A program made the translations under genes and the position numbers. A stretch of 64,000 nucleotides of DNA from Geothrix sp. SG200 (lineage in GTDB: Bacteria; Acidobacteriota; Holophagae; Holophagales; Holophagaceae): positions 1-64,000 of the forward strand of contig NZ_JAKZFR010000003.1 of the NCBI RefSeq assembly GCF_022808935.1, given 5' to 3'. Positions within the stretch are counted from its first letter, which is position 1. Each line of letters begins with the position of its first letter. Below, one piece after another: positions 1 through 64,000 of the stretch. The notes below the pieces were generated by a model, which was given only the letters and a program-made list of their open reading frames with translations, searched no databases and had not been told where the DNA came from.

Positions 1-5
1 GTACG

Positions 6-129
6 GCCTAACCTTACGCTCAACCTTGACCCCGCCTGCATTGCCTTCCGCTCTCTCTCAGCATTTCGCTATCTCGGCTCCGCTCGTCGCCTCGGTGCAG
101 GCGGGGCCGGTTAGCTTCATTCGTTAGGC
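6..129 (+). repeat. attC site 1
   Basis: GCCTAAC at 6-12 and GTTAGGC at 123-129 bound a 124-bp site with the inner CCGCCTGCA / TGCAGGCGGG arm. It closes a cassette whose gene lies left of the window. Confidence 0.9.
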
Positions 130-159
130 CTCGTTCGCCCGCCTATTCCTGTCTGCTGG

Positions 160-405
160 GTGATAGGGCGCTGGTTCAGCTTTGTCAGTCAGGCTCACTC
201 CATCGGCAAAGCCCCACCGTTCCTCAGCTTTCGGCGTTCAAGGAATAGGGTTATCGCTTACTCATCAACCATCGGCCCATGGATTTCTGCCATCATCGAA
301 ACCATTTCAGCGTCTCGGCCTTCATTCTCACGCGATAACTCCGGTGTTTTCCTTTGGGGTCGTCGGCATGAACATTCACTCCCACTCAAACAGGCTCAAA
401 TCTAG
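160..405 (+). CDS. 81-codon ORF in duplicated cassette, copy 1 (coding status doubtful)
   Basis: The cassette between attC 1 and attC 2 contains an 81-codon frame starting at GTG 160. A second cassette (4465-4778) has the same length, about 80% nucleotide identity by eye, and an equally long frame. However, differences between the copies fall on all three codon positions, with many first- and second-position changes, which is not the pattern of a protein under purifying selection. No signal peptide, membrane segment or known motif is visible. I see no good ribosome binding site. The unit may be a non-coding or structured-RNA cassette rather than a gene. Confidence 0.3.
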   Translation: MIGRWFSFVSQAHSIGKAPPFLSFRRSRNRVIAYSSTIGPWISAIIETISASRPSFSRDNSGVFLWGRRHEHSLPLKQAQI

Positions 406-443
406 GCGTAGCGTGTGTTCGGGGCGCTACTGCTTAGGGCTCG

Positions 444-567
444 GCCTAACCTCGCGCTCAACTCGGACCCCGCCTGCATTGCCCGCCGCTCTCTCTCAAC
501 TTCTCGCTTCCTCGGCTCCGCTCAGTGCCTCGGTGCAGGCGGGTCCGGTTAGCTTCATTCGTTAGGC
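444..567 (+). repeat. attC site 2
   Basis: GCCTAAC 444-450 to GTTAGGC 561-567, 124 bp. The inner arm has the GCGGGTCC variant, which pairs better with GGACCCCGC than the commoner GCGGGGCC. Confidence 0.9.
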
Positions 568-572
568 TGCTC

Positions 573-941
573 ATGCACACACGAATCGTCCAGGTTGTGG
601 CTTTCTCGGTCTTGGCCACCAGCACAGCCATGGCAACTGGTTCGTTGGATTTCAAAGCTGGCGAATATGGGCTCAGCATGGCCGTTTCACTGGAATCCCA
701 TTCCATCGTGGGGCCAATTCGATTCACCTCGCCGTCAGCCAAAGAGTCAGCAGTTCTTCAGCAACGGCAGTTCAAATTCCTCAGGTGCGATACCAATAAG
801 CAGCGATTCGAGGCCGAGTTTGTGAATCCAGGCGATCCTGCCCTTCCAAAGTCATTCAAGGTGTCCGTCAAAGGCAGCAAAGGCACTCTCTCAATCGAAG
901 GCAGGCGCATTTCATTTCCCGCTGACTGGGTGGTCCAATGA
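573..941 (+). CDS. Cassette-encoded secreted protein of unknown function (122 aa)
   Basis: The ATG lies 6 bp after attC 2, so the cassette is almost all gene. An open frame continues upstream through the attC, but it only reflects the open translation of the repeat. Residues 1-22 form a signal peptide: a short basic start, a hydrophobic stretch VVAFSVLATSTA, then MATG as a likely cleavage site. The mature part of about 100 residues is hydrophilic and looks beta-rich, with one cysteine. No family is recognised. It probably acts in the periplasm. Gene and next attC are 9 bp apart. Confidence 0.72.
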   Translation: MHTRIVQVVAFSVLATSTAMATGSLDFKAGEYGLSMAVSLESHSIVGPIRFTSPSAKESAVLQQRQFKFLRCDTNKQRFEAEFVNPGDPALPKSFKVSVKGSKGTLSIEGRRISFPADWVVQ

Positions 942-950
942 CAGCGGGCA

Positions 951-1074
951 GCCTAACCTCTCGCTCAACTCGGACCCCGCCTGCATTGCCTTCCGCTCCC
1001 TCTCAGCTTCTCGCTTTCTCGGCTCCGCTCGTCGCCTCGGTACAGGCGGGGCCGGTTAGCTTCATTCGTTAGGC
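951..1074 (+). repeat. attC site 3
   Basis: GCCTAAC 951-957 to GTTAGGC 1068-1074, 124 bp; the inner arm reads TACAGGCGGGG (one change from TGCAGGCGGGG). Confidence 0.9.
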
Positions 1075-1079
1075 TACCT

Positions 1080-1598
1080 ATGGAACTTCGAGATACCCCA
1101 GACCAAACCACAATTTCAAAGAATGGGAAACGGAACTCAAGTAATTCCATTAAAATTGGAGTTTATCTATTCCAGGCGCCAACATTCTTCATCCTTCTCG
1201 CATTGCTCGCGGGGATAGCAAAAAATGCCATAGGGAGGTTCAAGCCAATTCCTGGGTACAAGTTTGTGATCGTCGCATCGTGTCTCTTTTTCTCAATACC
1301 CCTTGGCTTTGTTTTCAATAAGCTTGCCAAATTCACCTCCACCTTGAACTCACTTATGGGCTATTCCATTTGGACAGTCCTTGGAGGTTTGGTATGGGCA
1401 GCCGCTCTTTCCATTGCTTTCCAAATTGTTTCAATAACGTATCTTATAATCACATCGCCCCAAATCTTTTTACACATCTCCTGGCTAGATACCACAGGAA
1501 TTCTCTTGAAAACGTCAGTTATCCAAACATTCGTGTTCTGCCTTTTCCTTGTTCCGATTTACTTCCTCTACAGCAAACATTTTCGGTCCGCATCGTAG
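1080..1598 (+). CDS. Cassette-encoded integral membrane protein of unknown function (172 aa)
   Basis: ATG lies 5 bp after attC 3. A polar N-terminus of about 25 residues precedes four hydrophobic segments, near residues 26-46, 60-78, 92-127 (perhaps two passes) and 143-165. The stop TAG (1596-1598) overlaps the first base of attC 4, so coding sequence runs exactly into the recombination site. Base composition is markedly AT-richer than the chromosomal backbone beyond 15 kb, as expected for imported cassettes. No catalytic motif or known family is recognised. Confidence 0.7.
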   Translation: MELRDTPDQTTISKNGKRNSSNSIKIGVYLFQAPTFFILLALLAGIAKNAIGRFKPIPGYKFVIVASCLFFSIPLGFVFNKLAKFTSTLNSLMGYSIWTVLGGLVWAAALSIAFQIVSITYLIITSPQIFLHISWLDTTGILLKTSVIQTFVFCLFLVPIYFLYSKHFRSAS

Positions 1599-1721
1599 CC
1601 TAACCCTCCGCTCAACTCGGACCCCGCCTGCATTGCCACCCGCTCTCTCTCAGCTTCTCGCTATCTCGGCTCCGCTCATCGTCTCGGTGCAGGCGGGTCC
1701 GGTTAGCTGCTTTCGTTAGGC
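1598..1721 (+). repeat. attC site 4
   Basis: GCCTAAC 1598-1604 to GTTAGGC 1715-1721, 124 bp, GCGGGTCC arm variant; shares its first base with the stop codon of the preceding gene. Confidence 0.9.
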
Positions 1722-1760
1722 CGCTGAATTCACAAGATTCCAACTTTAGGTGCAAACCCC

Positions 1761-2423
1761 ATGGTACGAAAAGCACGCCAGGTCATCTCAGAGTTGCTCG
1801 CAGAGAAACAGCGGATCGTTACACAGTTCCACCCCCTCGTGGCTGATACTGGTAATCGTATTGAGGACCTTATCGATGGAACGGCTGTATTCCCTGGCGG
1901 GTCGGGCCTATGGCGTGGTCCAGGATTTCATGGTGCACTCCCAGAGAATTTTCCCGATTCGCCAATTATGATCATTGGTCATAACTTCGACAGCGAAACC
2001 GGCTACAAAAATTCAAAAATACGCGGTGGTGAATTGCAGGCACCACACACTTTCTGGGGTGTACTCCTCGCATACCTCAAGTCAGCAGAACTCAGTCCAT
2101 TTGATTGTTTCTTCACAAATGTTCTGATGGGCCTGAAACCCGGAAGCGCCACTGGGCCCATGCCTTCTTCGAAAATCTTCGAGAGCCAGTGTCTTCAATT
2201 TCTCGTCAAACAAATTCAAACGGTTCGGCCACGCTTCATTATCACTCTTGGTGTTGATGCCTACAAACGAGTCGATAAAGCACCCCTATCTGTCTCCCTG
2301 CATTCGGCAATGCACCCATCGGCTCGTGAATTCAAACCGCTTATCACCCGCGATCACCGAATTAATGAGCAAGGCCAGGCCATCAAAAATTCCCTTCGTC
2401 GCTACGGATTGGGCTTTCAATGA
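1761..2423 (+). CDS. Uracil-DNA glycosylase superfamily-like protein in a cassette (220 aa)
   Basis: Four segments appear in the order expected of the UDG fold: MIIGHNFDSETGY (about 70-82) in the place of the active-site motif A loop, FFTNVLMGLKPG (117-128), PRFIITLG (157-164) closing a core strand, and HPSAR (185-189) in the place of the DNA-intercalating HPS motif. UDG-fold enzymes remove damaged bases from DNA, but the motif A here has Asn-Phe-Asp instead of a textbook GQDPYH or GEAPG motif, so substrate and activity are open. No Fe-S cysteine set is present. Start is ATG 1761; no strong ribosome binding site is seen. The family call is inferred from motif order. Confidence 0.65.
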   Translation: MVRKARQVISELLAEKQRIVTQFHPLVADTGNRIEDLIDGTAVFPGGSGLWRGPGFHGALPENFPDSPIMIIGHNFDSETGYKNSKIRGGELQAPHTFWGVLLAYLKSAELSPFDCFFTNVLMGLKPGSATGPMPSSKIFESQCLQFLVKQIQTVRPRFIITLGVDAYKRVDKAPLSVSLHSAMHPSAREFKPLITRDHRINEQGQAIKNSLRRYGLGFQ

Positions 2424-2441
2424 ACTCACTTCTCCCACGCG

Positions 2442-2565
2442 GCCTAACCCTCCGCTCAACTCGGACCCCGCCTGCATTGCCTTACGCTCTCTCTCAACGT
2501 CCTGCTTCCTCGGCTCCGCTCAGCGCCTCGGTGCTGGCGGGGCCGGTTAGCTTCCATCGTTAGGC
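2442..2565 (+). repeat. attC site 5
   Basis: GCCTAAC 2442-2448 to GTTAGGC 2559-2565, 124 bp; arm reads TGCTGGCGGGG, one mismatch from the majority. Confidence 0.9.
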
Positions 2566-2582
2566 AGCCCAGGAGCCCGCAG

Positions 2583-2879
2583 ATGGATAGAGAACAGGCG
2601 CTTGCCACATGGAACGAGCTTCGCGAATGGGCACGAGAAGAGGCTGGTAACAATCCCGGCGCAATTGACTGCGCCACAAAGGCGCGAATTAACTTTTCCT
2701 ATGACCCGAACTACAACACATATCTTGGCGAAAAGATGTTGGCGGTTGTTGGGCACTTTGAAATATGGTTTAGCCCAAGAAAGTGGCAACGATGGGATTA
2801 CGATCACTTAAAAGGCATCATGCTTGCTGACCTACAAAAACTAAAATCGGCCATCCAGAGTGCATACCCGCCTGCCTAA
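2583..2879 (+). CDS. Cassette-encoded small protein of unknown function (98 aa)
   Basis: ATG 2583 sits 17 bp after attC 5. The protein is soluble, with an acidic helical N-terminus (NELREWAREEAGNN) and a tryptophan-rich middle (FEIWFSPRKWQRWDYDH). There is no signal peptide or membrane segment. The last codons lie in the attC: the stop TAA (2877-2879) is part of the GCCTAAC box of site 6, so excision or insertion of the neighbour would preserve the stop. Function unknown. Confidence 0.68.
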   Translation: MDREQALATWNELREWAREEAGNNPGAIDCATKARINFSYDPNYNTYLGEKMLAVVGHFEIWFSPRKWQRWDYDHLKGIMLADLQKLKSAIQSAYPPA

Positions 2880-2997
2880 CCCTGCGCTCAACTCGGACCC
2901 CGCCTGCATTGCCTTCCGCTCTTTCTCTTCATCTCGCTTCCTCGGCTCCGTTCAGCGCCTCGGTGCAGGCGGGGCCGGTTAGCTTCCTTCGTTAGGA
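2874..2997 (+). repeat. attC site 6
   Basis: GCCTAAC 2874-2880 to GTTAGGA 2991-2997, 124 bp. The final base breaks the Y of GTTRRRY but the recombined G/TT step is intact. It contains the stop codon of the preceding gene. Confidence 0.88.
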
Positions 2998-3004
2998 GCA
3001 TCCA

Positions 3005-3403
3005 TTGATCAGACGATTCGGCCAAATGCTACTGGCGGCGCTGGTCCTCCTTTGCTCACCGCCTCTCCTCGCAGATGGATTTCCACTGAAGGATGGCCGA
3101 TACGCTGGCGGCCCAGTTATCGAGATGAAACTCACCAAGTCTCAAGCCAAGTCGGTCTCAAACCATTTTGAACCCGGAATGCTGCTAAAGCTCACCCGTG
3201 CTCAGCAACGGCTGCTTAAATCCAAGGGCAAGATGGTCACCCCTCCAACCGAATTAATGATTTTTCACGCCACCGATTTGGCGCAAGACTGCACTTGCTT
3301 TGCAGCCAATTGGGCTTTTGACTTCAAACCAGGTTGGCTCGAAGTTCCTTTGGCCTATCTCTGTACCGATCAAGAGGCAATAGATCAGCGTCCAGCAGAT
3401 TGA
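3005..3403 (+). CDS. Cassette-encoded secreted protein of unknown function (132 aa)
   Basis: Start TTG 3005 gives a classical signal peptide: basic MIRRFGQ, hydrophobic LLAALVLLCSPPLL, then ADG, with cleavage expected near residue 24. ATG 3026 is an alternative that would lose the charged n-region. The mature protein of about 108 residues contains a Lys-rich helical part (TKSQAKSVSNHFEPGMLLKL) and a CTCF cysteine pair followed by tryptophans. Function is not recognised. It is expected in the periplasm. Confidence 0.68.
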   Translation: MIRRFGQMLLAALVLLCSPPLLADGFPLKDGRYAGGPVIEMKLTKSQAKSVSNHFEPGMLLKLTRAQQRLLKSKGKMVTPPTELMIFHATDLAQDCTCFAANWAFDFKPGWLEVPLAYLCTDQEAIDQRPAD

Positions 3404-3421
3404 AACGGCATATCCATCAGC

Positions 3422-3545
3422 TCCTAACCCTCCGCTCAACTCGGACCCCGCCTGCATTGTCTTTCGCTCTCTCTCAACTTCTCGCTTCCTCGGCTTCGCT
3501 CAGCGCCTCGGTGCAGGCGGGGCCGGTTAGCTTCATTCGTTAGGC
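3422..3545 (+). repeat. attC site 7
   Basis: Left box TCCTAAC 3422-3428 (first base off consensus) to GTTAGGC 3539-3545, 124 bp, otherwise canonical. Confidence 0.88.
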
Positions 3546-3592
3546 GGCTCATCACCAGGATCGATTTACCGTGAAAGAATGCGAGGTCTAAC

Positions 3593-4303
3593 TTGGAACC
3601 ATTATCGTGGAACGCGGTGTTGAAAATTTTGGTTCCCGTGATTCTCGGCGGGCTTCTCAGTTGGATTGGTCCTTCTATCACAGACAAAATTAGAAACAGC
3701 CGAGAGGCAGAGGCCAACAAAAAGGTCATATTCAAAGAACTTTATGAACTCAGGTATCAATTCATCTGTGCCATCCACTTGATCGAAAGCAACAAAGGCC
3801 TATTTACTCGAGAGTCATTACAGTGGCTCAAAAATAACCTAACTCGGTACCAAGGCTCAGGCCGATACATCAAAATCATCGAGCCAATCGAAATGATGTT
3901 GAAGCTCGATGACCCAAATATTGAATTGTGCAATGCGGCCATAACCACCAAGCCAGGGTCCACTCCTGGAATTAAGAAATATTTCTTTCCTGTTCTAGAA
4001 TCTCGGCTGAGTCATCTATCTGGGCTAGAAAGTGAGCTCCAGAATGAGCTCCTCGAGATTCACATCCGAATGGCTGCAGCCAACCAGAATGTTGATCCCT
4101 ACTTTGAATATCTAAAATTAACATATAACGAATCAATCAGCGAAGATAACCTGCTGAATTTGAAATCGACCATCGCAGAGGTCGTAAAAATTCATCACAA
4201 AAGCCTCAAGCAGATAGTAGATAAGATCAACGCAATTGAGGGTCGTTTTGGGTCCTTTGGTGCCCCCCAATCTTCCACCCTTGAAGAAACCCACCCTGCA
4301 TAA
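3593..4303 (+). CDS. Cassette-encoded membrane-anchored protein of unknown function (236 aa)
   Basis: The best start is TTG 3593, preceded by GAGG at 3583-3586; the nearby ATG 3579 is in another frame. One hydrophobic segment at about residues 9-27 (VLKILVPVILGGLLSWIG) probably anchors the N-terminus. It is followed by a basic stretch (TDKIRNSREAEANKK), consistent with the remainder facing the cytoplasm. The rest is mainly helical and charged, with Glu/Leu-rich stretches near 140-170 that could form coiled coil. No family recognised. A 37-bp spacer precedes attC 8. Confidence 0.68.
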   Translation: MEPLSWNAVLKILVPVILGGLLSWIGPSITDKIRNSREAEANKKVIFKELYELRYQFICAIHLIESNKGLFTRESLQWLKNNLTRYQGSGRYIKIIEPIEMMLKLDDPNIELCNAAITTKPGSTPGIKKYFFPVLESRLSHLSGLESELQNELLEIHIRMAAANQNVDPYFEYLKLTYNESISEDNLLNLKSTIAEVVKIHHKSLKQIVDKINAIEGRFGSFGAPQSSTLEETHPA

Positions 4304-4340
4304 AAGCCATGTGCTCTATTCATTCTTTTCGTCAGCAGCC

Positions 4341-4464
4341 GCCTAACCCTCCGCTCAACTCGGACCCCGCCTGCATTGTCTCCCGCTCTCTCTCATCCAC
4401 TCGCATCCTCGGCTCCGCTCGGCGCTTCGGCGCAGGCGGGTCCGGTTAGCTTCATTCGTTAGGC
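4341..4464 (+). repeat. attC site 8
   Basis: GCCTAAC 4341-4347 to GTTAGGC 4458-4464, 124 bp; loop sequence diverges slightly (CTCATCCACTCGCATCC) and the arm has the GCGGGTCC variant. Confidence 0.9.
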
Positions 4465-4494
4465 CTCGTTCGCCCTTCTCTTTCGATCTGCTGG

Positions 4495-4740
4495 GTGGTG
4501 GGGCGCTGGTTCAGCTTCATCAGATTGGCTCACTCCAGCGGCAAAGCCCCGCCAGTTCTCGGTCTTCAGCGTTCACTTAATAGGGTTATCGCTTACTCAT
4601 CACCCGTCGGCCCATGGATTTCTGCCATCATCGAGGCCGCTTCAGCATCTCGGCCTTCATGTTCACGCGATAACTCCATCGTTCTCCTTTGGGTTCGTCA
4701 GCATGAACTTCCGCACTCACACAAGCAGGCTCAAATCTAA
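4495..4740 (+). CDS. 81-codon ORF in duplicated cassette, copy 2 (coding status doubtful)
   Basis: This is the second copy of the cassette at 130-443: same first bases after GTTAGGC (CTCGTTCGCCC), same length, same 81-codon frame starting at GTG. Conserved blocks include GGGCGCTGGTTCAGCTT, AATAGGGTTATCGCTTACTC, CCATGGATTTCTGCCATCAT and a terminal GTTCGGGGCGCTAC. Amino-acid differences are numerous relative to silent ones, so the frame may not be translated. It could be a structured RNA or a degenerate gene family. Function unknown. Confidence 0.3.
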   Translation: MVGRWFSFIRLAHSSGKAPPVLGLQRSLNRVIAYSSPVGPWISAIIEAASASRPSCSRDNSIVLLWVRQHELPHSHKQAQI

Positions 4741-4778
4741 GCGCGGCGCGTGTTCGGGGCGCTACCGCTTAGGGCTCG

Positions 4779-4902
4779 GCCTAACCTCGCGCTCAACTCG
4801 GACCCCGCCTGCATTGCCTTTCACTCTCTCTCAACTTCTCGCTTCCTCGGCTCCGCTCAGCGCCTCGGCGCAGGCGGGGCCGGTTAGCTTCATTCGTTAG
4901 GC
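4779..4902 (+). repeat. attC site 9
   Basis: GCCTAAC 4779-4785 to GTTAGGC 4896-4902, 124 bp. Like attC 2, which closes the paralogous cassette, it continues with TCGCGCTCAACTCGG, so cassette and site were copied as a unit. Confidence 0.9.
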
Positions 4903-4908
4903 CGCCCT

Positions 4909-5163
4909 ATGCACGCAAAGCTCGAAGACTGGAAGAACGGTTGGTTTGGGCTTCGACTTGCAGCTAGCCCCCAGGAGATTGAGCAACTCATTACTCAGCT
5001 ACAGGAGCTGCTCGAAGACAATGGCCAACACTTTCACATTGGCTCCGATTACAAGGCTGAATCCGGCCTTGGTGATATTGAAATCTCTGTCCAAGATCCC
5101 TCCGAACCAGACAACCTCTTCCTGACCAGTCTTGCTATGCGGCCAGGCGAATCCATCCCATGA
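4909..5163 (+). CDS. Cassette-encoded small acidic protein of unknown function (84 aa)
   Basis: ATG 4909 lies 6 bp after attC 9. The protein is acidic and soluble: a tryptophan-containing start (KLEDWKNGWFGLRLA), a helix rich in Gln/Leu (EIEQLITQLQELLED), then QHFHIGSDY and GDIEISVQD, which look like strands. The size, acidity and strand/helix alternation resemble small immunity-type or regulatory proteins, but I cannot assign a family. No signal peptide. No toxin partner is adjacent. The stop is 6 bp before attC 10. Confidence 0.68.
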   Translation: MHAKLEDWKNGWFGLRLAASPQEIEQLITQLQELLEDNGQHFHIGSDYKAESGLGDIEISVQDPSEPDNLFLTSLAMRPGESIP

Positions 5164-5169
5164 CTGTCG

Positions 5170-5293
5170 GCCTAACCCTTAGCTCAACTCGGACCCCGCC
5201 TGCATTGCCTTTCGCTCTCTCTCAGCTTCTCGCTTCCTCGGCTTCGCTCAGCGCCTCGGTGCAGGCGGGGCCGGTTAGCTTCATTCGTTAGGC
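5170..5293 (+). repeat. attC site 10
   Basis: GCCTAAC 5170-5176 to GTTAGGC 5287-5293, 124 bp, canonical arm. Confidence 0.9.
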
Positions 5294-5310
5294 ATCCATG
5301 GGAGTTCCAT

Positions 5311-5646
5311 ATGCCCGTGACCATTGATGAATCAGATTGGAAACACCTTAGGCAACTCCACAAAGTAGCGCTGGAAAGGTTTTCAAAGCAAATCCTCGAA
5401 GAACTCGACAAAATAAGAGCTGACTCCTCGAAGAACTTTCATGAGCGGTTTTTGGCATCATTCGACCTCATCAATCATCGAAACAAAGACATAGCTATGG
5501 CCTTTGATGATCCCAGCCGTTCGCGCGCCATCGCTCATCTTGGCGTTCAACTCTCTTTAGGGCTACTCACGAAAAACGAATTTGCAGGCTTCACTCAACA
5601 AACTCAAGAGATCATGAAACGCCATCTGGGTAACTGGCATGCCTAA
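5311..5646 (+). CDS. Cassette-encoded helical protein of unknown function (111 aa)
   Basis: ATG 5311 is preceded by GGGAG at 5300-5304, a reasonable ribosome binding site. The protein is predicted almost wholly helical and soluble, rich in Lys, Glu, His and Arg. The stop TAA (5644-5646) is contributed by the GCCTAAC box of attC 11. No domain is recognised. Confidence 0.68.
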   Translation: MPVTIDESDWKHLRQLHKVALERFSKQILEELDKIRADSSKNFHERFLASFDLINHRNKDIAMAFDDPSRSRAIAHLGVQLSLGLLTKNEFAGFTQQTQEIMKRHLGNWHA

Positions 5647-5764
5647 CCCTCCGCTCAAGTCGGACCCCGCCTGCATTGCCTTTCGCTCTCTCTCAACATT
5701 TCGCTATCTCGGCTCCGTTCATCGTCTCGGTGCAGGCGTGGCCGCTTAGCTTCCTTCGTTAGGC
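5641..5764 (+). repeat. attC site 11
   Basis: GCCTAAC 5641-5647 to GTTAGGC 5758-5764, 124 bp; arm altered to GCAGGCGTGGCCGCTTAGC, so pairing is slightly weakened. Confidence 0.88.
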
Positions 5765-5785
5765 CCTACCAACCAAGAGAACTCC

Positions 5786-6235
5786 ATGCGCCGCATATTC
5801 CAGGCATTCCTAATTGGATCTCTGTTCATTGGCGGCCCAGCAGGGTATTGCCAGACCTCGCCTAAGCCACTGGTCACCGAACCGCTGCCATTGATCAGCC
5901 TTAAGCGCATCGTTAGCCCGGTCTACCCCAAACTGGCCAGGATTGCTCACGATTCAAGGCAGGTCACAGCCAAATTGGTGGTGCGTGAAAACAAGCTTGC
6001 CGTCGTTGAAATGAAGGGCGGCAACAAGTACTTCGATCATTCAATTCTTACCGCCATCAGCAATTGGTTGCTCTCCCCTCAACGGCCAATGCCGAGTGGT
6101 GAGTTCACCGTTGTCTTCGACTTCCGCCTATCCGAAGAGGCTACTGACGAAGGTCGGTCTGAGGTTGATTTCGACACGTCTACGATCGTTGTGTGGGGCA
6201 GAATGCTCTATGTAGATCCCACTCCGATGCACTAA
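5786..6235 (+). CDS. Secreted TonB C-terminal-domain-like protein in a cassette (149 aa)
   Basis: A signal peptide (MRRIFQAFLIGSLFIGGPAGYCQ) is followed directly by a TonB_C-like fold. PVYPKLARIAH matches the common 'P.YP..A' opening, RQVTAKLVVRENKLAVVEMK the first hairpin with the 'V.V...G.V..V' pattern, and FDHSILTAISNWLLSPQRP the helix ending in W..SP. TonB_C domains usually couple inner-membrane energy to outer-membrane receptors through a Pro-rich linker; here linker and membrane helix are missing, so the domain is probably free in the periplasm. ATG 5786 follows AGAGAA. The fold is inferred from motif spacing. Confidence 0.62.
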   Translation: MRRIFQAFLIGSLFIGGPAGYCQTSPKPLVTEPLPLISLKRIVSPVYPKLARIAHDSRQVTAKLVVRENKLAVVEMKGGNKYFDHSILTAISNWLLSPQRPMPSGEFTVVFDFRLSEEATDEGRSEVDFDTSTIVVWGRMLYVDPTPMH

Positions 6236-6254
6236 ATCCCAGCGTTCCGAATTG

Positions 6255-6378
6255 GCCTAACCCTCCGCTCAACTCGGACCCCGCCTGCATTGCCTTCCGC
6301 TCTTTCTCTCCATCTCGCTTCCTCGGCTCCGCTTATCGTCTCGGTGCAGGCGGGGCCGGTTAGCTTCATTCGTTAGGC
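6255..6378 (+). repeat. attC site 12
   Basis: GCCTAAC 6255-6261 to GTTAGGC 6372-6378, 124 bp, canonical. Confidence 0.9.
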
Positions 6379-6416
6379 ATGCCTGCAAGGTGATTCAGAA
6401 TTCAAAGGAAATCTCC

Positions 6417-7226
6417 ATGAGCATTCTTCAATCCATATGCAAAGTTGCTTCACTGGCTCTTCTTACTCATTCCGGATTTGTCGTTGCTCAATCCCTTCCG
6501 GGTGACCGAATTCAAGCAACAGGTCATGGATTCATCCTTTCGTACAGCAAGGCGTACTATTCAAATCATTCCATTTTGGTAGAACCAAGATTGACACACG
6601 AAGAAAACGGTACTGACTTCCCGGATGGCATCGCCCCTGAACGAACCAAGTTCACGCTTGTCCCGATTGCACCAGCCTTCCTAAAGGCTTCACCCAAATG
6701 GCGGCAAGACGAAGCTTCAATCAGGTTCATCCCGTTGAAGGATGGAGCGGTAAAGGATTACGCAACGGCATACCCATATTTCTACAAAAACTATCAAAGT
6801 CTGAAATCTATCCTCAGGCTCAAGGACTTTAAGATTTCAGTGAATCACGATCTCCCCGACTGGAATCAAGGAGACTGTATTCAGTCCATCCACGCCAAGT
6901 CGGCAATCATCGAAACACCTTGGTGTGTTGGGCTACAGTACATCTCTACCTGCCTCCAAGAGGCTACTCAACTAGATAACGATCGCCTCTACTATAAATT
7001 TGAGGGCATCAGCCGTGACGAACAGTTTTATATTTCAATCGAAATTCCGATCACTCATCCCAGTTTGCCTATGCCTGCTCCAGGGCTTGAATCAGCCGCT
7101 CCTCCAATCGTTGATTCGTATTTCACCCGAGCAGAGCAGACACTCAATAAGTATTCTGATAGTTCCTATTTTCCTACGCTCCAGTCATTCAAAGACCTTA
7201 TCCAATCAATAAAGCCGATTAAGTGA
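6417..7226 (+). CDS. Cassette-encoded secreted protein of unknown function (269 aa)
   Basis: A GTG at 6390 opens the frame, but ATG 6417 is preferred because AAAGGA lies 8-13 bp upstream and the product then begins with a clean signal peptide (SICKVASLALLTHSGFVVAQS). The mature chain is about 245 residues, rich in Tyr, Ser and Pro, with three cysteines (GDCIQS, PWCVGL, ISTCLQ) that could pair in the periplasm. No enzyme motif is seen. It is among the largest products in the orphan part of the array. Confidence 0.7.
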   Translation: MSILQSICKVASLALLTHSGFVVAQSLPGDRIQATGHGFILSYSKAYYSNHSILVEPRLTHEENGTDFPDGIAPERTKFTLVPIAPAFLKASPKWRQDEASIRFIPLKDGAVKDYATAYPYFYKNYQSLKSILRLKDFKISVNHDLPDWNQGDCIQSIHAKSAIIETPWCVGLQYISTCLQEATQLDNDRLYYKFEGISRDEQFYISIEIPITHPSLPMPAPGLESAAPPIVDSYFTRAEQTLNKYSDSSYFPTLQSFKDLIQSIKPIK

Positions 7227-7242
7227 GCGCTATCCCTGTCAT

Positions 7243-7366
7243 GCCTAACCCTCCGCTCAACTCGGACCCCGCCTGCATTGCCTCTCGCTCTCTCTCAACT
7301 TCCCGCTTCCTCGGCTCCGCTCAGCGCCTCGGTGCAGGCGGGGCCGGTTAGCTTCATTCGTTAGGG
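7243..7366 (+). repeat. attC site 13
   Basis: GCCTAAC 7243-7249 to GTTAGGG 7360-7366, 124 bp. The last base deviates (G instead of Y) and is also the first base of the next gene's GTG start codon. Confidence 0.88.
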
Positions 7367-7830
7367 TGCCTTACTTGCAACGAATCGACCGGTTCACTCT
7401 CGAAGAACATAAGGGCCCCTATGATTCTTGGGGTGGGAAATCGAAATTGCTCCTCGATGGGGTCCCCACTGGCCTGAACATCAGCGGCTATAGCCTCCTA
7501 CATCAAATTCAAATCCCAGAGGGCTACCTCCTGGTTACAGATTTCGACTGCCCTTGGGAGGAAACCACTTGTTTTACTCACATCTCTACTGAACTCAAAT
7601 ATATTAGCTCTGACTCGTTTTCAGGCACTATGTATGGAAGTGATGCATTAACGGATTTTGTTCTCATGAATAATGGCGTTATTCGTTTTGTTTTAGAAAT
7701 AGAAGGGCCTCTCGAATTAACCTTCGGTTCCAGAAATGCTCTGAGCGAGCGCTCCCGAATGACCTTCACAAAGCTGAACCCAGATGATTACCTGGCTCAA
7801 CTCAAAGATTCTGATAAACCAATCGGTTAA
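7366..7830 (+). CDS. Cassette-encoded protein of unknown function starting inside attC (154 aa)
   Basis: The only plausible start, GTG 7366-7368, uses the final G of the attC 13 right box, so the gene starts at the recombination boundary with no leader. Translation presumably depends on upstream message or a leaderless-type mechanism. The protein is soluble and beta-rich, with the segment GYLLVTDFDCPWEE, a second cysteine in TCFTH, and a long strand-like run DFVLMNNGVIRFVLEIEG. It has no signal peptide. No family recognised. Confidence 0.62.
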   Translation: MPYLQRIDRFTLEEHKGPYDSWGGKSKLLLDGVPTGLNISGYSLLHQIQIPEGYLLVTDFDCPWEETTCFTHISTELKYISSDSFSGTMYGSDALTDFVLMNNGVIRFVLEIEGPLELTFGSRNALSERSRMTFTKLNPDDYLAQLKDSDKPIG

Positions 7831-7853
7831 GAACTGTAGTGTTTTGCCTGGCC

Positions 7854-7978
7854 CCCTAACCCTCCGCTAAACTCGGGCCCCGCCTGCATTGCCTCCCGCT
7901 CTCTCTCAACGTCCCACTTCCTCGGCTCCGCTCATAGCCTCGGTGCAGGCGGGGCCCGGTTAGCTTCCTACGTTAGGC
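7854..7978 (+). repeat. attC site 14
   Basis: Left box CCCTAAC 7854-7860 to GTTAGGC 7972-7978, 125 bp because of one extra C in the arm (GCGGGGCCCGG). GGGCCCCGCCTGCA on the left compensates this change, so stem pairing is kept. Confidence 0.88.
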
Positions 7979-8018
7979 TGCGCGGCGTGTTCAACCTCAC
8001 CCAAAGGAAAGGTCCGAC

Positions 8019-8873
8019 ATGAAGACGACGGCTTTTCTCCTGACGATGCTTCTGCCAGCTGCCTTAGTCGCGCAGCATCAACCCGCGGCGGGTTACGCCC
8101 CAGTGAACGGTCTCAAGATGTACTACGAGATCCACGGGAGCGGCGATCCGGTGGTCCTGCTCCACGGCGCGTTCATGACGATCACCAACAACTGGACCGG
8201 GTGGATCGACGAGCTCTCCAAAACGCGGAAAGTGGTCGCCGTCGAGATGCAAGGCCATGGGCGCACGGCGGACATCCCACGCGACATCACCTCCGAGAAC
8301 CTCGCCGACGATGTGGCGGCGCTGCTCGATTACCTGAAAATCTCACGCGCGGACCTCCTCGGGTACAGCATGGGTGGCGGCGTGGCCATGCAATGCGCGA
8401 TCCGTCATCCGGACAAGGTGCGAAAGGTTGTCGTCATTTCGTCGATGCTCCACCGGGACGGCGTGGTCAAGGAAGGGCAGGACGCCCTCGCGACACTCAC
8501 CGCGGACGCCTTTAAAGGCTCGCCCATTGAAGTCGAGTACAAAAGGCTGAACCCGAATCCGGACGATTTCCCGAAGTTCGTCAAGCGGGTCCTCACCATG
8601 GATTCGAAAGGGCGCGACATTGGCGACAATCAACTGAAGGCCACCACAGCGCCGATGTTCTTCATCCACGGCGACTCGGATGGTGTACGGCTCGAGCACG
8701 TCGCGGAAATGTTTCGCCTGAAAGGCGGCGGGATCCACGGCGACATTAAGCCGCTCCCCGCCTCCCGATTGGCCATCTTGCCCGCCACGACGCACGTGAC
8801 GCTGATGCAGCGCATGTCCGTCATCGTCCCGATGGTGAATGACTTTCTCGACGCCAAGCAACCAAAGCCATAA
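8019..8873 (+). CDS. Secreted alpha/beta hydrolase (284 aa)
   Basis: After a signal peptide ([19 protein letters not shown]) the protein has a standard alpha/beta-hydrolase layout: oxyanion-hole LLHGAFM at about 47-53, nucleophile elbow GYSMGG with Ser117, acid in HGDSDGV (Asp219 or Asp221) and histidine in PATTHVT (His259). Such enzymes cleave esters, lactones or similar bonds; the substrate cannot be named. It is probably periplasmic. ATG 8019 follows AAAGGAAAGG. GC content is higher than in the cassettes to its left, suggesting a different source. Confidence 0.85.
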
Positions 8874-8931
8874 GAGAAGTCCCGCACCTAAAACCACTTG
8901 GTCCAGATATTCACCTCGATACCATCTCGCA

Positions 8932-9055
8932 GCCTAACCCTCGGCTCAACTCGGACCCCGCCTGCATTGCCTTCCGCTCTCTCTCAACATCCCGCTTCCT
9001 CGACTCCGCTCATCGCCTCGGTGCAGGCGGTGCCGGTTAGCTTCATTCGTCAGGT
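8932..9055 (+). repeat. attC site 15 (right box degenerate)
   Basis: GCCTAAC 8932-8938 to GTCAGGT 9049-9055, 124 bp. The right box has GTC instead of GTT, hitting the conserved trinucleotide, so this site may recombine poorly. It marks the start of the decayed part of the array. Confidence 0.85.
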
Positions 9056-9332
9056 GTAAGCCTAATTCCTTCCTCAAATTTAAACCAACGCCAGGCGATC
9101 TGCCCAATTTTAACGCCTGCCCGCCATTGATTTTCCGTCACTTAGACACTAGGTTTGGGGGCGGTACTGTTTATCATCGGCGTGAATTAGAAGGAGACGG
9201 CCCGATGTCCCACAGTTCAGTGAATCTTGGTGGAGGGCATTGGCCGTTGCTGCCGTGACCTTATTAAATTCGGTCCCTCGAAGTTCCATCTGGACTGCCC
9301 ATAGATGTGACCTAACTCGGGAGGGTAATCAA
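9056..9332 (+). other. Leader region with a 17-codon ORF before the cupin gene
   Basis: This 277-bp stretch holds no gene of normal size. AAGGAGA at 9191-9197 precedes ATG 9205, which opens a 17-codon frame (MSHSSVNLGGGHWPLLP) ending TGA 9256-9258. Because the ribosome binding site is strong, this could be a translated leader or the start of a gene that was later truncated. I see no hairpin that would make it a clear attenuator. Confidence 0.35.
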
Positions 9333-9884
9333 ATGGAGATTGACCGATTCATCGAGGATTGTGTTGAGGCGAACCGCAGCGACAACCCCCAAGGAGCTGT
9401 CTTAGAGGTTTTGGCGCGGGCCATGAGCCATCCGGCAGACCTGGTTACCGCTCTTGGGAACCCCACTGAAGCCGGGATCACCCTCCTGTATCGCTCCAAG
9501 TCTCTGACGATTTTGAATGCAGCCTGGACCCCACAAATGAACTTGATGCCACACAATCACCTTATGTGGGCAAACATCGGGATCTATACCGGCAGGGAAG
9601 ACAATATTCTATGGCACCACTCCAACGACAGGATTGAAGCCTTTGACGCCAAGGCACTGTTTGCTGGCGATGTCACCGCGCTACCTGCGGATGTCATTCA
9701 CTCAGTAACAAACCCCCTCCCCCGCTTCACCGGCGGGATTCATATCTATGGTGGCGACTTCTTTGAAACAACTCGCAGTCAATGGGATCCCGAGACCCTC
9801 AAAAGGGAACCATCGGATGGTGCGAGCATTAAACAACTGTTTGAACGCGAAAACGATCGATTCCACGCTCGTGTTTCCCCTTAG
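9333..9884 (+). CDS. Cupin-fold, cysteine-dioxygenase-like protein (183 aa)
   Basis: ATG 9333 is chosen over the upstream GTG because GGGAGG lies at 9319-9324. The sequence NLMPHNHLMWANIGIYTGREDNILW (written here as the region about residues 68-92) holds the His-x-His of a cupin metal site, and DVIHSV near residue 131 supplies a further histidine. This arrangement resembles predicted metal-dependent enzymes of the double-stranded beta-helix superfamily related to cysteine dioxygenase. Substrate unknown. No signal peptide, so it is likely cytoplasmic. The final residues are charged and probably flexible. Confidence 0.65.
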   Translation: MEIDRFIEDCVEANRSDNPQGAVLEVLARAMSHPADLVTALGNPTEAGITLLYRSKSLTILNAAWTPQMNLMPHNHLMWANIGIYTGREDNILWHHSNDRIEAFDAKALFAGDVTALPADVIHSVTNPLPRFTGGIHIYGGDFFETTRSQWDPETLKREPSDGASIKQLFERENDRFHARVSP

Positions 9885-10042
9885 CAAAATAGCAATCCTC
9901 CCCCCAGCGCCCAATCCGCAGGATAAAGGCTTACTCTTTCTTCGCTCGATAAGCCCAGAGGTTCTAGGTCAGGGCAACCCTATTTCCAGTTCCATGCCTT
10001 TTTGCATCACGACCGCATCACAATGGGGCGATCCCAATCAAC
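9885..10042. other. Non-coding spacer before degenerate attC 16
   Basis: About 160 bp between the cupin gene and the next attC relic. I see no convincing gene, hairpin or promoter in it. Confidence 0.4.
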
Positions 10043-10166
10043 ACCGGACCCTCCGCTCAACTCGGACCACGTCCTCCTTGCCTTCTGCACGTACCCAGCA
10101 TCCCGGTTCCTCGGCTTCGCTCAGCACCTCAGTTCAGGCGGGGCCACTTAGCTTCTTTCGTTGGGC
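10043..10166 (+). repeat. Degenerate attC site 16
   Basis: The right box GTTGGGC (10160-10166) still fits GTTRRRY, but the left box is CCGGACC instead of GCCTAAC and the inner left arm is mutated (CACGTCCTCCTTG). Internal bases remain clearly alignable with the canonical sites at the same 124-bp spacing. Confidence 0.78.
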
Positions 10167-10260
10167 CCCGCTAGCCGAGGCTCAATTCATGCCTACACTC
10201 AAATAGCGCCTCAAAATTCACGGAGGTTTCCTGCGATTTCTCGGAACCATTCTTTCTTCC

Positions 10261-10491
10261 ATGCTGCTGATGATGGCGCTCGGCTGTGTGCCCGTAGATG
10301 CGGCGCCCAACCCTAACGAAAAGCCAGGGCATGGTTCCCAAGCGCCCACCGCACCGACCGACCCCAATTCCCCGCGGCTCATCATCCCAGCTACTGGGGG
10401 TGCACCTGTCCTGGCAACCCCCCTAGGGGGTGGCCTCTATCTGCCCGTCACAGGTGGAGCCCCGGTTCCCGGGACTCCGGTACATCCGTAG
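10261..10491 (+). CDS. Small Gly/Pro-rich exported protein (76 aa or slightly longer)
   Basis: From ATG 10261 the protein begins MLLMMALGCVPVDAAP, too short for a full signal peptide. An in-frame CTG at 10231, 4 bp after GGAGG (10222-10226), would add MRFLGTILSS and make a better signal sequence ending in an LGC lipoprotein-like box. The mature part is proline- and glycine-rich with an internal repeat, PATGGAPVLATP and PVTGGAPVPGTP. It is probably a short exported or lipid-anchored peptide. No family recognised. Confidence 0.5.
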   Translation: MLLMMALGCVPVDAAPNPNEKPGHGSQAPTAPTDPNSPRLIIPATGGAPVLATPLGGGLYLPVTGGAPVPGTPVHP

Positions 10492-10546
10492 CGCAAACGG
10501 CTTCGAACCGAAGCGATACTGGTCCGCCTAGGTTCCTTCGTCAGGC
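10491..10546 (+). repeat. Relic of an attC right half
   Basis: GGTCCGCCTAGGTTCCTTCG followed by TCAGGC (GTCAGGC at 10540-10546) aligns with the last 26 bases of the canonical site. The left half is replaced by a short region with a 6-bp hairpin (GCTTCG/CGAAGC, 10500-10514). It probably cannot recombine. Confidence 0.55.
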
Positions 10547-10586
10547 GTTTCTTCGTCCGCAGGCGTCCTTGTTCATAGGAGTGGTC

Positions 10587-11072
10587 ATGGGGACAAAAGA
10601 GGTCAGAATCCAGCCACCCCAGGCATTTTTCATCCAATTGTTGATCATTCTCGCCCAATGGGTCTCTGAAGCCTGGTTATGGCCTGTGTTACGAAAAGGG
10701 CCCTACATAGGGCCTCTCCGTTGGACTTTGTTTGTTTTATGCATCGTGGTATTCCTTCTAAGCAAGATATGGATGGTCAGGTTCTTCTCGAAGCATAAGG
10801 CAAACCCCATGTTCAAAGAGCACGCACAAGAACTGATCACCGAGTTCCCTTTTTCTGTTGCTCGCAATCCCTTCTACCTTTTTGATTTCCTGCCATTTCT
10901 GGGGCTTACCGTTCTTCTTGGCGCCCTCGATCCACTGCTCCTTCACTTCCCGCTCTTTTTCTTGTTTCTGAATTTCTACGTTGTTCCTGCTGAAGAAAAA
11001 CGCCTCCTGCTTGCCCACGGTTCGGATTACGAAACATACCAATCCCGCGTGAACCGTTGGGGCTTGTTCTAA
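10587..11072 (+). CDS. ICMT/PEMT-family integral membrane methyltransferase-like protein (161 aa)
   Basis: ATG 10587 follows AGGAG (10577-10581); the TTG further upstream is less likely. Hydrophobic segments occur near residues 12-30, 42-62 and 98-133. The C-terminal part carries the family's signature: PFSVARNPFYL (about 88-98) and VPAEEKRLLLAHGSDYETYQ (about 136-155), matching the 'RNPxY' and 'EExxLxxxFGxxYxxY' motifs of isoprenylcysteine carboxyl methyltransferase-like bacterial proteins. These methylate small substrates or lipids with S-adenosylmethionine in the inner membrane. Substrate unknown. Confidence 0.78.
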   Translation: MGTKEVRIQPPQAFFIQLLIILAQWVSEAWLWPVLRKGPYIGPLRWTLFVLCIVVFLLSKIWMVRFFSKHKANPMFKEHAQELITEFPFSVARNPFYLFDFLPFLGLTVLLGALDPLLLHFPLFFLFLNFYVVPAEEKRLLLAHGSDYETYQSRVNRWGLF

Positions 11073-11133
11073 GTGACTACACAATCCCGAGTTCACTGCC
11101 CTCCTGGATTCCTTCCTCGCAGGCCTTCCGTAC

Positions 11134-11257
11134 ACCTAACCCTCAGCTCAACCCGGACCCCGCCTGCAGTACCCTCCGTTTTCTCTCAAATCCCTGCTTC
11201 CCCGGCTCCGCTCATCGCCCCGGCTCGGGCGCGACCGCTTGGCTTCATACGGTAGGC
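11134..11257 (+). repeat. Degenerate attC site 18
   Basis: ACCTAAC 11134-11140 to GGTAGGC 11251-11257, exactly 124 bp. The right box has lost the GTT start and the right arm is changed (CTCGGGCGCGACCG), so it is probably inactive. Confidence 0.75.
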
Positions 11258-11263
11258 CTCACC

Positions 11264-11848
11264 ATGCTACTCACGACCACCCTTGAGCCTAAAAACCGGA
11301 AAGCCTGGCGCAACTGGCTTGAACAGCATCACGCCAAAGAAAAGGAAATTTGGCTGATTTTCACGAAAGTCAAGTTGGGTCGACCAACCTTTTCTTATAA
11401 AGATGCTCTATCAGAGGCTATTTGCTTCGGTTGGATCGATGGTGTGCGCCAGCGAATAGACGATGAAAAGTATGCACAACGTTTTTCCCCACGAACAAAG
11501 GCTTCAAGATGGTCTGCGGTCAATCTCTCGCTCGCCAAAGAACTGCAAGCTGCTGGCCTTCTCGCGCCTCCAGGAGTTGCTTCACTCGACCATGCGAAAT
11601 CTCCTCAAGTTGATTCGGGAAATCACTCTGAATCTTTCCCGCCTGTTTGGTTTATTACCGCTATTCAGGCTGATCCAGTTGCATTGACCAACTTCCAGAA
11701 CTTGCCCCCATCGCACCAACGTCGGTACGTCGGATGGATCTCCTCGGCCAAGCGCGACGATACACGTGGAAAACGAATCTCCGAAGCGATCGACCTTCTC
11801 AGAGCAAACAAACGGCTCGGTCTGGGTCCTGGGGAAGTGCGAAAGTGA
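11264..11848 (+). CDS. YdeI/OmpD-associated family protein (194 aa)
   Basis: The protein starts at ATG 11264, 6 bp after attC 18; a longer frame to the left only reads the attC. Features typical of the YdeI family are seen: WRNWLEQHHAKEKEIWL near the start, SYKDALSEAICFGWIDG (about 44-60), QRFSPRTKASRWSAVN (about 71-86), and a C-terminal basic helix ending SEAIDLLRANKRLGL. Family members have been linked to bacteriocin or stress protection, but the biochemical role is poorly known. Probably cytoplasmic. Confidence 0.78.
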   Translation: MLLTTTLEPKNRKAWRNWLEQHHAKEKEIWLIFTKVKLGRPTFSYKDALSEAICFGWIDGVRQRIDDEKYAQRFSPRTKASRWSAVNLSLAKELQAAGLLAPPGVASLDHAKSPQVDSGNHSESFPPVWFITAIQADPVALTNFQNLPPSHQRRYVGWISSAKRDDTRGKRISEAIDLLRANKRLGLGPGEVRK

Positions 11849-11866
11849 CCCTCTCGTTCCCGACTG

Positions 11867-11925
11867 GCCCAACCCTACGCCCCACCCAGACCCTACCGCC
11901 CGTGCCGTCCACTCTCTTTTTCCGT
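11867..11925 (+). repeat. Relic of an attC left half
   Basis: GCCCAACCCTACGCC (from 11867) followed by CAGACCCTACCGCCCGTGCC aligns with the left third of canonical sites; the right half cannot be recognised before the next gene. The upstream and downstream cassettes are therefore effectively fused. Confidence 0.5.
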
Positions 11926-11987
11926 CGTTTGGCCTTCCTCGGCGACTCAAAACCAGCGTTTATTCCTCGATATCCAGCAGCAGTAGA

Positions 11988-12536
11988 ATGATTAGCATGA
12001 GCCCATCCAAACCCACTCTTGAAGAACTTGTGGCGGTGCTGGAACGAACGCCCACGAGTCTCGCGAAGCTGCTTGAAGGGCTGCCTGAAACTTGGGTGGC
12101 AGCGACCGAGGGCGATCACACGTGGTCTCCATACGACGTCGTCGGTCACCTCATCCATGGCGAAAGAGCCAACTGGATTCCACGGGTGCGACACATCCTG
12201 GCCGGGGAGACACGGCCATTTGATCCATTCGATAGAACTGCGCAGTTCCATCAAAGTCGAGGCAAGCAGCTTTCAGAATTGCTCGCGACTTTCGAAGCCC
12301 TTCGACGGAATAACGTCTCGGTTCTACATGGAATGAACCTTACGAACGCAGATCTCGATCGTATCGGTCAGCACCCTGAACTCGGGAATGTCACATTGGC
12401 GCAGCTATTGGCGACGTGGGCCGTCCATGACCTTGACCATCTTGGACAGATTGCCCGTGCGATGGCGAAGGTTTGTGCCGGTGCCGTAGGCCCGTGGGCA
12501 AACTACTTATCGATTTTGAAAGATCGTCAGCGTTAA
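11988..12536 (+). CDS. DinB/YfiT-like putative metal-binding protein (182 aa)
   Basis: The DinB fold is a four-helix bundle with a three-histidine metal site. Here the histidines fit at His54 (VVGHLIHGE), His147 and His151 (WAVHDLDHLGQ), with the usual spacing. The region WSPYDVVGHLIHGERANW is characteristic of DinB_2 proteins. Related enzymes include thiol-dependent transferases, but the bacterial thiol and substrate are unknown. ATG 11988 and ATG 11997 are both possible starts; neither has a strong ribosome binding site. A longer open frame to the left is relic attC sequence. Confidence 0.8.
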   Translation: MISMSPSKPTLEELVAVLERTPTSLAKLLEGLPETWVAATEGDHTWSPYDVVGHLIHGERANWIPRVRHILAGETRPFDPFDRTAQFHQSRGKQLSELLATFEALRRNNVSVLHGMNLTNADLDRIGQHPELGNVTLAQLLATWAVHDLDHLGQIARAMAKVCAGAVGPWANYLSILKDRQR

Positions 12537-12564
12537 GGCGCTTTATTGCGAACATTCCGCTCGG

Positions 12565-12688
12565 GCCTGGCCCTCCCCCCAACTCGAACTCCGCCTGCGC
12601 TGCCTTGCGCTCTCTCTCAACTTCCCGCATCCTCGGCTCCACTCAGCGCCTCGTTGCAGGCGGGGCCACCCGGCTTCATTCGTCAGGC
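12565..12688 (+). repeat. Degenerate attC site 20
   Basis: GCCTGGC 12565-12571 to GTCAGGC 12682-12688, 124 bp. Both boxes are mutated, yet the inner arm CCGCCTGCG / TGCAGGCGGGG and loop are still close to the canonical sequence. Confidence 0.78.
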
Positions 12689-12708
12689 GTCAACACGGAG
12701 GCAACCGG

Positions 12709-13371
12709 ATGACACGTGTTCGCGTGGAAGGCTTCACCATCTCGCTCGACGGATACGGAGCGGGTCCGGATCAAGACCTCGACCATCCACTCGGCGCCGG
12801 GGGGACGGAGCTGCATCAGTGGCTGCTCCCGACACGCACCTTCCAGCGGGCCTTGTTCGGCAAGGACGGCGGCACGACCGGGATTGACGATGACTTCGCC
12901 GCCCGCGGCTTTCAGAATGTCGGGGCCTGGATTCTCGGGAGGAACATGTTCGGGCCCCTTCGCGGGGACTGGCCGGACACCAGCTGGAAGGGATGGTGGG
13001 GGGACAATCCGCCCTACCACGTGCCGGTCTTCATTCTGACCCATCACGCCCGTTCCCCCATCGAGATGGCGGGCGGCACGACGTTCCACTTCATCACAGG
13101 GGGCATTCGCGAGGCGCTCGACCGTGCCCGCGAGGCCGCTGCCGGAAGGGACGTGCGGATCGGCGGTGGGCCGGACACCCTCCGGCAGTACCTTCGTGAG
13201 GGGCTCATCGATGAACTGCACCTTGCGATCGCGCCGGTCCTGCTCGGCCGGGGAGAACCGCTGTTCGAAGGGGTCGACCTCCGGGCCCTGGGATACGAAT
13301 GCGTGGACTTCATCGCGTCGGAGAAGGCCACGCATGTCGTCCTGCGCCGCCAAGCGCGCACGGACGCCTGA
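12709..13371 (+). CDS. Dihydrofolate reductase-like (RibD C-terminal) protein (220 aa)
   Basis: ATG 12709 follows ACGGAGG (12696-12702). The sequence opens with the strand and loop typical of the family (VRVEGFTISLDGYGAG), has GAWILGRNMFG (about 72-82), a Gly-rich nucleotide-binding turn VRIGGGPDTLRQYLREGLIDELHL (residues about 149-172), and APVLLGRGEPLF. These proteins bind NADPH and reduce small substrates; physiological substrates of the stand-alone forms are mostly unknown. It is cytoplasmic. GC content is close to that of the host backbone. Confidence 0.82.
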   Translation: MTRVRVEGFTISLDGYGAGPDQDLDHPLGAGGTELHQWLLPTRTFQRALFGKDGGTTGIDDDFAARGFQNVGAWILGRNMFGPLRGDWPDTSWKGWWGDNPPYHVPVFILTHHARSPIEMAGGTTFHFITGGIREALDRAREAAAGRDVRIGGGPDTLRQYLREGLIDELHLAIAPVLLGRGEPLFEGVDLRALGYECVDFIASEKATHVVLRRQARTDA

Positions 13372-13449
13372 CCCGCCCTTTCGGCCGTGCCGGTTCGCGG
13401 GCGGATCAATCTGGCGTTAGCCCGCGCCCCTTTCCCTCATGGAGCCCAC

Positions 13450-13860
13450 ATGTCGAACCTGTCCAAAATCCAGGATTTCTTCGCGGCCTACGCAAGCAAG
13501 GATGTCTCGGCCGTGAAGGATGCCCTGTCCGAAGACATCATCTGGCGCATTCCGGGCCACCATCCTCTCGCGGGTGACAAGCGCGGAATCACCGAGGTTC
13601 TCGCCTTCTTTGACCAGCTTGCCAAGGCCGGATTCCAGGCTCAGCCCATCGTCGTGGTGGAACAGGGCGATTTCGTCGTGGATCACCACCGTGGATGGAG
13701 CACGGCGGGGTCGGGTCTCGACCTGATGTGGTGCCTCGTCTTCCGGTTTGAGGGCGGGAAGATCAAGGAAGTCACCAACTTCTGCGAAGACCAGCACAGG
13801 GCGGATCTCTTCTTCCACGAGATCTACAAGCTCAAGCCGATTCCGGAGCGCCTGGCCTAG
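13450..13860 (+). CDS. SnoaL-like / NTF2-fold protein (136 aa)
   Basis: A start helix (KIQDFFAAYASKDVSAVKDAL), then DIIWRIPGHHPLAGDKRGITEVLAFF (about 29-54) and WCLVFRFEGGKIKEVTNFCED form the pattern of the SnoaL-like NTF2 fold, a cone-shaped barrel that binds small hydrophobic ligands. Some members are isomerases or hydrolases, many have unknown roles. ATG 13450 gives the expected length of about 135 residues. No signal peptide. The region 13372-13449 before it has no clear attC. Confidence 0.78.
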   Translation: MSNLSKIQDFFAAYASKDVSAVKDALSEDIIWRIPGHHPLAGDKRGITEVLAFFDQLAKAGFQAQPIVVVEQGDFVVDHHRGWSTAGSGLDLMWCLVFRFEGGKIKEVTNFCEDQHRADLFFHEIYKLKPIPERLA

Positions 13861-13885
13861 CTTCCTCGACGGCGATCGTCACTTC

Positions 13886-13925
13886 GGCACGGGCCCGGTC
13901 CGGTTGGCGTCACGCATCCGGCCGC
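13886..13925 (+). repeat. Possible relic of an attC right end
   Basis: GGGCCCGGTCCGGTTGGCGT at about 13889-13908 resembles the GCGGGTCCGGTTAGCTTCAT end of canonical sites, but no right box survives. This is a weak match. Confidence 0.3.
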
Positions 13926-13977
13926 TGCATGAATGACAGGAATGCATGCCGCGTTCCTGATTTTTCGGGAGTCCGCC

Positions 13978-14439
13978 TTGACCAACCCCATTCGGATTAG
14001 AACCGTGGAGGAGCGCGATTTCGATGCCTGGTCGGCCCTCTGGGATGGGTACAACGCCTTTTATGGTCGGGCGGGGCGAACGGCCTTGTCCCCAGACATC
14101 ACCCGGATGACCTGGTCGCGGTTCTTCGACCCCTATGAACCCATACATGCGCTTGTCGCAGAAAGCTCCGGCGACCTGCTTGGCCTGGCGCACTTCCTTC
14201 TTCACCGAAGCACCATTCAGATGGTTCCGAACTGCTACCTTCAGGACCTGTTTACCGCCGAGGCCTCACGAGGCCGGGGCGTGGGCCGTGCGCTCATCCA
14301 GGCTGTGTGCGAGTTTGCCCGGGGCGCGGGCATCAAGCGCGTGTATTGGCAGACCCAGGAAACCAACACCGCGGCGATGAAGCTCTATGACAGCCTGGCC
14401 GAGAGGTCCGGCTTCATCGTCTACCGAAAATGGCTCTAG
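13978..14439 (+). CDS. GNAT-family N-acetyltransferase (153 aa)
   Basis: TTG 13978 is preferred as start because GGGAG lies at 13967-13971 and the product then begins with IRIRTVEERDFDAW, the usual first strand of the GNAT fold. The acetyl-CoA binding motif is LQDLFTAEASRGRGVGRALI (about residues 87-106), with the R-G-x-G-x-G/A pattern. YWQTQETNTAAMKLYDSLAERSGF is the typical C-terminal part. It transfers an acetyl group to an amine; the substrate is unknown. Members in integrons often modify antibiotics, but nothing here shows that. Confidence 0.85.
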   Translation: MTNPIRIRTVEERDFDAWSALWDGYNAFYGRAGRTALSPDITRMTWSRFFDPYEPIHALVAESSGDLLGLAHFLLHRSTIQMVPNCYLQDLFTAEASRGRGVGRALIQAVCEFARGAGIKRVYWQTQETNTAAMKLYDSLAERSGFIVYRKWL

Positions 14440-14483
14440 CCACGCGCTGGCCTGGCGTGGATGCCTCAAATTCGATCAGGCCG

Positions 14484-14543
14484 GCCCAACCTTGCGCCCG
14501 TCGCCCCGGTGCCAGCGGGTCCGGTTACCGTCATTCGTCAGAT
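14484..14543 (+). repeat. Short attC-like site (60 bp)
   Basis: GCCCAAC 14484-14490 to GTCAGAT 14537-14543, with inner sequences TCGCCCCGGTGCCAGCGGGT and CCGGTTACCGTCATTC. It retains both ends but lacks the long terminal loop, so it is half the length of the other sites. Confidence 0.6.
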
Positions 14544-14569
14544 CCCGACATGGCAGAACGGAGGACACG

Positions 14570-14914
14570 ATGGACCACGAGCAGGCTGCGCCGGAAACGA
14601 AGGGCGTCACGGTGAAACACCTTGCCTCGGTCGACCTCGGCCCGGAAATCGAGGGCATGGCGGGGCGCCAGCTTCGAATGCGCATGGTGACCATCGAGCC
14701 CGGGGGGGTCTTTGGCCCGGTACACGACCACAAGGACAGGCCCGGCACCGTCTACATCCTCCAGGGCACGATCACCGACCATCGGAATGGCGTCGCCACG
14801 GACTATGGGCCGGGCGTGGGCTGGCCGGAGGATCGGAACACGACCCACTGGCTGGAGAACAGGGGAACGATCCAGGCGGTGGAGATCTCGGTCGATATCG
14901 TCCGGCAACCCTGA
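14570..14914 (+). CDS. Small single-domain cupin protein (114 aa)
   Basis: ATG 14570 follows CGGAGG (14559-14564). Cupin motif 1 is seen as EPGGVFGPVHDHKDRPGTVYILQG (residues about 43-66) with His-x-His, and motif 2 as GPGVGWPEDRNTTHWLEN. The conserved histidines can hold one metal ion. Short cupins of this kind may be dioxygenases, isomerases or ligand sensors. No signal peptide. The repetitive tract immediately after the stop (CTCGGGCC/CTCGAACC units) looks like slippage sequence before the next attC relic. Confidence 0.8.
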   Translation: MDHEQAAPETKGVTVKHLASVDLGPEIEGMAGRQLRMRMVTIEPGGVFGPVHDHKDRPGTVYILQGTITDHRNGVATDYGPGVGWPEDRNTTHWLENRGTIQAVEISVDIVRQP

Positions 14915-14954
14915 CCTCGGGCCCGACCTCGGGCCTGGCCTCGAACCTGGCCGG

Positions 14955-15065
14955 GCCGACCCTCGCGCCCACCTGGGCGCCCGCCCGCACGGCCTTCCGG
15001 GCCCCGATACTCGGGTCCATCCACCAAGTGGTTGCGGACGGTCCGATTACCCCCCATCGTAAGGC
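14955..15065 (+). repeat. Degenerate attC-like site, last in array
   Basis: GCCGACC 14955-14961 to GTAAGGC 15059-15065, 111 bp. The loop part (GCACGGCCTTCCGGGCCCCG) and right end (GGTCCGATTACCCCCCATCG) align weakly with the canonical sites. Confidence 0.5.
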
Positions 15066-15086
15066 CACACCAACTGGAGGCTCGAC

Positions 15087-15365
15087 ATGGAAAGGCTGTT
15101 CCCTGATCAGGGGCATCCCTACGGGGTGAACCCCTCGCCCTATTTCTCCTTGCGGGACGGGAAGCTCTACCCCGATGTCGGCCATCCCGAGGGGGCGGGA
15201 ACGAGGCCCTGGTTCTCCGTTCGCGGCGACAAGGTGTACCCCGATGTTGGCCACCCCGATGGGGCCGGACCCGCGCCCTGGTTCAGGATCGAGAAGGGCA
15301 AGCTGTACCCCGACCAGGGCAATCCGGATGGCGCCGGGTCCTCCCCCTGGTACTCCATCAGGTGA
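15087..15365 (+). CDS. Protein made of four 23-residue tandem repeats (92 aa)
   Basis: After MER the whole protein is four repeats of 23, 23, 23 and 20 residues with consensus (L/V)YPDxGHPDGAGxxPWFSxRxGK: starts at residues 4, 27, 50 and 73. Each repeat has a Tyr/Phe-Pro-Asp start, a Gly-His(Asn)-Pro-x-Gly turn and an aromatic pair before the strand-like end, suggesting four beta hairpins that close on themselves. The repeats are also similar at DNA level, indicating recent internal duplication or gene conversion. ATG 15087 follows TGGAGG (15075-15080). I do not recognise the family. It is the last gene of the cassette array. Confidence 0.75.
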   Translation: MERLFPDQGHPYGVNPSPYFSLRDGKLYPDVGHPEGAGTRPWFSVRGDKVYPDVGHPDGAGPAPWFRIEKGKLYPDQGNPDGAGSSPWYSIR

Positions 15366-15436
15366 GATCCGGCCCGGCACTCTGTTCCCCCTGGTCCCCT
15401 CCGGGGCCGGGCGCCCTGTGCCGCTAGGCCTTCCCG

Positions 15437-16039
15437 ATGCCGACCATCCTCTCCCACCCGGCGGTTCCCCTGGCCTTGGGCGTGGGTTTCGGCCCGAAGG
15501 CCATCCCCCGCCCCCTGCTGGTCGCCGGAATCGTCGCCTCGGTGCTCCCGGACCTGGACGTGATCGCCTTCCGCCTGGGGATCCCCGACTCGGCGGCCCT
15601 CGGCCACCGGGGATTCAGCCACTCCCTGGGCTTGGCGGCGGTGATGGCCCTGGGGGGCGCCTGGGCCCTCCGCAAAGCCCGGTCCCCGTTCCCAGCCGCC
15701 TTCGGATTCCTCTTCCTCTCCATGGCCTCGCACGGCCTCCTGGATGCCCTCACCACCGGCGGCCGTGGCATCGCCCTGCTTTGGCCCTTCACGGAACAGC
15801 GGTTCTTCTGGCCGCTCCAGGTGATCCGGGTGTCGCCCCTCAGCGCCGCGCGGCTCTTCTCTCCACGGGGCCTAGCGGTCCTGTCGTCCGAGATCCTGTG
15901 GGTCTGGCTCCCTTCCGCCGTCCTGGCGCTCGGGCTCTGGACCCTGCGCCGAGGGCGCCGCCCCCTCGTCGGGCCCTGTCCTGACCCCATTCGGCCCGGC
16001 CTGCCCTCGCCACCCGACCTCCCCCGGGGGAACCCATGA
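15437..16039 (+). CDS. YdjM-like membrane-bound metal-dependent hydrolase (200 aa)
   Basis: The protein shows the family's conserved polar patches between hydrophobic helices: SHPAVPLALG at the start, LPDLDVIAFRLG (about 37-48), GHRGFSHSLG (about 56-65) and MASHGLLDALTTGG (about 95-108). These His/Asp residues are thought to hold metal at the membrane. The E. coli relative YdjM belongs to the SOS regulon, but no LexA box is seen here. It overlaps the next gene by 4 bp (ATGA), so the two are translationally coupled. A proline-rich tail of about 25 residues is predicted to be disordered. This appears to be the first backbone gene right of the array. Confidence 0.8.
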   Translation: MPTILSHPAVPLALGVGFGPKAIPRPLLVAGIVASVLPDLDVIAFRLGIPDSAALGHRGFSHSLGLAAVMALGGAWALRKARSPFPAAFGFLFLSMASHGLLDALTTGGRGIALLWPFTEQRFFWPLQVIRVSPLSAARLFSPRGLAVLSSEILWVWLPSAVLALGLWTLRRGRRPLVGPCPDPIRPGLPSPPDLPRGNP

Positions 16040-16251
16040 AGGTCTTCGCCTACACCGCCATCGCCGTGGTCCTCTTTTTCGCCTTGGCGATCCACTTGGT
16101 CCAGAAAGAGGAGCGTCGGCGCTCCGAGCGGCGCCAGGAGGACCTCCCGGTCCTTCCCCCGGACCCGAGACGGCGGGACCGTCGCCGGAGGAATGTGTTC
16201 GCGTACCTCGGTTGGGTGCTACGGTCGCTGCTCGCAAAATCCCGCCAGTAG
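16036..16251 (+). CDS. Small single-pass membrane protein (71 aa)
   Basis: One membrane helix at the N-terminus (FAYTAIAVVLFFALAIHLV) is followed by a very basic and acidic stretch (EERRRSERRQED, RRRDRRRRN) and a second weaker hydrophobic segment near the end. Start ATG 16036 overlaps the stop of the YdjM-like gene. The charged part should lie in the cytoplasm. Function unknown. Confidence 0.65.
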   Translation: MKVFAYTAIAVVLFFALAIHLVQKEERRRSERRQEDLPVLPPDPRRRDRRRRNVFAYLGWVLRSLLAKSRQ

Positions 16252-16278
16252 CCGGTCTCCGGGCGCGGAGCCACCTGA

Positions 16279-17565
16279 CTAGCTGGAACGCTGGACGGCG
16301 AAGGCCTGGAATCCCTCGCCCTCCCAGCGGAGGGGGTGGGGGCGGAACAGGTCCGTGACCTCGCGGCCCGTCCCATCGGCCACGCCCAGGGCCGCCGGCC
16401 AGACCTCCGCAGGGCGAAGGTCGGGGCGGGCCTCCGCCAGCCAGTCCCGGTGGGCGATCCCTTCCTCGGGCAGCCAGGAGCAGACTGCATGGATCAGCAG
16501 CCCGCCCGGGGCCAGGCGCCCGGCGGCGGCGGCCAGGAGGCGGCGCTGGATCCCGGTGAGGCGGGGCAAGTCGTCATGGGCCAGCCAGGGCCACTCGGGA
16601 TGCTTCTGAATCGTGCCGCTGCCCGAGCAGGGGGCATCCAGTAGGATGAGGTCGAAGGTGGCGTCGCTGGCCTCCAGCCACTCCGCCGCGTCGGCCTGGA
16701 TCACCTGGGCCGCCACGTCCCGCTGCTGGAGGGTCTGCCGCAACCGGGCCGCGCGCCGGGGATGCACCTCCAGGGCCGTGAGTGCCGCCCCGGCGTGGCG
16801 CAGGGCCAGGGTGGTGGTCTTGCCGCCGGGGGCGGCGCAGGCGTCCAGGATCCGCGTCACGGGGCGGTCCCAGCCGTAGGCCAGCAGGGCCTGGGAGCTG
16901 AGGTCCTGCACCATGCCCGCGCCGGATTCCAGCCAGGGCCGGGGGAAGGGGGCTCCCTCTTCCAGCCGCAGGCAGCCCGGCCATTCGGGGTCCGGCGCCA
17001 GACCTTCGGGAACCTCGCCCCGAACGAGGCGGAAGGCGGGGCGGGGGGGCTGCTGGAGGCGGGACCACAGGGCCTCGACCTGGTCCAGGGCCCCGTGCGG
17101 CGCCAGGACGGCCTTCAGGGCGCGCTCCGCGGCGGGAGGCCGGTCCAGGGCGGAGGGGAGGGCGTCCAGCGCCGCGGCCAGGGCGGCGCGGTCCTTCGCG
17201 GCCCGGCGCAGCAGGGCGTTCACCAGGCCCTTGTGGGGATGGAAGCCCAGGTCGCGGTCTCCCGCTAGCGCCACGGATTCGTTCACCGCCGCGTGGTCGC
17301 TGACGCCGGGCAGCCAGGCCAGCTGCGCGAGGCCCATGGCCAGGGCCACCTGGGTGCCCAGGGGCACCCCCCGGGCGGGATCCTTCAGCTGGGGCTTCAC
17401 CCAGGCCTGGAGACGGCCCCAGCGGCGAAGGCAGAGGCCGAGGAGGGCCTGGGCCAGGTGCGCGTCCTCGCCCAGGTCGCGGTCCCAGATGTCCGGCACC
17501 CGGCCCCTCTCCCCGAAGACTTCGTGGAGGGCGTGGGCGACGTGAAGGCGGGCGGGCGTGGGCAT
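16279..17565 (-). CDS. rsmB: 16S rRNA (cytosine-C5)-methyltransferase RsmB
   Basis: Length of 428 residues and two-domain layout match RsmB, which methylates C967 of 16S rRNA. The N-terminal 140 residues form a NusB-like RNA-binding domain (VALAMGLAQLAWLPGVSDHAAVNESVAL at its core). The methyltransferase part has the SAM loop ILDACAAPGGKTT and the catalytic LLDAPCSGSGTIQKHPE, with a second cysteine in HAVCSW. ATG 17565 is chosen because an upstream extension of the frame (to 17823) is antisense to the neighbouring gene and has no domain. Cytoplasmic. Confidence 0.92.
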   Translation of the reverse strand: MPTPARLHVAHALHEVFGERGRVPDIWDRDLGEDAHLAQALLGLCLRRWGRLQAWVKPQLKDPARGVPLGTQVALAMGLAQLAWLPGVSDHAAVNESVALAGDRDLGFHPHKGLVNALLRRAAKDRAALAAALDALPSALDRPPAAERALKAVLAPHGALDQVEALWSRLQQPPRPAFRLVRGEVPEGLAPDPEWPGCLRLEEGAPFPRPWLESGAGMVQDLSSQALLAYGWDRPVTRILDACAAPGGKTTTLALRHAGAALTALEVHPRRAARLRQTLQQRDVAAQVIQADAAEWLEASDATFDLILLDAPCSGSGTIQKHPEWPWLAHDDLPRLTGIQRRLLAAAAGRLAPGGLLIHAVCSWLPEEGIAHRDWLAEARPDLRPAEVWPAALGVADGTGREVTDLFRPHPLRWEGEGFQAFAVQRSS

Positions 17566-17600
17566 GGGGCTCCGAAGGACAGAACCCCGATTATCCCCCG

Positions 17601-18764
17601 TTACAGCTCCTTCAGGATCTCGGCCTTCTTGGCCTCGTAGTCCTTCTTGTCCAGCAGGCCCTTCCGATAGAGATCCTGGAGTTTCTGCAGGCGTTCTTCG
17701 GGGCCGGCCTTGCCCGCGGCCGGGGCGGTCGAGGTGGGCTTCGTCTCCACGGCGGGCGGGGCGGGCTCCGAGCGGCGTTCGGATCGGCGCAGGGCCTCCT
17801 GGAGCGCGATGGCCTCCTGGCATTCCTTCAGCGCGGTCTGGAAGATGCTGGCGTCGGGCTGCATGTCCAGGGCCGCGCGCAGGTGGGGCAGGGCGTCGTC
17901 GTATTGGCCCAGGATGAAGCGGATGATGCCCACGTTGTACTCGGCGCGGGGGTAGTACTTGGGCTTCTGGCCCTTGTCCTGGCGGGACTGGTCGAGACCC
18001 TCGAGGGCCAGGTCCAGGGCGCCCCGGACGTCGCGGGCCTTGAGACGCTCGTGGGCCCGGCCCATGCCGAAGACATCATCATCGAAGAAGGTGAGCTTGC
18101 GCACCTCGCTCCAGGCCAGGAGCAGGCGCAGCACCTTCACCTTGGCGGCCTCGAAGGCCAGGCGGCGCACATCGGAATCGCGGGGATAGGCGGGGTAGCC
18201 CTCGTACGAGGTGTTGCTGAGGCTGGGCGCATCCTCCAGGCGCTGGGCGCCGAAGACGCGGCCCGTGCTCAGATCGACGACCTGCACGGTGGCGCTGAAA
18301 TCCAGGCTGGCGGTGGCGGTGCGCTTGAGGCGGACGAGCTCCTTCTTCGTCTTGGAGTCGGTGCTGCGCTCCTCCTTGGCGGACTGGGTGCGGCTGAGGT
18401 CCGACCGGTTCACGTTCACGATGACCAGCACGCTGGGGCCAAGGAGCTTGCCGAGCTTGGCGATGGTGGCGGGCTCCACGTAGCCGCTGGCGCCCAGCTC
18501 CTGTTCTTTCAGTACTGCATCCAGGTGGGCCCGGTCCACCACCTCCACCTGGCGGCTCTGCACCAGGTCGGCGGTGAGTGCGTCCGCCAGCTCCCGGGAG
18601 TTGAGGTCGCGGGAAGGGGCGAAGGCCAGGCGCTCCACCTTGAGGCCCAGGCCCGGCGGATGGACGAGAGTGACCTCCACCTTGGGGTTGGCGATCTCGC
18701 TCCAGAACTGGGCCTGGGCGGGCAGCGACAGCGCGGCCAGGGTCGCGGGGATCAGCAGGCGCAT
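17601..18764 (-). CDS. CsgG-like / TPR / SHOCT protein, exported (387 aa)
   Basis: ATG 18764 starts a signal peptide (MRLLIPATLAALSLPAQAQ). The next 200 residues look like a CsgG/curli-assembly-type domain: ELADALTADLVQSRQVEVVDRAHLDAVLKEQ (residues about 62-92) matches the family's 'identify low-abundance regulator' pattern, followed by LGPSVLVIVNVN. A TPR-like section (AEYNVGIIRFILGQYDDALPHLRAALDMQPD) comes next, and the last 35 residues (LQKLQDLYRKGLLDKKDYEAKKAEIL) are a SHOCT helix pair. It probably takes part in envelope assembly or sensing. It follows rsmB's promoter side on the same strand. Confidence 0.75.
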   Translation of the reverse strand: MRLLIPATLAALSLPAQAQFWSEIANPKVEVTLVHPPGLGLKVERLAFAPSRDLNSRELADALTADLVQSRQVEVVDRAHLDAVLKEQELGASGYVEPATIAKLGKLLGPSVLVIVNVNRSDLSRTQSAKEERSTDSKTKKELVRLKRTATASLDFSATVQVVDLSTGRVFGAQRLEDAPSLSNTSYEGYPAYPRDSDVRRLAFEAAKVKVLRLLLAWSEVRKLTFFDDDVFGMGRAHERLKARDVRGALDLALEGLDQSRQDKGQKPKYYPRAEYNVGIIRFILGQYDDALPHLRAALDMQPDASIFQTALKECQEAIALQEALRRSERRSEPAPPAVETKPTSTAPAAGKAGPEERLQKLQDLYRKGLLDKKDYEAKKAEILKEL

Positions 18765-18842
18765 GGGGACTCCGGAACGTCGTTCCAGGTTAGCAGCAGG
18801 GGTGTGTGGCATCCTGGGCGCAGGCTTTCCGAGGAGAACCCC

Positions 18843-19289
18843 ATGGCCCACCGCTATCCCCTCACCCTCTCCTGGACCGGCAGCACCCACGACGCCACCT
18901 ACTCCCGCAACGCCACGGTCACCACCGCCGGCAAGCAACCCCTGGCCGTGAGCAGCGCCCCGGAGTACGCGGGCGACGCCGGCCGCTGGAACCCCGAGGA
19001 CCTGCTGGGCTCGGCCCTCGCCACCTGCCACATGCTCACCTTCCTGGCCCTCTGCGCCAAGGCCAAGGTCGAGATCGTGGGCTATGAGGACCACGCGGAG
19101 GCCGTGCTGGACACCATCGACAAGGTCACCCGCATCACCCAGGTGCACCTGCGCCCGACCCTCCGCGTGCCCCGGGGCACCGGCATGGCCAAGGTGGTTG
19201 AGCTCTTCGAGAAGGCGCACAAGTACTGCTTCGTGAGCAATTCCGTGACCTGCGAGGTGGTGATGGAACCGCGGGTGGTCGAAGTCTAG
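18843..19289 (+). CDS. OsmC-family peroxiredoxin-like protein (148 aa)
   Basis: OsmC/Ohr proteins reduce organic hydroperoxides with two cysteines. Both are present: in SALATCHMLTFLAL (about residue 61) and in KYCFVSNSV (about residue 127). The opening strand block and PEDLLGSALATCHM motif match the family. ATG 18843 is preceded by GAGGAG (18831-18836). Cytoplasmic. The spacing to nrdR is 19 bp, so the two may be co-transcribed. Confidence 0.88.
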   Translation: MAHRYPLTLSWTGSTHDATYSRNATVTTAGKQPLAVSSAPEYAGDAGRWNPEDLLGSALATCHMLTFLALCAKAKVEIVGYEDHAEAVLDTIDKVTRITQVHLRPTLRVPRGTGMAKVVELFEKAHKYCFVSNSVTCEVVMEPRVVEV

Positions 19290-19308
19290 ACGCTGATCCG
19301 GAGCATCC

Positions 19309-19956
19309 GTGCGCTGTCCCTTCTGCGGGCACCTCGAGGACAAGGTGGTGGACTCCCGGGAGTCCCGCGAGGGGGATTCCATCCGGCGGCGCCGGGAGTG
19401 CCTGTCCTGCGCCCGCCGCTTTACCAGCTACGAGCGGGTGGAGGAGGTGCCCCTGGTGATCCTCAAGAAGGATGGCCGGCGCGAGCCCTTCGACCGGCAG
19501 AAGCTCATGAAGGGCCTGCTGCTGGCCTGCCAGAAACGCCCCGTCTCCCTGGCCCGCATCGAGCAGCTGGTGGGCGACCTCCACGCCCGGCTCATGGAAC
19601 GGCCCGACCGGGAGATCCGCAGCCGGGAGCTGGGCGAGCTGATCATGGACGAGCTGAAGGGACTGGACCAGGTGGCCTACGTGCGCTTTGCCAGCGTGTA
19701 CCGCGACTTCAAGGACCTGCCGGACTTCGTGAAGGCCCTGGAGGGGCTCATGCACAAGGAGGCGGCCACCGGACGGAACGGCGGCGGCCCCGCCATGCCA
19801 GCCTCCCCGGCTTCGACGCCCGCCGCCACACCAGCCCCCGCGCCGGCCTCCACGCCAGCCTCCACGCCAGCCTCCACGCAGGGCCCCAAGCCCGTGCCCC
19901 AGGCCCTCTTCCCTGGCGAAGCCGCGCCTCCGCCCCCGAAGGTCCGGAAAAAGTAG
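19309..19956 (+). CDS. nrdR: Transcriptional repressor NrdR with disordered C-terminal tail
   Basis: NrdR represses ribonucleotide reductase genes by sensing ATP/dATP. The zinc ribbon (MRCPFCGH ... CLSCARRF) is at residues 1-36 with all four cysteines, followed by the ATP-cone (about 49-139; VILKKDGRREPFDRQKLMKG). The family is usually about 150 residues; here a tail of some 60 residues rich in Pro, Ala, Ser and Thr (repeats of TPAS) and ending PPPPKVRKK is added. The start is GTG 19309. Lon follows 27 bp downstream. Confidence 0.93.
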   Translation: MRCPFCGHLEDKVVDSRESREGDSIRRRRECLSCARRFTSYERVEEVPLVILKKDGRREPFDRQKLMKGLLLACQKRPVSLARIEQLVGDLHARLMERPDREIRSRELGELIMDELKGLDQVAYVRFASVYRDFKDLPDFVKALEGLMHKEAATGRNGGGPAMPASPASTPAATPAPAPASTPASTPASTQGPKPVPQALFPGEAAPPPPKVRKK

Positions 19957-19983
19957 GGGTATCCTGAAGGCCGAGGTTTTTCC

Positions 19984-22407
19984 GTGGCCGACGACGTTCT
20001 CCTGCCCCCCCCTCCCGACGAACAGCCCAAGCTGCCGGAAGAGCTGCCGGTGCTGCCCCTGCGGGACGTGGTGGTCTATCCCTACGTGATCCTGCCCCTC
20101 AGCGTCAGCCGCGAGAAGTCCATCCGCGCCGTGGACACGGCCCTGGTGGAGAACCGCATGATCCTCCTGCTCTCCCAGAAGCAGGTGGAGATGGACAACC
20201 CCAAGCCCGAAGACCTGTACCAGGTTGGCACGGCGGCCCTCATCATGCGGGTGCTCAAGCTGCCGGACGGCCGCATCCGCGCTCTGGTGCAGGGCCTGCA
20301 GCGGGTCCGCGTGGAGTACTTCACCGAGACCGAGGCCCTCTTCAAGGCCCGGGTGGAGCCCCTGGCCGAGCCCGAGCTGAAGGTGCCGGACCTGGAGCAG
20401 GATGCCCTCCTGCGCAGCGTGAAGCAGACGCTGGAGAAGGCCGTGGCCCTGGGCAAGACCCTGCCCCAGGAGGTGCTGGTCATCGCGGGCAACCTGGACA
20501 ACCCGGGCCGCCTGGCGGACCTGGTGGCCTCCAACCTGGACCTCAAGCTCCAGCAGACCCAGGAGGTCCTCGAGATCGCCCACCCGGGCCTGCGCCTCAA
20601 GCGCGTGAACGAGCTGCTCCAGCGGGAGATCCAGCTGCTGGAGGTCCAGCAGAAGATCACTATGGAGGCCCGCGGCGAGATGGACAAGAGCCAGCGGGAG
20701 TACTACCTCCGCCAGCAGCTCAAGGCCATCCAGCAGGAGCTGGGCGAGGGCTCGGAGCTGGCCGAGGAGATCCAGGCCTTCCGCGACAAGCTGGCCAAGA
20801 TGACCGTGCCCGAGGACCCGCTCACGGAGATCGAGCGCAACCTCAAGAAGCTGGAGCGCATGCATCCGGACTCCAGCGAGACCGCCGTGACGCGGACCTA
20901 CCTGGAGTGGATGACCGAGCTGCCCTGGGGCACCTTCACCGAGGACAACCTGGACCTCGCGCAGGCCCAGACAGTGCTGGACGAGGACCACTTCGGCCTG
21001 GCCAAGATCAAGGACCGCATCCTGGAGTTCCTGGCCGTGCGCAAGCTCAAGCCCGATCTCCGCGGCACCATCCTCTGCTTCGTGGGCCCCCCGGGCGTGG
21101 GCAAGACGTCCTTGGGCAAGTCCATCGCCCGGGCCCTGGGCCGCAAGTACTCGCGCATCTCCCTGGGCGGCGTGCATGACGAGAGCGAGATCCGGGGCCA
21201 CCGCCGCACCTACGTGGGCGCCATGCCCGGCCGCATCGTCCAGGCCCTCCACCAGGTGAAGAGCATGAACCCCGTGATCATGCTCGACGAGGTCGACAAG
21301 ATCGGCCGCGACATGCGCGGCGACCCCAGCGCGGCCCTGCTGGAGGTGCTGGACCCCGAGCAGAACCACACCTTCCGCGACCACTACCTGAACGTGCCGC
21401 TCGATCTGAGCCAGGTGCTCTTCCTGGCCAACGCCAACGAGCTGGAGCCCATCCATCCGGCCTTCAAGGACCGCATGGAGATCATCTACCTCAACAGCTA
21501 CACGCTGGAGGAGAAGCTGGGCATCGCCGAGCGGCACCTGATCCCCAAGCAGCTGGAGAAGCACGGCATCACGCGCCAGCAGCTGTCCATCTCGAAGAAG
21601 GCCCTGAAGGCCATCATCACGGGCTACACCCGCGAGGCGGGCCTGCGCCAGCTGGAGCGCGAGATCGGGGCCGTGTGCCGCAAGGTGGCGCGCCGGGTGG
21701 CCGAGAACGCGCTGAAGAAGAAGCTCGTGCTCACGGACGACGCCATCCACGAGCTGCTGGGCCCCGTGAAGCTCCTCCAGGACGAGCGGCTGAAGGCGCC
21801 CCGGGTGGGCGTCGTCACCGGCCTGGCCTGGACCTCCGTAGGCGGCGACGTGCTGTTCGTCGAGGCCCTGAAGATGCCGGGGAAGGGGGGGCTCATCCTC
21901 ACAGGCCAGCTGGGCGACGTGATGAAGGAGAGCGCCCAGGCGGCCCTCAGCTACATCCGAAGCCGAGGCGGAGCCTTCCAGATCGACCCCGAGGTGTTCC
22001 AGAAGCAGGACCTCCACATCCACTTCCCCGAGGGCGCCATCCCCAAGGATGGCCCCAGCGCGGGCCTGGCCATCGCCACCGTGCTGCTGTCCGTGCTCAA
22101 GGACATCCCCGTGAAGAACACCCTCGCCATGACCGGCGAGATCGACCTGCGCGGCGAGGCCCTGGCCATCGGCGGCCTCAAGGAGAAGGCCCTGGCGGCC
22201 CTCCGGCTGGGCATCAAGGACATCCTCATCCCGCACGCGAACCAGAAGGATCTCGAGGAGATCGATCCCGAGCTTCGGAACCAGCTGCACTTCCACCCGG
22301 TGATGCACGTGGAGGAGGTCTTCGAGCAGGCCCTGGTGGGTTGGAAAAGACCGGAAGCCGTGGTATCAAAATCCAAGGCCGCCGCCAAGGCCCGCCCCTC
22401 CCGCTGA
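19984..22407 (+). CDS. lon: ATP-dependent protease La (Lon)
   Basis: A complete 807-residue Lon: LON substrate-binding domain (about 19-210, with LPVLPLRDVVVYP), AAA+ module with Walker A GPPGVGKTS (about 369-377) and Walker B VIMLDEVDK, and the serine protease domain with the Ser-Lys dyad Ser692 (PKDGPSAG) and Lys735 (GGLKEKALAA). Lon degrades misfolded and regulatory proteins in the cytoplasm. It starts at GTG 19984. The gene sits between nrdR and a TPR gene with short gaps, suggesting one transcript. Confidence 0.97.
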   Translation: MADDVLLPPPPDEQPKLPEELPVLPLRDVVVYPYVILPLSVSREKSIRAVDTALVENRMILLLSQKQVEMDNPKPEDLYQVGTAALIMRVLKLPDGRIRALVQGLQRVRVEYFTETEALFKARVEPLAEPELKVPDLEQDALLRSVKQTLEKAVALGKTLPQEVLVIAGNLDNPGRLADLVASNLDLKLQQTQEVLEIAHPGLRLKRVNELLQREIQLLEVQQKITMEARGEMDKSQREYYLRQQLKAIQQELGEGSELAEEIQAFRDKLAKMTVPEDPLTEIERNLKKLERMHPDSSETAVTRTYLEWMTELPWGTFTEDNLDLAQAQTVLDEDHFGLAKIKDRILEFLAVRKLKPDLRGTILCFVGPPGVGKTSLGKSIARALGRKYSRISLGGVHDESEIRGHRRTYVGAMPGRIVQALHQVKSMNPVIMLDEVDKIGRDMRGDPSAALLEVLDPEQNHTFRDHYLNVPLDLSQVLFLANANELEPIHPAFKDRMEIIYLNSYTLEEKLGIAERHLIPKQLEKHGITRQQLSISKKALKAIITGYTREAGLRQLEREIGAVCRKVARRVAENALKKKLVLTDDAIHELLGPVKLLQDERLKAPRVGVVTGLAWTSVGGDVLFVEALKMPGKGGLILTGQLGDVMKESAQAALSYIRSRGGAFQIDPEVFQKQDLHIHFPEGAIPKDGPSAGLAIATVLLSVLKDIPVKNTLAMTGEIDLRGEALAIGGLKEKALAALRLGIKDILIPHANQKDLEEIDPELRNQLHFHPVMHVEEVFEQALVGWKRPEAVVSKSKAAAKARPSR

Positions 22408-22414
22408 GGTTCCC

Positions 22415-23269
22415 ATGTTGCTGCTGTTCGCCGCGGTCCCCCCGCCCAAGCCCCCGGCTGTCCAGGCCCAGGTCCTCGAGGTGGGAACCCAGGGACTTCC
22501 GCCCGCCATGGAGGCCTTCATCCAGGCCGACGACTGGCCGGGTCTGGCGGATTGGTTCGAGAAGGCCTCGCCCAAGGTCCGGCGGCAGTACTACGAATAC
22601 TGGCTCCAGGCCCTCAACCGCAGCGGGCGCTGGGCGCGCCTGGCGGACGCCTGCAAGGCCCTCACCCCGCAGATCGAAGGGAAGGGGAAACCCCGCCTGG
22701 GCACGTACCGGCTCTACCGGGCCCAGGCCCTCAGCCAGCTGGGGCGCCACAAGGAGGCCATGGCCGCCCACGCCGAGAACGGCCGGCTCGGCCAGGCCGA
22801 GGGCTACGCCAACGCCTGCGCGGAGGCGCGGCTGGCCGGGGACTGGAAGGCCCTCCTGGCCTACTCCGGGGCCATCCTGGCCCGGAAGCCCATCGATCCC
22901 GAGGCCCTGGGCTCGAAGGGCGAGGCCCTCGCCCACCTGGGGCGCTTCCGCGAGGCCCAGGAGGCACTCCAGCAGGCGGTGAAGGGCAATCCCAAGGCCG
23001 CCTATGCCTGGAACAACCTGGGCCGCGCCGCGATGCAGCAGAAGGCTTGGGGCGATGCGAAGGCCGCCTTCGACCAGGCCCTCGCCGTGGACCCCAAGCA
23101 GATGGAGGCCCTGTTCAACCGGGGCATCGCTCGCTTCAACCTGAAGCAGTACGCCGCCAGCCGGGACGACTTCAAGGCAGCCCTGGCCCTGCGGCCCGGG
23201 GACCCCGTCCTGAAGGAGAACCTCCGGCAGGCGGAAAAGATGGCCGCCGCCTACCCGGACCAGCCCTGA
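22415..23269 (+). CDS. Tetratricopeptide repeat protein, exported (284 aa)
   Basis: ATG 22415 lies 7 bp after the lon stop. A short hydrophobic start (MLLLFAAVPPPKPPA) may be a signal sequence, though a weak one. The C-terminal two thirds contain helical repeats, clearest as AYAWNNLGRAAMQQKAWGDAKAAFDQALAVDPKQ and MEALFNRGIARFNLKQYAASRDDFKAALALRPGD (two TPR units; quoted here as landmarks at about residues 193-261). TPR proteins act as scaffolds; the partner is unknown. Confidence 0.8.
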   Translation: MLLLFAAVPPPKPPAVQAQVLEVGTQGLPPAMEAFIQADDWPGLADWFEKASPKVRRQYYEYWLQALNRSGRWARLADACKALTPQIEGKGKPRLGTYRLYRAQALSQLGRHKEAMAAHAENGRLGQAEGYANACAEARLAGDWKALLAYSGAILARKPIDPEALGSKGEALAHLGRFREAQEALQQAVKGNPKAAYAWNNLGRAAMQQKAWGDAKAAFDQALAVDPKQMEALFNRGIARFNLKQYAASRDDFKAALALRPGDPVLKENLRQAEKMAAAYPDQP

Positions 23270-23316
23270 GGCCTTGAACCGGCCGGCCCGGGAACCATCC
23301 TTCCGGAAGAGGCCCC

Positions 23317-23697
23317 ATGCTCCTCGAAACCTTCGCGCTCGCCCTTCAGCTCCCGCCCCTGGCCTTCAGCCCGGCCGCCCTCCCGCGGCCGCTGCCTCGG
23401 CCGCGGGTATTGACCTGCCCGGTCCAGGATCTCGGCCGCCCCTGGTCTCCGCCCCTTTCCCTTCCGATCCGGAGTGCGCGGGTCGCCGTGGATCCCCGGA
23501 ACCTCCGCTACCGGGCCCCTGAACCCCTGGTGAACCCGCTGACGGACATCCTGCTCCTGTTCGCCCTGGCCGGCTGGGCTTCCAGCACGGGGGGAACGGT
23601 GGATTTCCGACCGCCGGCGGAGCGGAATCCTTTCCTGGCCGCCCCCCTGGCGCCGGTCTACACACCCCCTGGGTTGCCGGCAAATCCGGGATTCTAG
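23317..23697 (+). CDS. Hypothetical protein (126 aa)
   Basis: A frame from ATG 23317, after GGAAGAGG (23303-23310), encodes a proline-rich protein with one hydrophobic segment near residues 73-90 (NPLTDILLLFALAGWAS). No family recognised and no repeat structure. GC-rich sequence often stays open by chance, so this gene is only moderately supported. It lies between the TPR gene and the parS-like site before ftsY. Confidence 0.42.
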   Translation: MLLETFALALQLPPLAFSPAALPRPLPRPRVLTCPVQDLGRPWSPPLSLPIRSARVAVDPRNLRYRAPEPLVNPLTDILLLFALAGWASSTGGTVDFRPPAERNPFLAAPLAPVYTPPGLPANPGF

Positions 23698-23704
23698 TCC
23701 GCTT

Positions 23705-23718
23705 GTTCCACGTGGAAC
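23705..23718. promoter_or_regulatory. parS-like centromere site 1
   Basis: Perfect 14-bp palindrome GTTCCACGTGGAAC in the ftsY upstream gap. It matches the parS core (consensus GTTTCACGTGAAAC) to which ParB binds; the CC/GG variant is known from Myxococcus-type parS. Confidence 0.85.
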
Positions 23719-23770
23719 GCCGTTAAAGAGGGCCGGAAACCGGGGCCCTTCGGTAGACTGGATCCGCGAG

Positions 23771-24688
23771 GTGGGCGTGGGGCTTCTGGGCGGTCTGTTC
23801 GACAAGTTCAAGCAGGGACTGAAGCGCACCCAGGATCTGGTGCTGGCGCCCATGGGCCGCCTCCTGGGCCTGCGGCGCCTGGACGAGGACCAGCTGGAGG
23901 AGCTGGAGGACCTGCTGCTCCAGGCGGACCTGGGCGTGCGGGCCGTGGACCAGCTCATGGCCCGTCTCCGGTTCGAGCTGCGGGGTGGGTCCGAGATCGA
24001 CCCCAAAGCCGTGCTGAAGGACGAGCTGCTGAAGCTGCTCCGGCAGCGCCCCGCGAAGCCCTTCCTGGCCTCGGGCACCCAGGTGGTGCTGCTGGTGGGC
24101 GTGAACGGCGTGGGCAAGACCACCACCCTGGGCAAGCTGGCGGCCCACCTGAAGGCCCGGGGGGAGGAGGTCCTGGTGGTGGCCGGGGACACCTTCCGGG
24201 CCGCGGCCATCGACCAGCTGGAGCGCTGGGGCGAGCGGGCCGGGGTGCCGGTGATCCGCAACCAGATGGGCGGCGATCCGGCCGCCATCGCCTTCGACGG
24301 GGCCACCAGCGCCAAGGCCAAGGGCACGCCCTGGGTGCTCATCGACACGGCCGGGCGGCTCCACACCAAGGACCACCTCATGAAGGAGCTGGACAAGATC
24401 CGCCGCAGCCTCCAGAAGGTGATCCCCGAGGCGCCCCATCGGGTGCTCCTGGTGCTGGACGCCACCACGGGCCAGAACGGCCTGCAGCAGGCGGAGGTCT
24501 TCGCCCGCACGGCCGGCGTCACGGACCTGGTGCTCACCAAGCTGGACGGCAGCGCCAAGGGCGGCGTGGTGGTGCCCATCCTGGACCGGCTGAAGCTCCC
24601 CATCGCCTTCGTGGGCGTGGGCGAGGGCGTGGACGACCTCATCCCCTTTGATGCCGAGGCCTTTGTCGACGGGCTGCTGGATGCCTGA
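23771..24688 (+). CDS. ftsY: Signal recognition particle receptor FtsY
   Basis: FtsY is the SRP receptor GTPase that brings ribosomes to the translocon. The NG domain is intact: helical N part (about 15-85), G1 GVNGVGKTTTLGKLA, G2/insert DTFRAAAIDQL, G3 DTAGRLH, G4 TKLDGSAKGG and C-terminal GVGEGVDDLIPF. At 305 residues it lacks the long acidic A domain of E. coli FtsY, as in many bacteria. Start is GTG 23771; GTG 23777 is an in-frame alternative. It overlaps ribD by 8 bp. Confidence 0.95.
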   Translation: MGVGLLGGLFDKFKQGLKRTQDLVLAPMGRLLGLRRLDEDQLEELEDLLLQADLGVRAVDQLMARLRFELRGGSEIDPKAVLKDELLKLLRQRPAKPFLASGTQVVLLVGVNGVGKTTTLGKLAAHLKARGEEVLVVAGDTFRAAAIDQLERWGERAGVPVIRNQMGGDPAAIAFDGATSAKAKGTPWVLIDTAGRLHTKDHLMKELDKIRRSLQKVIPEAPHRVLLVLDATTGQNGLQQAEVFARTAGVTDLVLTKLDGSAKGGVVVPILDRLKLPIAFVGVGEGVDDLIPFDAEAFVDGLLDA

Positions 24689-25844
24689 GCCGGACCTGAC
24701 CCCAAACCTGACCCAGGGCCTGACCCCGGATCTGACCCCAGGGCTGGCCTGGGCCCTGGCCACGGGCGGCCCCTGGCCGGATCCGGAGGCCCTGTCGGGA
24801 GATGCCCGCTTCATGGCCCTGGCCCTTGCGGAGGGCCTGAAGGGCGTGGGCCTGTCGAGCCCCAACCCGCCCGTGGGCTGCGTCCTGGTCAAGGAGGGCC
24901 GGGTGATCGGCGCCGGCGTCCACACCCGGGCCGGCGACCCCCATGGCGAGATCATGGCCCTGCGGGACGCCGAGGCCCGGGACGAGGATGTGCGCGGCGC
25001 CACGGCCTACGTGATCCTGGAGCCCTGCTGCCACCAGGGCCGCACGGGCCCCTGCACCCTGGCCCTCCTCCAGGCCGGCGTGGCCCGGGTGGTGGTGGGC
25101 GTGCGGGATCCCAACCCCCGGGTGGACGGCGGCGGCCTGGCCATCCTGCGGGCCCAGGGCGTGGCCGTGGAGGAGGGCGTGCTGGGCGAGGCCTGCACCC
25201 GGTTCCACGCCCCCTTCTTCAAGCTCATCCATACGGGCCTGCCCTGGGTGAGCCTCAAGCTGGCCCTGGGGTCCGATGGCGCCCTGGGCCCCGCCGGACG
25301 GACCACCCCCATCACCCCGCCTGAGGTCCAGCGCCTGGGCCACGCCCTGCGGCGGGCCGCGGAGGCCATCGTCGTGGGGCGCCACACGGCGGAGGTGGAC
25401 GATCCCCAGCTCACGGACCGCTGGCCCGCCCCCACGGCGCCCCACCGGATCTTCCACCGGGTGGTCATGGACAACGCCGGCCAGGTGCCCGCCGGGGCCC
25501 GCGTCTGGCTGCCGGTGGCCGGGCAGCCCGCGCTGCGGGCCGTCACCGGGGACCCCGAGCCCCTGCGGGGCGTGGAGGACCTGCACCTGCCCCCGGGCCC
25601 CCGGGGATGCAGTTTGCGCCACCTGTTGCACGAGCTCGCCGCCCGCGGGGTGGGCCGGGTGCTGGTGGAAGGTGGCGGCACGCTGGCCCAGGCCTTCCTC
25701 GAACAGGACCTGGTGGACGAGTTCCACCGCTTCCAGAGCGATCGACCAGCCGGCGGAGCCCCGCTCCCGCTGGACCTTCCGCCAGCCTGGGCCCTCCGCG
25801 CCGCCGGCCGCTGGTCGGGGGGACGGTGGGAAGTCTGGCGCTAG
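24681..25844 (+). CDS. ribD: Bifunctional riboflavin biosynthesis deaminase/reductase RibD
   Basis: The N-terminal deaminase domain shows the zinc motif PHGEIMAL and PCCHQGRTGPC (His plus two Cys), and the C-terminal reductase domain shows the NADPH-binding VLVEGGGTLAQAFL. Together they catalyse steps two and three of riboflavin synthesis from GTP. The first about 30 residues are an unusual extension with repeated LTP units (DLTPNLTQGLTPDLTPGL). ATG 24681 overlaps the ftsY stop. No other rib genes are adjacent, and no FMN riboswitch is seen. Confidence 0.93.
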   Translation: MPEPDLTPNLTQGLTPDLTPGLAWALATGGPWPDPEALSGDARFMALALAEGLKGVGLSSPNPPVGCVLVKEGRVIGAGVHTRAGDPHGEIMALRDAEARDEDVRGATAYVILEPCCHQGRTGPCTLALLQAGVARVVVGVRDPNPRVDGGGLAILRAQGVAVEEGVLGEACTRFHAPFFKLIHTGLPWVSLKLALGSDGALGPAGRTTPITPPEVQRLGHALRRAAEAIVVGRHTAEVDDPQLTDRWPAPTAPHRIFHRVVMDNAGQVPAGARVWLPVAGQPALRAVTGDPEPLRGVEDLHLPPGPRGCSLRHLLHELAARGVGRVLVEGGGTLAQAFLEQDLVDEFHRFQSDRPAGGAPLPLDLPPAWALRAAGRWSGGRWEVWR

Positions 25845-25912
25845 ACTGGCCTCTGCCGTTTCCTGGCACGACCTTTGAAAAGCCCGCTCGTTCACCCACC
25901 TCAGGAGTTCCC

Positions 25913-27589
25913 ATGCCTCCCCGATCCTGGCGATTCCTCCTCGGCCTCCTGCTTCTCCTGCCCTTCGCCGCGTGCGGCGGCGGGTCCGGTTCCAACGTCA
26001 GCCCCGACGCGGTGATCACCCTCCAGGCCCAGTTCGAGAAGCTGTCCCTCACCTCCGCGGGCCCCGGCGCCACGACCCTGCGCCCCGCCCGCTACTGCTG
26101 GGCCGAGGTGCGGGACGCCTCCTCTGGCAGCCTTCTGGCCTCAGGCTACCTGGGGAGCGATGGCACCGGCCGCACCACGGTGCCCAAGGGCCTCCAGGTC
26201 TATGTGCAGGTCTTCGCGGACTACCAGGTGCCCAGCGCCGATCCCGCCAGCTTCTTCATGCGGGGCAGCGTGAGGAACGCGCCCCTGCCGGCCACCGCCC
26301 TCACCAACGCGGCCTTCGACGCCCTCCCCGAGTGGTCCGTCACCAGCAGCACCTTCCTGGCGGACCGGGACGGCACCCTGGCGGTCACGGCCCGGACCAG
26401 CAATCGCATCGCCGGGGCCTTCAACATCGCCGACCAGGCCGTGACCTTCGGAGCCGCTGTGCGGGACATGGACGGCTCCACCAACCTGCGGCTGCCGGAC
26501 CTCCACACCTTCTGGACCACCAGCGCCAGCAGCGCCGACCAGCAGCGCACCTATCCCGCCGTCCTGACGGGCTCAGGGTCCACCATCCTGGTCTCCGGCC
26601 AGAACCGGGCCCTCTTCGGCCATCAGGTCTACGGCCTGGGTAGCGGCGCCCCCAACACGGAAACGGATGAATGGGACGATGGGGTGCTCCAGGAGACCTT
26701 CGCCCGCCTCCTCTTCGCGGACTACAGCTTCAAGCCCGATGGCAGCAGCAGCCTCTCCCTCCTGCGCCGGGACAACGACAATGTCTGGGTGGACCGGGGG
26801 GTGCAGAGCGAATCCACGGCCGCCTTCGTCGCCGGCTTCTCGGACTTCCTGGCTGGCGCCGTGCGGAACAACAGCCAGATCCTCGACAGCTATGTGGACG
26901 GCGCGGGCGTGGCCCAGGTGGACGTCTTCGACCTCACGGACCACGCCTTCGTGCCTGCGGCCGCCAAGGGCGAGTTCGCCCGGGGCTCCGTGGCCGTGAG
27001 CCTCTGGGGTCTCTGGAAGAACGTGCTGGGCGGTGGCTCCACGGGCCTGAACACCCTCTGGGCCGCCGTGCGCTCGACCCAGGCCTACCCGAACGGCACC
27101 GGCGAGTACGAGCAGGCCACCCTGGGCTGCTACCCCACCTACCTCCAGGGCGTGGCGAGCCGGACCACCGCCACCACCTGGCAATCGGCCCTCACCGAGC
27201 TGGCCCTGGAGTCCGTGTCGAATCCAGACGCCAACTACTTCGCCGGCACGGCCCTCTGGCTGACCCGGAGCCTCCCCTTCGCGGATTCCGGCAGCCTCCA
27301 GACCTACGCCCCCAGCCTGGGCTACTACTACGACCGCGACCAGAGCCAGGCCTGGCGGTTCGTCCACATCGGCGGCGCCCGCACCATCACCATGACGCCC
27401 ACCAGCGGCCAGGACTTCTACCTCGAGCTCATCGGTCCCGGCGGCTGGGTGGCGGGCAGCTACAGCAATCCCGGCAGCACCCGCACCTTGACGTTCAGCA
27501 ACCTGCCCGCAGGCACCTACGTGGCCCGCGTGCGGGCCGGCGCCACCACGGCCACGGGGATGAACACCTACTCGATCAGCGTGAACTGA
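25913..27589 (+). CDS. Large exported lipoprotein with a PPC-like C-terminal domain (558 aa)
   Basis: ATG 25913 follows AGGAG (25903-25907). The signal sequence RFLLGLLLLLPFAAC ends in a lipobox (FAAC, lipidated Cys near residue 21), then a Gly/Ser linker. About 450 residues of unknown nature follow, rich in Ser, Thr, Asp and Gly. The last about 85 residues (IGGARTITMTPTSGQDFYLE ... LPAGTYVARVRA) resemble a bacterial pre-peptidase C-terminal (PPC) beta-sandwich. No HExxH or Ser-protease triad is seen. It is probably a surface or periplasmic lipoprotein. Confidence 0.75.
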   Translation: MPPRSWRFLLGLLLLLPFAACGGGSGSNVSPDAVITLQAQFEKLSLTSAGPGATTLRPARYCWAEVRDASSGSLLASGYLGSDGTGRTTVPKGLQVYVQVFADYQVPSADPASFFMRGSVRNAPLPATALTNAAFDALPEWSVTSSTFLADRDGTLAVTARTSNRIAGAFNIADQAVTFGAAVRDMDGSTNLRLPDLHTFWTTSASSADQQRTYPAVLTGSGSTILVSGQNRALFGHQVYGLGSGAPNTETDEWDDGVLQETFARLLFADYSFKPDGSSSLSLLRRDNDNVWVDRGVQSESTAAFVAGFSDFLAGAVRNNSQILDSYVDGAGVAQVDVFDLTDHAFVPAAAKGEFARGSVAVSLWGLWKNVLGGGSTGLNTLWAAVRSTQAYPNGTGEYEQATLGCYPTYLQGVASRTTATTWQSALTELALESVSNPDANYFAGTALWLTRSLPFADSGSLQTYAPSLGYYYDRDQSQAWRFVHIGGARTITMTPTSGQDFYLELIGPGGWVAGSYSNPGSTRTLTFSNLPAGTYVARVRAGATTATGMNTYSISVN

Positions 27590-27590
27590 G

Positions 27591-27791
27591 TCAGCCACCG
27601 CCCACCAGCCGCACCACCTCCAGCCGGTCGCCCTCCTTCAGGGGGGTGGCCGGGTGGTCGGCCCGGCGGATGACCTCCCCGTTCAACTCCACGGCGCTGC
27701 CGAAGGCCGGCAGGTCCAGCCAGATCGCCAGGTCCGCCACCGTGGCCAGGGCCGGGGTGTCGCGGAATTCCCCGTTGATGCGCAGCCTCAC
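27591..27791 (-). CDS. thiS: Sulfur carrier protein ThiS
   Basis: 66 residues with the ubiquitin-like pattern MRLRINGE...[14 protein letters not shown]...[11 protein letters not shown]...[16 protein letters not shown]. The C-terminal Gly-Gly is adenylated and thiocarboxylated to give the sulfur for thiazole synthesis by ThiG. One extra glycine ends the chain. It starts at GTG 27791 and overlaps the preceding PLP gene by 4 bp (GTGA), so the two are translationally coupled. thiG lies about 36 kb away at the right edge of the window. Confidence 0.9.
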
Positions 27792-28981
27792 CGGGCCTCC
27801 GCGGCCGCCTGGAAGCCCTTTTCCAGGTCGGCGATGAGATCCGGCTGGTCCTCGATGCCCACGGAGAAGCGCAGGAGGCCGTCCGTGATGCCCAGTCGGG
27901 CCTTCACGTCCGGCGGCGTCCTCAGGTGGCTCATGCTGGCGGGATGCTGGATGAGGCTCTCCACGCCGCCCAGGCTCACGCCCCGGGTGATGACCTCCAG
28001 GGCCTCGCAGAAGCGCTGGCCCGCCAGGAGGCCCGCCCGCAGCTCAAAGCTGATCATGGCACCGAACCCCTTGTCCATCTGCCGGGCCGCGACCTCGTGG
28101 CCGGCATGGGTGGGCAGGCCGGGGTAGTCCACCCGGGCCACGGAAGGCTGCCACAGCAGCCACTGGGCCAGGGCCTGGGCATTGTCCGAGGCGCGGTGCA
28201 CCCGCAGGGGCAGGGTCTTGAGGCCGCGGTGCAGGAGCCAGGCGGCCATGGGATCCAGCGTCGGCCCCATCACCTTGGTGAGGTGCCAGCAGGCCACCAC
28301 ATCCGCGTCCGATCCGGCGATGACGCCCGCCACCACATCGGAATGCCCCGCGAGGTACTTGGTGGCCGAGGCCACGCTGAGGTCGATGCCGAGCCGCAGG
28401 GGCTTGGTGTGGAAGGGGCTGGGAAAGGTGTTGTCGGCCACGGTGCGGATGCCGTACTTCTTCCCCAGGGCGGCCACGGCGGCGAGATCCGTCACGGCCA
28501 GGGTGGGGTTGGAGGGTGTCTCCACCCAGAGCATCCGGGTCTCCGGGCGGATGGCTGCCTCCCATTCTGCACCGTCCAGCGTGTTCTGGATCCACGTGAC
28601 GCTCAGGCCCCGCTCGGCCTCCCAGCGGCGGATGAGCTGCTCGGTTCCCAGGTAGATGGCGGCGGGTGCCACGAGGTGATCCCCCGTTTTCAGGAAGGCC
28701 TCGAAGACCAGGGCGAAGGCCGCCATGCCCGAGGCGGCCACCAGGGCGCGCTCGGCCCCCTCCAGGGCCGCCAGCACCGACTCGACCTCGCTGGCGTTGG
28801 GATTGCCCCAGCGGGTGTAGAAGGCCGGGGGTTCGACGGCCGCCGCGAACTCGGCGCCCTCGCGGTTCTCCAGCAGCTCGAACACGGAGGTCTGGAAGAT
28901 GGGCGTGGTCACGGCCCGCGTCGGATTGTGGTGTTTCCCGGCGTGGATGGCGGTGGTCGTGGGTCCCCAGGGCGTGGGCAT
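27788..28981 (-). CDS. Cys/Met metabolism PLP-dependent enzyme (cystathionine gamma-synthase/lyase family)
   Basis: 397 residues with the family's PLP lysine in [14 protein letters not shown] (about residue 208), the N-terminal [29 protein letters not shown] and [10 protein letters not shown] motifs and C-terminal [19 protein letters not shown]. The family includes cystathionine gamma-synthase, gamma- and beta-lyases, methionine gamma-lyase and O-acyl-homoserine sulfhydrylase; sequence alone does not decide between them. Coupling with thiS suggests it may free or pass sulfur, which is inference. Cytoplasmic. Confidence 0.88.
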
Positions 28982-29053
28982 GTGGGCCTCGTCAGGTGCG
29001 CGGGAGCGCCTTGGCTCCTGGTTCCCAGCATAGGCGCGGAAGCCTCCTCCGGC

Positions 29054-29344
29054 CTACCACTTCCAGAACACGAGGGCGAGGGCCACCACCGCCAGGCCGA
29101 TCACCGCCACCAACCGCCAGACCGGAGCCTTGCCCGTCGGGCGCCCGCTGGGCTCCTGGTCCGTCAGGGCCGCGCGGGTCAGCTCGTCCATGTCCGAGGG
29201 CGGCGCGGGGGCCTGGCAATCCAGACAGAGGAAGGGCTCGCCCGGCGTCTCCACCGCATCCACGATCACCCGCCCGCAGCCCTGGCACACATGGCCCACG
29301 CCGGGAAGGTAGGCCGAGAGGGAAGGGGGGATCTCGTTGCTCAT
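29054..29344 (-). CDS. Small zinc-ribbon protein with C-terminal membrane anchor (96 aa)
   Basis: Two CxxC pairs (HVCQGCGRV and FLCLDCQAP) form a probable zinc ribbon in the first 50 residues; the last 20 residues (LVAVIGLAVVALALVFWKW) form a tail anchor. The zinc domain would face the cytoplasm. ATG 29344 overlaps the end of gatB by 4 bp, so the gene is likely co-translated with gatB. Function unknown. Confidence 0.75.
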   Translation of the reverse strand: MSNEIPPSLSAYLPGVGHVCQGCGRVIVDAVETPGEPFLCLDCQAPAPPSDMDELTRAALTDQEPSGRPTGKAPVWRLVAVIGLAVVALALVFWKW

Positions 29345-30825
29345 GGCCCAGCATGCGGTGCGGTTCCGCCCTTGGCCAGCCCTTCGGCCAACACTTCGTT
29401 CACCACGCCGGGATCCAGCCGGCCGCCGCCGGCCTTCAGCACTTGGCCCACCAGGAAGCCCCGGAGGTTCGTCTTCCCCGCGTGGAACTGGGCCACCGGC
29501 CCCGGGTGGTCGGCCAGCACCCGGGCCACGAGCGTCTCGATGGCGCCCCGGTCGCTGACCTGGGCGAGCCCCTTGCGGGTCACGATGTCGCCGGCCCGGC
29601 CCTCCCCCGCCAGCAGGGCCGGGTACACCTGCTCCTTGGCCGTGCCGAAGCTGATCCGGCGCTCCCCGACGAGGCGCACCAGCTCCGCCAGGGCCTCCGG
29701 CGGGAGGGGGAAGGCCGCGATGCCGCCTCCCCGCTCATTGAGGGTGCGGCTCACCTCGCCCAGCATCCAGCTGGCCGCGGCCTTGCCCTCGCCCGACGCG
29801 GCGGCCAGCGCCTCGAAGTAGTCCGCGAAGGCCGGGTCCTGGAGCAGGGTGAGGGCCTCCTCCCCGCCGAGGCCGAAGGCGGCCCGCCAGCGCTGGGCCC
29901 GGGCCTCCGGGAGCTCGGGCAGGGAGGTCCGCACCGCGGTGATCTCGGCTTCCGTCACCTCCAGGGCCGGCAGGTCCGGCTCGGGGAAGTAGCGGTAGTC
30001 CATGGCGGCCTCCTTGGTCCGCTGGGCCCGGGTCTCGCCGGCCTCCGCGTCCCAGCCACGCGTCTCCTGGACCACGGCGCCGCCCGCCTCCAGCAGGGCC
30101 GTCTGCCGCGCCACCTCGTGGGCCAGGGCCTGCTTGACGAACCGGAAGGAGTTGAGGTTCTTCACCTCCACCCGGGTCCCGAGGGCCTGGGTACCCCATG
30201 GCCGGAGGCTCACGTTTGCGTCGCAGCGGAAGCCGCCCTCCTCCAGATTCCCGTCGCCAATGCCCAGGAAGACCACCAGGCGGTGCAGAGCCTTGAGGTA
30301 GTCCGAAGCCTCCTGCGGGCTCCTCAAGTCCGGCATTCCCACCACTTCAAGCAACGGAACCCCGGCCCGGTTGAGATCCACCAGGGTCGCGTCGGGTCGC
30401 TGGTCATGGAGGCTCTTGCCGGCGTCCTCCTCCAGGTGGGCCCGCTCGAGGCGGATGCGCACGGGTCCGTCCCCCCCGCGCACGGCGGGGTCGCCGGCGA
30501 GCTCCAGGGATCCGCCCTCCACCAGCGCCACCGGGCCCTGGGTGATCTGATAGCCCTTGGGCAGGTCTGGGTAGAAGTACTGCTTCCGGTAGAAGGTGCT
30601 GCGCTCCTGGATGCGGGCGCCCAGGGCCAGGCCCAGGCGGATCCCCAGGCGCACGGCCTCGCCATTGAGGACGGGGAGGGCTCCGGGCAGGCCAAGACAG
30701 ACAGGGCAGGTCTGGGTGTTGGGGGAGGCCCCGTAGGCATTGCGGCAGGCACAGAAGAGCTTGGACCGGGTCCGCAGCTGGACGTGGACCTCGAGACCGA
30801 TGATGGCTTCAAACCCAGGCTTCAC
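29341..30825 (-). CDS. gatB: Aspartyl/glutamyl-tRNA amidotransferase subunit B
   Basis: 494 residues with the GatB signature near the start (EAIIGLEVHVQLRTRSKLFC, residues 6-25), a zinc site (CACRN and CPVCLG), LNRAGVPLLEVV and DANVSLRPWG, and the C-terminal YqeY-like tail (VNEVLAEGLAKGG). GatB positions misacylated Glu-tRNA(Gln)/Asp-tRNA(Asn) in the GatCAB complex for amidation. gatA and gatC are not in this window. Start is GTG 30825. Confidence 0.95.
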   Translation of the reverse strand: MKPGFEAIIGLEVHVQLRTRSKLFCACRNAYGASPNTQTCPVCLGLPGALPVLNGEAVRLGIRLGLALGARIQERSTFYRKQYFYPDLPKGYQITQGPVALVEGGSLELAGDPAVRGGDGPVRIRLERAHLEEDAGKSLHDQRPDATLVDLNRAGVPLLEVVGMPDLRSPQEASDYLKALHRLVVFLGIGDGNLEEGGFRCDANVSLRPWGTQALGTRVEVKNLNSFRFVKQALAHEVARQTALLEAGGAVVQETRGWDAEAGETRAQRTKEAAMDYRYFPEPDLPALEVTEAEITAVRTSLPELPEARAQRWRAAFGLGGEEALTLLQDPAFADYFEALAAASGEGKAAASWMLGEVSRTLNERGGGIAAFPLPPEALAELVRLVGERRISFGTAKEQVYPALLAGEGRAGDIVTRKGLAQVSDRGAIETLVARVLADHPGPVAQFHAGKTNLRGFLVGQVLKAGGGRLDPGVVNEVLAEGLAKGGTAPHAGP

Positions 30826-30858
30826 GCGCCCTCCTCGGGCCAGTCTACTTCGCCGGGC

Positions 30859-32160
30859 CTATTTTCCGAGGCAGAAGCCGCTGAAGAGTTCGTCCAGGGT
30901 GCGCTCGGCGCGGTCCTCCCCCGTGAGCTGGGCCAACAGGCCCCAGGCCCCCTGGAGGAGCGAGGCCGGCAGCTCGGGTGGACAGCCGGGTTCCAGGCCG
31001 GCCAGCAGGTCCATCTGGCGGGCGAGGTCCTCCAGGAGGTCGGCCTGCCGCTGGGTGGCCAGGGCCCCCAGGCAGGCGTCCGGCGCCAGTCCTCCCAGGA
31101 TGCGGTCCTTTAGGGCGCCCTCCAGGGCGTCCAGCTCGCCGCGGTGGGCGGCAATGGCCACACCGGGAACCGCGGCCAGGTCCCCGAAGGTGCGGACCTC
31201 CAGGACCTTGCCGGCGAAGGGGGCCAGGGCCGCCTGGAGGGCCGGATCAGGTGCGGCGTCCGGGGCCGGCCAGAGGTGCAGGACCAGGTCGGCCCCCTCC
31301 AGGACGGGGGCAACGCGGGCCACGCCGAGCCGCTCCACCGGATCCTCCGTGTCCCGCAGGCCCGCGGTGTCGTAAAGGCGGAGGGGCAGTCCCCGCCACT
31401 CGCAGCGGACCTCCAGCACGTCGCGGGTGGTGCCGGGGATGTCGGTGACGATGGCTCGGTCCTCGCCGGCCAGGGCATTGAACAAGGTGCTCTTCCCGGC
31501 GTTGGGGCGGCCCACCAGGGCCAGACGGAGGCCATCCTGGAGGTGCCGGGCGGCCCGGCAGCGGACTTGTTCCACGTGGAACCGTTGCCGAACGGGCTCC
31601 AGCGCTCGACGCAAGGCCAATAAATCCAACAGGATGTCTTCTTCGTCCCCGTAGTCCACGGCCGCCTCGGCCCGGGCCACCCAGGGCGCGAGGGCTGCCT
31701 TGGCGGCCAGAATCCAGGGCGGAAGCGCCCCCGCCCGCGCCTGGGCCAGCCGGATCTGCGTATCGGTCTCCGCGGCCACCAGGTCCCGAAGGGCCTCGGC
31801 CTCCAGCAGGCCCTGCTTGCTGTTCAGGAGGGCCCGCCGGGTGAACTCGCCCGGCTCGGCCAGGCGGACGCCCAGGGTGCCCAGGTGCTCCAGGAGCCGG
31901 CGCACCAGCAGCGGGTTGCCGTGGACCTGGAGCTCCACCAGGTCCTCGCCCGTGTAGCTGGCGGGGGCCGGGAAGAAGAGCACCAGGGCCCGCTCGGCAA
32001 AGCCGCCCCAGCGCAGCGTGCGCAGCGAGGCCACTCGCGGTTCCGGCAGCGCGAGCAGGGGCGCGAGGAGGGCCGGCAGGCCCGTCCCCGAGACGCGCAC
32101 CACGGCCACCGCCGCGGGCAGCAGCGGCGTGGCAGGGGCGCAGATCGGTTCCGGGGTCAC
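30859..32160 (-). CDS. mnmE: tRNA modification GTPase MnmE
   Basis: 433 residues: an N-terminal tetrahydrofolate-binding domain (AVAVVRVSG, FTRRALLNSKQGLLEAEAL), helical domain, inserted GTPase domain with G1 GRPNAGKST, G3 DTAGLRDT, and the C-terminal FCLGK whose cysteine is conserved. MnmE acts with MnmG to modify U34 of certain tRNAs. The start is GTG 32160. A perfect parS-like palindrome lies inside the gene (31569-31582). It belongs to the conserved rpmH-rnpA-yidC-khpB-mnmE order near oriC. Confidence 0.95.
   Translation of the reverse strand: MTPEPICAPATPLLPAAVAVVRVSGTGLPALLAPLLALPEPRVASLRTLRWGGFAERALVLFFPAPASYTGEDLVELQVHGNPLLVRRLLEHLGTLGVRLAEPGEFTRRALLNSKQGLLEAEALRDLVAAETDTQIRLAQARAGALPPWILAAKAALAPWVARAEAAVDYGDEEDILLDLLALRRALEPVRQRFHVEQVRCRAARHLQDGLRLALVGRPNAGKSTLFNALAGEDRAIVTDIPGTTRDVLEVRCEWRGLPLRLYDTAGLRDTEDPVERLGVARVAPVLEGADLVLHLWPAPDAAPDPALQAALAPFAGKVLEVRTFGDLAAVPGVAIAAHRGELDALEGALKDRILGGLAPDACLGALATQRQADLLEDLARQMDLLAGLEPGCPPELPASLLQGAWGLLAQLTGEDRAERTLDELFSGFCLGK
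31569..31582. promoter_or_regulatory. parS-like centromere site 2 (inside mnmE)
   Basis: Perfect palindrome GTTCCACGTGGAAC inside the mnmE coding sequence, identical to site 1. parS sites within genes near oriC are common in bacteria. Confidence 0.85.
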
Positions 32161-32169
32161 CGGGCCAGT

Positions 32170-32634
32170 CTACTTCCGGAACACCTTCACGGGCTTGAAG
32201 GTGCCGGTGCCTTCGCTTTCGGTGCCCAGGCCCTCCTCGCGGCTCACCACCAGGTGCACCCAGCGGCGCTCGCGGGGGCTGAGGGCGCCCAGGGTGTGGC
32301 TGCCCAGCTCCCGGGCCCGCTCGGCGGCGAAGCGCCCCATGGCCATGACCTCCTGCATGCGGAAGAGGCGGGCGCCCTTCGCATCCAGATAGGCCAGCTT
32401 GGCGTCCTCGCGCTCGCCCTGGGCCTCGTGGACCAGGAACTGGAGGGCGTCCAGGCCCGCGCCCCGATTGGCCGCCAGCCAGCCCGCGTCGGGTCCGGAC
32501 ACGGACAGGCGATTGGGGAAGGCCTCCTCGTCTCCCGAGGGGGCGGACTTCGCCTCCACGGACAGGCCCAGGTGGCTCATCCACCGGGTGATGAGCTCAG
32601 GGACGGACTCCAGGCTGGCGCCGCTCTTACGCAT
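32170..32634 (-). CDS. khpB: RNA-binding protein KhpB (Jag/SpoIIIJ-associated)
   Basis: 154 residues. A type II KH-like domain (residues about 10-85, with ANRGAGLDALQFLVHE where other members have a GxxG loop) is followed by an R3H domain (MGRFAAERARELG ... LSPRERRWVHLVVS, ending in EGTGTFKPVKVF). The usual N-terminal Jag_N domain is missing. KhpB binds RNA, probably with KhpA, and affects cell envelope growth in Firmicutes. It lies between yidC and mnmE, 9 bp from each, in the usual order. Confidence 0.88.
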   Translation of the reverse strand: MRKSGASLESVPELITRWMSHLGLSVEAKSAPSGDEEAFPNRLSVSGPDAGWLAANRGAGLDALQFLVHEAQGEREDAKLAYLDAKGARLFRMQEVMAMGRFAAERARELGSHTLGALSPRERRWVHLVVSREEGLGTESEGTGTFKPVKVFRK

Positions 32635-32643
32635 GGCTGTCTC

Positions 32644-34215
32644 CTAGACCTTGATGGGCTGGGGCTGGTAGGACTTCATGATCCACCAGGTCTGGGCGAT
32701 GCCGATGAGATTGAAGACGAAGTAGTAGATCACGAGCCCGGCCGGGCTCTGGGCGAAGAAGAAGGTCATCATCGCCGGCATGAGCACCAGCATCATCTTG
32801 CGCTGGGCGGGATCGCCTACGGCGGGGGTCATGTACTGCTGGGCGAACATGGAGGCGCCCATCAGCACGGGGTAGATGAAGTAGGGATCCTTGGCGGAGA
32901 GGTCGACGATCCAGCCGAAGAAGGGGGCGTGGCGCAGCTCGAAGACGGCGTTCAGCATGGACCATAGGGCCAGGAAGATGGGCATCTGGAGCAGCATGGG
33001 CAGGCAGCCGCCCATGGGATTGTGGCCGTTCTTCTTGTAGAGCTCCATGAGCTCCTTCTGCATCTCTGCCTTCTTGGTCATGTCGCCGCCGAACTTCTCG
33101 TACTTGGCCTGGATGGCCTTCTGGTGCGGCTCGAAGTCCTTCATGCGCAGCATGGAGATGGTCTGCTTGGTGTTCAGGTGCCAGGTGGCCAGGCGGATGA
33201 TCACCGTGAAGAGCACGATGGCCCAGCCCCAGTTGCCCACCACGCGGTAGACCATGCGCAGCATCCAGAAGAGCAGCTGGGCCACGGCGCCAAAGAAGCC
33301 GTAGTCGATGACCCGGGTGAAGGGCTTCTCGAAGGCCAGGAGCGGCTCCGCCTGCTTGGGGCCCAGGTAGAGGGAGGCCTCCAGGCGGCCGTTCTCCGGC
33401 AGCAGCTGGTAGCCCGAGGCATCCCGGCCCGCGGGGCGGGGCAGCTTCCAGAGGGCGGCGAAGTAGTGGTTGCGCTGGCTCTTGGCGTCCTTCTCCACCC
33501 CCGCGTCCAGGCCCAGGCGGCTCGAGGAGGGCGGCAGCTCCTTGCGCTTGGCGCCCAGGAAGCTGAAGAAGGGATCGTGCAGCATCTCGGTCCAGGTCAC
33601 GGCCTGGATGGACTTCTCAGACAGGGTGAACACGCGGCCCAGGTGCTTCACGGGGTCATCGCTGGTGGGGTTGGCGATCAGCTGAAGCGCGGCGTTCCGG
33701 GCCGAGAGGCCTTCGACGCGGATCTCGAGGCCCTTCTGGGGCACGAGGTAGCTCAGGCGGTCGCCCGCGGCGTTCTCGAAGGTGACGGTGATGACGCCGG
33801 TCGCGGCCTTCTCCTCGCGTGCCGTCTCGAAGCCCGGCCCCTGCAGGGCACCCAGGCCCGGGAAGGCGTCGGGGAAGAAGGAGGTGCCGTCCTGGAGCCA
33901 GATGGCCTGCTTCAGGGCGCCGGTGGCCACCTGCCAGGTCAGGCGGAAGTCCGCCGTGGCCAGGGTGTACGTGGCGGCAGGGTCCGCGGCCTTCACGCCC
34001 GCGGGCACGCTCGCCGCGGCGACCTGAGCCACGGAGGCGGCAGGGGCGGCCGCAGGGGCCTGGGCGGGCGCGGCGGCAGGCTGGGCCTTCGGGGCCTCGG
34101 GCGCGGGCGCCTGGGCTGGCGGCACCGGCTTGGCATACCGGGAGCTGAGCCAGAACTGGGCCCCCAGCAGGATCATGCTGCCGATGACGAAGTAGAGGAC
34201 ATTGCGGTTTTTCAT
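32644..34215 (-). CDS. yidC: Membrane protein insertase YidC
   Basis: 523 residues with N-terminal membrane helix, a long periplasmic domain preceded by an Ala/Pro-rich linker (about 35-70) and the conserved core of five helices at the C-terminus (WGWAIVLFTVIIRL, NPMGGCLPMLLQMPIFLALW, MLVLMPAMMTFFFAQSPAGL). The hydrophilic groove arginine is in IIRLATWH. YidC inserts and folds inner-membrane proteins. It overlaps rnpA by 4 bp. Confidence 0.96.
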   Translation of the reverse strand: MKNRNVLYFVIGSMILLGAQFWLSSRYAKPVPPAQAPAPEAPKAQPAAAPAQAPAAAPAASVAQVAAASVPAGVKAADPAATYTLATADFRLTWQVATGALKQAIWLQDGTSFFPDAFPGLGALQGPGFETAREEKAATGVITVTFENAAGDRLSYLVPQKGLEIRVEGLSARNAALQLIANPTSDDPVKHLGRVFTLSEKSIQAVTWTEMLHDPFFSFLGAKRKELPPSSSRLGLDAGVEKDAKSQRNHYFAALWKLPRPAGRDASGYQLLPENGRLEASLYLGPKQAEPLLAFEKPFTRVIDYGFFGAVAQLLFWMLRMVYRVVGNWGWAIVLFTVIIRLATWHLNTKQTISMLRMKDFEPHQKAIQAKYEKFGGDMTKKAEMQKELMELYKKNGHNPMGGCLPMLLQMPIFLALWSMLNAVFELRHAPFFGWIVDLSAKDPYFIYPVLMGASMFAQQYMTPAVGDPAQRKMMLVLMPAMMTFFFAQSPAGLVIYYFVFNLIGIAQTWWIMKSYQPQPIKV

Positions 34216-34580
34216 GGCGTGTCCAAGGGGAGGAGACGGCGCAGGGCCAGCCCGAGCTGAACCTCGATATCCCGGAAGGTGAGCCGATCAAGGGGGGGCG
34301 CGCTCCGGGCGGGGCGCACCCAGACGACCCAGGGCTGGCCGGCGAGGCGCCCGGAAAGCGACAGGAAGGCCATGCGGACCTGCCGGCGGAAGCGGTTGCG
34401 CCGGACGGCGGGACCGGTCTTCCGCGGAGAGGTCACAAGCAGGAGCGGCAGGGCGCCGCTGGGGCGGCGCCAGGCCCGGATGTCCAGAAACGCCTCCTGC
34501 CCCAGCAGGGGCCGGGGCGGGGGCGTGGGCACGGCGTGGTCCCGCTGGCGGACCGTGCGGTAGCGGCCCTTGAAGATCAC
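34212..34580 (-). CDS. rnpA: Ribonuclease P protein component
   Basis: 122 residues, basic. The RNA-binding RNR motif is seen in GPAVRRNRFRRQVRMAF (about residues 57-73), and the N-terminal and C-terminal strands match the family only loosely, as is common. RnpA assists the RNase P RNA in tRNA 5'-end maturation. Start is GTG 34580. It sits between rpmH and yidC with a 4-bp overlap to yidC, matching the universal order. Confidence 0.92.
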   Translation of the reverse strand: MIFKGRYRTVRQRDHAVPTPPPRPLLGQEAFLDIRAWRRPSGALPLLLVTSPRKTGPAVRRNRFRRQVRMAFLSLSGRLAGQPWVVWVRPARSAPPLDRLTFRDIEVQLGLALRRLLPLDTP

Positions 34581-34590
34581 GGGACCGGCG

Positions 34591-34725
34591 TCAGACCGCC
34601 AGGACGTGGCGGCCCTTCGCGCGGCGGCGCTTGAGCACCAGGCGGCCGTTCTTGGTCTTCATGCGGCTCAGGAAGCCGTGGGTCTTCGCGCGGCGGCGGT
34701 TGTTGGGCTGGAAGGTGCGCTTCAT
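34591..34725 (-). CDS. rpmH: 50S ribosomal protein L34
   Basis: 44 residues: [20 protein letters not shown] followed by [20 protein letters not shown], the standard L34 sequence. ATG 34725 is preceded by AGGTGG (minus strand, about 34731-34736). It opens the leftward rpmH-rnpA-yidC-khpB-mnmE group and is divergent from dnaA. Confidence 0.97.
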
Positions 34726-34958
34726 GGTTCCACCTCGGGGGTCCCCTCCCGGGGAGGAGGACGAACCTTCGAGGGTATCAGCGGTGGGCGCGCCGCTCAA
34801 GGCCATTTCCATCCTCCCAGGAGCCCTCGGGGGTGCTAGATTTGGGATCCTCCCCGCGAGTCTTCCGTGGCCGGTGGCGTGCGAAGCCCGCCCCCGAGGT
34901 TGCGTGCCCACGCGCTTCCGCCACGTCAGCCGCCCCACCCACCGCCCCCGGTGAACAC
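34726..34958. promoter_or_regulatory. Divergent rpmH / dnaA promoter region
   Basis: 233 bp between two divergent, highly expressed or regulated genes, so it must hold both promoters. I find no sequence close to the DnaA box TTATCCACA here. A GC-rich inverted repeat (TCCCCTCCCGGGGAGG near 34742) may fold. Assignment rests on position. Confidence 0.5.
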
Positions 34959-36344
34959 ATGCGCTCCACCGATCCCGCCGCCCTCTGGGACACCATCCGA
35001 CTCAGCCTGTCCAAACAGCTCCCGGAAGCCAGTTTCAAGGAGTGGATCGCGCCCTGTGCCCCCCTGAAGGTCGAGGACGGGACCCTGTGGATCCGGGTCC
35101 CCAGCGCCGCCGCCAAGCTCTGGATCGAGCAGCAGCTGCCCGAGGAGTTCAACGACGCGCTGGCCCAGGGCGGCTTGGCGGACCTCCACCTGGTGTTCCA
35201 GGTGACCGGCGCCCCGCCCGTGGAGCCCGCGGCCCCGCCCAGGAAGAGCGAGTCCGGCTCCCATGCCGCCTATGCCGCCGCCGAGGCGCCCACCTCCTTC
35301 CCCTACCTCTTCAACCGCTACACCCTGGACCGCTTCGTGGTGGGCCCGGGCAGCCAGCTGGCCTTCGCCGCCGCCAAGGCCGTGGTGGACAGCTACGGCA
35401 AGGCCGCCACGCCCCTCAGCATGAATCCCCTGTTCATCTACGGCGGCGCCGGGCTCGGCAAGACCCACCTCATGGTGGGCATCGGGAAGGGCCTGCTGGC
35501 GCGCAATCCGAAGCTCCGTGTGGCCTACCTCAAGGTGGACAACTTCTTCAACGAGCTCACGGTCGCCATCAAGGCCAAGAACACCGAGCCCATGCGGAAG
35601 AAGTACCAGCAGAACGACGTGCTGCTGCTGGATGACGTGCAGACGCTGGGGAAGATGGAGCGGACGCAGGAAGAGATCTTCTACATCCTGGAGTACCTGC
35701 TCCAGCACGGAAAGCAGATCGTCCTCACCTCGGACAAGCCGCCGCAGCGGCTCGAGGGTTGCCACGAGCGGCTCATCACGCGCTTCAAGTGGGGCCTCAC
35801 GGCCGACATCCAGCCTCCGGACTTCGAGACCCGCATCGCCATCCTGAAGAAGAAGCTGGAGGACGCGGACTTCAAGAACGTGCCCCCCATCCCCGAGGAC
35901 GTGCTCACCTTCATCGCCCACAAGGCCAAGGGCAGCGTCCGCGACCTGGAGGGCTTTCTCACCCGCGTCATCTTCCAGGCCAGCCTCATCGGTGTCCCCC
36001 CCACGCTGGAAGTGGCCCACGCGGCCTTCCAGGGCCAGAGCGGGGAAGAGCCCACGGCCGGCGTGCCGCCCGAACGGATCTACCGCATGACGGCGGAGAC
36101 CTTCAACGTCTCCTTCGTGGACCTCATGAAGAAGCGCTCCCGTCAGCAGGTCATCCTCGTGCCGCGGCAGGTGGCCATGTACCTGGCTCGGGAGATCGCC
36201 TCCGCGCCCTTCACGGACATCGGGCGCTCCTTCAGCATGCACCACTCCACCGTCATGAACGCCATCGACTCGGTGCGGGAGCGCATGAAGCGCGATCCGG
36301 AATTCCACAGGATGGTCCAGGCCCTCTTGAATAGCATTCATTGA
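34959..36344 (+). CDS. dnaA: Chromosomal replication initiator DnaA
   Basis: 461 residues: domain I (1-80, [22 protein letters not shown]), short linker rich in Pro/Ala, AAA+ domain III with Walker [10 protein letters not shown] (162-170) and Walker B VLLLDDVQ, and DNA-binding domain IV with [21 protein letters not shown] and [12 protein letters not shown]. DnaA melts the origin and represses its own gene. ATG 34959 begins at the known N-terminus; a longer open frame upstream has no domain. Confidence 0.97.
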
Positions 36345-36558
36345 TTTAATTGTTGTTAATGTGTTTTCAACACAGGGTCCCTCCGGGGAATCCGCAAACC
36401 AGCCGACCAGGCCGCGCGGAGGGGTCCCGGGCCCTGGATTCCGCACCTCCCCGGAGCCTCTCCACAGCCTGTCCCGAGCGGGGAAACTCCGGTAGGATAG
36501 GGCTTTGAGACGTCATTCCACAGGTTGTCCTGGGCTTCAGCATCATCAAGGGTGATAC
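36345..36558. other. Probable oriC segment with AT-rich tract (dnaA-dnaN gap)
   Basis: The 30 bases after dnaA (36342-36372, TTGATTTAATTGTTGTTAAT then GTGTTTTCAAC) are strongly AT-rich in a very GC-rich genome and could serve as a DNA-unwinding element. TGTGTT-TTC-AACACA (36360-36374) is a perfect hairpin. Weak DnaA-box-like sequences CTCTCCACA (36458-36466, 7/9) and CATTCCACA (36514-36522, 6/9) follow. The gap also holds the dnaN promoter. Assignment as oriC is inference. Confidence 0.55.
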
Positions 36559-37692
36559 ATGAGTCTTCAGTTACAGGTTTCCAAGGATCGTCTGGATCGC
36601 ACCCTGGGGATTCTGAAGCACGCCTTGGACCGTCGGGTCACGTTGCCCATCCTCCAGCACATCCTGATGGACGTGCGCCCCAAGGAGGTCGTGCTGAAGG
36701 CCACGGACATGGAGCTGGCCTTCGAAGCCACCGTGCCCGGCGAGGGGCAGGGCGAGTGGACCATGGCCGTGCCCGGCAAGAAGTTCATCGAGACCGTGCG
36801 GGTCTTTCCCGAGGGGCTCCTGAGCCTGGAGTGCCCCGATGCCGGCGGTCGCCTGTGGCTGCGGGCCAAGGGCATGAACTCCGAGCACAACATCCAGCCC
36901 GGCGAGGGCTTCCCGGAGCTCCCCGGGCCCGGAAACCAGCTGCCCGTGGTGAAGATCCCCGTGCTGCGCTTCAAGCGGGCCATCCAGCTGGGCTCCATCG
37001 CGGTGAGCAAGGATGCCACCAAGCCCACCCTTTCGGCCGTGCTGGTGCACCTCTCCAAGCACCATGTGCGCGTGGTCTCCACGGACGGCTTCCGGCTCGC
37101 CGTGGCGGAGGTCCCCTGCGACACCAAGCTCAAGGACGAGGTGCGGCTCATCGTGCCCAAGCGCGCCCTGGACCTCATCCCCACCCTGCTGGGAGACGAG
37201 GGCGAGGTGGAGCTCTGCTGGGACGGCACCACGCTCTTCCTGGACCAGCCGGGCCTGAAGTTCAGCACCCGCCTCGTCACCGGCAACTACCCCGCCTACG
37301 AGAAGGTGCTGCCCGCGGAGCTGCCAAAGCGCGTGATCATGGACCGCGAGGTCTTCCTCCGCACCCTGCGCTTCGTGGGCCTGAAGAAGGACGACTACAA
37401 CAAGAACGTGCGCCTGTTCTACGAATTCCCCAACCTGCGCACGGTCTTCCAGCACCCGGACGAGGGCGTGAACCAGGCCACGCTGCCCTTCACGGGCGAG
37501 GAACAGCCTTTCGAGCTGGCCTTCAACATCGACTACCTCACGGAACTGCTGGAGCGGCTCCCCGGCGAAGAGGTGGTCTACCAGTTCAAGGACGAGGTGG
37601 GCCAGGGCGTCTTCATGTCGCCCAGCCTGGAGGACTTCAGCTTCCGCTACGTCCTTATGCCCGTCCGCTTCGCCACCAGCGCCACCGCCTGA
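36559..37692 (+). CDS. dnaN: DNA polymerase III sliding clamp (beta subunit)
   Basis: 377 residues in three similar clamp domains; typical segments are VTLPILQHILMDV (about 28-40), KDATKPTLSAVLVHL, STDGFRLAVAE and the C-terminal VLMPVRF. The dimer encircles DNA and binds polymerase and mismatch-repair proteins. ATG 36559; the gene is followed directly by gyrB, with a 49-bp gap and no recF in between. Confidence 0.96.
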   Translation: MSLQLQVSKDRLDRTLGILKHALDRRVTLPILQHILMDVRPKEVVLKATDMELAFEATVPGEGQGEWTMAVPGKKFIETVRVFPEGLLSLECPDAGGRLWLRAKGMNSEHNIQPGEGFPELPGPGNQLPVVKIPVLRFKRAIQLGSIAVSKDATKPTLSAVLVHLSKHHVRVVSTDGFRLAVAEVPCDTKLKDEVRLIVPKRALDLIPTLLGDEGEVELCWDGTTLFLDQPGLKFSTRLVTGNYPAYEKVLPAELPKRVIMDREVFLRTLRFVGLKKDDYNKNVRLFYEFPNLRTVFQHPDEGVNQATLPFTGEEQPFELAFNIDYLTELLERLPGEEVVYQFKDEVGQGVFMSPSLEDFSFRYVLMPVRFATSATA

Positions 37693-37735
37693 ACGGCGCC
37701 CGCACCACCGCATTCCACCGTACCCAACCAAGTGA

Positions 37736-40306
<2,571 letters not shown>

Positions 40307-40334
40307 GTCCTGTTTTTGCAGGATGTCGAGCTGC

Positions 40335-40348
40335 GTTCCACGTAGAAC
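40335..40348. promoter_or_regulatory. parS-like centromere site 3 (one mismatch)
   Basis: GTTCCACGTAGAAC, 13 of 14 bases of the perfect site, in the gyrB-gyrA gap. Confidence 0.7.
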
Positions 40349-40360
40349 ACCGGGAAACAC

Positions 40361-42967
40361 ATGAACCTGAATCGCATCGAGCCCCTGGAAATCGAAAAGG
40401 AAATGCGGAAGTCCTACCTGGACTACGCCATGAGCGTCATCGTGGGCCGGGCCCTGCCCGATGTGCGGGACGGCCTCAAGCCCGTGCACCGCCGTGTGCT
40501 GTTCGCCATGGGCGAGGCGGGGAACGACTGGAACCGGGCCTACAAGAAGTCCGCCCGCACCGTGGGCGACGTGATGGGTAAGTACCACCCCCATGGCGAT
40601 TCGGCCATCTACGACACCCTCGTCCGCATGGCCCAGCCCTTCTCCATGCGCCACGTGCTGGTGGACGGCCAGGGCAACTTCGGGTCCATCGACGGCGACT
40701 CGGCCGCGGCCATGCGCTACACCGAGGCCCGCCTCTCCCGGCTGGCCAACGAGATGATGGGCGACATCGACCAGGACACGGTGGATTTCGGCCCCAACTA
40801 CGACGGCAGCATGCAGGAGCCCCTCGTCCTGCCCACCCGCTTCCCCAACCTGCTGGTGAACGGCTCTCAGGGCATCGCGGTGGGCATGGCCACCAGCATC
40901 CCCCCCCACAACCTGCGGGAGTGCTGCTCGGCCCTGGTGACCCTCATCGACCACCCTGCGACGGGCCTGGATGGCCTCATGGCCCACATCAAGGGGCCGG
41001 ACTTCCCCGGCGGCGGCCTCATGCTGGGCACCGAGGGCGTGGTGGATGCCTACCGCACGGGCCGCGGCCGGTGCGTGGTGCGGGCCAAGTCCCACGTGGA
41101 GCAGATCCGTCGGGCCGGCGACCGCGAGCAGATCGTCTTCACCGAGCTGCCCTACCAGGTGAACAAGGCCACGCTCATTGAGAAGATCGCCGACCTCGTC
41201 CGCGAGAAGAAGATCGACGGCATCAGCGACCTGCGGGACGAGAGCGACCGCGAGGGCATCCGCCTGGTGGTGGAGCTGAAGAAGAACGAGCCCAGCGACA
41301 TCGTGCTGAACCAGCTCTACCAGCTGACCCAGCTCCAGAACAGCTTCCCCATCACCATGCTGGCCATCGTGAACGGCCAGCCCCGCATCTGCACCCTCCG
41401 GGAGGTGCTGCAGGAGTTCATCGGCTTCCGGCGCGAGGTGGTCACCCGCCGAACCCTCTTCCAGTTGCGGAAGGCGGAGGAGCGGCACCACGTCCTGCTG
41501 GGCCTCAAGATCGCCCTGGACCATCTGGATGCCGTCATCAAGCTCATCCGGGCCGCCAAGACCCCCGAGGAGGCCAAGGCCGGCCTCATGGCGGGCGCCT
41601 TCGCCAGCGCCGCGGCCCTCAAGAAGGATCCCAGCCTCTGCCTGTCCGCCGTGCAGGCCCAGGCCATCCTGGACATGCGCCTCCAGCGCCTCACGGGACT
41701 GGAGCGGGAGAAGATCCTCGACGAGCTGGCCGAGCTGGAAAAGCTCATCGCCAAGCTCAAGGCCATCCTGGCCGACGAGAAGCTGCTCCTGAAGGTCATC
41801 AAGGAGGAGTTCCAGCAGGTGGCCGAGCAGTTCGGCAACGACCGGCGCACCGAGATCACCGGCTACTCCGGCGAGATCCGCATGGAGGACGTGGTGCCCG
41901 ACGATCCCATGGTCGTCACCATGTCCAAGGCCGGCTACATCAAACGCACGGACCTCACCGCCTACCGCCGCCAGCGGCGGGGCGGGAAGGGCAAGGTGGG
42001 CATGAAGACCAAGGACGAGGACTTCGTCGAGCAGCTCTTCATGACCAAGGCCCACGACACCCTCATGGCCTTCACGGACAAGGGCATCGTCTATGCCCTG
42101 AAGGTCTACGACCTGCCCGAGGCCGCCGCCTCCACCCGGGGCAAGCACATCCGGAACCTCATCTCCCTGAAGGACGGGGAGAACGTGGTGACCCTCATGG
42201 CCCTGCGGGACTTCCCCGAGGGGGAGAACCTGGTCTTCGCCACCAGCGATGGCACGGTCAAGAAGTCGAGCCTGGCGGCCTATGCCAACATCCGGTCCAA
42301 CGGCCTCATCGCCCTCAACATCGACGACGGCAACACGCTGGTCGCCGTGCGGCGCTCCACGGGCCAGCAGCAGATCGTCCTGGCCACGGCCCAGGGCAAG
42401 GCCATCCGCTTCCCGGAGGAGGACGTCCGGGCCACGGGGCGCGCCACCACCGGCGTCCGGGGCATGAAGTTGGCCAAGGGCGACCACATCGTGGACATGG
42501 AGGTGGCGGACCCCTTGCCGGACCTGCCGGAGGGCGTGGAGCCCGACGAAAGCACCGAAGACCACGGCATGCTGCTCACGGTCTGCGAGAAGGGCTACGG
42601 CAAGCGTAGCCTCCTCCAGGACTACCGGCTCCAGGGCCGAGGCGGCACGGGCGTCATCAACATCCGGGCCGGGGTCCGCAACGGCCAGGTGGTGGGCTTC
42701 AAGCTCGTCAAGCCTGGGGAAGGTTGCCTCCTCATCAGCCAGGAGGGCATGGTCATCCGTTTCCTCATCGACGAGGTCCGCAAGACCGGCCGCAACGCCC
42801 AGGGCGTCAGCCTCCTCAAGCTGGCCAGCGCCGAGGACCGCGTGGTGGGCCTGGCCAAGATCGACGCCAGCGCCATGGCCCTGGACGAGGAGGAGGAGCT
42901 GATCGAAAGCGAGGCCGCCCATCCCGGCCCCGACGAGGGCGGCGAACAGCCGAAGCTGGGGTTATAG
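40361..42967 (+). CDS. gyrA: DNA gyrase subunit A
   Basis: 868 residues. The catalytic tyrosine is in [12 protein letters not shown]; the quinolone-resistance region reads [19 protein letters not shown], with Ser and Asp at positions equal to E. coli 83 and 87, so no resistance change is evident. The C-terminal beta-pinwheel carries the GyrA box QRRGGKG (about residue 535). It starts 13 bp after parS-like site 3, and is followed by a strong terminator. Confidence 0.97.
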
Positions 42968-42990
42968 TTACCCCTGGCTTTAGACATGCG

Positions 42991-43017
42991 AAAAACGGCG
43001 CGGTTCGCGCCGTTTTT
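42991..43017. terminator. Bidirectional terminator between gyrA and the convergent GGCT gene
   Basis: Perfect 12-bp stem AAAAACGGCGCG / CGCGCCGTTTTT with 3-nt loop GTT. A T-run flanks each side, so it can stop transcription from both directions. Confidence 0.92.
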
Positions 43018-43019
43018 CG

Positions 43020-43448
43020 TCAGAGGTAAGACGCCCAGTCCCCATCGGGCAGCTCGATGGCCTCTCGTTCTAATCGGGGCAGGCGTTCCACATGGAACAC
43101 ATAGACCCAGGCGCGGTAGTGGTGGCCTCCTTCGAGGACCACGGGGCGGATTTCGCGGGTGAAGAGGCCCTCCTCCACACCTTCCAGGGGGTCCAAGTCG
43201 GCCAGGGCGGAATCGAGATCCCCCTCGTCCTCGTACCCTACGAAGTCGCCTCGCACCCAGCCGGGACCCGGCGGCGGCTCCGCAGGATCGGGCTCCGGCA
43301 CCAGGGCGGGGTAGCCTGCCGGCAGGTGGAAGAGCCGCCCCGCCACCCAGGCCCGGGTGAGTCCCTCGGGATGGGTCCGCACCAGCCAGGCGTGGTTCGA
43401 CCCACCCTCCCGCAGGGAGCCATAAACGAACAACCCATCGGCGAGCAC
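43020..43448 (-). CDS. Gamma-glutamylcyclotransferase-like protein (142 aa)
   Basis: The GGCT fold begins with FVYGSLREGGSNHAWL (about 6-21), matching the conserved YGSLR substrate-binding loop; a central GWVRGDFVGY and a Glu in DPLEGVEEG supply the probable catalytic acid. The enzyme family forms 5-oxoproline from gamma-glutamyl compounds. GTG 43448 is the best start since GGAGGA precedes it; the longer frame upstream crosses a terminator. A parS-like site lies inside the gene. Confidence 0.85.
   Translation of the reverse strand: MLADGLFVYGSLREGGSNHAWLVRTHPEGLTRAWVAGRLFHLPAGYPALVPEPDPAEPPPGPGWVRGDFVGYEDEGDLDSALADLDPLEGVEEGLFTREIRPVVLEGGHHYRAWVYVFHVERLPRLEREAIELPDGDWASYL
43085..43098. promoter_or_regulatory. 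parS-like centromere site 4 (one mismatch)
   Basis: GTTCCACATGGAAC, one change in the centre of the palindrome, inside the GGCT-like gene. Confidence 0.65.
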
Positions 43449-43470
43449 GTTTCCTCCTCCAAAAACATAC

Positions 43471-43495
43471 CGCCAAAACGCGAGGCGTTTTGGCG
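43471..43495 (-). terminator. Terminator after glyA
   Basis: Perfect 11-bp stem CGCCAAAACGC / GCGTTTTGGCG with 3-nt loop. On the minus strand it follows the glyA stop by about 28 bp, and a T-run lies a few bases after the stem. Confidence 0.8.
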
Positions 43496-43522
43496 GCGGT
43501 CCAGGGTCCGTGATGGAACGGA

Positions 43523-44761
43523 TTACTCGGGAATGGGGAACTGGTCCGTCAGATGGAACACTTCCTGGCGGATGCGGGCGAAGGTGCATTCGTCGGCCCG
43601 GTGCCGCAGGGTCACGTCGAAGAAGCGGGCGATCTGGTCCATCTCCTCCTCCTTCATGCCGCGGGTGGTGAGGGCGGGGCTGCCCAGGCGGACGCCGGAG
43701 GGCTTGAGGGGCGGGTTGGGGTCGAAGGGGATGCCGTTCTTGTTGGTGGTCATGCCGGCCCGGTGGAGGCAGGATTCCGCTTCGTGGCCCAGGAGGTCGT
43801 GGTCCCGCAGGTCCACGAGGAAGAGGTGGTTGTCCGTGCCGCCGCTGACGATGCGCCAGCCGCGCTCCTGCAGGCCCTTGGCCAGGGCGTGGGCGTTGCG
43901 GATCACCTGGCCGCTGTAGGCCTTGAACTCGGGCTGCATGATCTCGTGCAGGGCCACAGCCTTGGCGGCGATGACATGCATGAGGGGGCCGCCCTGGACA
44001 CCCGGGAAGACGGAACGATCCAAATCTTTGGCATATTGGGATTTACAGAGAATCATGCCGCCGCGGGGGCCCCGGAGGGTCTTGTGGGTGGTGGTGGTGA
44101 CGAAATCCGCGTGCGGCACGGGGTTGGGGTGATGTCCCGTGGCCACCAGCCCGGCGATGTGGGCCATGTCCACCATGAGCATGGCGCCGACCTCGTCGCA
44201 GATCTCCCGGAAGAGGGGGAAGTTCCAGGTGCGGCTGTAGGCCGAGGCCCCCACCACGATCATCTTGGGGTTGTGCTGCTTGGCGAGGGCGCGCACCTCG
44301 TCCATGTCCACGCGCTCGTCCTCCTGGCGCACGTGGTAGGGCACGAACTTGTAGAGGATGCCGGAGCTGTTCAGCGGATGCCCGTGGGTGAGGTGGCCGC
44401 CATGGGCCAGGTCGAGGCCCATCACCGTGTCGCCGGGCTTCAAGGCGGCGAGGTAGACCGCCATGTTGGCCTGGGCGCCGCTGTGGGGCTGCACGTTGGC
44501 GTGCTCGGCGCCGAAGATCTGCTTGGCGCGGTCGCGGGCCAGGTTCTCCACGATGTCCACCTGGCTGCAGCCGCCGTAGTAGCGCTTGCCCGGGTAGCCC
44601 TCCGCGTACTTGTTGGTGAAGTGCGATCCCATGGTCTGCATGACCGCGCGGGAGGCGTAGTTCTCCGACGCGATGAGCTCCAGGTGATGCCGCTGGCGCT
44701 GCACCTCCAGCTCCAGGGCCTGGAACACAGCGGGATCGGAGGTTCGGATCACTTCGTACAT
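43523..44761 (-). CDS. glyA: Serine hydroxymethyltransferase
   Basis: 412 residues. The PLP lysine is in [15 protein letters not shown] (about residue 230); the substrate and folate motifs [25 protein letters not shown] and [11 protein letters not shown] are intact. It interconverts serine and glycine and supplies one-carbon units for purine and methyl metabolism. ATG 44761 is chosen; a long frame upstream is antisense to purB. It is divergent from purB, another one-carbon/purine gene, with 117 bp between. Confidence 0.97.
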
Positions 44762-44878
44762 GGCGGAGGCTCCAGGGTGATGCCCTATCCTAGCCGCGCT
44801 TCGAGCAGGGCATGGAAGCCTCTTCGTGAGCGGAATCACAGGTCGGAGCCTGTGAGACACTGGAAGGCCGGAGTTCCC
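44762..44878. promoter_or_regulatory. Divergent glyA / purB promoter region with inverted repeat
   Basis: 117 bp that must hold both promoters. A perfect 7-bp inverted repeat TCACAGG-TCGGAG-CCTGTGA (44836-44855) lies 24 bp before purB and could be a repressor site or 5' UTR hairpin. No riboswitch pattern is recognised. Confidence 0.5.
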
Positions 44879-46330
44879 ATGCCCTTCCTCCCGCCCCACG
44901 ACGGATCCGACCTGGAGCGTTTCGAGCATCCCCTGGCCAGCCGCTACGCGAGCAAGGCCATGGTGCGCCTGCTCTCGCCCCTCTACCGCCAGCGGGTGTG
45001 GCGGCGGCTGTGGATCGCCCTGGCGGAGGCCGAATCCGAGCTGGGCCTTCCGGTCACGGCGGCCCAGATTGCCGAGCTGAGGGCCACCCAGGACGAGGTG
45101 GACCTGGACGCCATCGCGAGGCATGAGTCCGCGTTGCGCCACGATGTGATGGCCGCCATCCACGCCTGGGGCGAGCAGGCGCCCGGTGCCCGGCCCATCA
45201 TCCACCTGGGCGCCACCAGCTGCTTCGTGACGGACAACGGCGACCTGCTCATCGTGCAGGAGGCCCTGGCCCTGCTGCGCCGCCGCCTCCAGGACGTGAT
45301 CGCCTCGCTGGCCACCTTCGCGGGCCAGTGGAAGGACCAGCCGACGCTGGGCTTCACCCACTTCCAGCCCGCCCAGCCCACCACCGTGGGCAAGCGGGCC
45401 AGCCTGTGGATCCAGGATCTGCTGCTGGACCTGGAGGACCTGGACCACCTCATCCACACCACGCCCGTGCGCGGCGTGAAGGGCACCACGGGCACCCAGG
45501 CCAGCTTCCTCGAGCTGTTCGAGGGCGACGGCGACAAGGTCGAAGCCCTGGAGCGGCGCTTCTGCGGGAAGGTGGGCTTCCCGGCCATCCCCGTCAGCGG
45601 GCAGACCGCCACCCGCAAGCTGGAGGACCGCATCGGCCAGGTGCTCTGCGGCATCGCGGCCAGCGCCTCGAAGTTCGCCTGCGACCTGCGCCTGCTCCAG
45701 CACCTCAAGGAGGTGGAAGAGCCCTTCGAGTCGAAGCAGATCGGATCTTCCGCCATGCCCTACAAGCGGAACCCCATGCGCAGCGAGCGGATCAACAGCC
45801 TCGCCCGCTTCGTGCTGGGCCTCATGCCCTCCAGCTACCAGACCAGCGCCAGCCAGTGGATGGAGCGCACCCTGGACGACAGCGCCCACCGGCGCCTCAC
45901 CATCAGCCAGGGCCTGCTGGCGGCGGACGCCATTCTGGTGCTGCTGCGCAACGTGGCCTCGGGCCTCGTCGTCTACCCGAAGATGATCGAGGCGCGCCTG
46001 GCCCAGGAGCTGCCCTTCATGGCCGCCGAGGTGCTGCTCATGGAGGCCGTGAAGCGGGGAGGGGACCGCCAGGACCTGCACGAGCGCTTCCGCGTGGCCG
46101 CCCTGGAGGCCGGCCGCCGCATCAAGGCCGAGGGCCGTCCCAACGAGCTGCTGAAGCTCCTGGCGGCGGATCCCGCCTGGGCCATGACCGAGTCCGAGCT
46201 GGCCGCTCTGCTGGATGCCGGCCGCTTCACGGGCCGGGCCGGTGACCAGGTGCGGACCTTCCTGGCGGGCCCGGTGGCCGCCGCCCTGAAGGATCACGCT
46301 CCGGCCGACGAGGCCGCCGTCCGCGTCTGA
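44879..46330 (+). CDS. purB: Adenylosuccinate lyase
   Basis: 483 residues with the superfamily signature [16 protein letters not shown] (about 291-306) containing the catalytic serine, and the earlier [12 protein letters not shown] and [18 protein letters not shown]. It cleaves SAICAR and adenylosuccinate in purine synthesis. ATG 44879 follows CGGAG (44869-44873). The length and motifs fit the longer type of PurB known from animals and some bacteria. The next gene starts 22 bp downstream. Confidence 0.95.
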
Positions 46331-46352
46331 CACCGACATCGAAAGGTACGAC

Positions 46353-47183
46353 ATGCTGAAGCTCGCCGTCATCGGCGCCCAGACACTGCTGGGTCGCGAA
46401 CTCGTGAACGCGCTGGAGGCGCAGGATGCCTCGGTGGTGCCCTTGTCCATCGGTCCGCTCACCCTGGCGGAGGAGGAGGGGGACCTGGTGGTCTTCGCCC
46501 CCGATCCCGCGCTGCTGGAGGGCCTGGACGCGGTGATCCTCGCTGACACACCCGAGCCCTCCTTCCTGGAGGGGTTCCCGGGGCGCATCCTGGACCTGCG
46601 GGCCGAGCCCGAGGCCCGGGTCGACCCCGTGCCCCTGGCGGGCCGGTGGCCCCAGGGGGTGAAGTCCCTCAGGGGGCGCCCGGCCCTGGAGCAGGTGCTG
46701 GCGCTTCTGCCGTCCCTGCTGGAGGGCATCGGCGACGTCGGCGGCACCCACCTGCGGTCCGTGGCCTGGATGGGCGACCGGGGCCTGGATGGGCTCGTGG
46801 AGCAGACCCTGGCCGTCCTCAACGGCGAGGATCCGGACCTCGCCAAGCTGGGTTACCGCCAGGCCTTCGAGGTGGTGCCGGTCCCTCCGGTCGCGGGCAA
46901 GGGCCGGCTCATGGAGATTCGCGTGCCCTCGTTCCACGGGGACCTCCTGGTCCTTCAGATCCGCGCCGCGGAGGGGCAGTCCCTGGCGAAGAAGGCGGCT
47001 CCGGTCGGGGTGGCCTGGGTGGACGCGGCGCCCAGCTCCCGCGATGTGGCCGTAAGCGCGGACCTCCTGGCCCACCTGGACCTCGCGGGGGACGGGAAGG
47101 CCGCCGTCCTCACCCTGGGCTTCGACCCCGTGCTCTGGGGGACCCTGCGGCCCACCATGCGGGTACTGGGACTCATGGACTGA
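46353..47183 (+). CDS. Aspartate-semialdehyde-dehydrogenase-like protein lacking catalytic cysteine (276 aa)
   Basis: The N-terminus [21 protein letters not shown] is a dinucleotide-fold start like Asd (VAVVGATGAVG). A later part with [20 protein letters not shown] resembles the Asd/ArgC dimerisation domain, where the substrate-binding histidine lies. The conserved catalytic Asn-Cys motif is absent; in fact the whole chain contains no cysteine. The protein is therefore probably a pseudoenzyme with a structural or redox-sensing role. It overlaps no gene but is 7 bp before a ferredoxin gene, suggesting one transcript. Confidence 0.6.
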
Positions 47184-47190
47184 GGCGGCG

Positions 47191-47838
47191 ATGGCGAAGA
47201 AGCTGGACGAACCCCAGGAACGAGGCGACTTCTTCAAGTCCCTCGGCACCTTGTTCGCCGGCTTCGTGGCCAATAGGGTCGAGGAGGCGGTGACGAACCT
47301 TGGGCCCAAGCTGCTGCGGCCCCCCGGGGCCCTGGACGAGCTGGAGTTCCTCACCAAGTGCACCCGCTGCGACAAGTGCATGCGGGCCTGTCCCGAGAAC
47401 GCCATCCTCAAGGCGGGCCCCAACGCGGGCCTGGGCCTGAAGACGCCCTACCTCGACCCGCGCAGCATCCCCTGCTTCCTCTGCACCACGCTGCCCTGCG
47501 TGGCCGAATGCGACGACGAGGCCCTGGTCTGGCCCACGCGGACCCTCCGGGACGGCACGGTGATCGAGGGACCGAAGGCCGTCCGCATGGGCACGGCCCG
47601 CGTGAAGCCGAGCCTCTGCGTCACCTGGGGCGACGTGGACCGGGAGCCCCGCGCCTGCCGCGTGTGCGTGGACCGCTGCCCCTACCCGGAGGAGGCCATC
47701 CGCATCGCCCCGCCGGCCGAGGGCGAGGCCGTGGGGCATCCGGTGGTGGAGGCGGAGGCCTGCACGGGCTGCGGCCTCTGCGTCTTCGCCTGCCCCGCCG
47801 AGCCCGTGGCCATCGTGGTGGATCCGCGGCGGGACTGA
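47191..47838 (+). CDS. Four-cluster ferredoxin-type iron-sulfur protein (215 aa)
   Basis: Four cysteine clusters are visible: CTRCDKCMRACP (about 64-75), CFLCTTLPCVAEC (about 95-107), CRVCVDRCP (about 155-163) and CTGCGLCVFACP (about 191-202), resembling NapG/MauM-type proteins. No Tat signal is seen, so it is likely cytoplasmic or membrane-associated. It would pass electrons between a donor and an unknown partner. ATG 47191; the preceding Asd-like gene ends 7 bp before. Confidence 0.85.
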   Translation: MAKKLDEPQERGDFFKSLGTLFAGFVANRVEEAVTNLGPKLLRPPGALDELEFLTKCTRCDKCMRACPENAILKAGPNAGLGLKTPYLDPRSIPCFLCTTLPCVAECDDEALVWPTRTLRDGTVIEGPKAVRMGTARVKPSLCVTWGDVDREPRACRVCVDRCPYPEEAIRIAPPAEGEAVGHPVVEAEACTGCGLCVFACPAEPVAIVVDPRRD

Positions 47839-47865
47839 GTCCGAAATCCCGCGGTGAAGCAAGCC

Positions 47866-48792
47866 TCAGGCGATGCTGATGCCTTCCATGCCTGCGACTT
47901 CGTGGGCGTTGAAGCTGGAGCGCACGAGGGGTCCGGCGTAGACGGTCTGGAAGCCGAAGGCCTTGGCCTTGGCGCCCAGGGCGGCGAACTCGTCCGGATG
48001 CACGTAGCGCTTCACGGGCAGCTGGTGGCGGGTGGGGCGCAGGTACTGGCCCAGGGTGAGGATGTTGACGCCATGGGCGGCCAGGGCCTCGAGGGTCGTC
48101 ATCAGCTCGAATTCGGTCTCGCCCAGGCCGAGCATGAGGCCGCTCTTGGTGCGGAATGCCTCACCGTACAGGGCTCTTCCCATCTCCTTCGCGTGCGCCA
48201 GCACGCGGAGGCTGCGCTCGAAGCGCCCCGCGGGCCGCACTTCGGGGTAGAGGCTGGGCACGGTCTCCGTGTTGTGGTTGAAGACAGCGGGGCCCGCGGC
48301 CACCACCCGGGCCACGGCGTCGAGATCGCCCAGGAAGTCCGGCACCAGCACCTCCACGCCCACGCCGGGGTTGCGGCGCTTGATGGCCAGCACGGTCTCG
48401 GCGAAGTGGGCGGCGCCGCCATCCGGCAGGTCGTCCCGGTTCACGGAGGTCAGCACAGCGAAGCGCAGGCCGAGCGCGGCCACGCGCTCGGCCGTCTCGG
48501 CGGGCTCGTGGGGGTCCAGGGCCCTCGGCTTGCCGCTCTGGATGCTGCAGAAGCCGCAGGCGCGGGTGCAGACCTCGCCCATGAGGAGGAAGGTGGCCGT
48601 GCCATGGGTGAAGCAGTGGGTCCGGTTGGGACAGCGGGCCTCCTCGCAGACGGTGTGCAGGTGCGAATCCCGCAGGCCCGCCTTCATGCCGTGGAGGTCG
48701 CCCAGTTTCACCCGCTCCTTGGTGATCCACTCGGGGAGGCGGGGGTGTCCTTCGAGCACTTCGCGGCCCACGCGCTTCGAGAATCGGGGCAT
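47866..48792 (-). CDS. lipA: Lipoyl synthase
   Basis: 308 residues with both clusters: auxiliary CEEARCPNRTHC (C-x4-C-x5-C, about 48-59) and radical-SAM CTRACGFC (about 74-81). The C-terminal serine is seen in VRSSFNAHEVAG. LipA inserts two sulfur atoms into the octanoyl group on lipoyl domains. ATG 48792; a longer frame upstream is not needed. It converges with the ferredoxin gene at 28 bp spacing. lipB is not in this window. Confidence 0.95.
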   Translation of the reverse strand: MPRFSKRVGREVLEGHPRLPEWITKERVKLGDLHGMKAGLRDSHLHTVCEEARCPNRTHCFTHGTATFLLMGEVCTRACGFCSIQSGKPRALDPHEPAETAERVAALGLRFAVLTSVNRDDLPDGGAAHFAETVLAIKRRNPGVGVEVLVPDFLGDLDAVARVVAAGPAVFNHNTETVPSLYPEVRPAGRFERSLRVLAHAKEMGRALYGEAFRTKSGLMLGLGETEFELMTTLEALAAHGVNILTLGQYLRPTRHQLPVKRYVHPDEFAALGAKAKAFGFQTVYAGPLVRSSFNAHEVAGMEGISIA

Positions 48793-48950
48793 CCGCCCTC
48801 CTTGCGAACCTCCAGTTTCCCGTAGCGGACCGGAATCTCCAACCCGTCCGCCCCCAGGCGGAAGGACCCCGGCGCCTGTGGCGTCCGTCAACCCTTGTCC
48901 CCACAGCCTGCGCCTGCCCCCATAATGGGTTCCTTTGGGGTGTGCCGGGT

Positions 48951-49361
48951 ATGGCGTGGTTGGGTTGGGCAATGGCGGCGATGGTCCTCATGGGCCTGGG
49001 CAACCTGGGCATGAAGGCCGCGGGTCACCACGGGCTGCCTCCGGCGGCGGTGCTCTTCTGGGTGGTGGCCGGCGAGGTGCCCCTGGCGCTGGCCTACTGG
49101 CTGTGGCGCGGGCGCCCTGGCGCGCCCGCCGGAGCCACGGCCTGGGCCCTGGTGGCCGGGATCGCCACCGCGGCGGCCCTGATCGCCGTGAACGAAAGCT
49201 TCTTTCGGGGCGCCAAGGCCGCCGTGGGCGTGGGCATCATGAATGCGAACTTCATCCTCGTGGCCCTGATGGCCTTCCTCCTCTTCCGCGAGCAGCTCCA
49301 GCCCTCCAAGCTGGTGGGACTCGCGGCCACCCTCTCCGGCCTCTGGCTGATGGCCCGCTGA
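48951..49361 (+). CDS. Small EamA/DMT-type membrane protein (136 aa)
   Basis: Four or five hydrophobic helices and the C-terminal FILVALMAFLLFREQLQPSK LVGLAATLSGLWLM pattern, typical of the second half of EamA transporters, make this a single-domain (half-size) member. Such proteins may form dimers. GTG 48942 is an alternative start. The gene lies 16 bp before the first KimA-like permease gene. Confidence 0.75.
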   Translation: MAWLGWAMAAMVLMGLGNLGMKAAGHHGLPPAAVLFWVVAGEVPLALAYWLWRGRPGAPAGATAWALVAGIATAAALIAVNESFFRGAKAAVGVGIMNANFILVALMAFLLFREQLQPSKLVGLAATLSGLWLMAR

Positions 49362-49377
49362 ACCAGGAGCCTTGAAC

Positions 49378-51267
49378 ATGGCCAATGTCCGACGCCTCCT
49401 GCTGGGCCGCCGCCTCGCCAGCGAGGAAAGCCACGAGGCCCGCATCAGCAACCCCGTCGCCCTGGCGGTGTTCAGCTCCGACGCGCTCTCCTCCGTGGCC
49501 TATGCCACCGGGGAAATCATGGCCGCCCTGGGCCCCTACATGGCCATGGCAGCCTTCGGGCCGGCGGTGCTGTCCTGGTCCTGGCCCGTGGCCGTGGGCA
49601 TCGTGCTGCTGCTGACCATCCTCACCATCAGCTACCGGCAGACCATCTTCGCCTACCCCAGCGGTGGCGGCGCCTACATCGTGGCCAAGGAGAACCTGGG
49701 CGAGCTCCCGGCCCAGGTGGCGGGCGCCTCCCTGCTGGTGGACTACGTGCTGACGGTGGCCGTGAGCGTCTCCGCCGGCGTCACCGCCATCACCAGCGCC
49801 TTTCCCGGGGCGGACACCCACCGGGTGGCCCTCGCCCTGGCCGTGGTGGCCTTCATCGGGCTGATGAACCTGCGGGGGGTGAAGGAGAGCGGGGCGGTGT
49901 TCTCCGTTCCGACCTACGGGTTCGTGATCTCGATGTTCGCGATCATCGGGCTCGGGTTCTGGCGCTACTTCGCGGGAGGCGTGGCCGCGGGGGAACATCA
50001 CGCGGTGGTGGCGCCGCCCCTGCCGGGCTGGATCGCCATCTGGGTGTTCATGAAGGCCTATGCCGCCGGCTGCACGGCCCTCACGGGCGTGGAGGCCATC
50101 TCCAACGGGGTATCGGCCTTCCGGGAGCCCACGGCGCGGAACGCGGGCAAGACCATGATCGCCATGGTGCTGATGCTCGGCGCCATGTTCCTGGGCATCA
50201 CCTGGTTGTCCAACCACTTCGGCATCATGTACACCGGCGAGGGCGAATCGCTGCTGTCCATGCTGGAGCACCGGATTTTGGGGAACGGGCCGGGGCTTCC
50301 TCACATCACCTACCTGCTCATGCAGGCCTTCACCATGCTGATCCTCTGCCTGGCGGCCAACACGGCCTATGCGGACTTCCCGCGCCTGGCGGCCATGATG
50401 GCCCGCGACGGCTTCCTGCCCCGCCAGTTCTCCAGCCAGGGCGATCGCCTGGTGTTCTCCAACGGCATCTTCATCCTGTCCTTCCTCTCGGGCGTCCTCC
50501 TGTGGATCTTCAACGCCCGTGAGCACCACCTGCTGCCGCTCTACGCCGTGGGCGTCTTCCTGGGGTTCACGCTGTCCCAGATGGGCATGGTCCGGCACTG
50601 GCTGAAGCTCCGCGGCCGCCGGTGGGTCTTCAAGTCGCTGATCAACGGCGCCGGGGGCCTCACCACCCTGGTCGTCATGACGGTGATCATCCTGACGAAG
50701 TTCACCCATGGGGCCTGGGTGGTGGTGCTGGTCCTGCCCCTCATGGTGATGACCTTCTTCAACATCCACCGGCACTACATCCGCGTGAAGTCCATCCTGG
50801 CCGGCAGTCGGGCGGACTTCATCACGCCCCGCAAGAACCGCGTGGTGGTGCTCGTCTCCGGTATCCACTCCGGCGTGGTGCAGTCCCTGAACTATGCCAA
50901 GGTCATCGCGGATCACGGCGAAGTCGAGGCCCTCACCGTCGACTTCCCCGATGAGCACGGCCGCGACAGCGCCGCCCTGGAGAAGCTGCGGTCCGACTGG
51001 CCGCGGTACTGCGAGGGCATCCCCCTCCGGTCCATCCGCAGCCCCTACCGCAAGATCGTGGAGCCCATCGTGGAGGAGCTGGACCGCATGCGCCGCGTGG
51101 AGCCGGAGTACACCATCACCGTGATCCTGCCGGAATTCGTCACGGGCCACTGGTGGGCCAACCTCCTGCACAACCAGACCGCCTGGCGCATCAAGGGCAC
51201 CCTGCTCATGAAGCCCAAGACTGTGGTGATCTCGATCCCCTACCACCTGGAGCCCATACTGGAGTAG
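49378..51267 (+). CDS. KimA-like APC-superfamily potassium permease, copy 1 (629 aa)
   Basis: The N-terminus RRLLLGRRLASEE then VALAVFSSDALSSVAYATGEI (about 27-47) is the hallmark of KimA/YdaO-type and related APC permeases, which import potassium with protons. About 12 membrane helices are followed by a cytoplasmic domain of about 150 residues (NRVVVLVSGIHSGVVQSLNYAKVI). In Bacillus, KimA is regulated by cyclic di-AMP; nothing here shows regulation. ATG 49378 follows AGGAG (49365-49369). A close paralogue follows 21 bp downstream. Confidence 0.82.
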   Translation: MANVRRLLLGRRLASEESHEARISNPVALAVFSSDALSSVAYATGEIMAALGPYMAMAAFGPAVLSWSWPVAVGIVLLLTILTISYRQTIFAYPSGGGAYIVAKENLGELPAQVAGASLLVDYVLTVAVSVSAGVTAITSAFPGADTHRVALALAVVAFIGLMNLRGVKESGAVFSVPTYGFVISMFAIIGLGFWRYFAGGVAAGEHHAVVAPPLPGWIAIWVFMKAYAAGCTALTGVEAISNGVSAFREPTARNAGKTMIAMVLMLGAMFLGITWLSNHFGIMYTGEGESLLSMLEHRILGNGPGLPHITYLLMQAFTMLILCLAANTAYADFPRLAAMMARDGFLPRQFSSQGDRLVFSNGIFILSFLSGVLLWIFNAREHHLLPLYAVGVFLGFTLSQMGMVRHWLKLRGRRWVFKSLINGAGGLTTLVVMTVIILTKFTHGAWVVVLVLPLMVMTFFNIHRHYIRVKSILAGSRADFITPRKNRVVVLVSGIHSGVVQSLNYAKVIADHGEVEALTVDFPDEHGRDSAALEKLRSDWPRYCEGIPLRSIRSPYRKIVEPIVEELDRMRRVEPEYTITVILPEFVTGHWWANLLHNQTAWRIKGTLLMKPKTVVISIPYHLEPILE

Positions 51268-51288
51268 CGTTCTGTCCGGGAGACACGG

Positions 51289-53220
51289 ATGCAGAGCTTG
51301 AGGCGGATCCTGCTGGGACGTCGGCTCTCCAGCGAAGAGACGCAGCACACCAAGATCAGCAATCCTGTCGCCCTGGCGGTGTTCAGTTCCGACGCCCTGT
51401 CCTCGGTGGCCTATGCCACCCAGGAGATCATGGCCTCCCTGTCCAGCACGGTGGGCCATGCCCTCGGAGCCGGGGCCCTGGCCGGAGCCGCGGGCTATGC
51501 CCTGTTCGGCTGGTCCATCCCGGTGGCCCTGGGCATCGTGGCCCTGCTGGCCATCCTGGCCGTCAGCTACCGGCAGACCATCCTGGCCTATCCCGGCGGC
51601 GGCGGGGCCTACATCGTCGCCATGGAGAACCTGGGCGACCTCGCCGCCCTGACCGCCGGAGCCTCCCTGCTCCTGGACTACATCCTGACGGTGGCCGTGT
51701 CCGTGTCCTCGGGCGTGGCGGCCATCACGGCGGCCCTTCCGGCCCTGGAGGGGCACAACGTCTCCCTGACTCTGGCGGCCATCGGCTTCATCGCCCTCAT
51801 GAACCTCCGCGGGGTCAAGGAGAGCGGCGGCCTGTTCGCCATCCCCACCTACGGCTTCGTCATCAGCATCCTCGTGGTGCTCGGCTACGGGACGCTGAAG
51901 CTGGTGATCGCGGGCGGGCCCACGCCGGTCCAGGCGCAGGCGGCCATGGAGCAAGGCACGCACCTGGCGGGCCTCACCATGGCCTGGGTGTTCATGCGGG
52001 CCTACAGCGCCGGATGCACGGCTCTGACCGGCGTCGAGGCCATCAGCAACGGCACGACGGCCTTCAGGGACCCCGCCGGCCCCAATGCCGCCAAGACCAT
52101 GCTGTGGATGGTGGGGCTGCTGGCGGTCATGTTCCTGGGGATCACGCTCCTGGCCCACCGGTTTGGCGTGACCTACCAGCACAGTGCGGATCCCGCGGTG
52201 GTGGCCGAGACGCTCCTGTCCAAGCTGAACAAGGCCATCCTGGGCGACGTGAGCCACGGGTTGCCGAAGCTGGTCTACTACGTGGTCCAGGGATTCACCT
52301 TCGCGATCCTGGTGGTGGCGGCCAATACGGCCTTCGCGGATTTCCCCCGCCTGGCGGCGCTCCAGGCCCGGGACGGGTTCCTGCCCCGCCAGTTCGCGAG
52401 CCAGGGCGACCGCCTGGTGTTCTCCAACGGCATCCTCATCCTCTTCTTCTTCTCGGGGGTGCTGGTCTGGGTCTTCCATGCCAACACGGACATCCTGCTG
52501 CCCCTCTACGCCGCGGGCGTGTTCATGGGCTTCACCATCAGCCAGACAGGCATGGTGGCCCACTGGAGGAAGGTGAGGGGCCGGCACTGGCACCTGAAGG
52601 CGGCCATCAACGGCCTGGGGGCCATCACCGCCTTCGTGGTGCTGCTCGACATTGCCGTCACCAAGTTCATCCACGGGGCCTGGATCGTGATCCTCCTGGT
52701 GCCGGCCCTGGTGGTGGTGCACTTCAACATCCGCCGCCACTATGTCGGCGTGAAGGGCAAGCTGGCCGCCAGCCGAACGGACGCCACCCTGCCCACCAAG
52801 CACCATGCCCTGGTGCTGGTGAACAGCATCCACCGGGGGGTGGTGCAGTCCCTGCTCTACGGCCGCCACGTCGCCGGGGACCGCGTGGAGGCCCTGACGG
52901 TGGACCTGGGCTCCGACGGCGTCCGGGAGAGCAGGGCCATGGAGAAGCTGCGGGCGGATTGGACCATCTACGGCATGGGCGTGCCCCTGCGCTGCATCCC
53001 AAGCCCCTACCGCAAGGTCGTGGAGCCGATCCTGGCGGAGGTGGACCGCATCCGGCTCGCGGAGCCTGAGCTGGTCCTCACGGTCATCCTGCCGGAGTTC
53101 ATCGCCCCCAAGTGGTGGCAGCAGTTCCTGCACAACCAGAGCGCCCTGCGCATCAAGGCCGCCCTGCTCGTGAAGCCCGGCGTGATCGTCACGTCCGTGC
53201 CCATGCATCTGCCCCAGTAG
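51289..53220 (+). CDS. KimA-like APC-superfamily potassium permease, copy 2 (643 aa)
   Basis: This protein is a paralogue of the preceding one over its full length; SNPVALAVFSSDALSSVAYA and FLPRQFASQGDRLVFSNGIL are almost the same in both. It has an extra loop near residues 50-62 (LSSTVGHALGAGAL). The two copies differ enough to be an old tandem duplication. Likely substrate is K+, by family. ATG 51289 follows GGGAG (51277-51281). Confidence 0.82.
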   Translation: MQSLRRILLGRRLSSEETQHTKISNPVALAVFSSDALSSVAYATQEIMASLSSTVGHALGAGALAGAAGYALFGWSIPVALGIVALLAILAVSYRQTILAYPGGGGAYIVAMENLGDLAALTAGASLLLDYILTVAVSVSSGVAAITAALPALEGHNVSLTLAAIGFIALMNLRGVKESGGLFAIPTYGFVISILVVLGYGTLKLVIAGGPTPVQAQAAMEQGTHLAGLTMAWVFMRAYSAGCTALTGVEAISNGTTAFRDPAGPNAAKTMLWMVGLLAVMFLGITLLAHRFGVTYQHSADPAVVAETLLSKLNKAILGDVSHGLPKLVYYVVQGFTFAILVVAANTAFADFPRLAALQARDGFLPRQFASQGDRLVFSNGILILFFFSGVLVWVFHANTDILLPLYAAGVFMGFTISQTGMVAHWRKVRGRHWHLKAAINGLGAITAFVVLLDIAVTKFIHGAWIVILLVPALVVVHFNIRRHYVGVKGKLAASRTDATLPTKHHALVLVNSIHRGVVQSLLYGRHVAGDRVEALTVDLGSDGVRESRAMEKLRADWTIYGMGVPLRCIPSPYRKVVEPILAEVDRIRLAEPELVLTVILPEFIAPKWWQQFLHNQSALRIKAALLVKPGVIVTSVPMHLPQ

Positions 53221-53245
53221 GCCCCAAGCAGGAAGGGAGCGCCCT

Positions 53246-53965
53246 TCAGCGCATCCGGCCCGTGGGGCGCGTCAGCAGCTCCTGGCCGCTGAGCAGCTCT
53301 CCCAGGGTCTGGTGCCGGGGGCTCAGCACCATGCAGAGGAAGCTGAGGGGGAAGCAGGCCACCGAGATGAGATGCACGAGCGAGAAGGTGATGCGCCGCT
53401 CCGGGGCGTTCTCGGGCAGGGTCACGCCGAAGGGCGCCATGAGCGGAGACTGGCCCGTGAGCACCAGGGGCGCCATGAAGAGGATCCAGGACGTCGCGAA
53501 CAGATAGGGCACCACGAAGGGCCAGGCCCCGGCGAGAAGCCGCAGGGGGGAGATGCCCAGGGCCCAGGCCGGGAGGACCAGGGTCAGGCCCTGGACGAGG
53601 GCGAGCAGGAGCGCCTCGGCGGCTTCTACCTTCACCAGGGGCCAGAAGCTGGAGCTGGGATCCTGGATCCCGAGGACGGCCTGGGGGTGGAACCCGGGGG
53701 CGGGGAGGGGATCGCCGGCGTCGGTTCGCTGCAGCTCCTCGGGGGCCACCTCCACCGCCACTTCCGGAACCCGGCCCAGGGCGGGGGCGGTCAGGGCCCG
53801 GGGGGAGGCTTCGAGGGGCACCTGCGCCAGGGCCGAGGCCTGGAAGAGCATGGGGCGCCCCCGCCGCGGCGGCGCCAGGGCCAGGCCGCACTCCGGACAT
53901 TCCGCCGCGAGGGGGGAGAGGCGGGTCTGGCAGCTGGGGCAGGTGCGCCGGGTGGAGACGGTCAT
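53246..53965 (-). CDS. Zinc-ribbon plus RDD-like membrane protein (239 aa)
   Basis: Two CxxC pairs (TCPSCQTR and ECPECGLA, residues 9-27) form a zinc ribbon, then a Pro-rich linker to about residue 105. Three hydrophobic stretches (LLLALVQGLTLVLPAWALG, WPFVVPYLFATSWILFMAPL, LVHLISVACFPLSFLCMVL) and a final HQTLGELLSGQELL fit an RDD domain. Function unknown; RDD proteins may transport or regulate. ATG 53965 preferred. Confidence 0.75.
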   Translation of the reverse strand: MTVSTRRTCPSCQTRLSPLAAECPECGLALAPPRRGRPMLFQASALAQVPLEASPRALTAPALGRVPEVAVEVAPEELQRTDAGDPLPAPGFHPQAVLGIQDPSSSFWPLVKVEAAEALLLALVQGLTLVLPAWALGISPLRLLAGAWPFVVPYLFATSWILFMAPLVLTGQSPLMAPFGVTLPENAPERRITFSLVHLISVACFPLSFLCMVLSPRHQTLGELLSGQELLTRPTGRMR

Positions 53966-54017
53966 CAAGCACCACTATCAGGCAGGGGCTCCCGTGAGGG
54001 AAGCCGCCCGGAACGAA

Positions 54018-54043
54018 CAGCGCCCCGGGAACCCGGGGCGCTG
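54018..54043 (-). terminator. Terminator-like hairpin after the M4 protease gene
   Basis: Perfect 12-bp stem CAGCGCCCCGGG / CCCGGGGCGCTG with 2-nt loop, 20 bp after the protease stop on the minus strand. The downstream T content is only moderate. Confidence 0.75.
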
Positions 54044-54063
54044 TGGGGGATGGAGCCGTGGTC

Positions 54064-55734
54064 CTAGAGGACGTTGACGGCCTTCCAGGCGGTGTTCACG
54101 GTGTTGTATTCCACGGAGGCGGCGCCGTAGAGGTCGGCGGCGGCGCTCAGGGTGGCGGTGCGGGCACCGGCGTAGTTGGTGCTGCTGGTCATGTAGACCG
54201 TGAGGGCGCGATACCAGATGCGGGAGGCCTTGTCGTTGCCCAGGCCGGCGATGCTGGTGACGCCGTTGGCCATGGGGGACTGGATGCCGTCGGAGAAGGT
54301 GTCGATCTGGCTGCCGTGGGACAGGAGGAAGAAGAAGTGGTTCGCGACGCCGGAGCTGTAGTGGACGTCCAGGCGGCCGAGGGACTTGGACCAGGCGTCG
54401 GGGCTCTTGCCGTCCAGGCTGGGCTTGTGCATGAAGCGCAGGGGCCGGTAGTAGCTGGCGGTGGCCAGCTGCTCGCCGATGTAGTAGTTGGCGGCGGGCA
54501 CGGCCTTGCTGGTGGAAGGCGTGGGGGTGGTGGTTCCGGTCCAGTAGACGTTGATGGTCGAGGTGATGTTGCTGTAGTTGGGCACGGTGGTGGTGCCGCC
54601 CCCGTGGGCCATGAACTCGACCATGGTGCCGAAGATGTCCGAGTTGGCTTCGTTCAGGCCGCCGGACTCACCGCGGTAGGTGAGGTTGGCGGTGCGGGCA
54701 CAGACGCCGTGGCTCATCTCGTGGCCGGCCACGTCGATGGACTCGAGGGACTTGAAGGAGGAGCCGTCGCCGTAGGTCATGCAGAAGCAGCTGTCGGACC
54801 AGAAGGCGTTGTCGTAGGCGCTGCTGTAGTGCACGCGGCTGTAGGTGGCGGTGCCGTTCCCGTCGATGCCGTTGCGGCCGAAGATGTTCTTGTAGAAGTC
54901 GTAGGTGAGGCCCACGCCGTAGTGCGCGTCCACCGCCGCGGTCTGGCCGTTGGCGGAGGTGGTGCTGGCGCCGGAGACGTAGTTCGCGCCGTCGCCCCAG
55001 GTGTTGTCGGCATCGGTGTAGGTGGTGCCGTTGCCGGTGGTGGCGTGGTTCAGGTCGCGGGTGTCGAAGTTCATGCCGCGGACCGTGTCCCGCAGCTCGT
55101 AGCCGCTGGCCAGGCTATTGGTGTTCAGGGCCACCACGCCGGAGTACTGGCTGTTGCCGGTGCCGTTGGCGGCGGCGGTGTGCAGGGTGCTCCACTGCTC
55201 CAGGATGGCGCCGCTGTGGGCGTCCACGAGGAAGTCGGTGTGGCGGGTCTCCTCGGCGCCGTTCTCCAGCTCCGTGTGGATGTGGTAGGCCAGGGTGGGC
55301 TGGCCGACGGTCACCACCACGAGCTCGGAGGTGGGCGTGTGGGCGTAGGCGCCCTTGGGGGCCAGGGACTGGTGGGCCACGGCCAGGGCCTCGGAGGCGC
55401 CGAGGGTGGGCGTGACGTTCAGGTTGAGGCCGCGGACCAGGGCGTCCGTGCGGCCCGTGACGGCGCCGCCCTTCATGTGGACGATGGTCTCGCCCTCGAA
55501 CACGCGCACGCCCTTGTAGAACTGGTTCATGCGGACGTGGGCCTCGCCGGTGGCCTCTTCGAAGACGTTCTTGGTGGCGAAGCCGGCATTCCGGTCCAGG
55601 CCCAGCTGGAAGACGCGGGCGTCCAGGTGACGGGCCGCCTCGTTGGCGAGAGAGCTGTCCACGGGACGGGCGGCGAAGGCCGGGACCACCAGAAGGGCGG
55701 CGGCGGCAAGGCGAAGGGTGAGACGGGATGGCAT
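54064..55734 (-). CDS. Thermolysin-type (M4) metalloprotease, secreted (556 aa)
   Basis: Signal peptide (LRLAAAALLVVPAFA), then a propeptide of FTP and PepSY type (about 30-190; GEAHVRMNQFYKGVRVFEG), followed by the catalytic domain with the zinc motif HEMSHG (about 336-341) and GLNEANSD (about 355-362) holding the third ligand Glu. A later DVHYSSGVANHFFFLLS carries the catalytic-site histidine found in M4 enzymes. It is exported as a zymogen and matures by self-cleavage. ATG 55734. No T2SS genes nearby. Confidence 0.93.
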   Translation of the reverse strand: MPSRLTLRLAAAALLVVPAFAARPVDSSLANEAARHLDARVFQLGLDRNAGFATKNVFEEATGEAHVRMNQFYKGVRVFEGETIVHMKGGAVTGRTDALVRGLNLNVTPTLGASEALAVAHQSLAPKGAYAHTPTSELVVVTVGQPTLAYHIHTELENGAEETRHTDFLVDAHSGAILEQWSTLHTAAANGTGNSQYSGVVALNTNSLASGYELRDTVRGMNFDTRDLNHATTGNGTTYTDADNTWGDGANYVSGASTTSANGQTAAVDAHYGVGLTYDFYKNIFGRNGIDGNGTATYSRVHYSSAYDNAFWSDSCFCMTYGDGSSFKSLESIDVAGHEMSHGVCARTANLTYRGESGGLNEANSDIFGTMVEFMAHGGGTTTVPNYSNITSTINVYWTGTTTPTPSTSKAVPAANYYIGEQLATASYYRPLRFMHKPSLDGKSPDAWSKSLGRLDVHYSSGVANHFFFLLSHGSQIDTFSDGIQSPMANGVTSIAGLGNDKASRIWYRALTVYMTSSTNYAGARTATLSAAADLYGAASVEYNTVNTAWKAVNVL

Positions 55735-55973
55735 GATGACCTCCAGGGAGTCTAAGCTCCGGATGGGTGGATGGGGATGACAAGGACTGGGGTGCGTGAA
55801 TGAATCCTAGGTGGCAGAAGGCAAATCATCCCTGTTAAGAGTTATGAATTTTTATGAGAATCAATTCTATTTGAGAGGTTTGGGGAGGCCCCTGTCACCA
55901 TCGGGGGATCGAGCCACTCCGGTTTTCCCCCCTTTGTTTCCGCTGACACCCCGGCCCACCTGAGGACCCCACG

Positions 55974-57293
55974 ATGACCTCCGCGATTCCCGGTGCCTTC
56001 CATCCGAGCACCCGGCTCTACCGGTTCACGATCCTGATCTTCATCAGCCTGCTGGTGCTGGGGAGCTACTTCGCCTACGACAGCATCGGGGCCCTCGAGA
56101 CCACGCTGATGCGGGAGCTGAACCTCGACCGGAGCACCATCGGCAACCTCTATACGGCCTATTCCGTGGCCGCCATCGCCATCGTGTTCTTCGGCGGCAT
56201 GCTCTACGACAAGCTGGGGCCCCGCAAGGCCAGCCTGTTGTTCAGCACCCTCGTCTTCCTGGGCGCGGTCATCGTGGCAGTGGCGAAGGGCAAGTGGATG
56301 CTCATCTTCGGACGGCTGATCTTCGGCGCCGGCTCCGAATCCCTCATCGTGGTCCAGAGCGCCATCATCAGCCGCTGGTTCAAGGGCAAGGAGATGGCCA
56401 TGGCCTTCGGGATCGCGCTGACCCTCAGCCGGGTGGGCACGCTGTTCTCCTTCAACACCGAGGAGCTCATCGCGGACCACTTCCACAGCTTCCGCACGGC
56501 CCTCTGGGCTGCGGCCCTGCTCTGCCTCTTCTCCGTGGTCTGCAACCTGGTCTTCGTGGCCATGGACCGGCACGGCGAACGCGAGCTGTCCCTGCCGAAG
56601 GCCGGCGCCGGCGACAAGATCGTCTTCTCCGACCTCAAGAAGTTCACGTCGTCCTACTGGTTCGTGGTGCTGCTCTGCGTGACCTTCTACAGCGCCATCT
56701 TCCCGTTCACCGCCCTCTCCACGGACATGTTCCACGACAAGTGGGGGATCCCCCTGGTCAGCGCCTCGAACGGCGGGTTCCTGACCCGGGTCTTCTACAA
56801 CTTCACCCACATGTTCAGCACCGCCCCTGGGATCACGAGCATCGCCATCGCCGCCTCGATGTTCTTCGCGCCCTTCGCGGGGGACCTGGTGGATCGCCTG
56901 GGCCGGCGCGCCTCCTTGATGGTGGTGGGCTCCCTGCTGATGATCCCGGCCCACCTCCTGATGGGCATCACCCACTGGAACCCCATCCCGATGATGGTGA
57001 TGCTGGGCGCGGCCTTCGTGCTGGTGCCCGCCGCCATGTGGCCTTCCGTGCCCCTGGTGGTGGAGGAGAACCGGGTGGGCACGGCCTTCGGCCTGATGAC
57101 GGCCATCCAGAACCTGGGGCTGGCGCTGTTCCCCTACCTCAACGGCAAGCTGCGGGACGTGACGGGCACCTACACCTCCACCCAGGTCATGTTCGCGGGA
57201 CTGGGCCTGGCGGGGCTCGTCTTCGCCTTCCTTCTGCTGCGAGCGGACAAGCGGCATGGCGGCGTCCTGGAGGCCGGGTCCTCCAAGGCCTAA
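55974..57293 (+). CDS. MFS transporter (439 aa)
   Basis: Twelve hydrophobic helices. Loop 2-3 carries GGMLYDKLGPRKASL (about 75-89), the usual 'G..aDr.GrR' motif of the major facilitator superfamily, and the second half repeats it as GDLVDRLGRRASL. Substrate unknown. ATG 55974. The 240 bp before it (55735-55973) contain an AT-rich part (AAGAGTTATGAATTTTTATG near 55835) that may hold divergent promoters for this gene and the protease. Confidence 0.88.
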   Translation: MTSAIPGAFHPSTRLYRFTILIFISLLVLGSYFAYDSIGALETTLMRELNLDRSTIGNLYTAYSVAAIAIVFFGGMLYDKLGPRKASLLFSTLVFLGAVIVAVAKGKWMLIFGRLIFGAGSESLIVVQSAIISRWFKGKEMAMAFGIALTLSRVGTLFSFNTEELIADHFHSFRTALWAAALLCLFSVVCNLVFVAMDRHGERELSLPKAGAGDKIVFSDLKKFTSSYWFVVLLCVTFYSAIFPFTALSTDMFHDKWGIPLVSASNGGFLTRVFYNFTHMFSTAPGITSIAIAASMFFAPFAGDLVDRLGRRASLMVVGSLLMIPAHLLMGITHWNPIPMMVMLGAAFVLVPAAMWPSVPLVVEENRVGTAFGLMTAIQNLGLALFPYLNGKLRDVTGTYTSTQVMFAGLGLAGLVFAFLLLRADKRHGGVLEAGSSKA

Positions 57294-57341
57294 TCGGCTC
57301 GGGAGAGCCGGAGTAGACTGGAAACCCTTTCCGGAGTCCCC

Positions 57342-57767
57342 ATGACCCGCTGGCGGAGGACCCTCGCACACCTGGCCGGTGGCTTGGCGCTCCTGGCCGC
57401 GCTGATGGCCCCGCTGGCTTGCGGCCCGGGGGCGGTGCCCCCAGCCCAGCCAGCGGCGCAGCCCCCGGCCCAGGTGCGTCAGGCCTCGCCGAACGACATG
57501 ATTCCCGCGTCGGCCCGGGAGACCCTGGCCTACATCCGGAAGCACGGCTACGCCGCACCCGGGTACATTGGGGGGCGGGTCTTCGGGAACTACGAAGGCG
57601 TGCTGCCCCGCTACGACGCCCGCCGCAAGCGCATCGAGTACCGCGAGTGGGACGTGCATCCGAAGGCCGAGGGGCGCAACCGCGGCGCCGAGCGCCTGGT
57701 GACCGGCAGCGACGGCCGGGCCTGGTACACAGCGGACCACTACCGCACCTTCACCGAGGTGAAGTGA
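57342..57767 (+). CDS. Barnase-type ribonuclease, lipoprotein (141 aa)
   Basis: The mature part matches barnase: [16 protein letters not shown], then catalytic Glu102 (EYREWDVHP), Arg118 (GAERLVTG) and His133 ([11 protein letters not shown]), spaced 16 and 15 residues apart against 14 and 15 in barnase. It cleaves RNA after G. The N-terminal signal ends in APLAC (Cys27), a lipobox, so the enzyme is probably anchored to the membrane outside the cytoplasm. The stop overlaps the start of the barstar-like gene (TGATG). ATG 57342. Confidence 0.88.
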
Positions 57768-58225
57768 TGGCTGGCCGCCTGGACTGGTCCTTTCTGGCTT
57801 CGACCCAGCGGCCCCGCGTGCACGTGTGGTCCGGGTCCGCCTCCGCCCTGGTGGATGCCGCGCCCGCGGAGACCGGCCGGTTGCTCCGCTGGCTGCGGGG
57901 CGACCGCATGCGGACCCGGGCGGGGCTCCTGGACGAATGGGCCGCCGCGGCCCAGTTCCCCCCCCACTTCGGCGGCACCTGGGACAGCCTGCGGGACTGC
58001 CTCTCGGACCTGCCCGAGGGCGGCGCCTTCCTGGTGCTGGAGGCGGACCAGCTCCTTCAGGACGCCTCGCCTGAGGATGGGGTCACGCTGATGGCCGTCC
58101 TGGCCGACGTCGCCGAGGACCTGGCCCCCCAGCCCTTCCACCTGGTGCTCCAGGTGGATCCCGCCCGCCGGGGCGACCTGGTGGCCGGCCTCCGGGCCCT
58201 GAATGTGGCCTACGGGGATCTCTAG
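57767..58225 (+). CDS. Barstar-family ribonuclease inhibitor (152 aa)
   Basis: The barstar core is FPPHFGGTWDSLRDCLSDLP (about 64-83), corresponding to the helix with Asp residues that block the barnase active site (Asp73 and Asp77 here). It is longer than barstar (90 residues) because of an extra N-terminal part. No signal sequence, so it stays in the cytoplasm and protects against uncleaved enzyme. ATG 57767 overlaps the stop of the ribonuclease gene, giving coupled translation. Confidence 0.86.
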   Translation: MAGRLDWSFLASTQRPRVHVWSGSASALVDAAPAETGRLLRWLRGDRMRTRAGLLDEWAAAAQFPPHFGGTWDSLRDCLSDLPEGGAFLVLEADQLLQDASPEDGVTLMAVLADVAEDLAPQPFHLVLQVDPARRGDLVAGLRALNVAYGDL

Positions 58226-58237
58226 GGCCTGACGGTC

Positions 58238-58870
58238 CTAGAACAGGGCCTTGAAGGCCTCGAAGGCCTGGCGCAGGTTCGCCAGTTCCTCGCGCAGCGA
58301 GGCGACCTCGGCCTCCAGTTGTTCCACCCGGCCTGGCGCCGAGGGAAGGGTGGACTTGGCGGGAGCGGCCTCGGCCGCCACCGGACCCGCGAGCAGGTGC
58401 GCCACCCTCGCCTCCCGCGCGCCCGGGGCCCGGGTCAGGCGCACGGCCAGGGGGGGCTCGGCCTCCATCAGGGCCGCGAGGCAGCCCTCCAGCTCCGTCA
58501 GGTCCGGGAAGGTGTACATGCGCTTCGTGTTCGTGCGCAGCTCGCCGGGCGTCTGCGGGCCCCGCAGCAGCAACTCCGCCAGCAGGGCCGCCTCCTGCAC
58601 GGAGAGGTTCCAGGTGGGCTTGGCCGTGTGGGCGAACTTCGTCACCCGGCCCGGCCAGGTTTCCGCCAAACCCCGGGCCATGAGCGCATCCACCGCCGCC
58701 TGTACCTCGGCCTCCGACACCGCCAGCACGGGGTCCCGGTTGCTGGACTGATTGCAGGCGTTCACCAGGGCGTTCAACGAAAGCGGGTAGGCATCCGGCG
58801 TGCTGAGCTGCTTCTCCAGCAGGCAGCCGAGGACGCGGCACTCCAGGGGGGCAAGGTCGAGGTCGGGCAT
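58238..58870 (-). CDS. yceH: YceH/DUF480 family protein (210 aa)
   Basis: Two winged-helix domains: LECRVLGCLLEKQLSTPDAYPLSLNALVNACNQ at the start (residues about 8-40) is the classic signature, and TPGELRTNTKRMY opens the second. The last about 30 residues (QLEAEVASLREELANLRQAF) form a coiled coil. The function is unknown; a role as DNA- or protein-binding factor is likely. ATG 58870. It is convergent with the barstar gene (12-bp gap). Confidence 0.9.
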   Translation of the reverse strand: MPDLDLAPLECRVLGCLLEKQLSTPDAYPLSLNALVNACNQSSNRDPVLAVSEAEVQAAVDALMARGLAETWPGRVTKFAHTAKPTWNLSVQEAALLAELLLRGPQTPGELRTNTKRMYTFPDLTELEGCLAALMEAEPPLAVRLTRAPGAREARVAHLLAGPVAAEAAPAKSTLPSAPGRVEQLEAEVASLREELANLRQAFEAFKALF

Positions 58871-58877
58871 GGAGGCA

Positions 58878-59450
58878 TTATGCCTCCGCCGGGAGCCGAC
58901 CCAGGTCCTCCAGCAGGGCCCGCCGGGTGGCGGGGCTGAGGGGGGTGCCGACCGCGAGCTCCGGCAGGTCCACCAGCACGCCCACGGGGGTGCGGTCGCC
59001 CACAGGGAAGATGAGGAACTGGACGGAGGAGAGGCGCGCCTCGTCCATCTGGGCCGCGTCGAAGCGGGCCGACTCGCGGCTTCCGTCCGTGAAGGTCAGG
59101 TGCAGGTGGCCCGGGAGGCCCCGCCAGCGGCGGAGGAGCACGGGGCGCAGGGCGGCATCGGGGATCTCGATGAGCAGGGTGCAGCCCAGCTCCCCCTCGC
59201 CGCCGAGAACCGCGTTGTAGGTGTCCAGCTCGTGCCGGATGTCCGACTCGCGCACCATCTGCTCGGCGCGGACCATCTCCTGGATCTGGTAGCGGATGGT
59301 CTCCTGGTTCTCGAAGAGCAGCGTGAGGTGGTCGCCCAGGTGGACCCGGCGTAGGTCCTTGGCAGCCATGGCGGAAGCCCGGATGGCGTCCCGCCGGTCC
59401 GCGTAGGTGAGGAAGTCCAGGATCTCGGCGCGCTCGACCTTCGCCCTCAT
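58878..59450 (-). CDS. DUF3501 family protein (190 aa)
   Basis: The protein begins AEILDFLTYADRRDAIRASAM and has HLGDHLTLLFENQETIRYQIQEMVRAE (residues about 37-63), which are typical of DUF3501. This family is usually encoded next to a CCG-type Fe-S oxidoreductase and a rubrerythrin, as here. No catalytic motif is known. ATG 59450 overlaps the stop of the Fe-S gene by 4 bp. Cytoplasmic. Confidence 0.85.
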   Translation of the reverse strand: MRAKVERAEILDFLTYADRRDAIRASAMAAKDLRRVHLGDHLTLLFENQETIRYQIQEMVRAEQMVRESDIRHELDTYNAVLGGEGELGCTLLIEIPDAALRPVLLRRWRGLPGHLHLTFTDGSRESARFDAAQMDEARLSSVQFLIFPVGDRTPVGVLVDLPELAVGTPLSPATRRALLEDLGRLPAEA

Positions 59451-60841
59451 GGCGCCTCCCGGGCCGCGGGGTTCGGGAAGCCGTCCTTGCGGTAGGCCCG
59501 GGCCAGGATCGTCATGGGGTGCAGGGCCCGCCGCCCGGCGTGCTGTTCGAACTGCATGCCCGCCAGGGGGCACTCCGTGGCCCAGACCTCGGCCTCCGCC
59601 GCGGCCTGCATGCCTGTGAAGGCCTTCTGGCCCACGCGGCGGCTGGCCTCGTAGGTCTCGGCGCGCATGGCGTAGGTGCCGTCGTGGCCGCAGCACTCCA
59701 TCACGGAGACGATGGAGACGCCGGGGATCTTCTTCAGCAGGTCGCGGCCCTTGAAGCCCACCCGCTGGGCGCGCAGGTGGCAGGGGGCGTGGTAGGCGAT
59801 GGGGCCCGGGCTGGATTCGAAGCTCCAGTTGGCCCGGGGCTCGTTCCGGATGGACCAGAGGAACTCCGCCGGGTCCCGCACGGCGGCGGCGAGCTTTTTC
59901 GCCCGCTCGCGGTCCTCGCCCTCCAACAGCTCCGGGTACTCCTGGCGCAGCATCATGGCGCAGGTGGGGTTGATGGCCAGCACCAGCGAGCCCGCCTCCA
60001 CGTGGGGCATGAGCGCGTCCAGGTTGGCGTGGGCCTGCTTCCGGAGGCTGTCCAGGTCGCCGTGCTCCCAGGCGGGCATGCCGCAGCACTGGAGGCCCTT
60101 CACGCAGCCCGCCCGGCAGCCGTTCTTCTCCAGCACCTCCAGGGTGTCCTTGCCGAGCTGGGGCTCGTTGTTCTGCACGATGCAGGTCTGGAAGAGCACG
60201 GCCTCGGCGCCGGGCCGCGCCTGGATGCGGCCGCTCTTCTCGGCCCAGGCCTCGAAGGTGGCGGAGGCGAAGTCCGGCAGGTGAGCCTCCCGGTGGATGC
60301 CCAGCGTCTTCTCCATGAACCAGCGGTGGATCGCCACCCGGTTCATGGTGTTGGCCAGGCCGAAGGAGGCTCGGGCCAGCTTGGCGGAGAGATCCGGGTC
60401 GCCCAGGAGCTGGTCGCGCAGGGTGCCGCCCTCGCGCCGTCGGCGCTGGGCCTGGTAGCGGTGGACGAGCCTGGGGAAGTCCAGGGCGAAGGCGTGGCCC
60501 TCCCGCGGCGTGTAGGGGCACTGCACCTCGCAGAGCTTGCACTGGAAGCAGTCGTCCATGACGCCGTCGCGCTCCGCCTTCGAGAGGGCGCGAACGTCGC
60601 CGTGGTGCGTCTCGTCCAGCAGGGCGAAGAGGCCCGGGAAGGCGTCGCAGTACTTGAAGCACATGCGGCAGCCGTGGCAGATCTCAAAGGCCCGCTCCAC
60701 CTCCTCCTTCAGCAAGGCCTCGTCCCAGTAGCGGGGATCCGCCGGGTCGTAGACCGTGCTCTTTCCCGCCAGATAGCTGATGCGCTCACCGGGCGTGGTG
60801 TGCGGGCGGTCGTGGTCACCCACCGAGTAGCGCTCGGCCAT
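59447..60841 (-). CDS. CCG-domain iron-sulfur oxidoreductase (GlpC/HdrD-like, 464 aa)
   Basis: Two 4Fe-4S motifs ([11 protein letters not shown], about 55-65, and [12 protein letters not shown], about 98-109) are followed by two CCG domains with [11 protein letters not shown] (about 256) and [10 protein letters not shown] (about 380). These hold clusters in heterodisulfide reductase and glycerol-3-phosphate dehydrogenase subunits. It probably feeds electrons to the rubrerythrin or DUF3501 partner; this is inferred from co-location. ATG 60841. Confidence 0.88.
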
Positions 60842-60862
60842 GCGTCACCTCGAAAGGATCTG

Positions 60863-60950
60863 GAACGCGAAGAGCGCGAATGGGGCGAAGAACCACGAAT
60901 TCAAAAATGACTGCTTGGCGTTCTTCGCTTCCTTGACGCCCTTCGCGTTC
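60863..60950. repeat. Intergenic long hairpin (REP-like) between rubrerythrin and Fe-S genes
   Basis: GAACGCGAAG (60863-60872) pairs with CTTCGCGTTC (60941-60950) and the inner GCGAAGAAC (60885-60893) with GTTCTTCGC (60920-60928). The unit is built from repeated GCGAAG words. It fills the gap inside the operon and may affect mRNA stability or be a mobile repeat. Confidence 0.75.
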
Positions 60951-60955
60951 TTCTT

Positions 60956-61375
60956 TCAGCTGATGGACTCGAGCATCTTCTGGAAGCGGCCGGCGTGGCT
61001 CTTCTCGGCCTTGGCCAGGGTCTCGAACCAGTCGGCGATCTCGGCGAAGCCCTCCTCGCGGGCGGTCTTGGCCATGCCCGGGTACATGTCCGTGTACTCG
61101 TGGGTCTCGCCGGCGATGGCGGACTTGAGGTTCAGGGCGGTGTCGCCGATGGGCAGGTCCGTGGCGGGATCGCCCACGGCCTTCAGGTAGTCCAGGTGCC
61201 CGTGGGCGTGGCCGGTCTCGCCGTCGGCCGTCTCCTTGAAGTTGCCGGCCACCTCCGGGTAGCCCTCGATGTCGGCGACCTTGGCGAAGTAGAGGTAGCG
61301 GCGGTTGGCCTGGGATTCGCCCGCGAAGGCGTCCTTCAGGTTCTGGTGGGTGCGGGTGCCTTTGAGCTTGGTCAT
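60956..61375 (-). CDS. Rubrerythrin family protein without rubredoxin domain (139 aa)
   Basis: The ferritin-like four-helix bundle has two iron-binding Glu patterns: [18 protein letters not shown] (about 15-32), [21 protein letters not shown] and [10 protein letters not shown]. The C-terminal rubredoxin domain is missing, so electrons must come from another protein, perhaps the neighbouring Fe-S oxidoreductase. Such proteins reduce hydrogen peroxide. ATG 61375 follows GGAGG (minus strand, about 61380). It is the first gene of the operon, divergent from oxyR. Confidence 0.92.
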
Positions 61376-61449
61376 GGCTCCTCCGGGATCGGGTCCCCAA
61401 GGTAGGTCCGGCGGCGCCGCGGGGCCGATACTTCTTCCGGATCGCCTTG

Positions 61450-61464
61450 ATAGTACAGGGCTAT
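61450..61464. promoter_or_regulatory. OxyR-type operator half-site
   Basis: ATAG-TACAGGG-CTAT matches one half (ATAG-N7-CTAT) of the OxyR binding consensus. It is between the divergent rubrerythrin and oxyR genes, where OxyR would control both. Confidence 0.72.
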
Positions 61465-61519
61465 CGGCGCCTTCTCCGGACCTTGGCGAGGCCAATCGAG
61501 GCTGCCATGCTCGCCCTCG

Positions 61520-62428
61520 ATGGCGCGCCCTTCCGACCTCTCCCTCCGGCAGCTGGAGTACCTGGTGGCCCTGGCGGACACCCTGGGCTTCCATCGGGCT
61601 GCGGAGCGCGTCCACGTCTCCCAGCCCTCCCTCAGCGCCCAGATCCAGCAGATCGAGGCCACGCTGGGCCTGCGCCTCTTCGAGCGGGACCACCGCCGGG
61701 TGCTCCTCACGCCCGCGGGCGGGGCGGTGGTGGCCCGGGCCCGCCGCATCCTGCGGGAGGCCCAGGACCTCCTGGCCTCGGCCCAGGCCTGGCGGGATCC
61801 CTTCCAGGGCACCTGGCGCCTGGGGGTCATCCCCACGGTGGCGCCCTACCTGCTGCCGGAGGTGCTGCCCGCCGTGACCGCCGCCCACCCGGATCTGCGC
61901 CTGAAGCTCCGGGAGGAGCGCACGCCCGTCCTGCTGGCGGAGCTGGCCGCCGGAGGCCTGGAGGCGGCCATCCTGGCGGAGGGGGCGGACCTGGGCGACC
62001 TGGTGCGCACGCCCCTGCGGGAGGACCCCTTCCTGCTGGCGGCGCCCCTCCACCATCCCGCGGCCCGGAAGACGCAGGTGAGCCTCCGGGACCTGGAGGG
62101 CCAGCCCCTCCTGCTGCTGGAGGACGGCCACTGCCTTCGGGGCCAGGCCCTGGCCTTCTGCGGGGAGGCCGGGGCGCGGGAGGTGGACTTCCGGGCCTCC
62201 AGCCTGCCCACCCTGGTGCAGATGGTGGCCGCAGGCCTGGGCCTCACCCTGCTGCCCGGCCTCTGCATCCCGGTGGAGGCGAGCCGCGCGCCGCTGATTC
62301 TGCGCCCCTTCGGCCGGCCGGTGCCTGGACGCACCCTGGTGCTGGCGTGGCGGAAGGAATCACCCCTGGCCGAGGCCATGGGGACCTTCGCGGAGGACCT
62401 GCGGAGGGCTTGGCCGGAGACCCGCTAG
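61520..62428 (+). CDS. oxyR: Hydrogen-peroxide-sensing LysR regulator OxyR
   Basis: LysR helix-turn-helix at the N-terminus (LEYLVALADTLGFHRAAERV, about 12-31) and the OxyR redox motif EDGHCLRGQALAFC with Cys205 and Cys214, nine residues apart as Cys199 and Cys208 in E. coli OxyR. The following ASSLPTLVQMVAAGLGLTLLP also matches OxyR. Peroxide forms a disulfide and changes DNA contacts. ATG 61520. It probably controls the divergent rubrerythrin operon. Confidence 0.93.
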   Translation: MARPSDLSLRQLEYLVALADTLGFHRAAERVHVSQPSLSAQIQQIEATLGLRLFERDHRRVLLTPAGGAVVARARRILREAQDLLASAQAWRDPFQGTWRLGVIPTVAPYLLPEVLPAVTAAHPDLRLKLREERTPVLLAELAAGGLEAAILAEGADLGDLVRTPLREDPFLLAAPLHHPAARKTQVSLRDLEGQPLLLLEDGHCLRGQALAFCGEAGAREVDFRASSLPTLVQMVAAGLGLTLLPGLCIPVEASRAPLILRPFGRPVPGRTLVLAWRKESPLAEAMGTFAEDLRRAWPETR

Positions 62429-62577
62429 GGCGTGCATTCGCCTTCGCCACCGCAGGTGGCTTTCTCGTGGTGCCTTTTCACCGGGAGGGCCGACCCATGT
62501 GGCGGACACCAACAGCCTTGCCGTGATGGTCAAGTTCCTGGGCCATGCCAACCCACGGTTCATCGCGCCGCATTAAG
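62429..62577 (+). pseudogene. Possible remnant of a tyrosine recombinase C-terminus
   Basis: A frame ending TAA at about 62577 reads NSLAVMVKFLGHANPRFIAP, close to the 'LLGHA' region after the third catalytic residue of phage-type integrases. Only about 25 residues can be compared and the upstream part is not recognisable. It may be chance. Confidence 0.25.
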
Positions 62578-62605
62578 TTGCACTGAGACTCAATACACCT
62601 ATATT
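62578..62605 (+). promoter_or_regulatory. Candidate promoter of the cytochrome gene
   Basis: TTGCAC (62578-62583), 16-bp spacer, TATATT (62600-62605) resemble -35 and -10 elements in an AT-rich patch unlike the surrounding sequence. AGAGGAGA follows before the GTG start at 62676. Confidence 0.5.
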
Positions 62606-62675
62606 GAAAAAACATGCATATTTACGGCATGGAGGTTGATTTTTCGATAAGTGATCCAGCTCAGAGGAGAACGCC

Positions 62676-63284
62676 GTGAGCCAGACTCCAAGCCTTACCA
62701 CCCCATCGGGCACCAGCCGCATGCTCGGGCGCTTCGCACTGGCCGCCGCCTTGGCGATCGGCATTGGGATTTGCGTGCCGGCTTCGGGCCAGGCGGCTGG
62801 CGAACAAGGCGAGAGCCAGGTTGCGCGCGGCTTCGCCATCGTACCGCCGGGCGTGACGCTCAACCTCCAGGGCCGCAACCGCGCGCTGGTCGGATTGGGC
62901 AGCTACATCGTGAACACGTCCGGCTGCAACGACTGCCATACGCACCCCTCGTACCTGCCCGGCGGCGACCCCTTTGCCGGTCAGTCGGAGCTCGTGAACA
63001 GCGCCCAGTACTTGACGGGAGGTCGACAGTTCGGGCCGTTCACCTCGCGCAACTTGACGCCGGACAGCACGGGACGCCCGGCTGGCTTGAGCTTGAGCGA
63101 ATTCCTGAACCTCATGCATACCGGCGTCGACCCGGATTGGAGTCCGGCATCGGGTCGTCCCCAAATTCTCCAGGTGATGCCGTGGCCAGCCTTCGGCAAG
63201 ATGACCGATCGCGACCTGACGGCCATCTATGAGTACCTGAGCGCGATCCCGTCGCTGCCCAACAACCCGAACCCGGGCCCGTGA
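62676..63284 (+). CDS. Monohaem cytochrome c-type protein (202 aa)
   Basis: The signal sequence (RFALAAALAIGIGICVPASGQAAG, about 19-42) is followed by a c-type haem site CNDCH (about 88-92), and a possible sixth ligand Met in QVMPWPAFGKMTDRDL. LTAIYEYLSAIPSLP is the usual C-terminal helix. It acts in the periplasm in electron transfer; the partner is unknown. Start is GTG 62676 with strong AGAGGAGA (62662-62669). Codon use and GC look lower than in neighbours, suggesting transfer. Confidence 0.82.
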   Translation: MSQTPSLTTPSGTSRMLGRFALAAALAIGIGICVPASGQAAGEQGESQVARGFAIVPPGVTLNLQGRNRALVGLGSYIVNTSGCNDCHTHPSYLPGGDPFAGQSELVNSAQYLTGGRQFGPFTSRNLTPDSTGRPAGLSLSEFLNLMHTGVDPDWSPASGRPQILQVMPWPAFGKMTDRDLTAIYEYLSAIPSLPNNPNPGP

Positions 63285-63342
63285 GCGCGCTCCGCCGCGC
63301 CGGCCTCTGACTCCATTGCGACCGCGAACCTGAAAGCTGATC

Positions 63343-64000
63343 CTAGCGGCCCACGACGCCCGCCACGGGACTGCTGGCGCTGGCGTAGAGGCGCTTGGGC
63401 ATGCGGCCGCTCTCGAAGGCCAGGCGGCCGGCCTGCACGGCGTGGTCCATGGCCTGGGCCATCTTGGTGGGCTCGCCGGCCTCGGCCACGGCGGTGTTGA
63501 GCAGCACGCCGTCGGCGCCCAGCTCCATGGCCAGCGTGGCGTCCGAAGCCGTGCCCACGCCGGCGTCCACGATCATGGGCAGCTGGTAGGCCTCCACGAC
63601 CTCCTTGATGAGCAGGAGCGTCATGGGGTTCTGCACGCCCAGGCCCGAGCCGATGGCGCTGCCCAGGGGCATGACGGCGGCGCAGCCCGCGTCGCAGAGC
63701 TTCTTGGCCAGGATGGGATCGGCGTTCACGTAGGGCAGCACCGTGAAGCCCTCTTTCACGAGGATCTTCGCGGCTTCCAGGGTCTCCTCGTTGTCGGGGT
63801 AGAGCGACTTCTGGTCGCCGATGACCTCCAGCTTCACCCACGGGGTGTTCAGGGCCTCGCGGGCCAGGCGGGCCACGCGCAGGGCCTCCTCGCGGGTGTA
63901 GCAGCCGGCGGTGTTGGGCAGGAGGGTGATGTCCTTGGGGATCCAGGTGAGGATGTTGTCCTCGCCCTTGGCGTTCAAATCGAAGCGGCGCACGGCCAGG
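63343..64000 (-). CDS. thiG: Thiazole synthase ThiG (partial, start beyond right edge)
   Basis: The visible 219 residues match Thi[35 protein letters not shown] with the Schiff-base lysine, [32 protein letters not shown] and [19 protein letters not shown]. About 40 N-terminal residues lie outside the window. ThiG makes the thiazole ring using ThiS-thiocarboxylate, glycine imine and deoxyxylulose phosphate. thiS is far away at 27.6 kb. Confidence 0.94.

Follow-up and report, generated by a model that had tools for sequence, protein, structure and literature searches.

A gene cassette of Geothrix sp. SG200 encodes a predicted enzyme that, as judged by sequence comparison, belongs to a divergent and still unnamed family of the uracil-DNA glycosylase (UDG) superfamily, with a motif 1 of its own. 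The gene lies near the start of the window, by which we mean the whole 64,000-nucleotide stretch of DNA that was analysed. The explanation that we tentatively prefer is that its product, the window protein, is a stand-alone DNA glycosylase, kept most likely for conflict with phages or other invading DNA. It would excise a phage-type or altered base and would resemble the Brig enzymes without being a Brig orthologue.

Phage immunity by base excision is known from a small number of Brig enzymes, most of which came out of functional screens. Brig1 and Brig3 are defence enzymes of the UDG superfamily (PMC11078745, PMC13160076); Brig1 requires Y121 and E147 (PMC11078745), and Brig3 requires N50, E55, W100 and D127 (PMC13160076). 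A UDG domain is also among the defence proteins predicted by DefensePredictor (PMC13092281), and phage defence is a frequent function of integron cassettes, as cited in PMC12444791. The anti-phage cassettes of sedentary chromosomal integrons are likewise single-gene cassettes in a large array.

Results

The gene and its cassette

The reading frame is intact from its ATG to a TGA at 2421-2423 (Table 1). The four motifs from which a UDG-type protein had been proposed (GHNFD, FFTN, ITLG and HPSAR) are all present, ITLG at residues 161-164. A match to the Pfam UDG model (PF03167; 34.2 bits, cut-off 24.3), homologues with 49-51% identity and a confident UDG-fold model together argue that the frame is not open by chance. 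The C-terminal half falls some 40 residues short of its length in most homologues, so we considered whether the copy is truncated or broken. The short form is common to the homologues L012 and L013 and to L035 on a phage contig, and therefore marks a real subclade.

Table 1. Positions in the window of the UDG-fold gene, its cassette and the elements read in them
Feature	Position	Strand	Basis or remark
Upstream attC site, part of the preceding cassette	1598..1722	+	Repeat comparison
Whole gene cassette, 844 bp	1716..2559	+	Runs from one attC G/TTAGGC point to the next
AGGTG, ribosome-binding-like site	1748..1752	+	8 nt 5' of the ATG, read in the sequence
Gene for UDG-fold protein of unnamed family, 220 aa	1761..2423	+	Pfam match, reading frame, fold model
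Motif 1 GHNFD, residues 73-77	1977..1991	+	N75 matches the water-positioning Asp/Asn of other UDGs by alignment
FFTN, residues 117-120	2109..2120	+	N120 matches the base-recognising Asn by alignment
Motif 2 HPSAR, residues 185-189	2313..2327	+	H185 matches the leaving-group His by alignment
attC site of the UDG-fold cassette	2442..2566	+	Long hairpin predicted for the bottom strand, z -2.87

Near-identical attC-type repeats of 121 bp flank the reading frame on both sides. In the first 8 kb there are 14 of these repeats, which share 92% identity on average and have invariant ends, CCTAAC and CGTTAGG. The bottom strand of attC sites forms a long hairpin, as it is predicted to do here. The genome has at least 40 such sites, on contigs C4, C5 and C10. 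A single integron integrase (TIGR02249, 468.6 bits; cut-off 265) is encoded at the end of contig C8, with TAGTTAGGC sites between it and the end of that contig. Contig ends interrupt the linkage of the integrase to the window. The repeats, the integrase and the contig breaks are most simply explained by one large chromosomal integron that the assembly has split over contig ends. The gene thus stands in an integron cassette, as had been supposed: it is followed by an attC site with a folding bottom strand, the limits of the unit are at G/TTAGGC points, and the genome has a true integron integrase. A simple scan of the cassette found no sigma-70-like promoter.

Fold and active site

The AlphaFold2 model, built from a 23-row family alignment, has a pLDDT of 92.8 and a pTM of 0.91. 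Its best structural match is UdgX (Z 13.5, 3.0 Å over 167 residues); further matches are Thermus UDGa (Z 13.0), Xenopus SMUG1 (12.5), SMUG2 (11.4) and human TDG (10.2). Structures of UdgX, family-4 UDG, SMUG1 and TDG were all matched, with Z ranging from 13.5 to 10.1. Model confidence and Z scores together make the UDG fold secure; a model without that fold did not arise. All 23 aligned family rows match PF03167 at E ≤ 0.01. No Brig structure is among the best 50 structural matches listed, which is not evidence of absence.

The named UDG families have a proline in motif 1. The family of the window protein lacks it. Its signature reads, in order, AFFPGGxGLW, G[HNQ][ND]F[DGH] (where motif 1 usually reads GxxPx), CFFTN and HPS; the N-terminal AFFPGGxGLW and a conserved W99 are further marks of the family. 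When motif 1 is aligned to that of family 4, G-H-N75-F76-D77 stands against G-E-G-P-G. Of 22 family rows, 20 have N or D at position 75, and all 22 have F or W, never Pro, at position 76. Conservation is as strict elsewhere in the putative active site: N120 is kept in 23 of 23 rows, H185 in 22 of 22 and W99 in 21 of 23. These equivalences to residues of known enzymes come from sequence alignment and not from superposed coordinates. The family rows and the alignment with family 4 support the suspicion that the active-site loop falls outside the named UDG classes.

Comparison with known enzymes

In structure the window protein comes closest to family-4 UDGs and UdgX (Z 13.5 to 12.6), with which it shares the order motif 1, core Asn, HPx. 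Family-4 NCBIfam models match it weakly (TIGR00758, 23.6 bits; cut-off 125.3). The GE[GA/Q]PG motif 1, KCRPP and the UdgX R-loop are all absent: GHNFD replaces the GE[GA]PG of family 4, and with C116 and C144 as the only cysteines, three of the four Fe-S cysteines are missing. In a maximum-likelihood tree the family-4 UDGs split from the window family at support 100/100. The host has a canonical family-4 UDG of its own, encoded by a separate gene (C5:203659-204117).

UdgX has GEQPG and a KRRIH loop with a cross-linking His (PMC10359453, PMC10776899). Neither occurs in the window protein sequence. Motif 1 of SMUG1 (family 3) is GMNPG, against GHNFD here; the Asn is shared and the Pro is not. 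The likeness to SMUG1 lies in the fold (Z 12.5) and in the Asn, Asn and His at the catalytic positions; sequence similarity is weak (E 0.24). In family 2 (TDG/MUG) motif 1 is GINPG. Family 2 UDGs are without the motif-2 His (PMC5387724), and the window protein has GHNFD together with an H185 that is invariant in its family.

The Brig enzymes share with the window family membership of the UDG superfamily, encoding by a single gene, and mobile and defence-type contexts. By alignment, counterparts of the Brig motif-1 Asn and upstream Trp are probably present in the window family, which differs from Brig1 and Brig3 in its own AFFPGG signature. We placed the Brig residues E147 and D127 on the family through the Asn equivalence given in PMC11078745. 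Their acidic residue, two positions after the core Asn/His, is found in none of the 23 family rows; the position holds L122 in the window protein and Y, F, L, W or I in all 23. We therefore do not file the window protein as a Brig1 or Brig3 orthologue. By analogy, it may still act like a Brig enzyme.

Spread of the family

One genome of the same genus encodes a homologue with 43% identity to the window protein, and two other Acidobacteriota have homologues with 49-51% identity over most of the protein length. A scan of the genome-contig collection with the window protein as a single sequence gave no match. A four-row profile that included the same-genus homologue and two others found 23 loci in the collection of species genomes, and a profile search of viral contigs found three distinct genes of the family. 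With the window protein and a homologue from Cyanobacteria as queries, tblastn of phage and plasmid records gave no match. The family spans at least eight phyla, among them Acidobacteriota, Chloroflexota, Cyanobacteriota, Planctomycetota, Bacteroidota, Pseudomonadota (Acinetobacter), Bacillota (Soehngenia) and Verrucomicrobiota, besides phage contigs. It is rare wherever counted. In Acidobacteriota it occurs in 3 of 396 genomes; within the genus, 2 of the 37 genomes searched carry it, counting the host, and within one class 7 of 299. Such a rare and patchy spread over many phyla and viral contigs is unlike that of a housekeeping gene.

The maximum-likelihood tree groups the window protein with L012 (Bryobacterales UBA690), L013 (Acidobacteriaceae KBS 96) and L035 from a viral contig, at support 100/98; L035 is the closest outgroup of the window clade. 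Weak matches in the relatives G001 and G018 proved to be other UDGs, of GEAPG type. Another weak match, in the same-genus genome G002 (L064:2092-2862), is a UDG-like protein, related yet distinct, that has GQDWG and FFTNAVLGI; its gene is near a phage-type integrase-like reading frame. In a Ktedonobacterales MAG, two family copies lie in tandem (L023:2685-4674), and a further Acidobacteriota genome (G619) has three family loci, one with an internal stop.

Neighbourhoods of the homologues

Family members are usually solitary genes; no constant partner gene accompanies them, which favours a protein working on its own. The chromosomal copies L013, L085, L087 and L088 are solitary and outside any defence island. 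An apparent operon in a Soehngenia MAG (L027:1947-8735) would join the UDG-fold gene with type IV (modified-DNA) restriction: two genes of type IV restriction type (PADLOC mREase_IV, E 4e-219 and 3e-103) and a HIT-like gene precede it on the same strand, separated by short gaps. The L012 copy adjoins AbiGi, NucS_C and DUF4238, and the L021 copy adjoins AbiEi/AbiEii. On the viral contigs L035 and L011 the gene is single, on the reverse strand, among structural genes. On a third viral contig (L037:6518-10697) genes for a SAM synthetase, an HNH nuclease, the UDG-fold protein and a ParB/N6_N4 methylase fusion are close together on the same strand; the annotated content of this cluster suggests DNA modification by the phage. 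At L017:7992-9466 the UDG-fold gene overlaps the start of the next gene by four bases. The product of that second gene, which has a GINPG motif and no Pfam match, is possibly another UDG-like protein.

PADLOC has no model or match for the window family, and PHROGs has no model for it and gave only a match at E 0.23. Enrichment of the family in defence islands was looked for in the neighbourhoods examined and not demonstrated. None of the homologues examined is in an integron context; they lie in phages or in ordinary chromosomal contexts.

Discussion

How might such a protein work? As a single-domain, stand-alone enzyme it would flip a base out of DNA. The flipped base would be stacked by the conserved aromatics W99 and F44 and held by N120, and the glycosidic bond would be broken with the help of N75, acting on the water, and H185, acting on the leaving group. 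The product would be an abasic site in the DNA. We would expect the target to be a phage-type or otherwise altered base in invading DNA, in a role other than housekeeping repair.

We infer the role in defence from the rarity and mobility of the family, from the redundancy with the host UDG, from carriage by phages, and from the precedents of the Brig enzymes and of integron cassettes. The support for the earlier suggestion of anti-phage defence is circumstantial (rarity, horizontal spread, phage copies and some defence neighbours); against it stand the solitary state of most chromosomal copies, the missing Brig acidic residue and the lack of a PADLOC model or match. The related proposal of a new family of anti-phage glycosylases, with a catalytic site unlike that of Brig1 and Brig3, excising a modified base and traded singly by integrons and phages, strikes us as rather doubtful. 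The family is readily recognised from sequence, differs from the Brig enzymes in its catalytic motif, and is suited to synthesis and trial against phages with modified bases. Environmental integron cargo gains a probable DNA-base-directed enzyme, and the UDG superfamily is seen to contain more families without a name, in which the chemistry of motif 1 is new.

The main rival to a glycosylase of phage conflict is a serious one: an accessory repair glycosylase for uracil or for deaminated or oxidised bases, with SMUG1-like chemistry (Asn, Asn, His), carried as useful cargo without a role in defence. This is a real possibility, if short of a probable one. The structure matches SMUG1 and family 4, all three SMUG1-type catalytic positions appear to be filled, and many copies are solitary in plain chromosomal contexts; yet the family is very rare for a repair enzyme, the host already has its canonical family-4 UDG, and motif 1 lacks the Pro, as the protein lacks the rest of the known uracil-pocket motifs. 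That same motif 1, unlike that of any UDG class named in the literature surveyed, with Phe or Trp for Pro in every row, would also fit a UDG-fold protein that is not a glycosylase and serves instead in DNA binding or sensing, or in action on free nucleotides or another partner. We think this improbable, as the three catalytic-type residues are almost invariant and pure binding would not obviously call for N75 and H185 together.

The further idea, of an action on single-stranded attC DNA and an influence on cassette recombination, found no support and is very hard to credit. All that speaks for it is the location in a cassette array. No integron was seen around the homologues examined. The cassette itself looks like ordinary cargo: it is one unit among more than 40, and has neither a distinctive position nor a link to intI. 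None of the 10 other cassette reading frames between 573 and 7830 of the window reaches a Pfam cut-off; the one at 4909-5163 has a sub-threshold match to the immunity protein Imm32 (E 0.008). The cassettes at 131-443 and 4466-4778 are 83% identical over about 314 bp and have an 81-codon reading frame in common, with 15, 12 and 15 differences at codon positions 1, 2 and 3. Since the differences fall equally on all codon positions, these two look like related non-coding cassettes.
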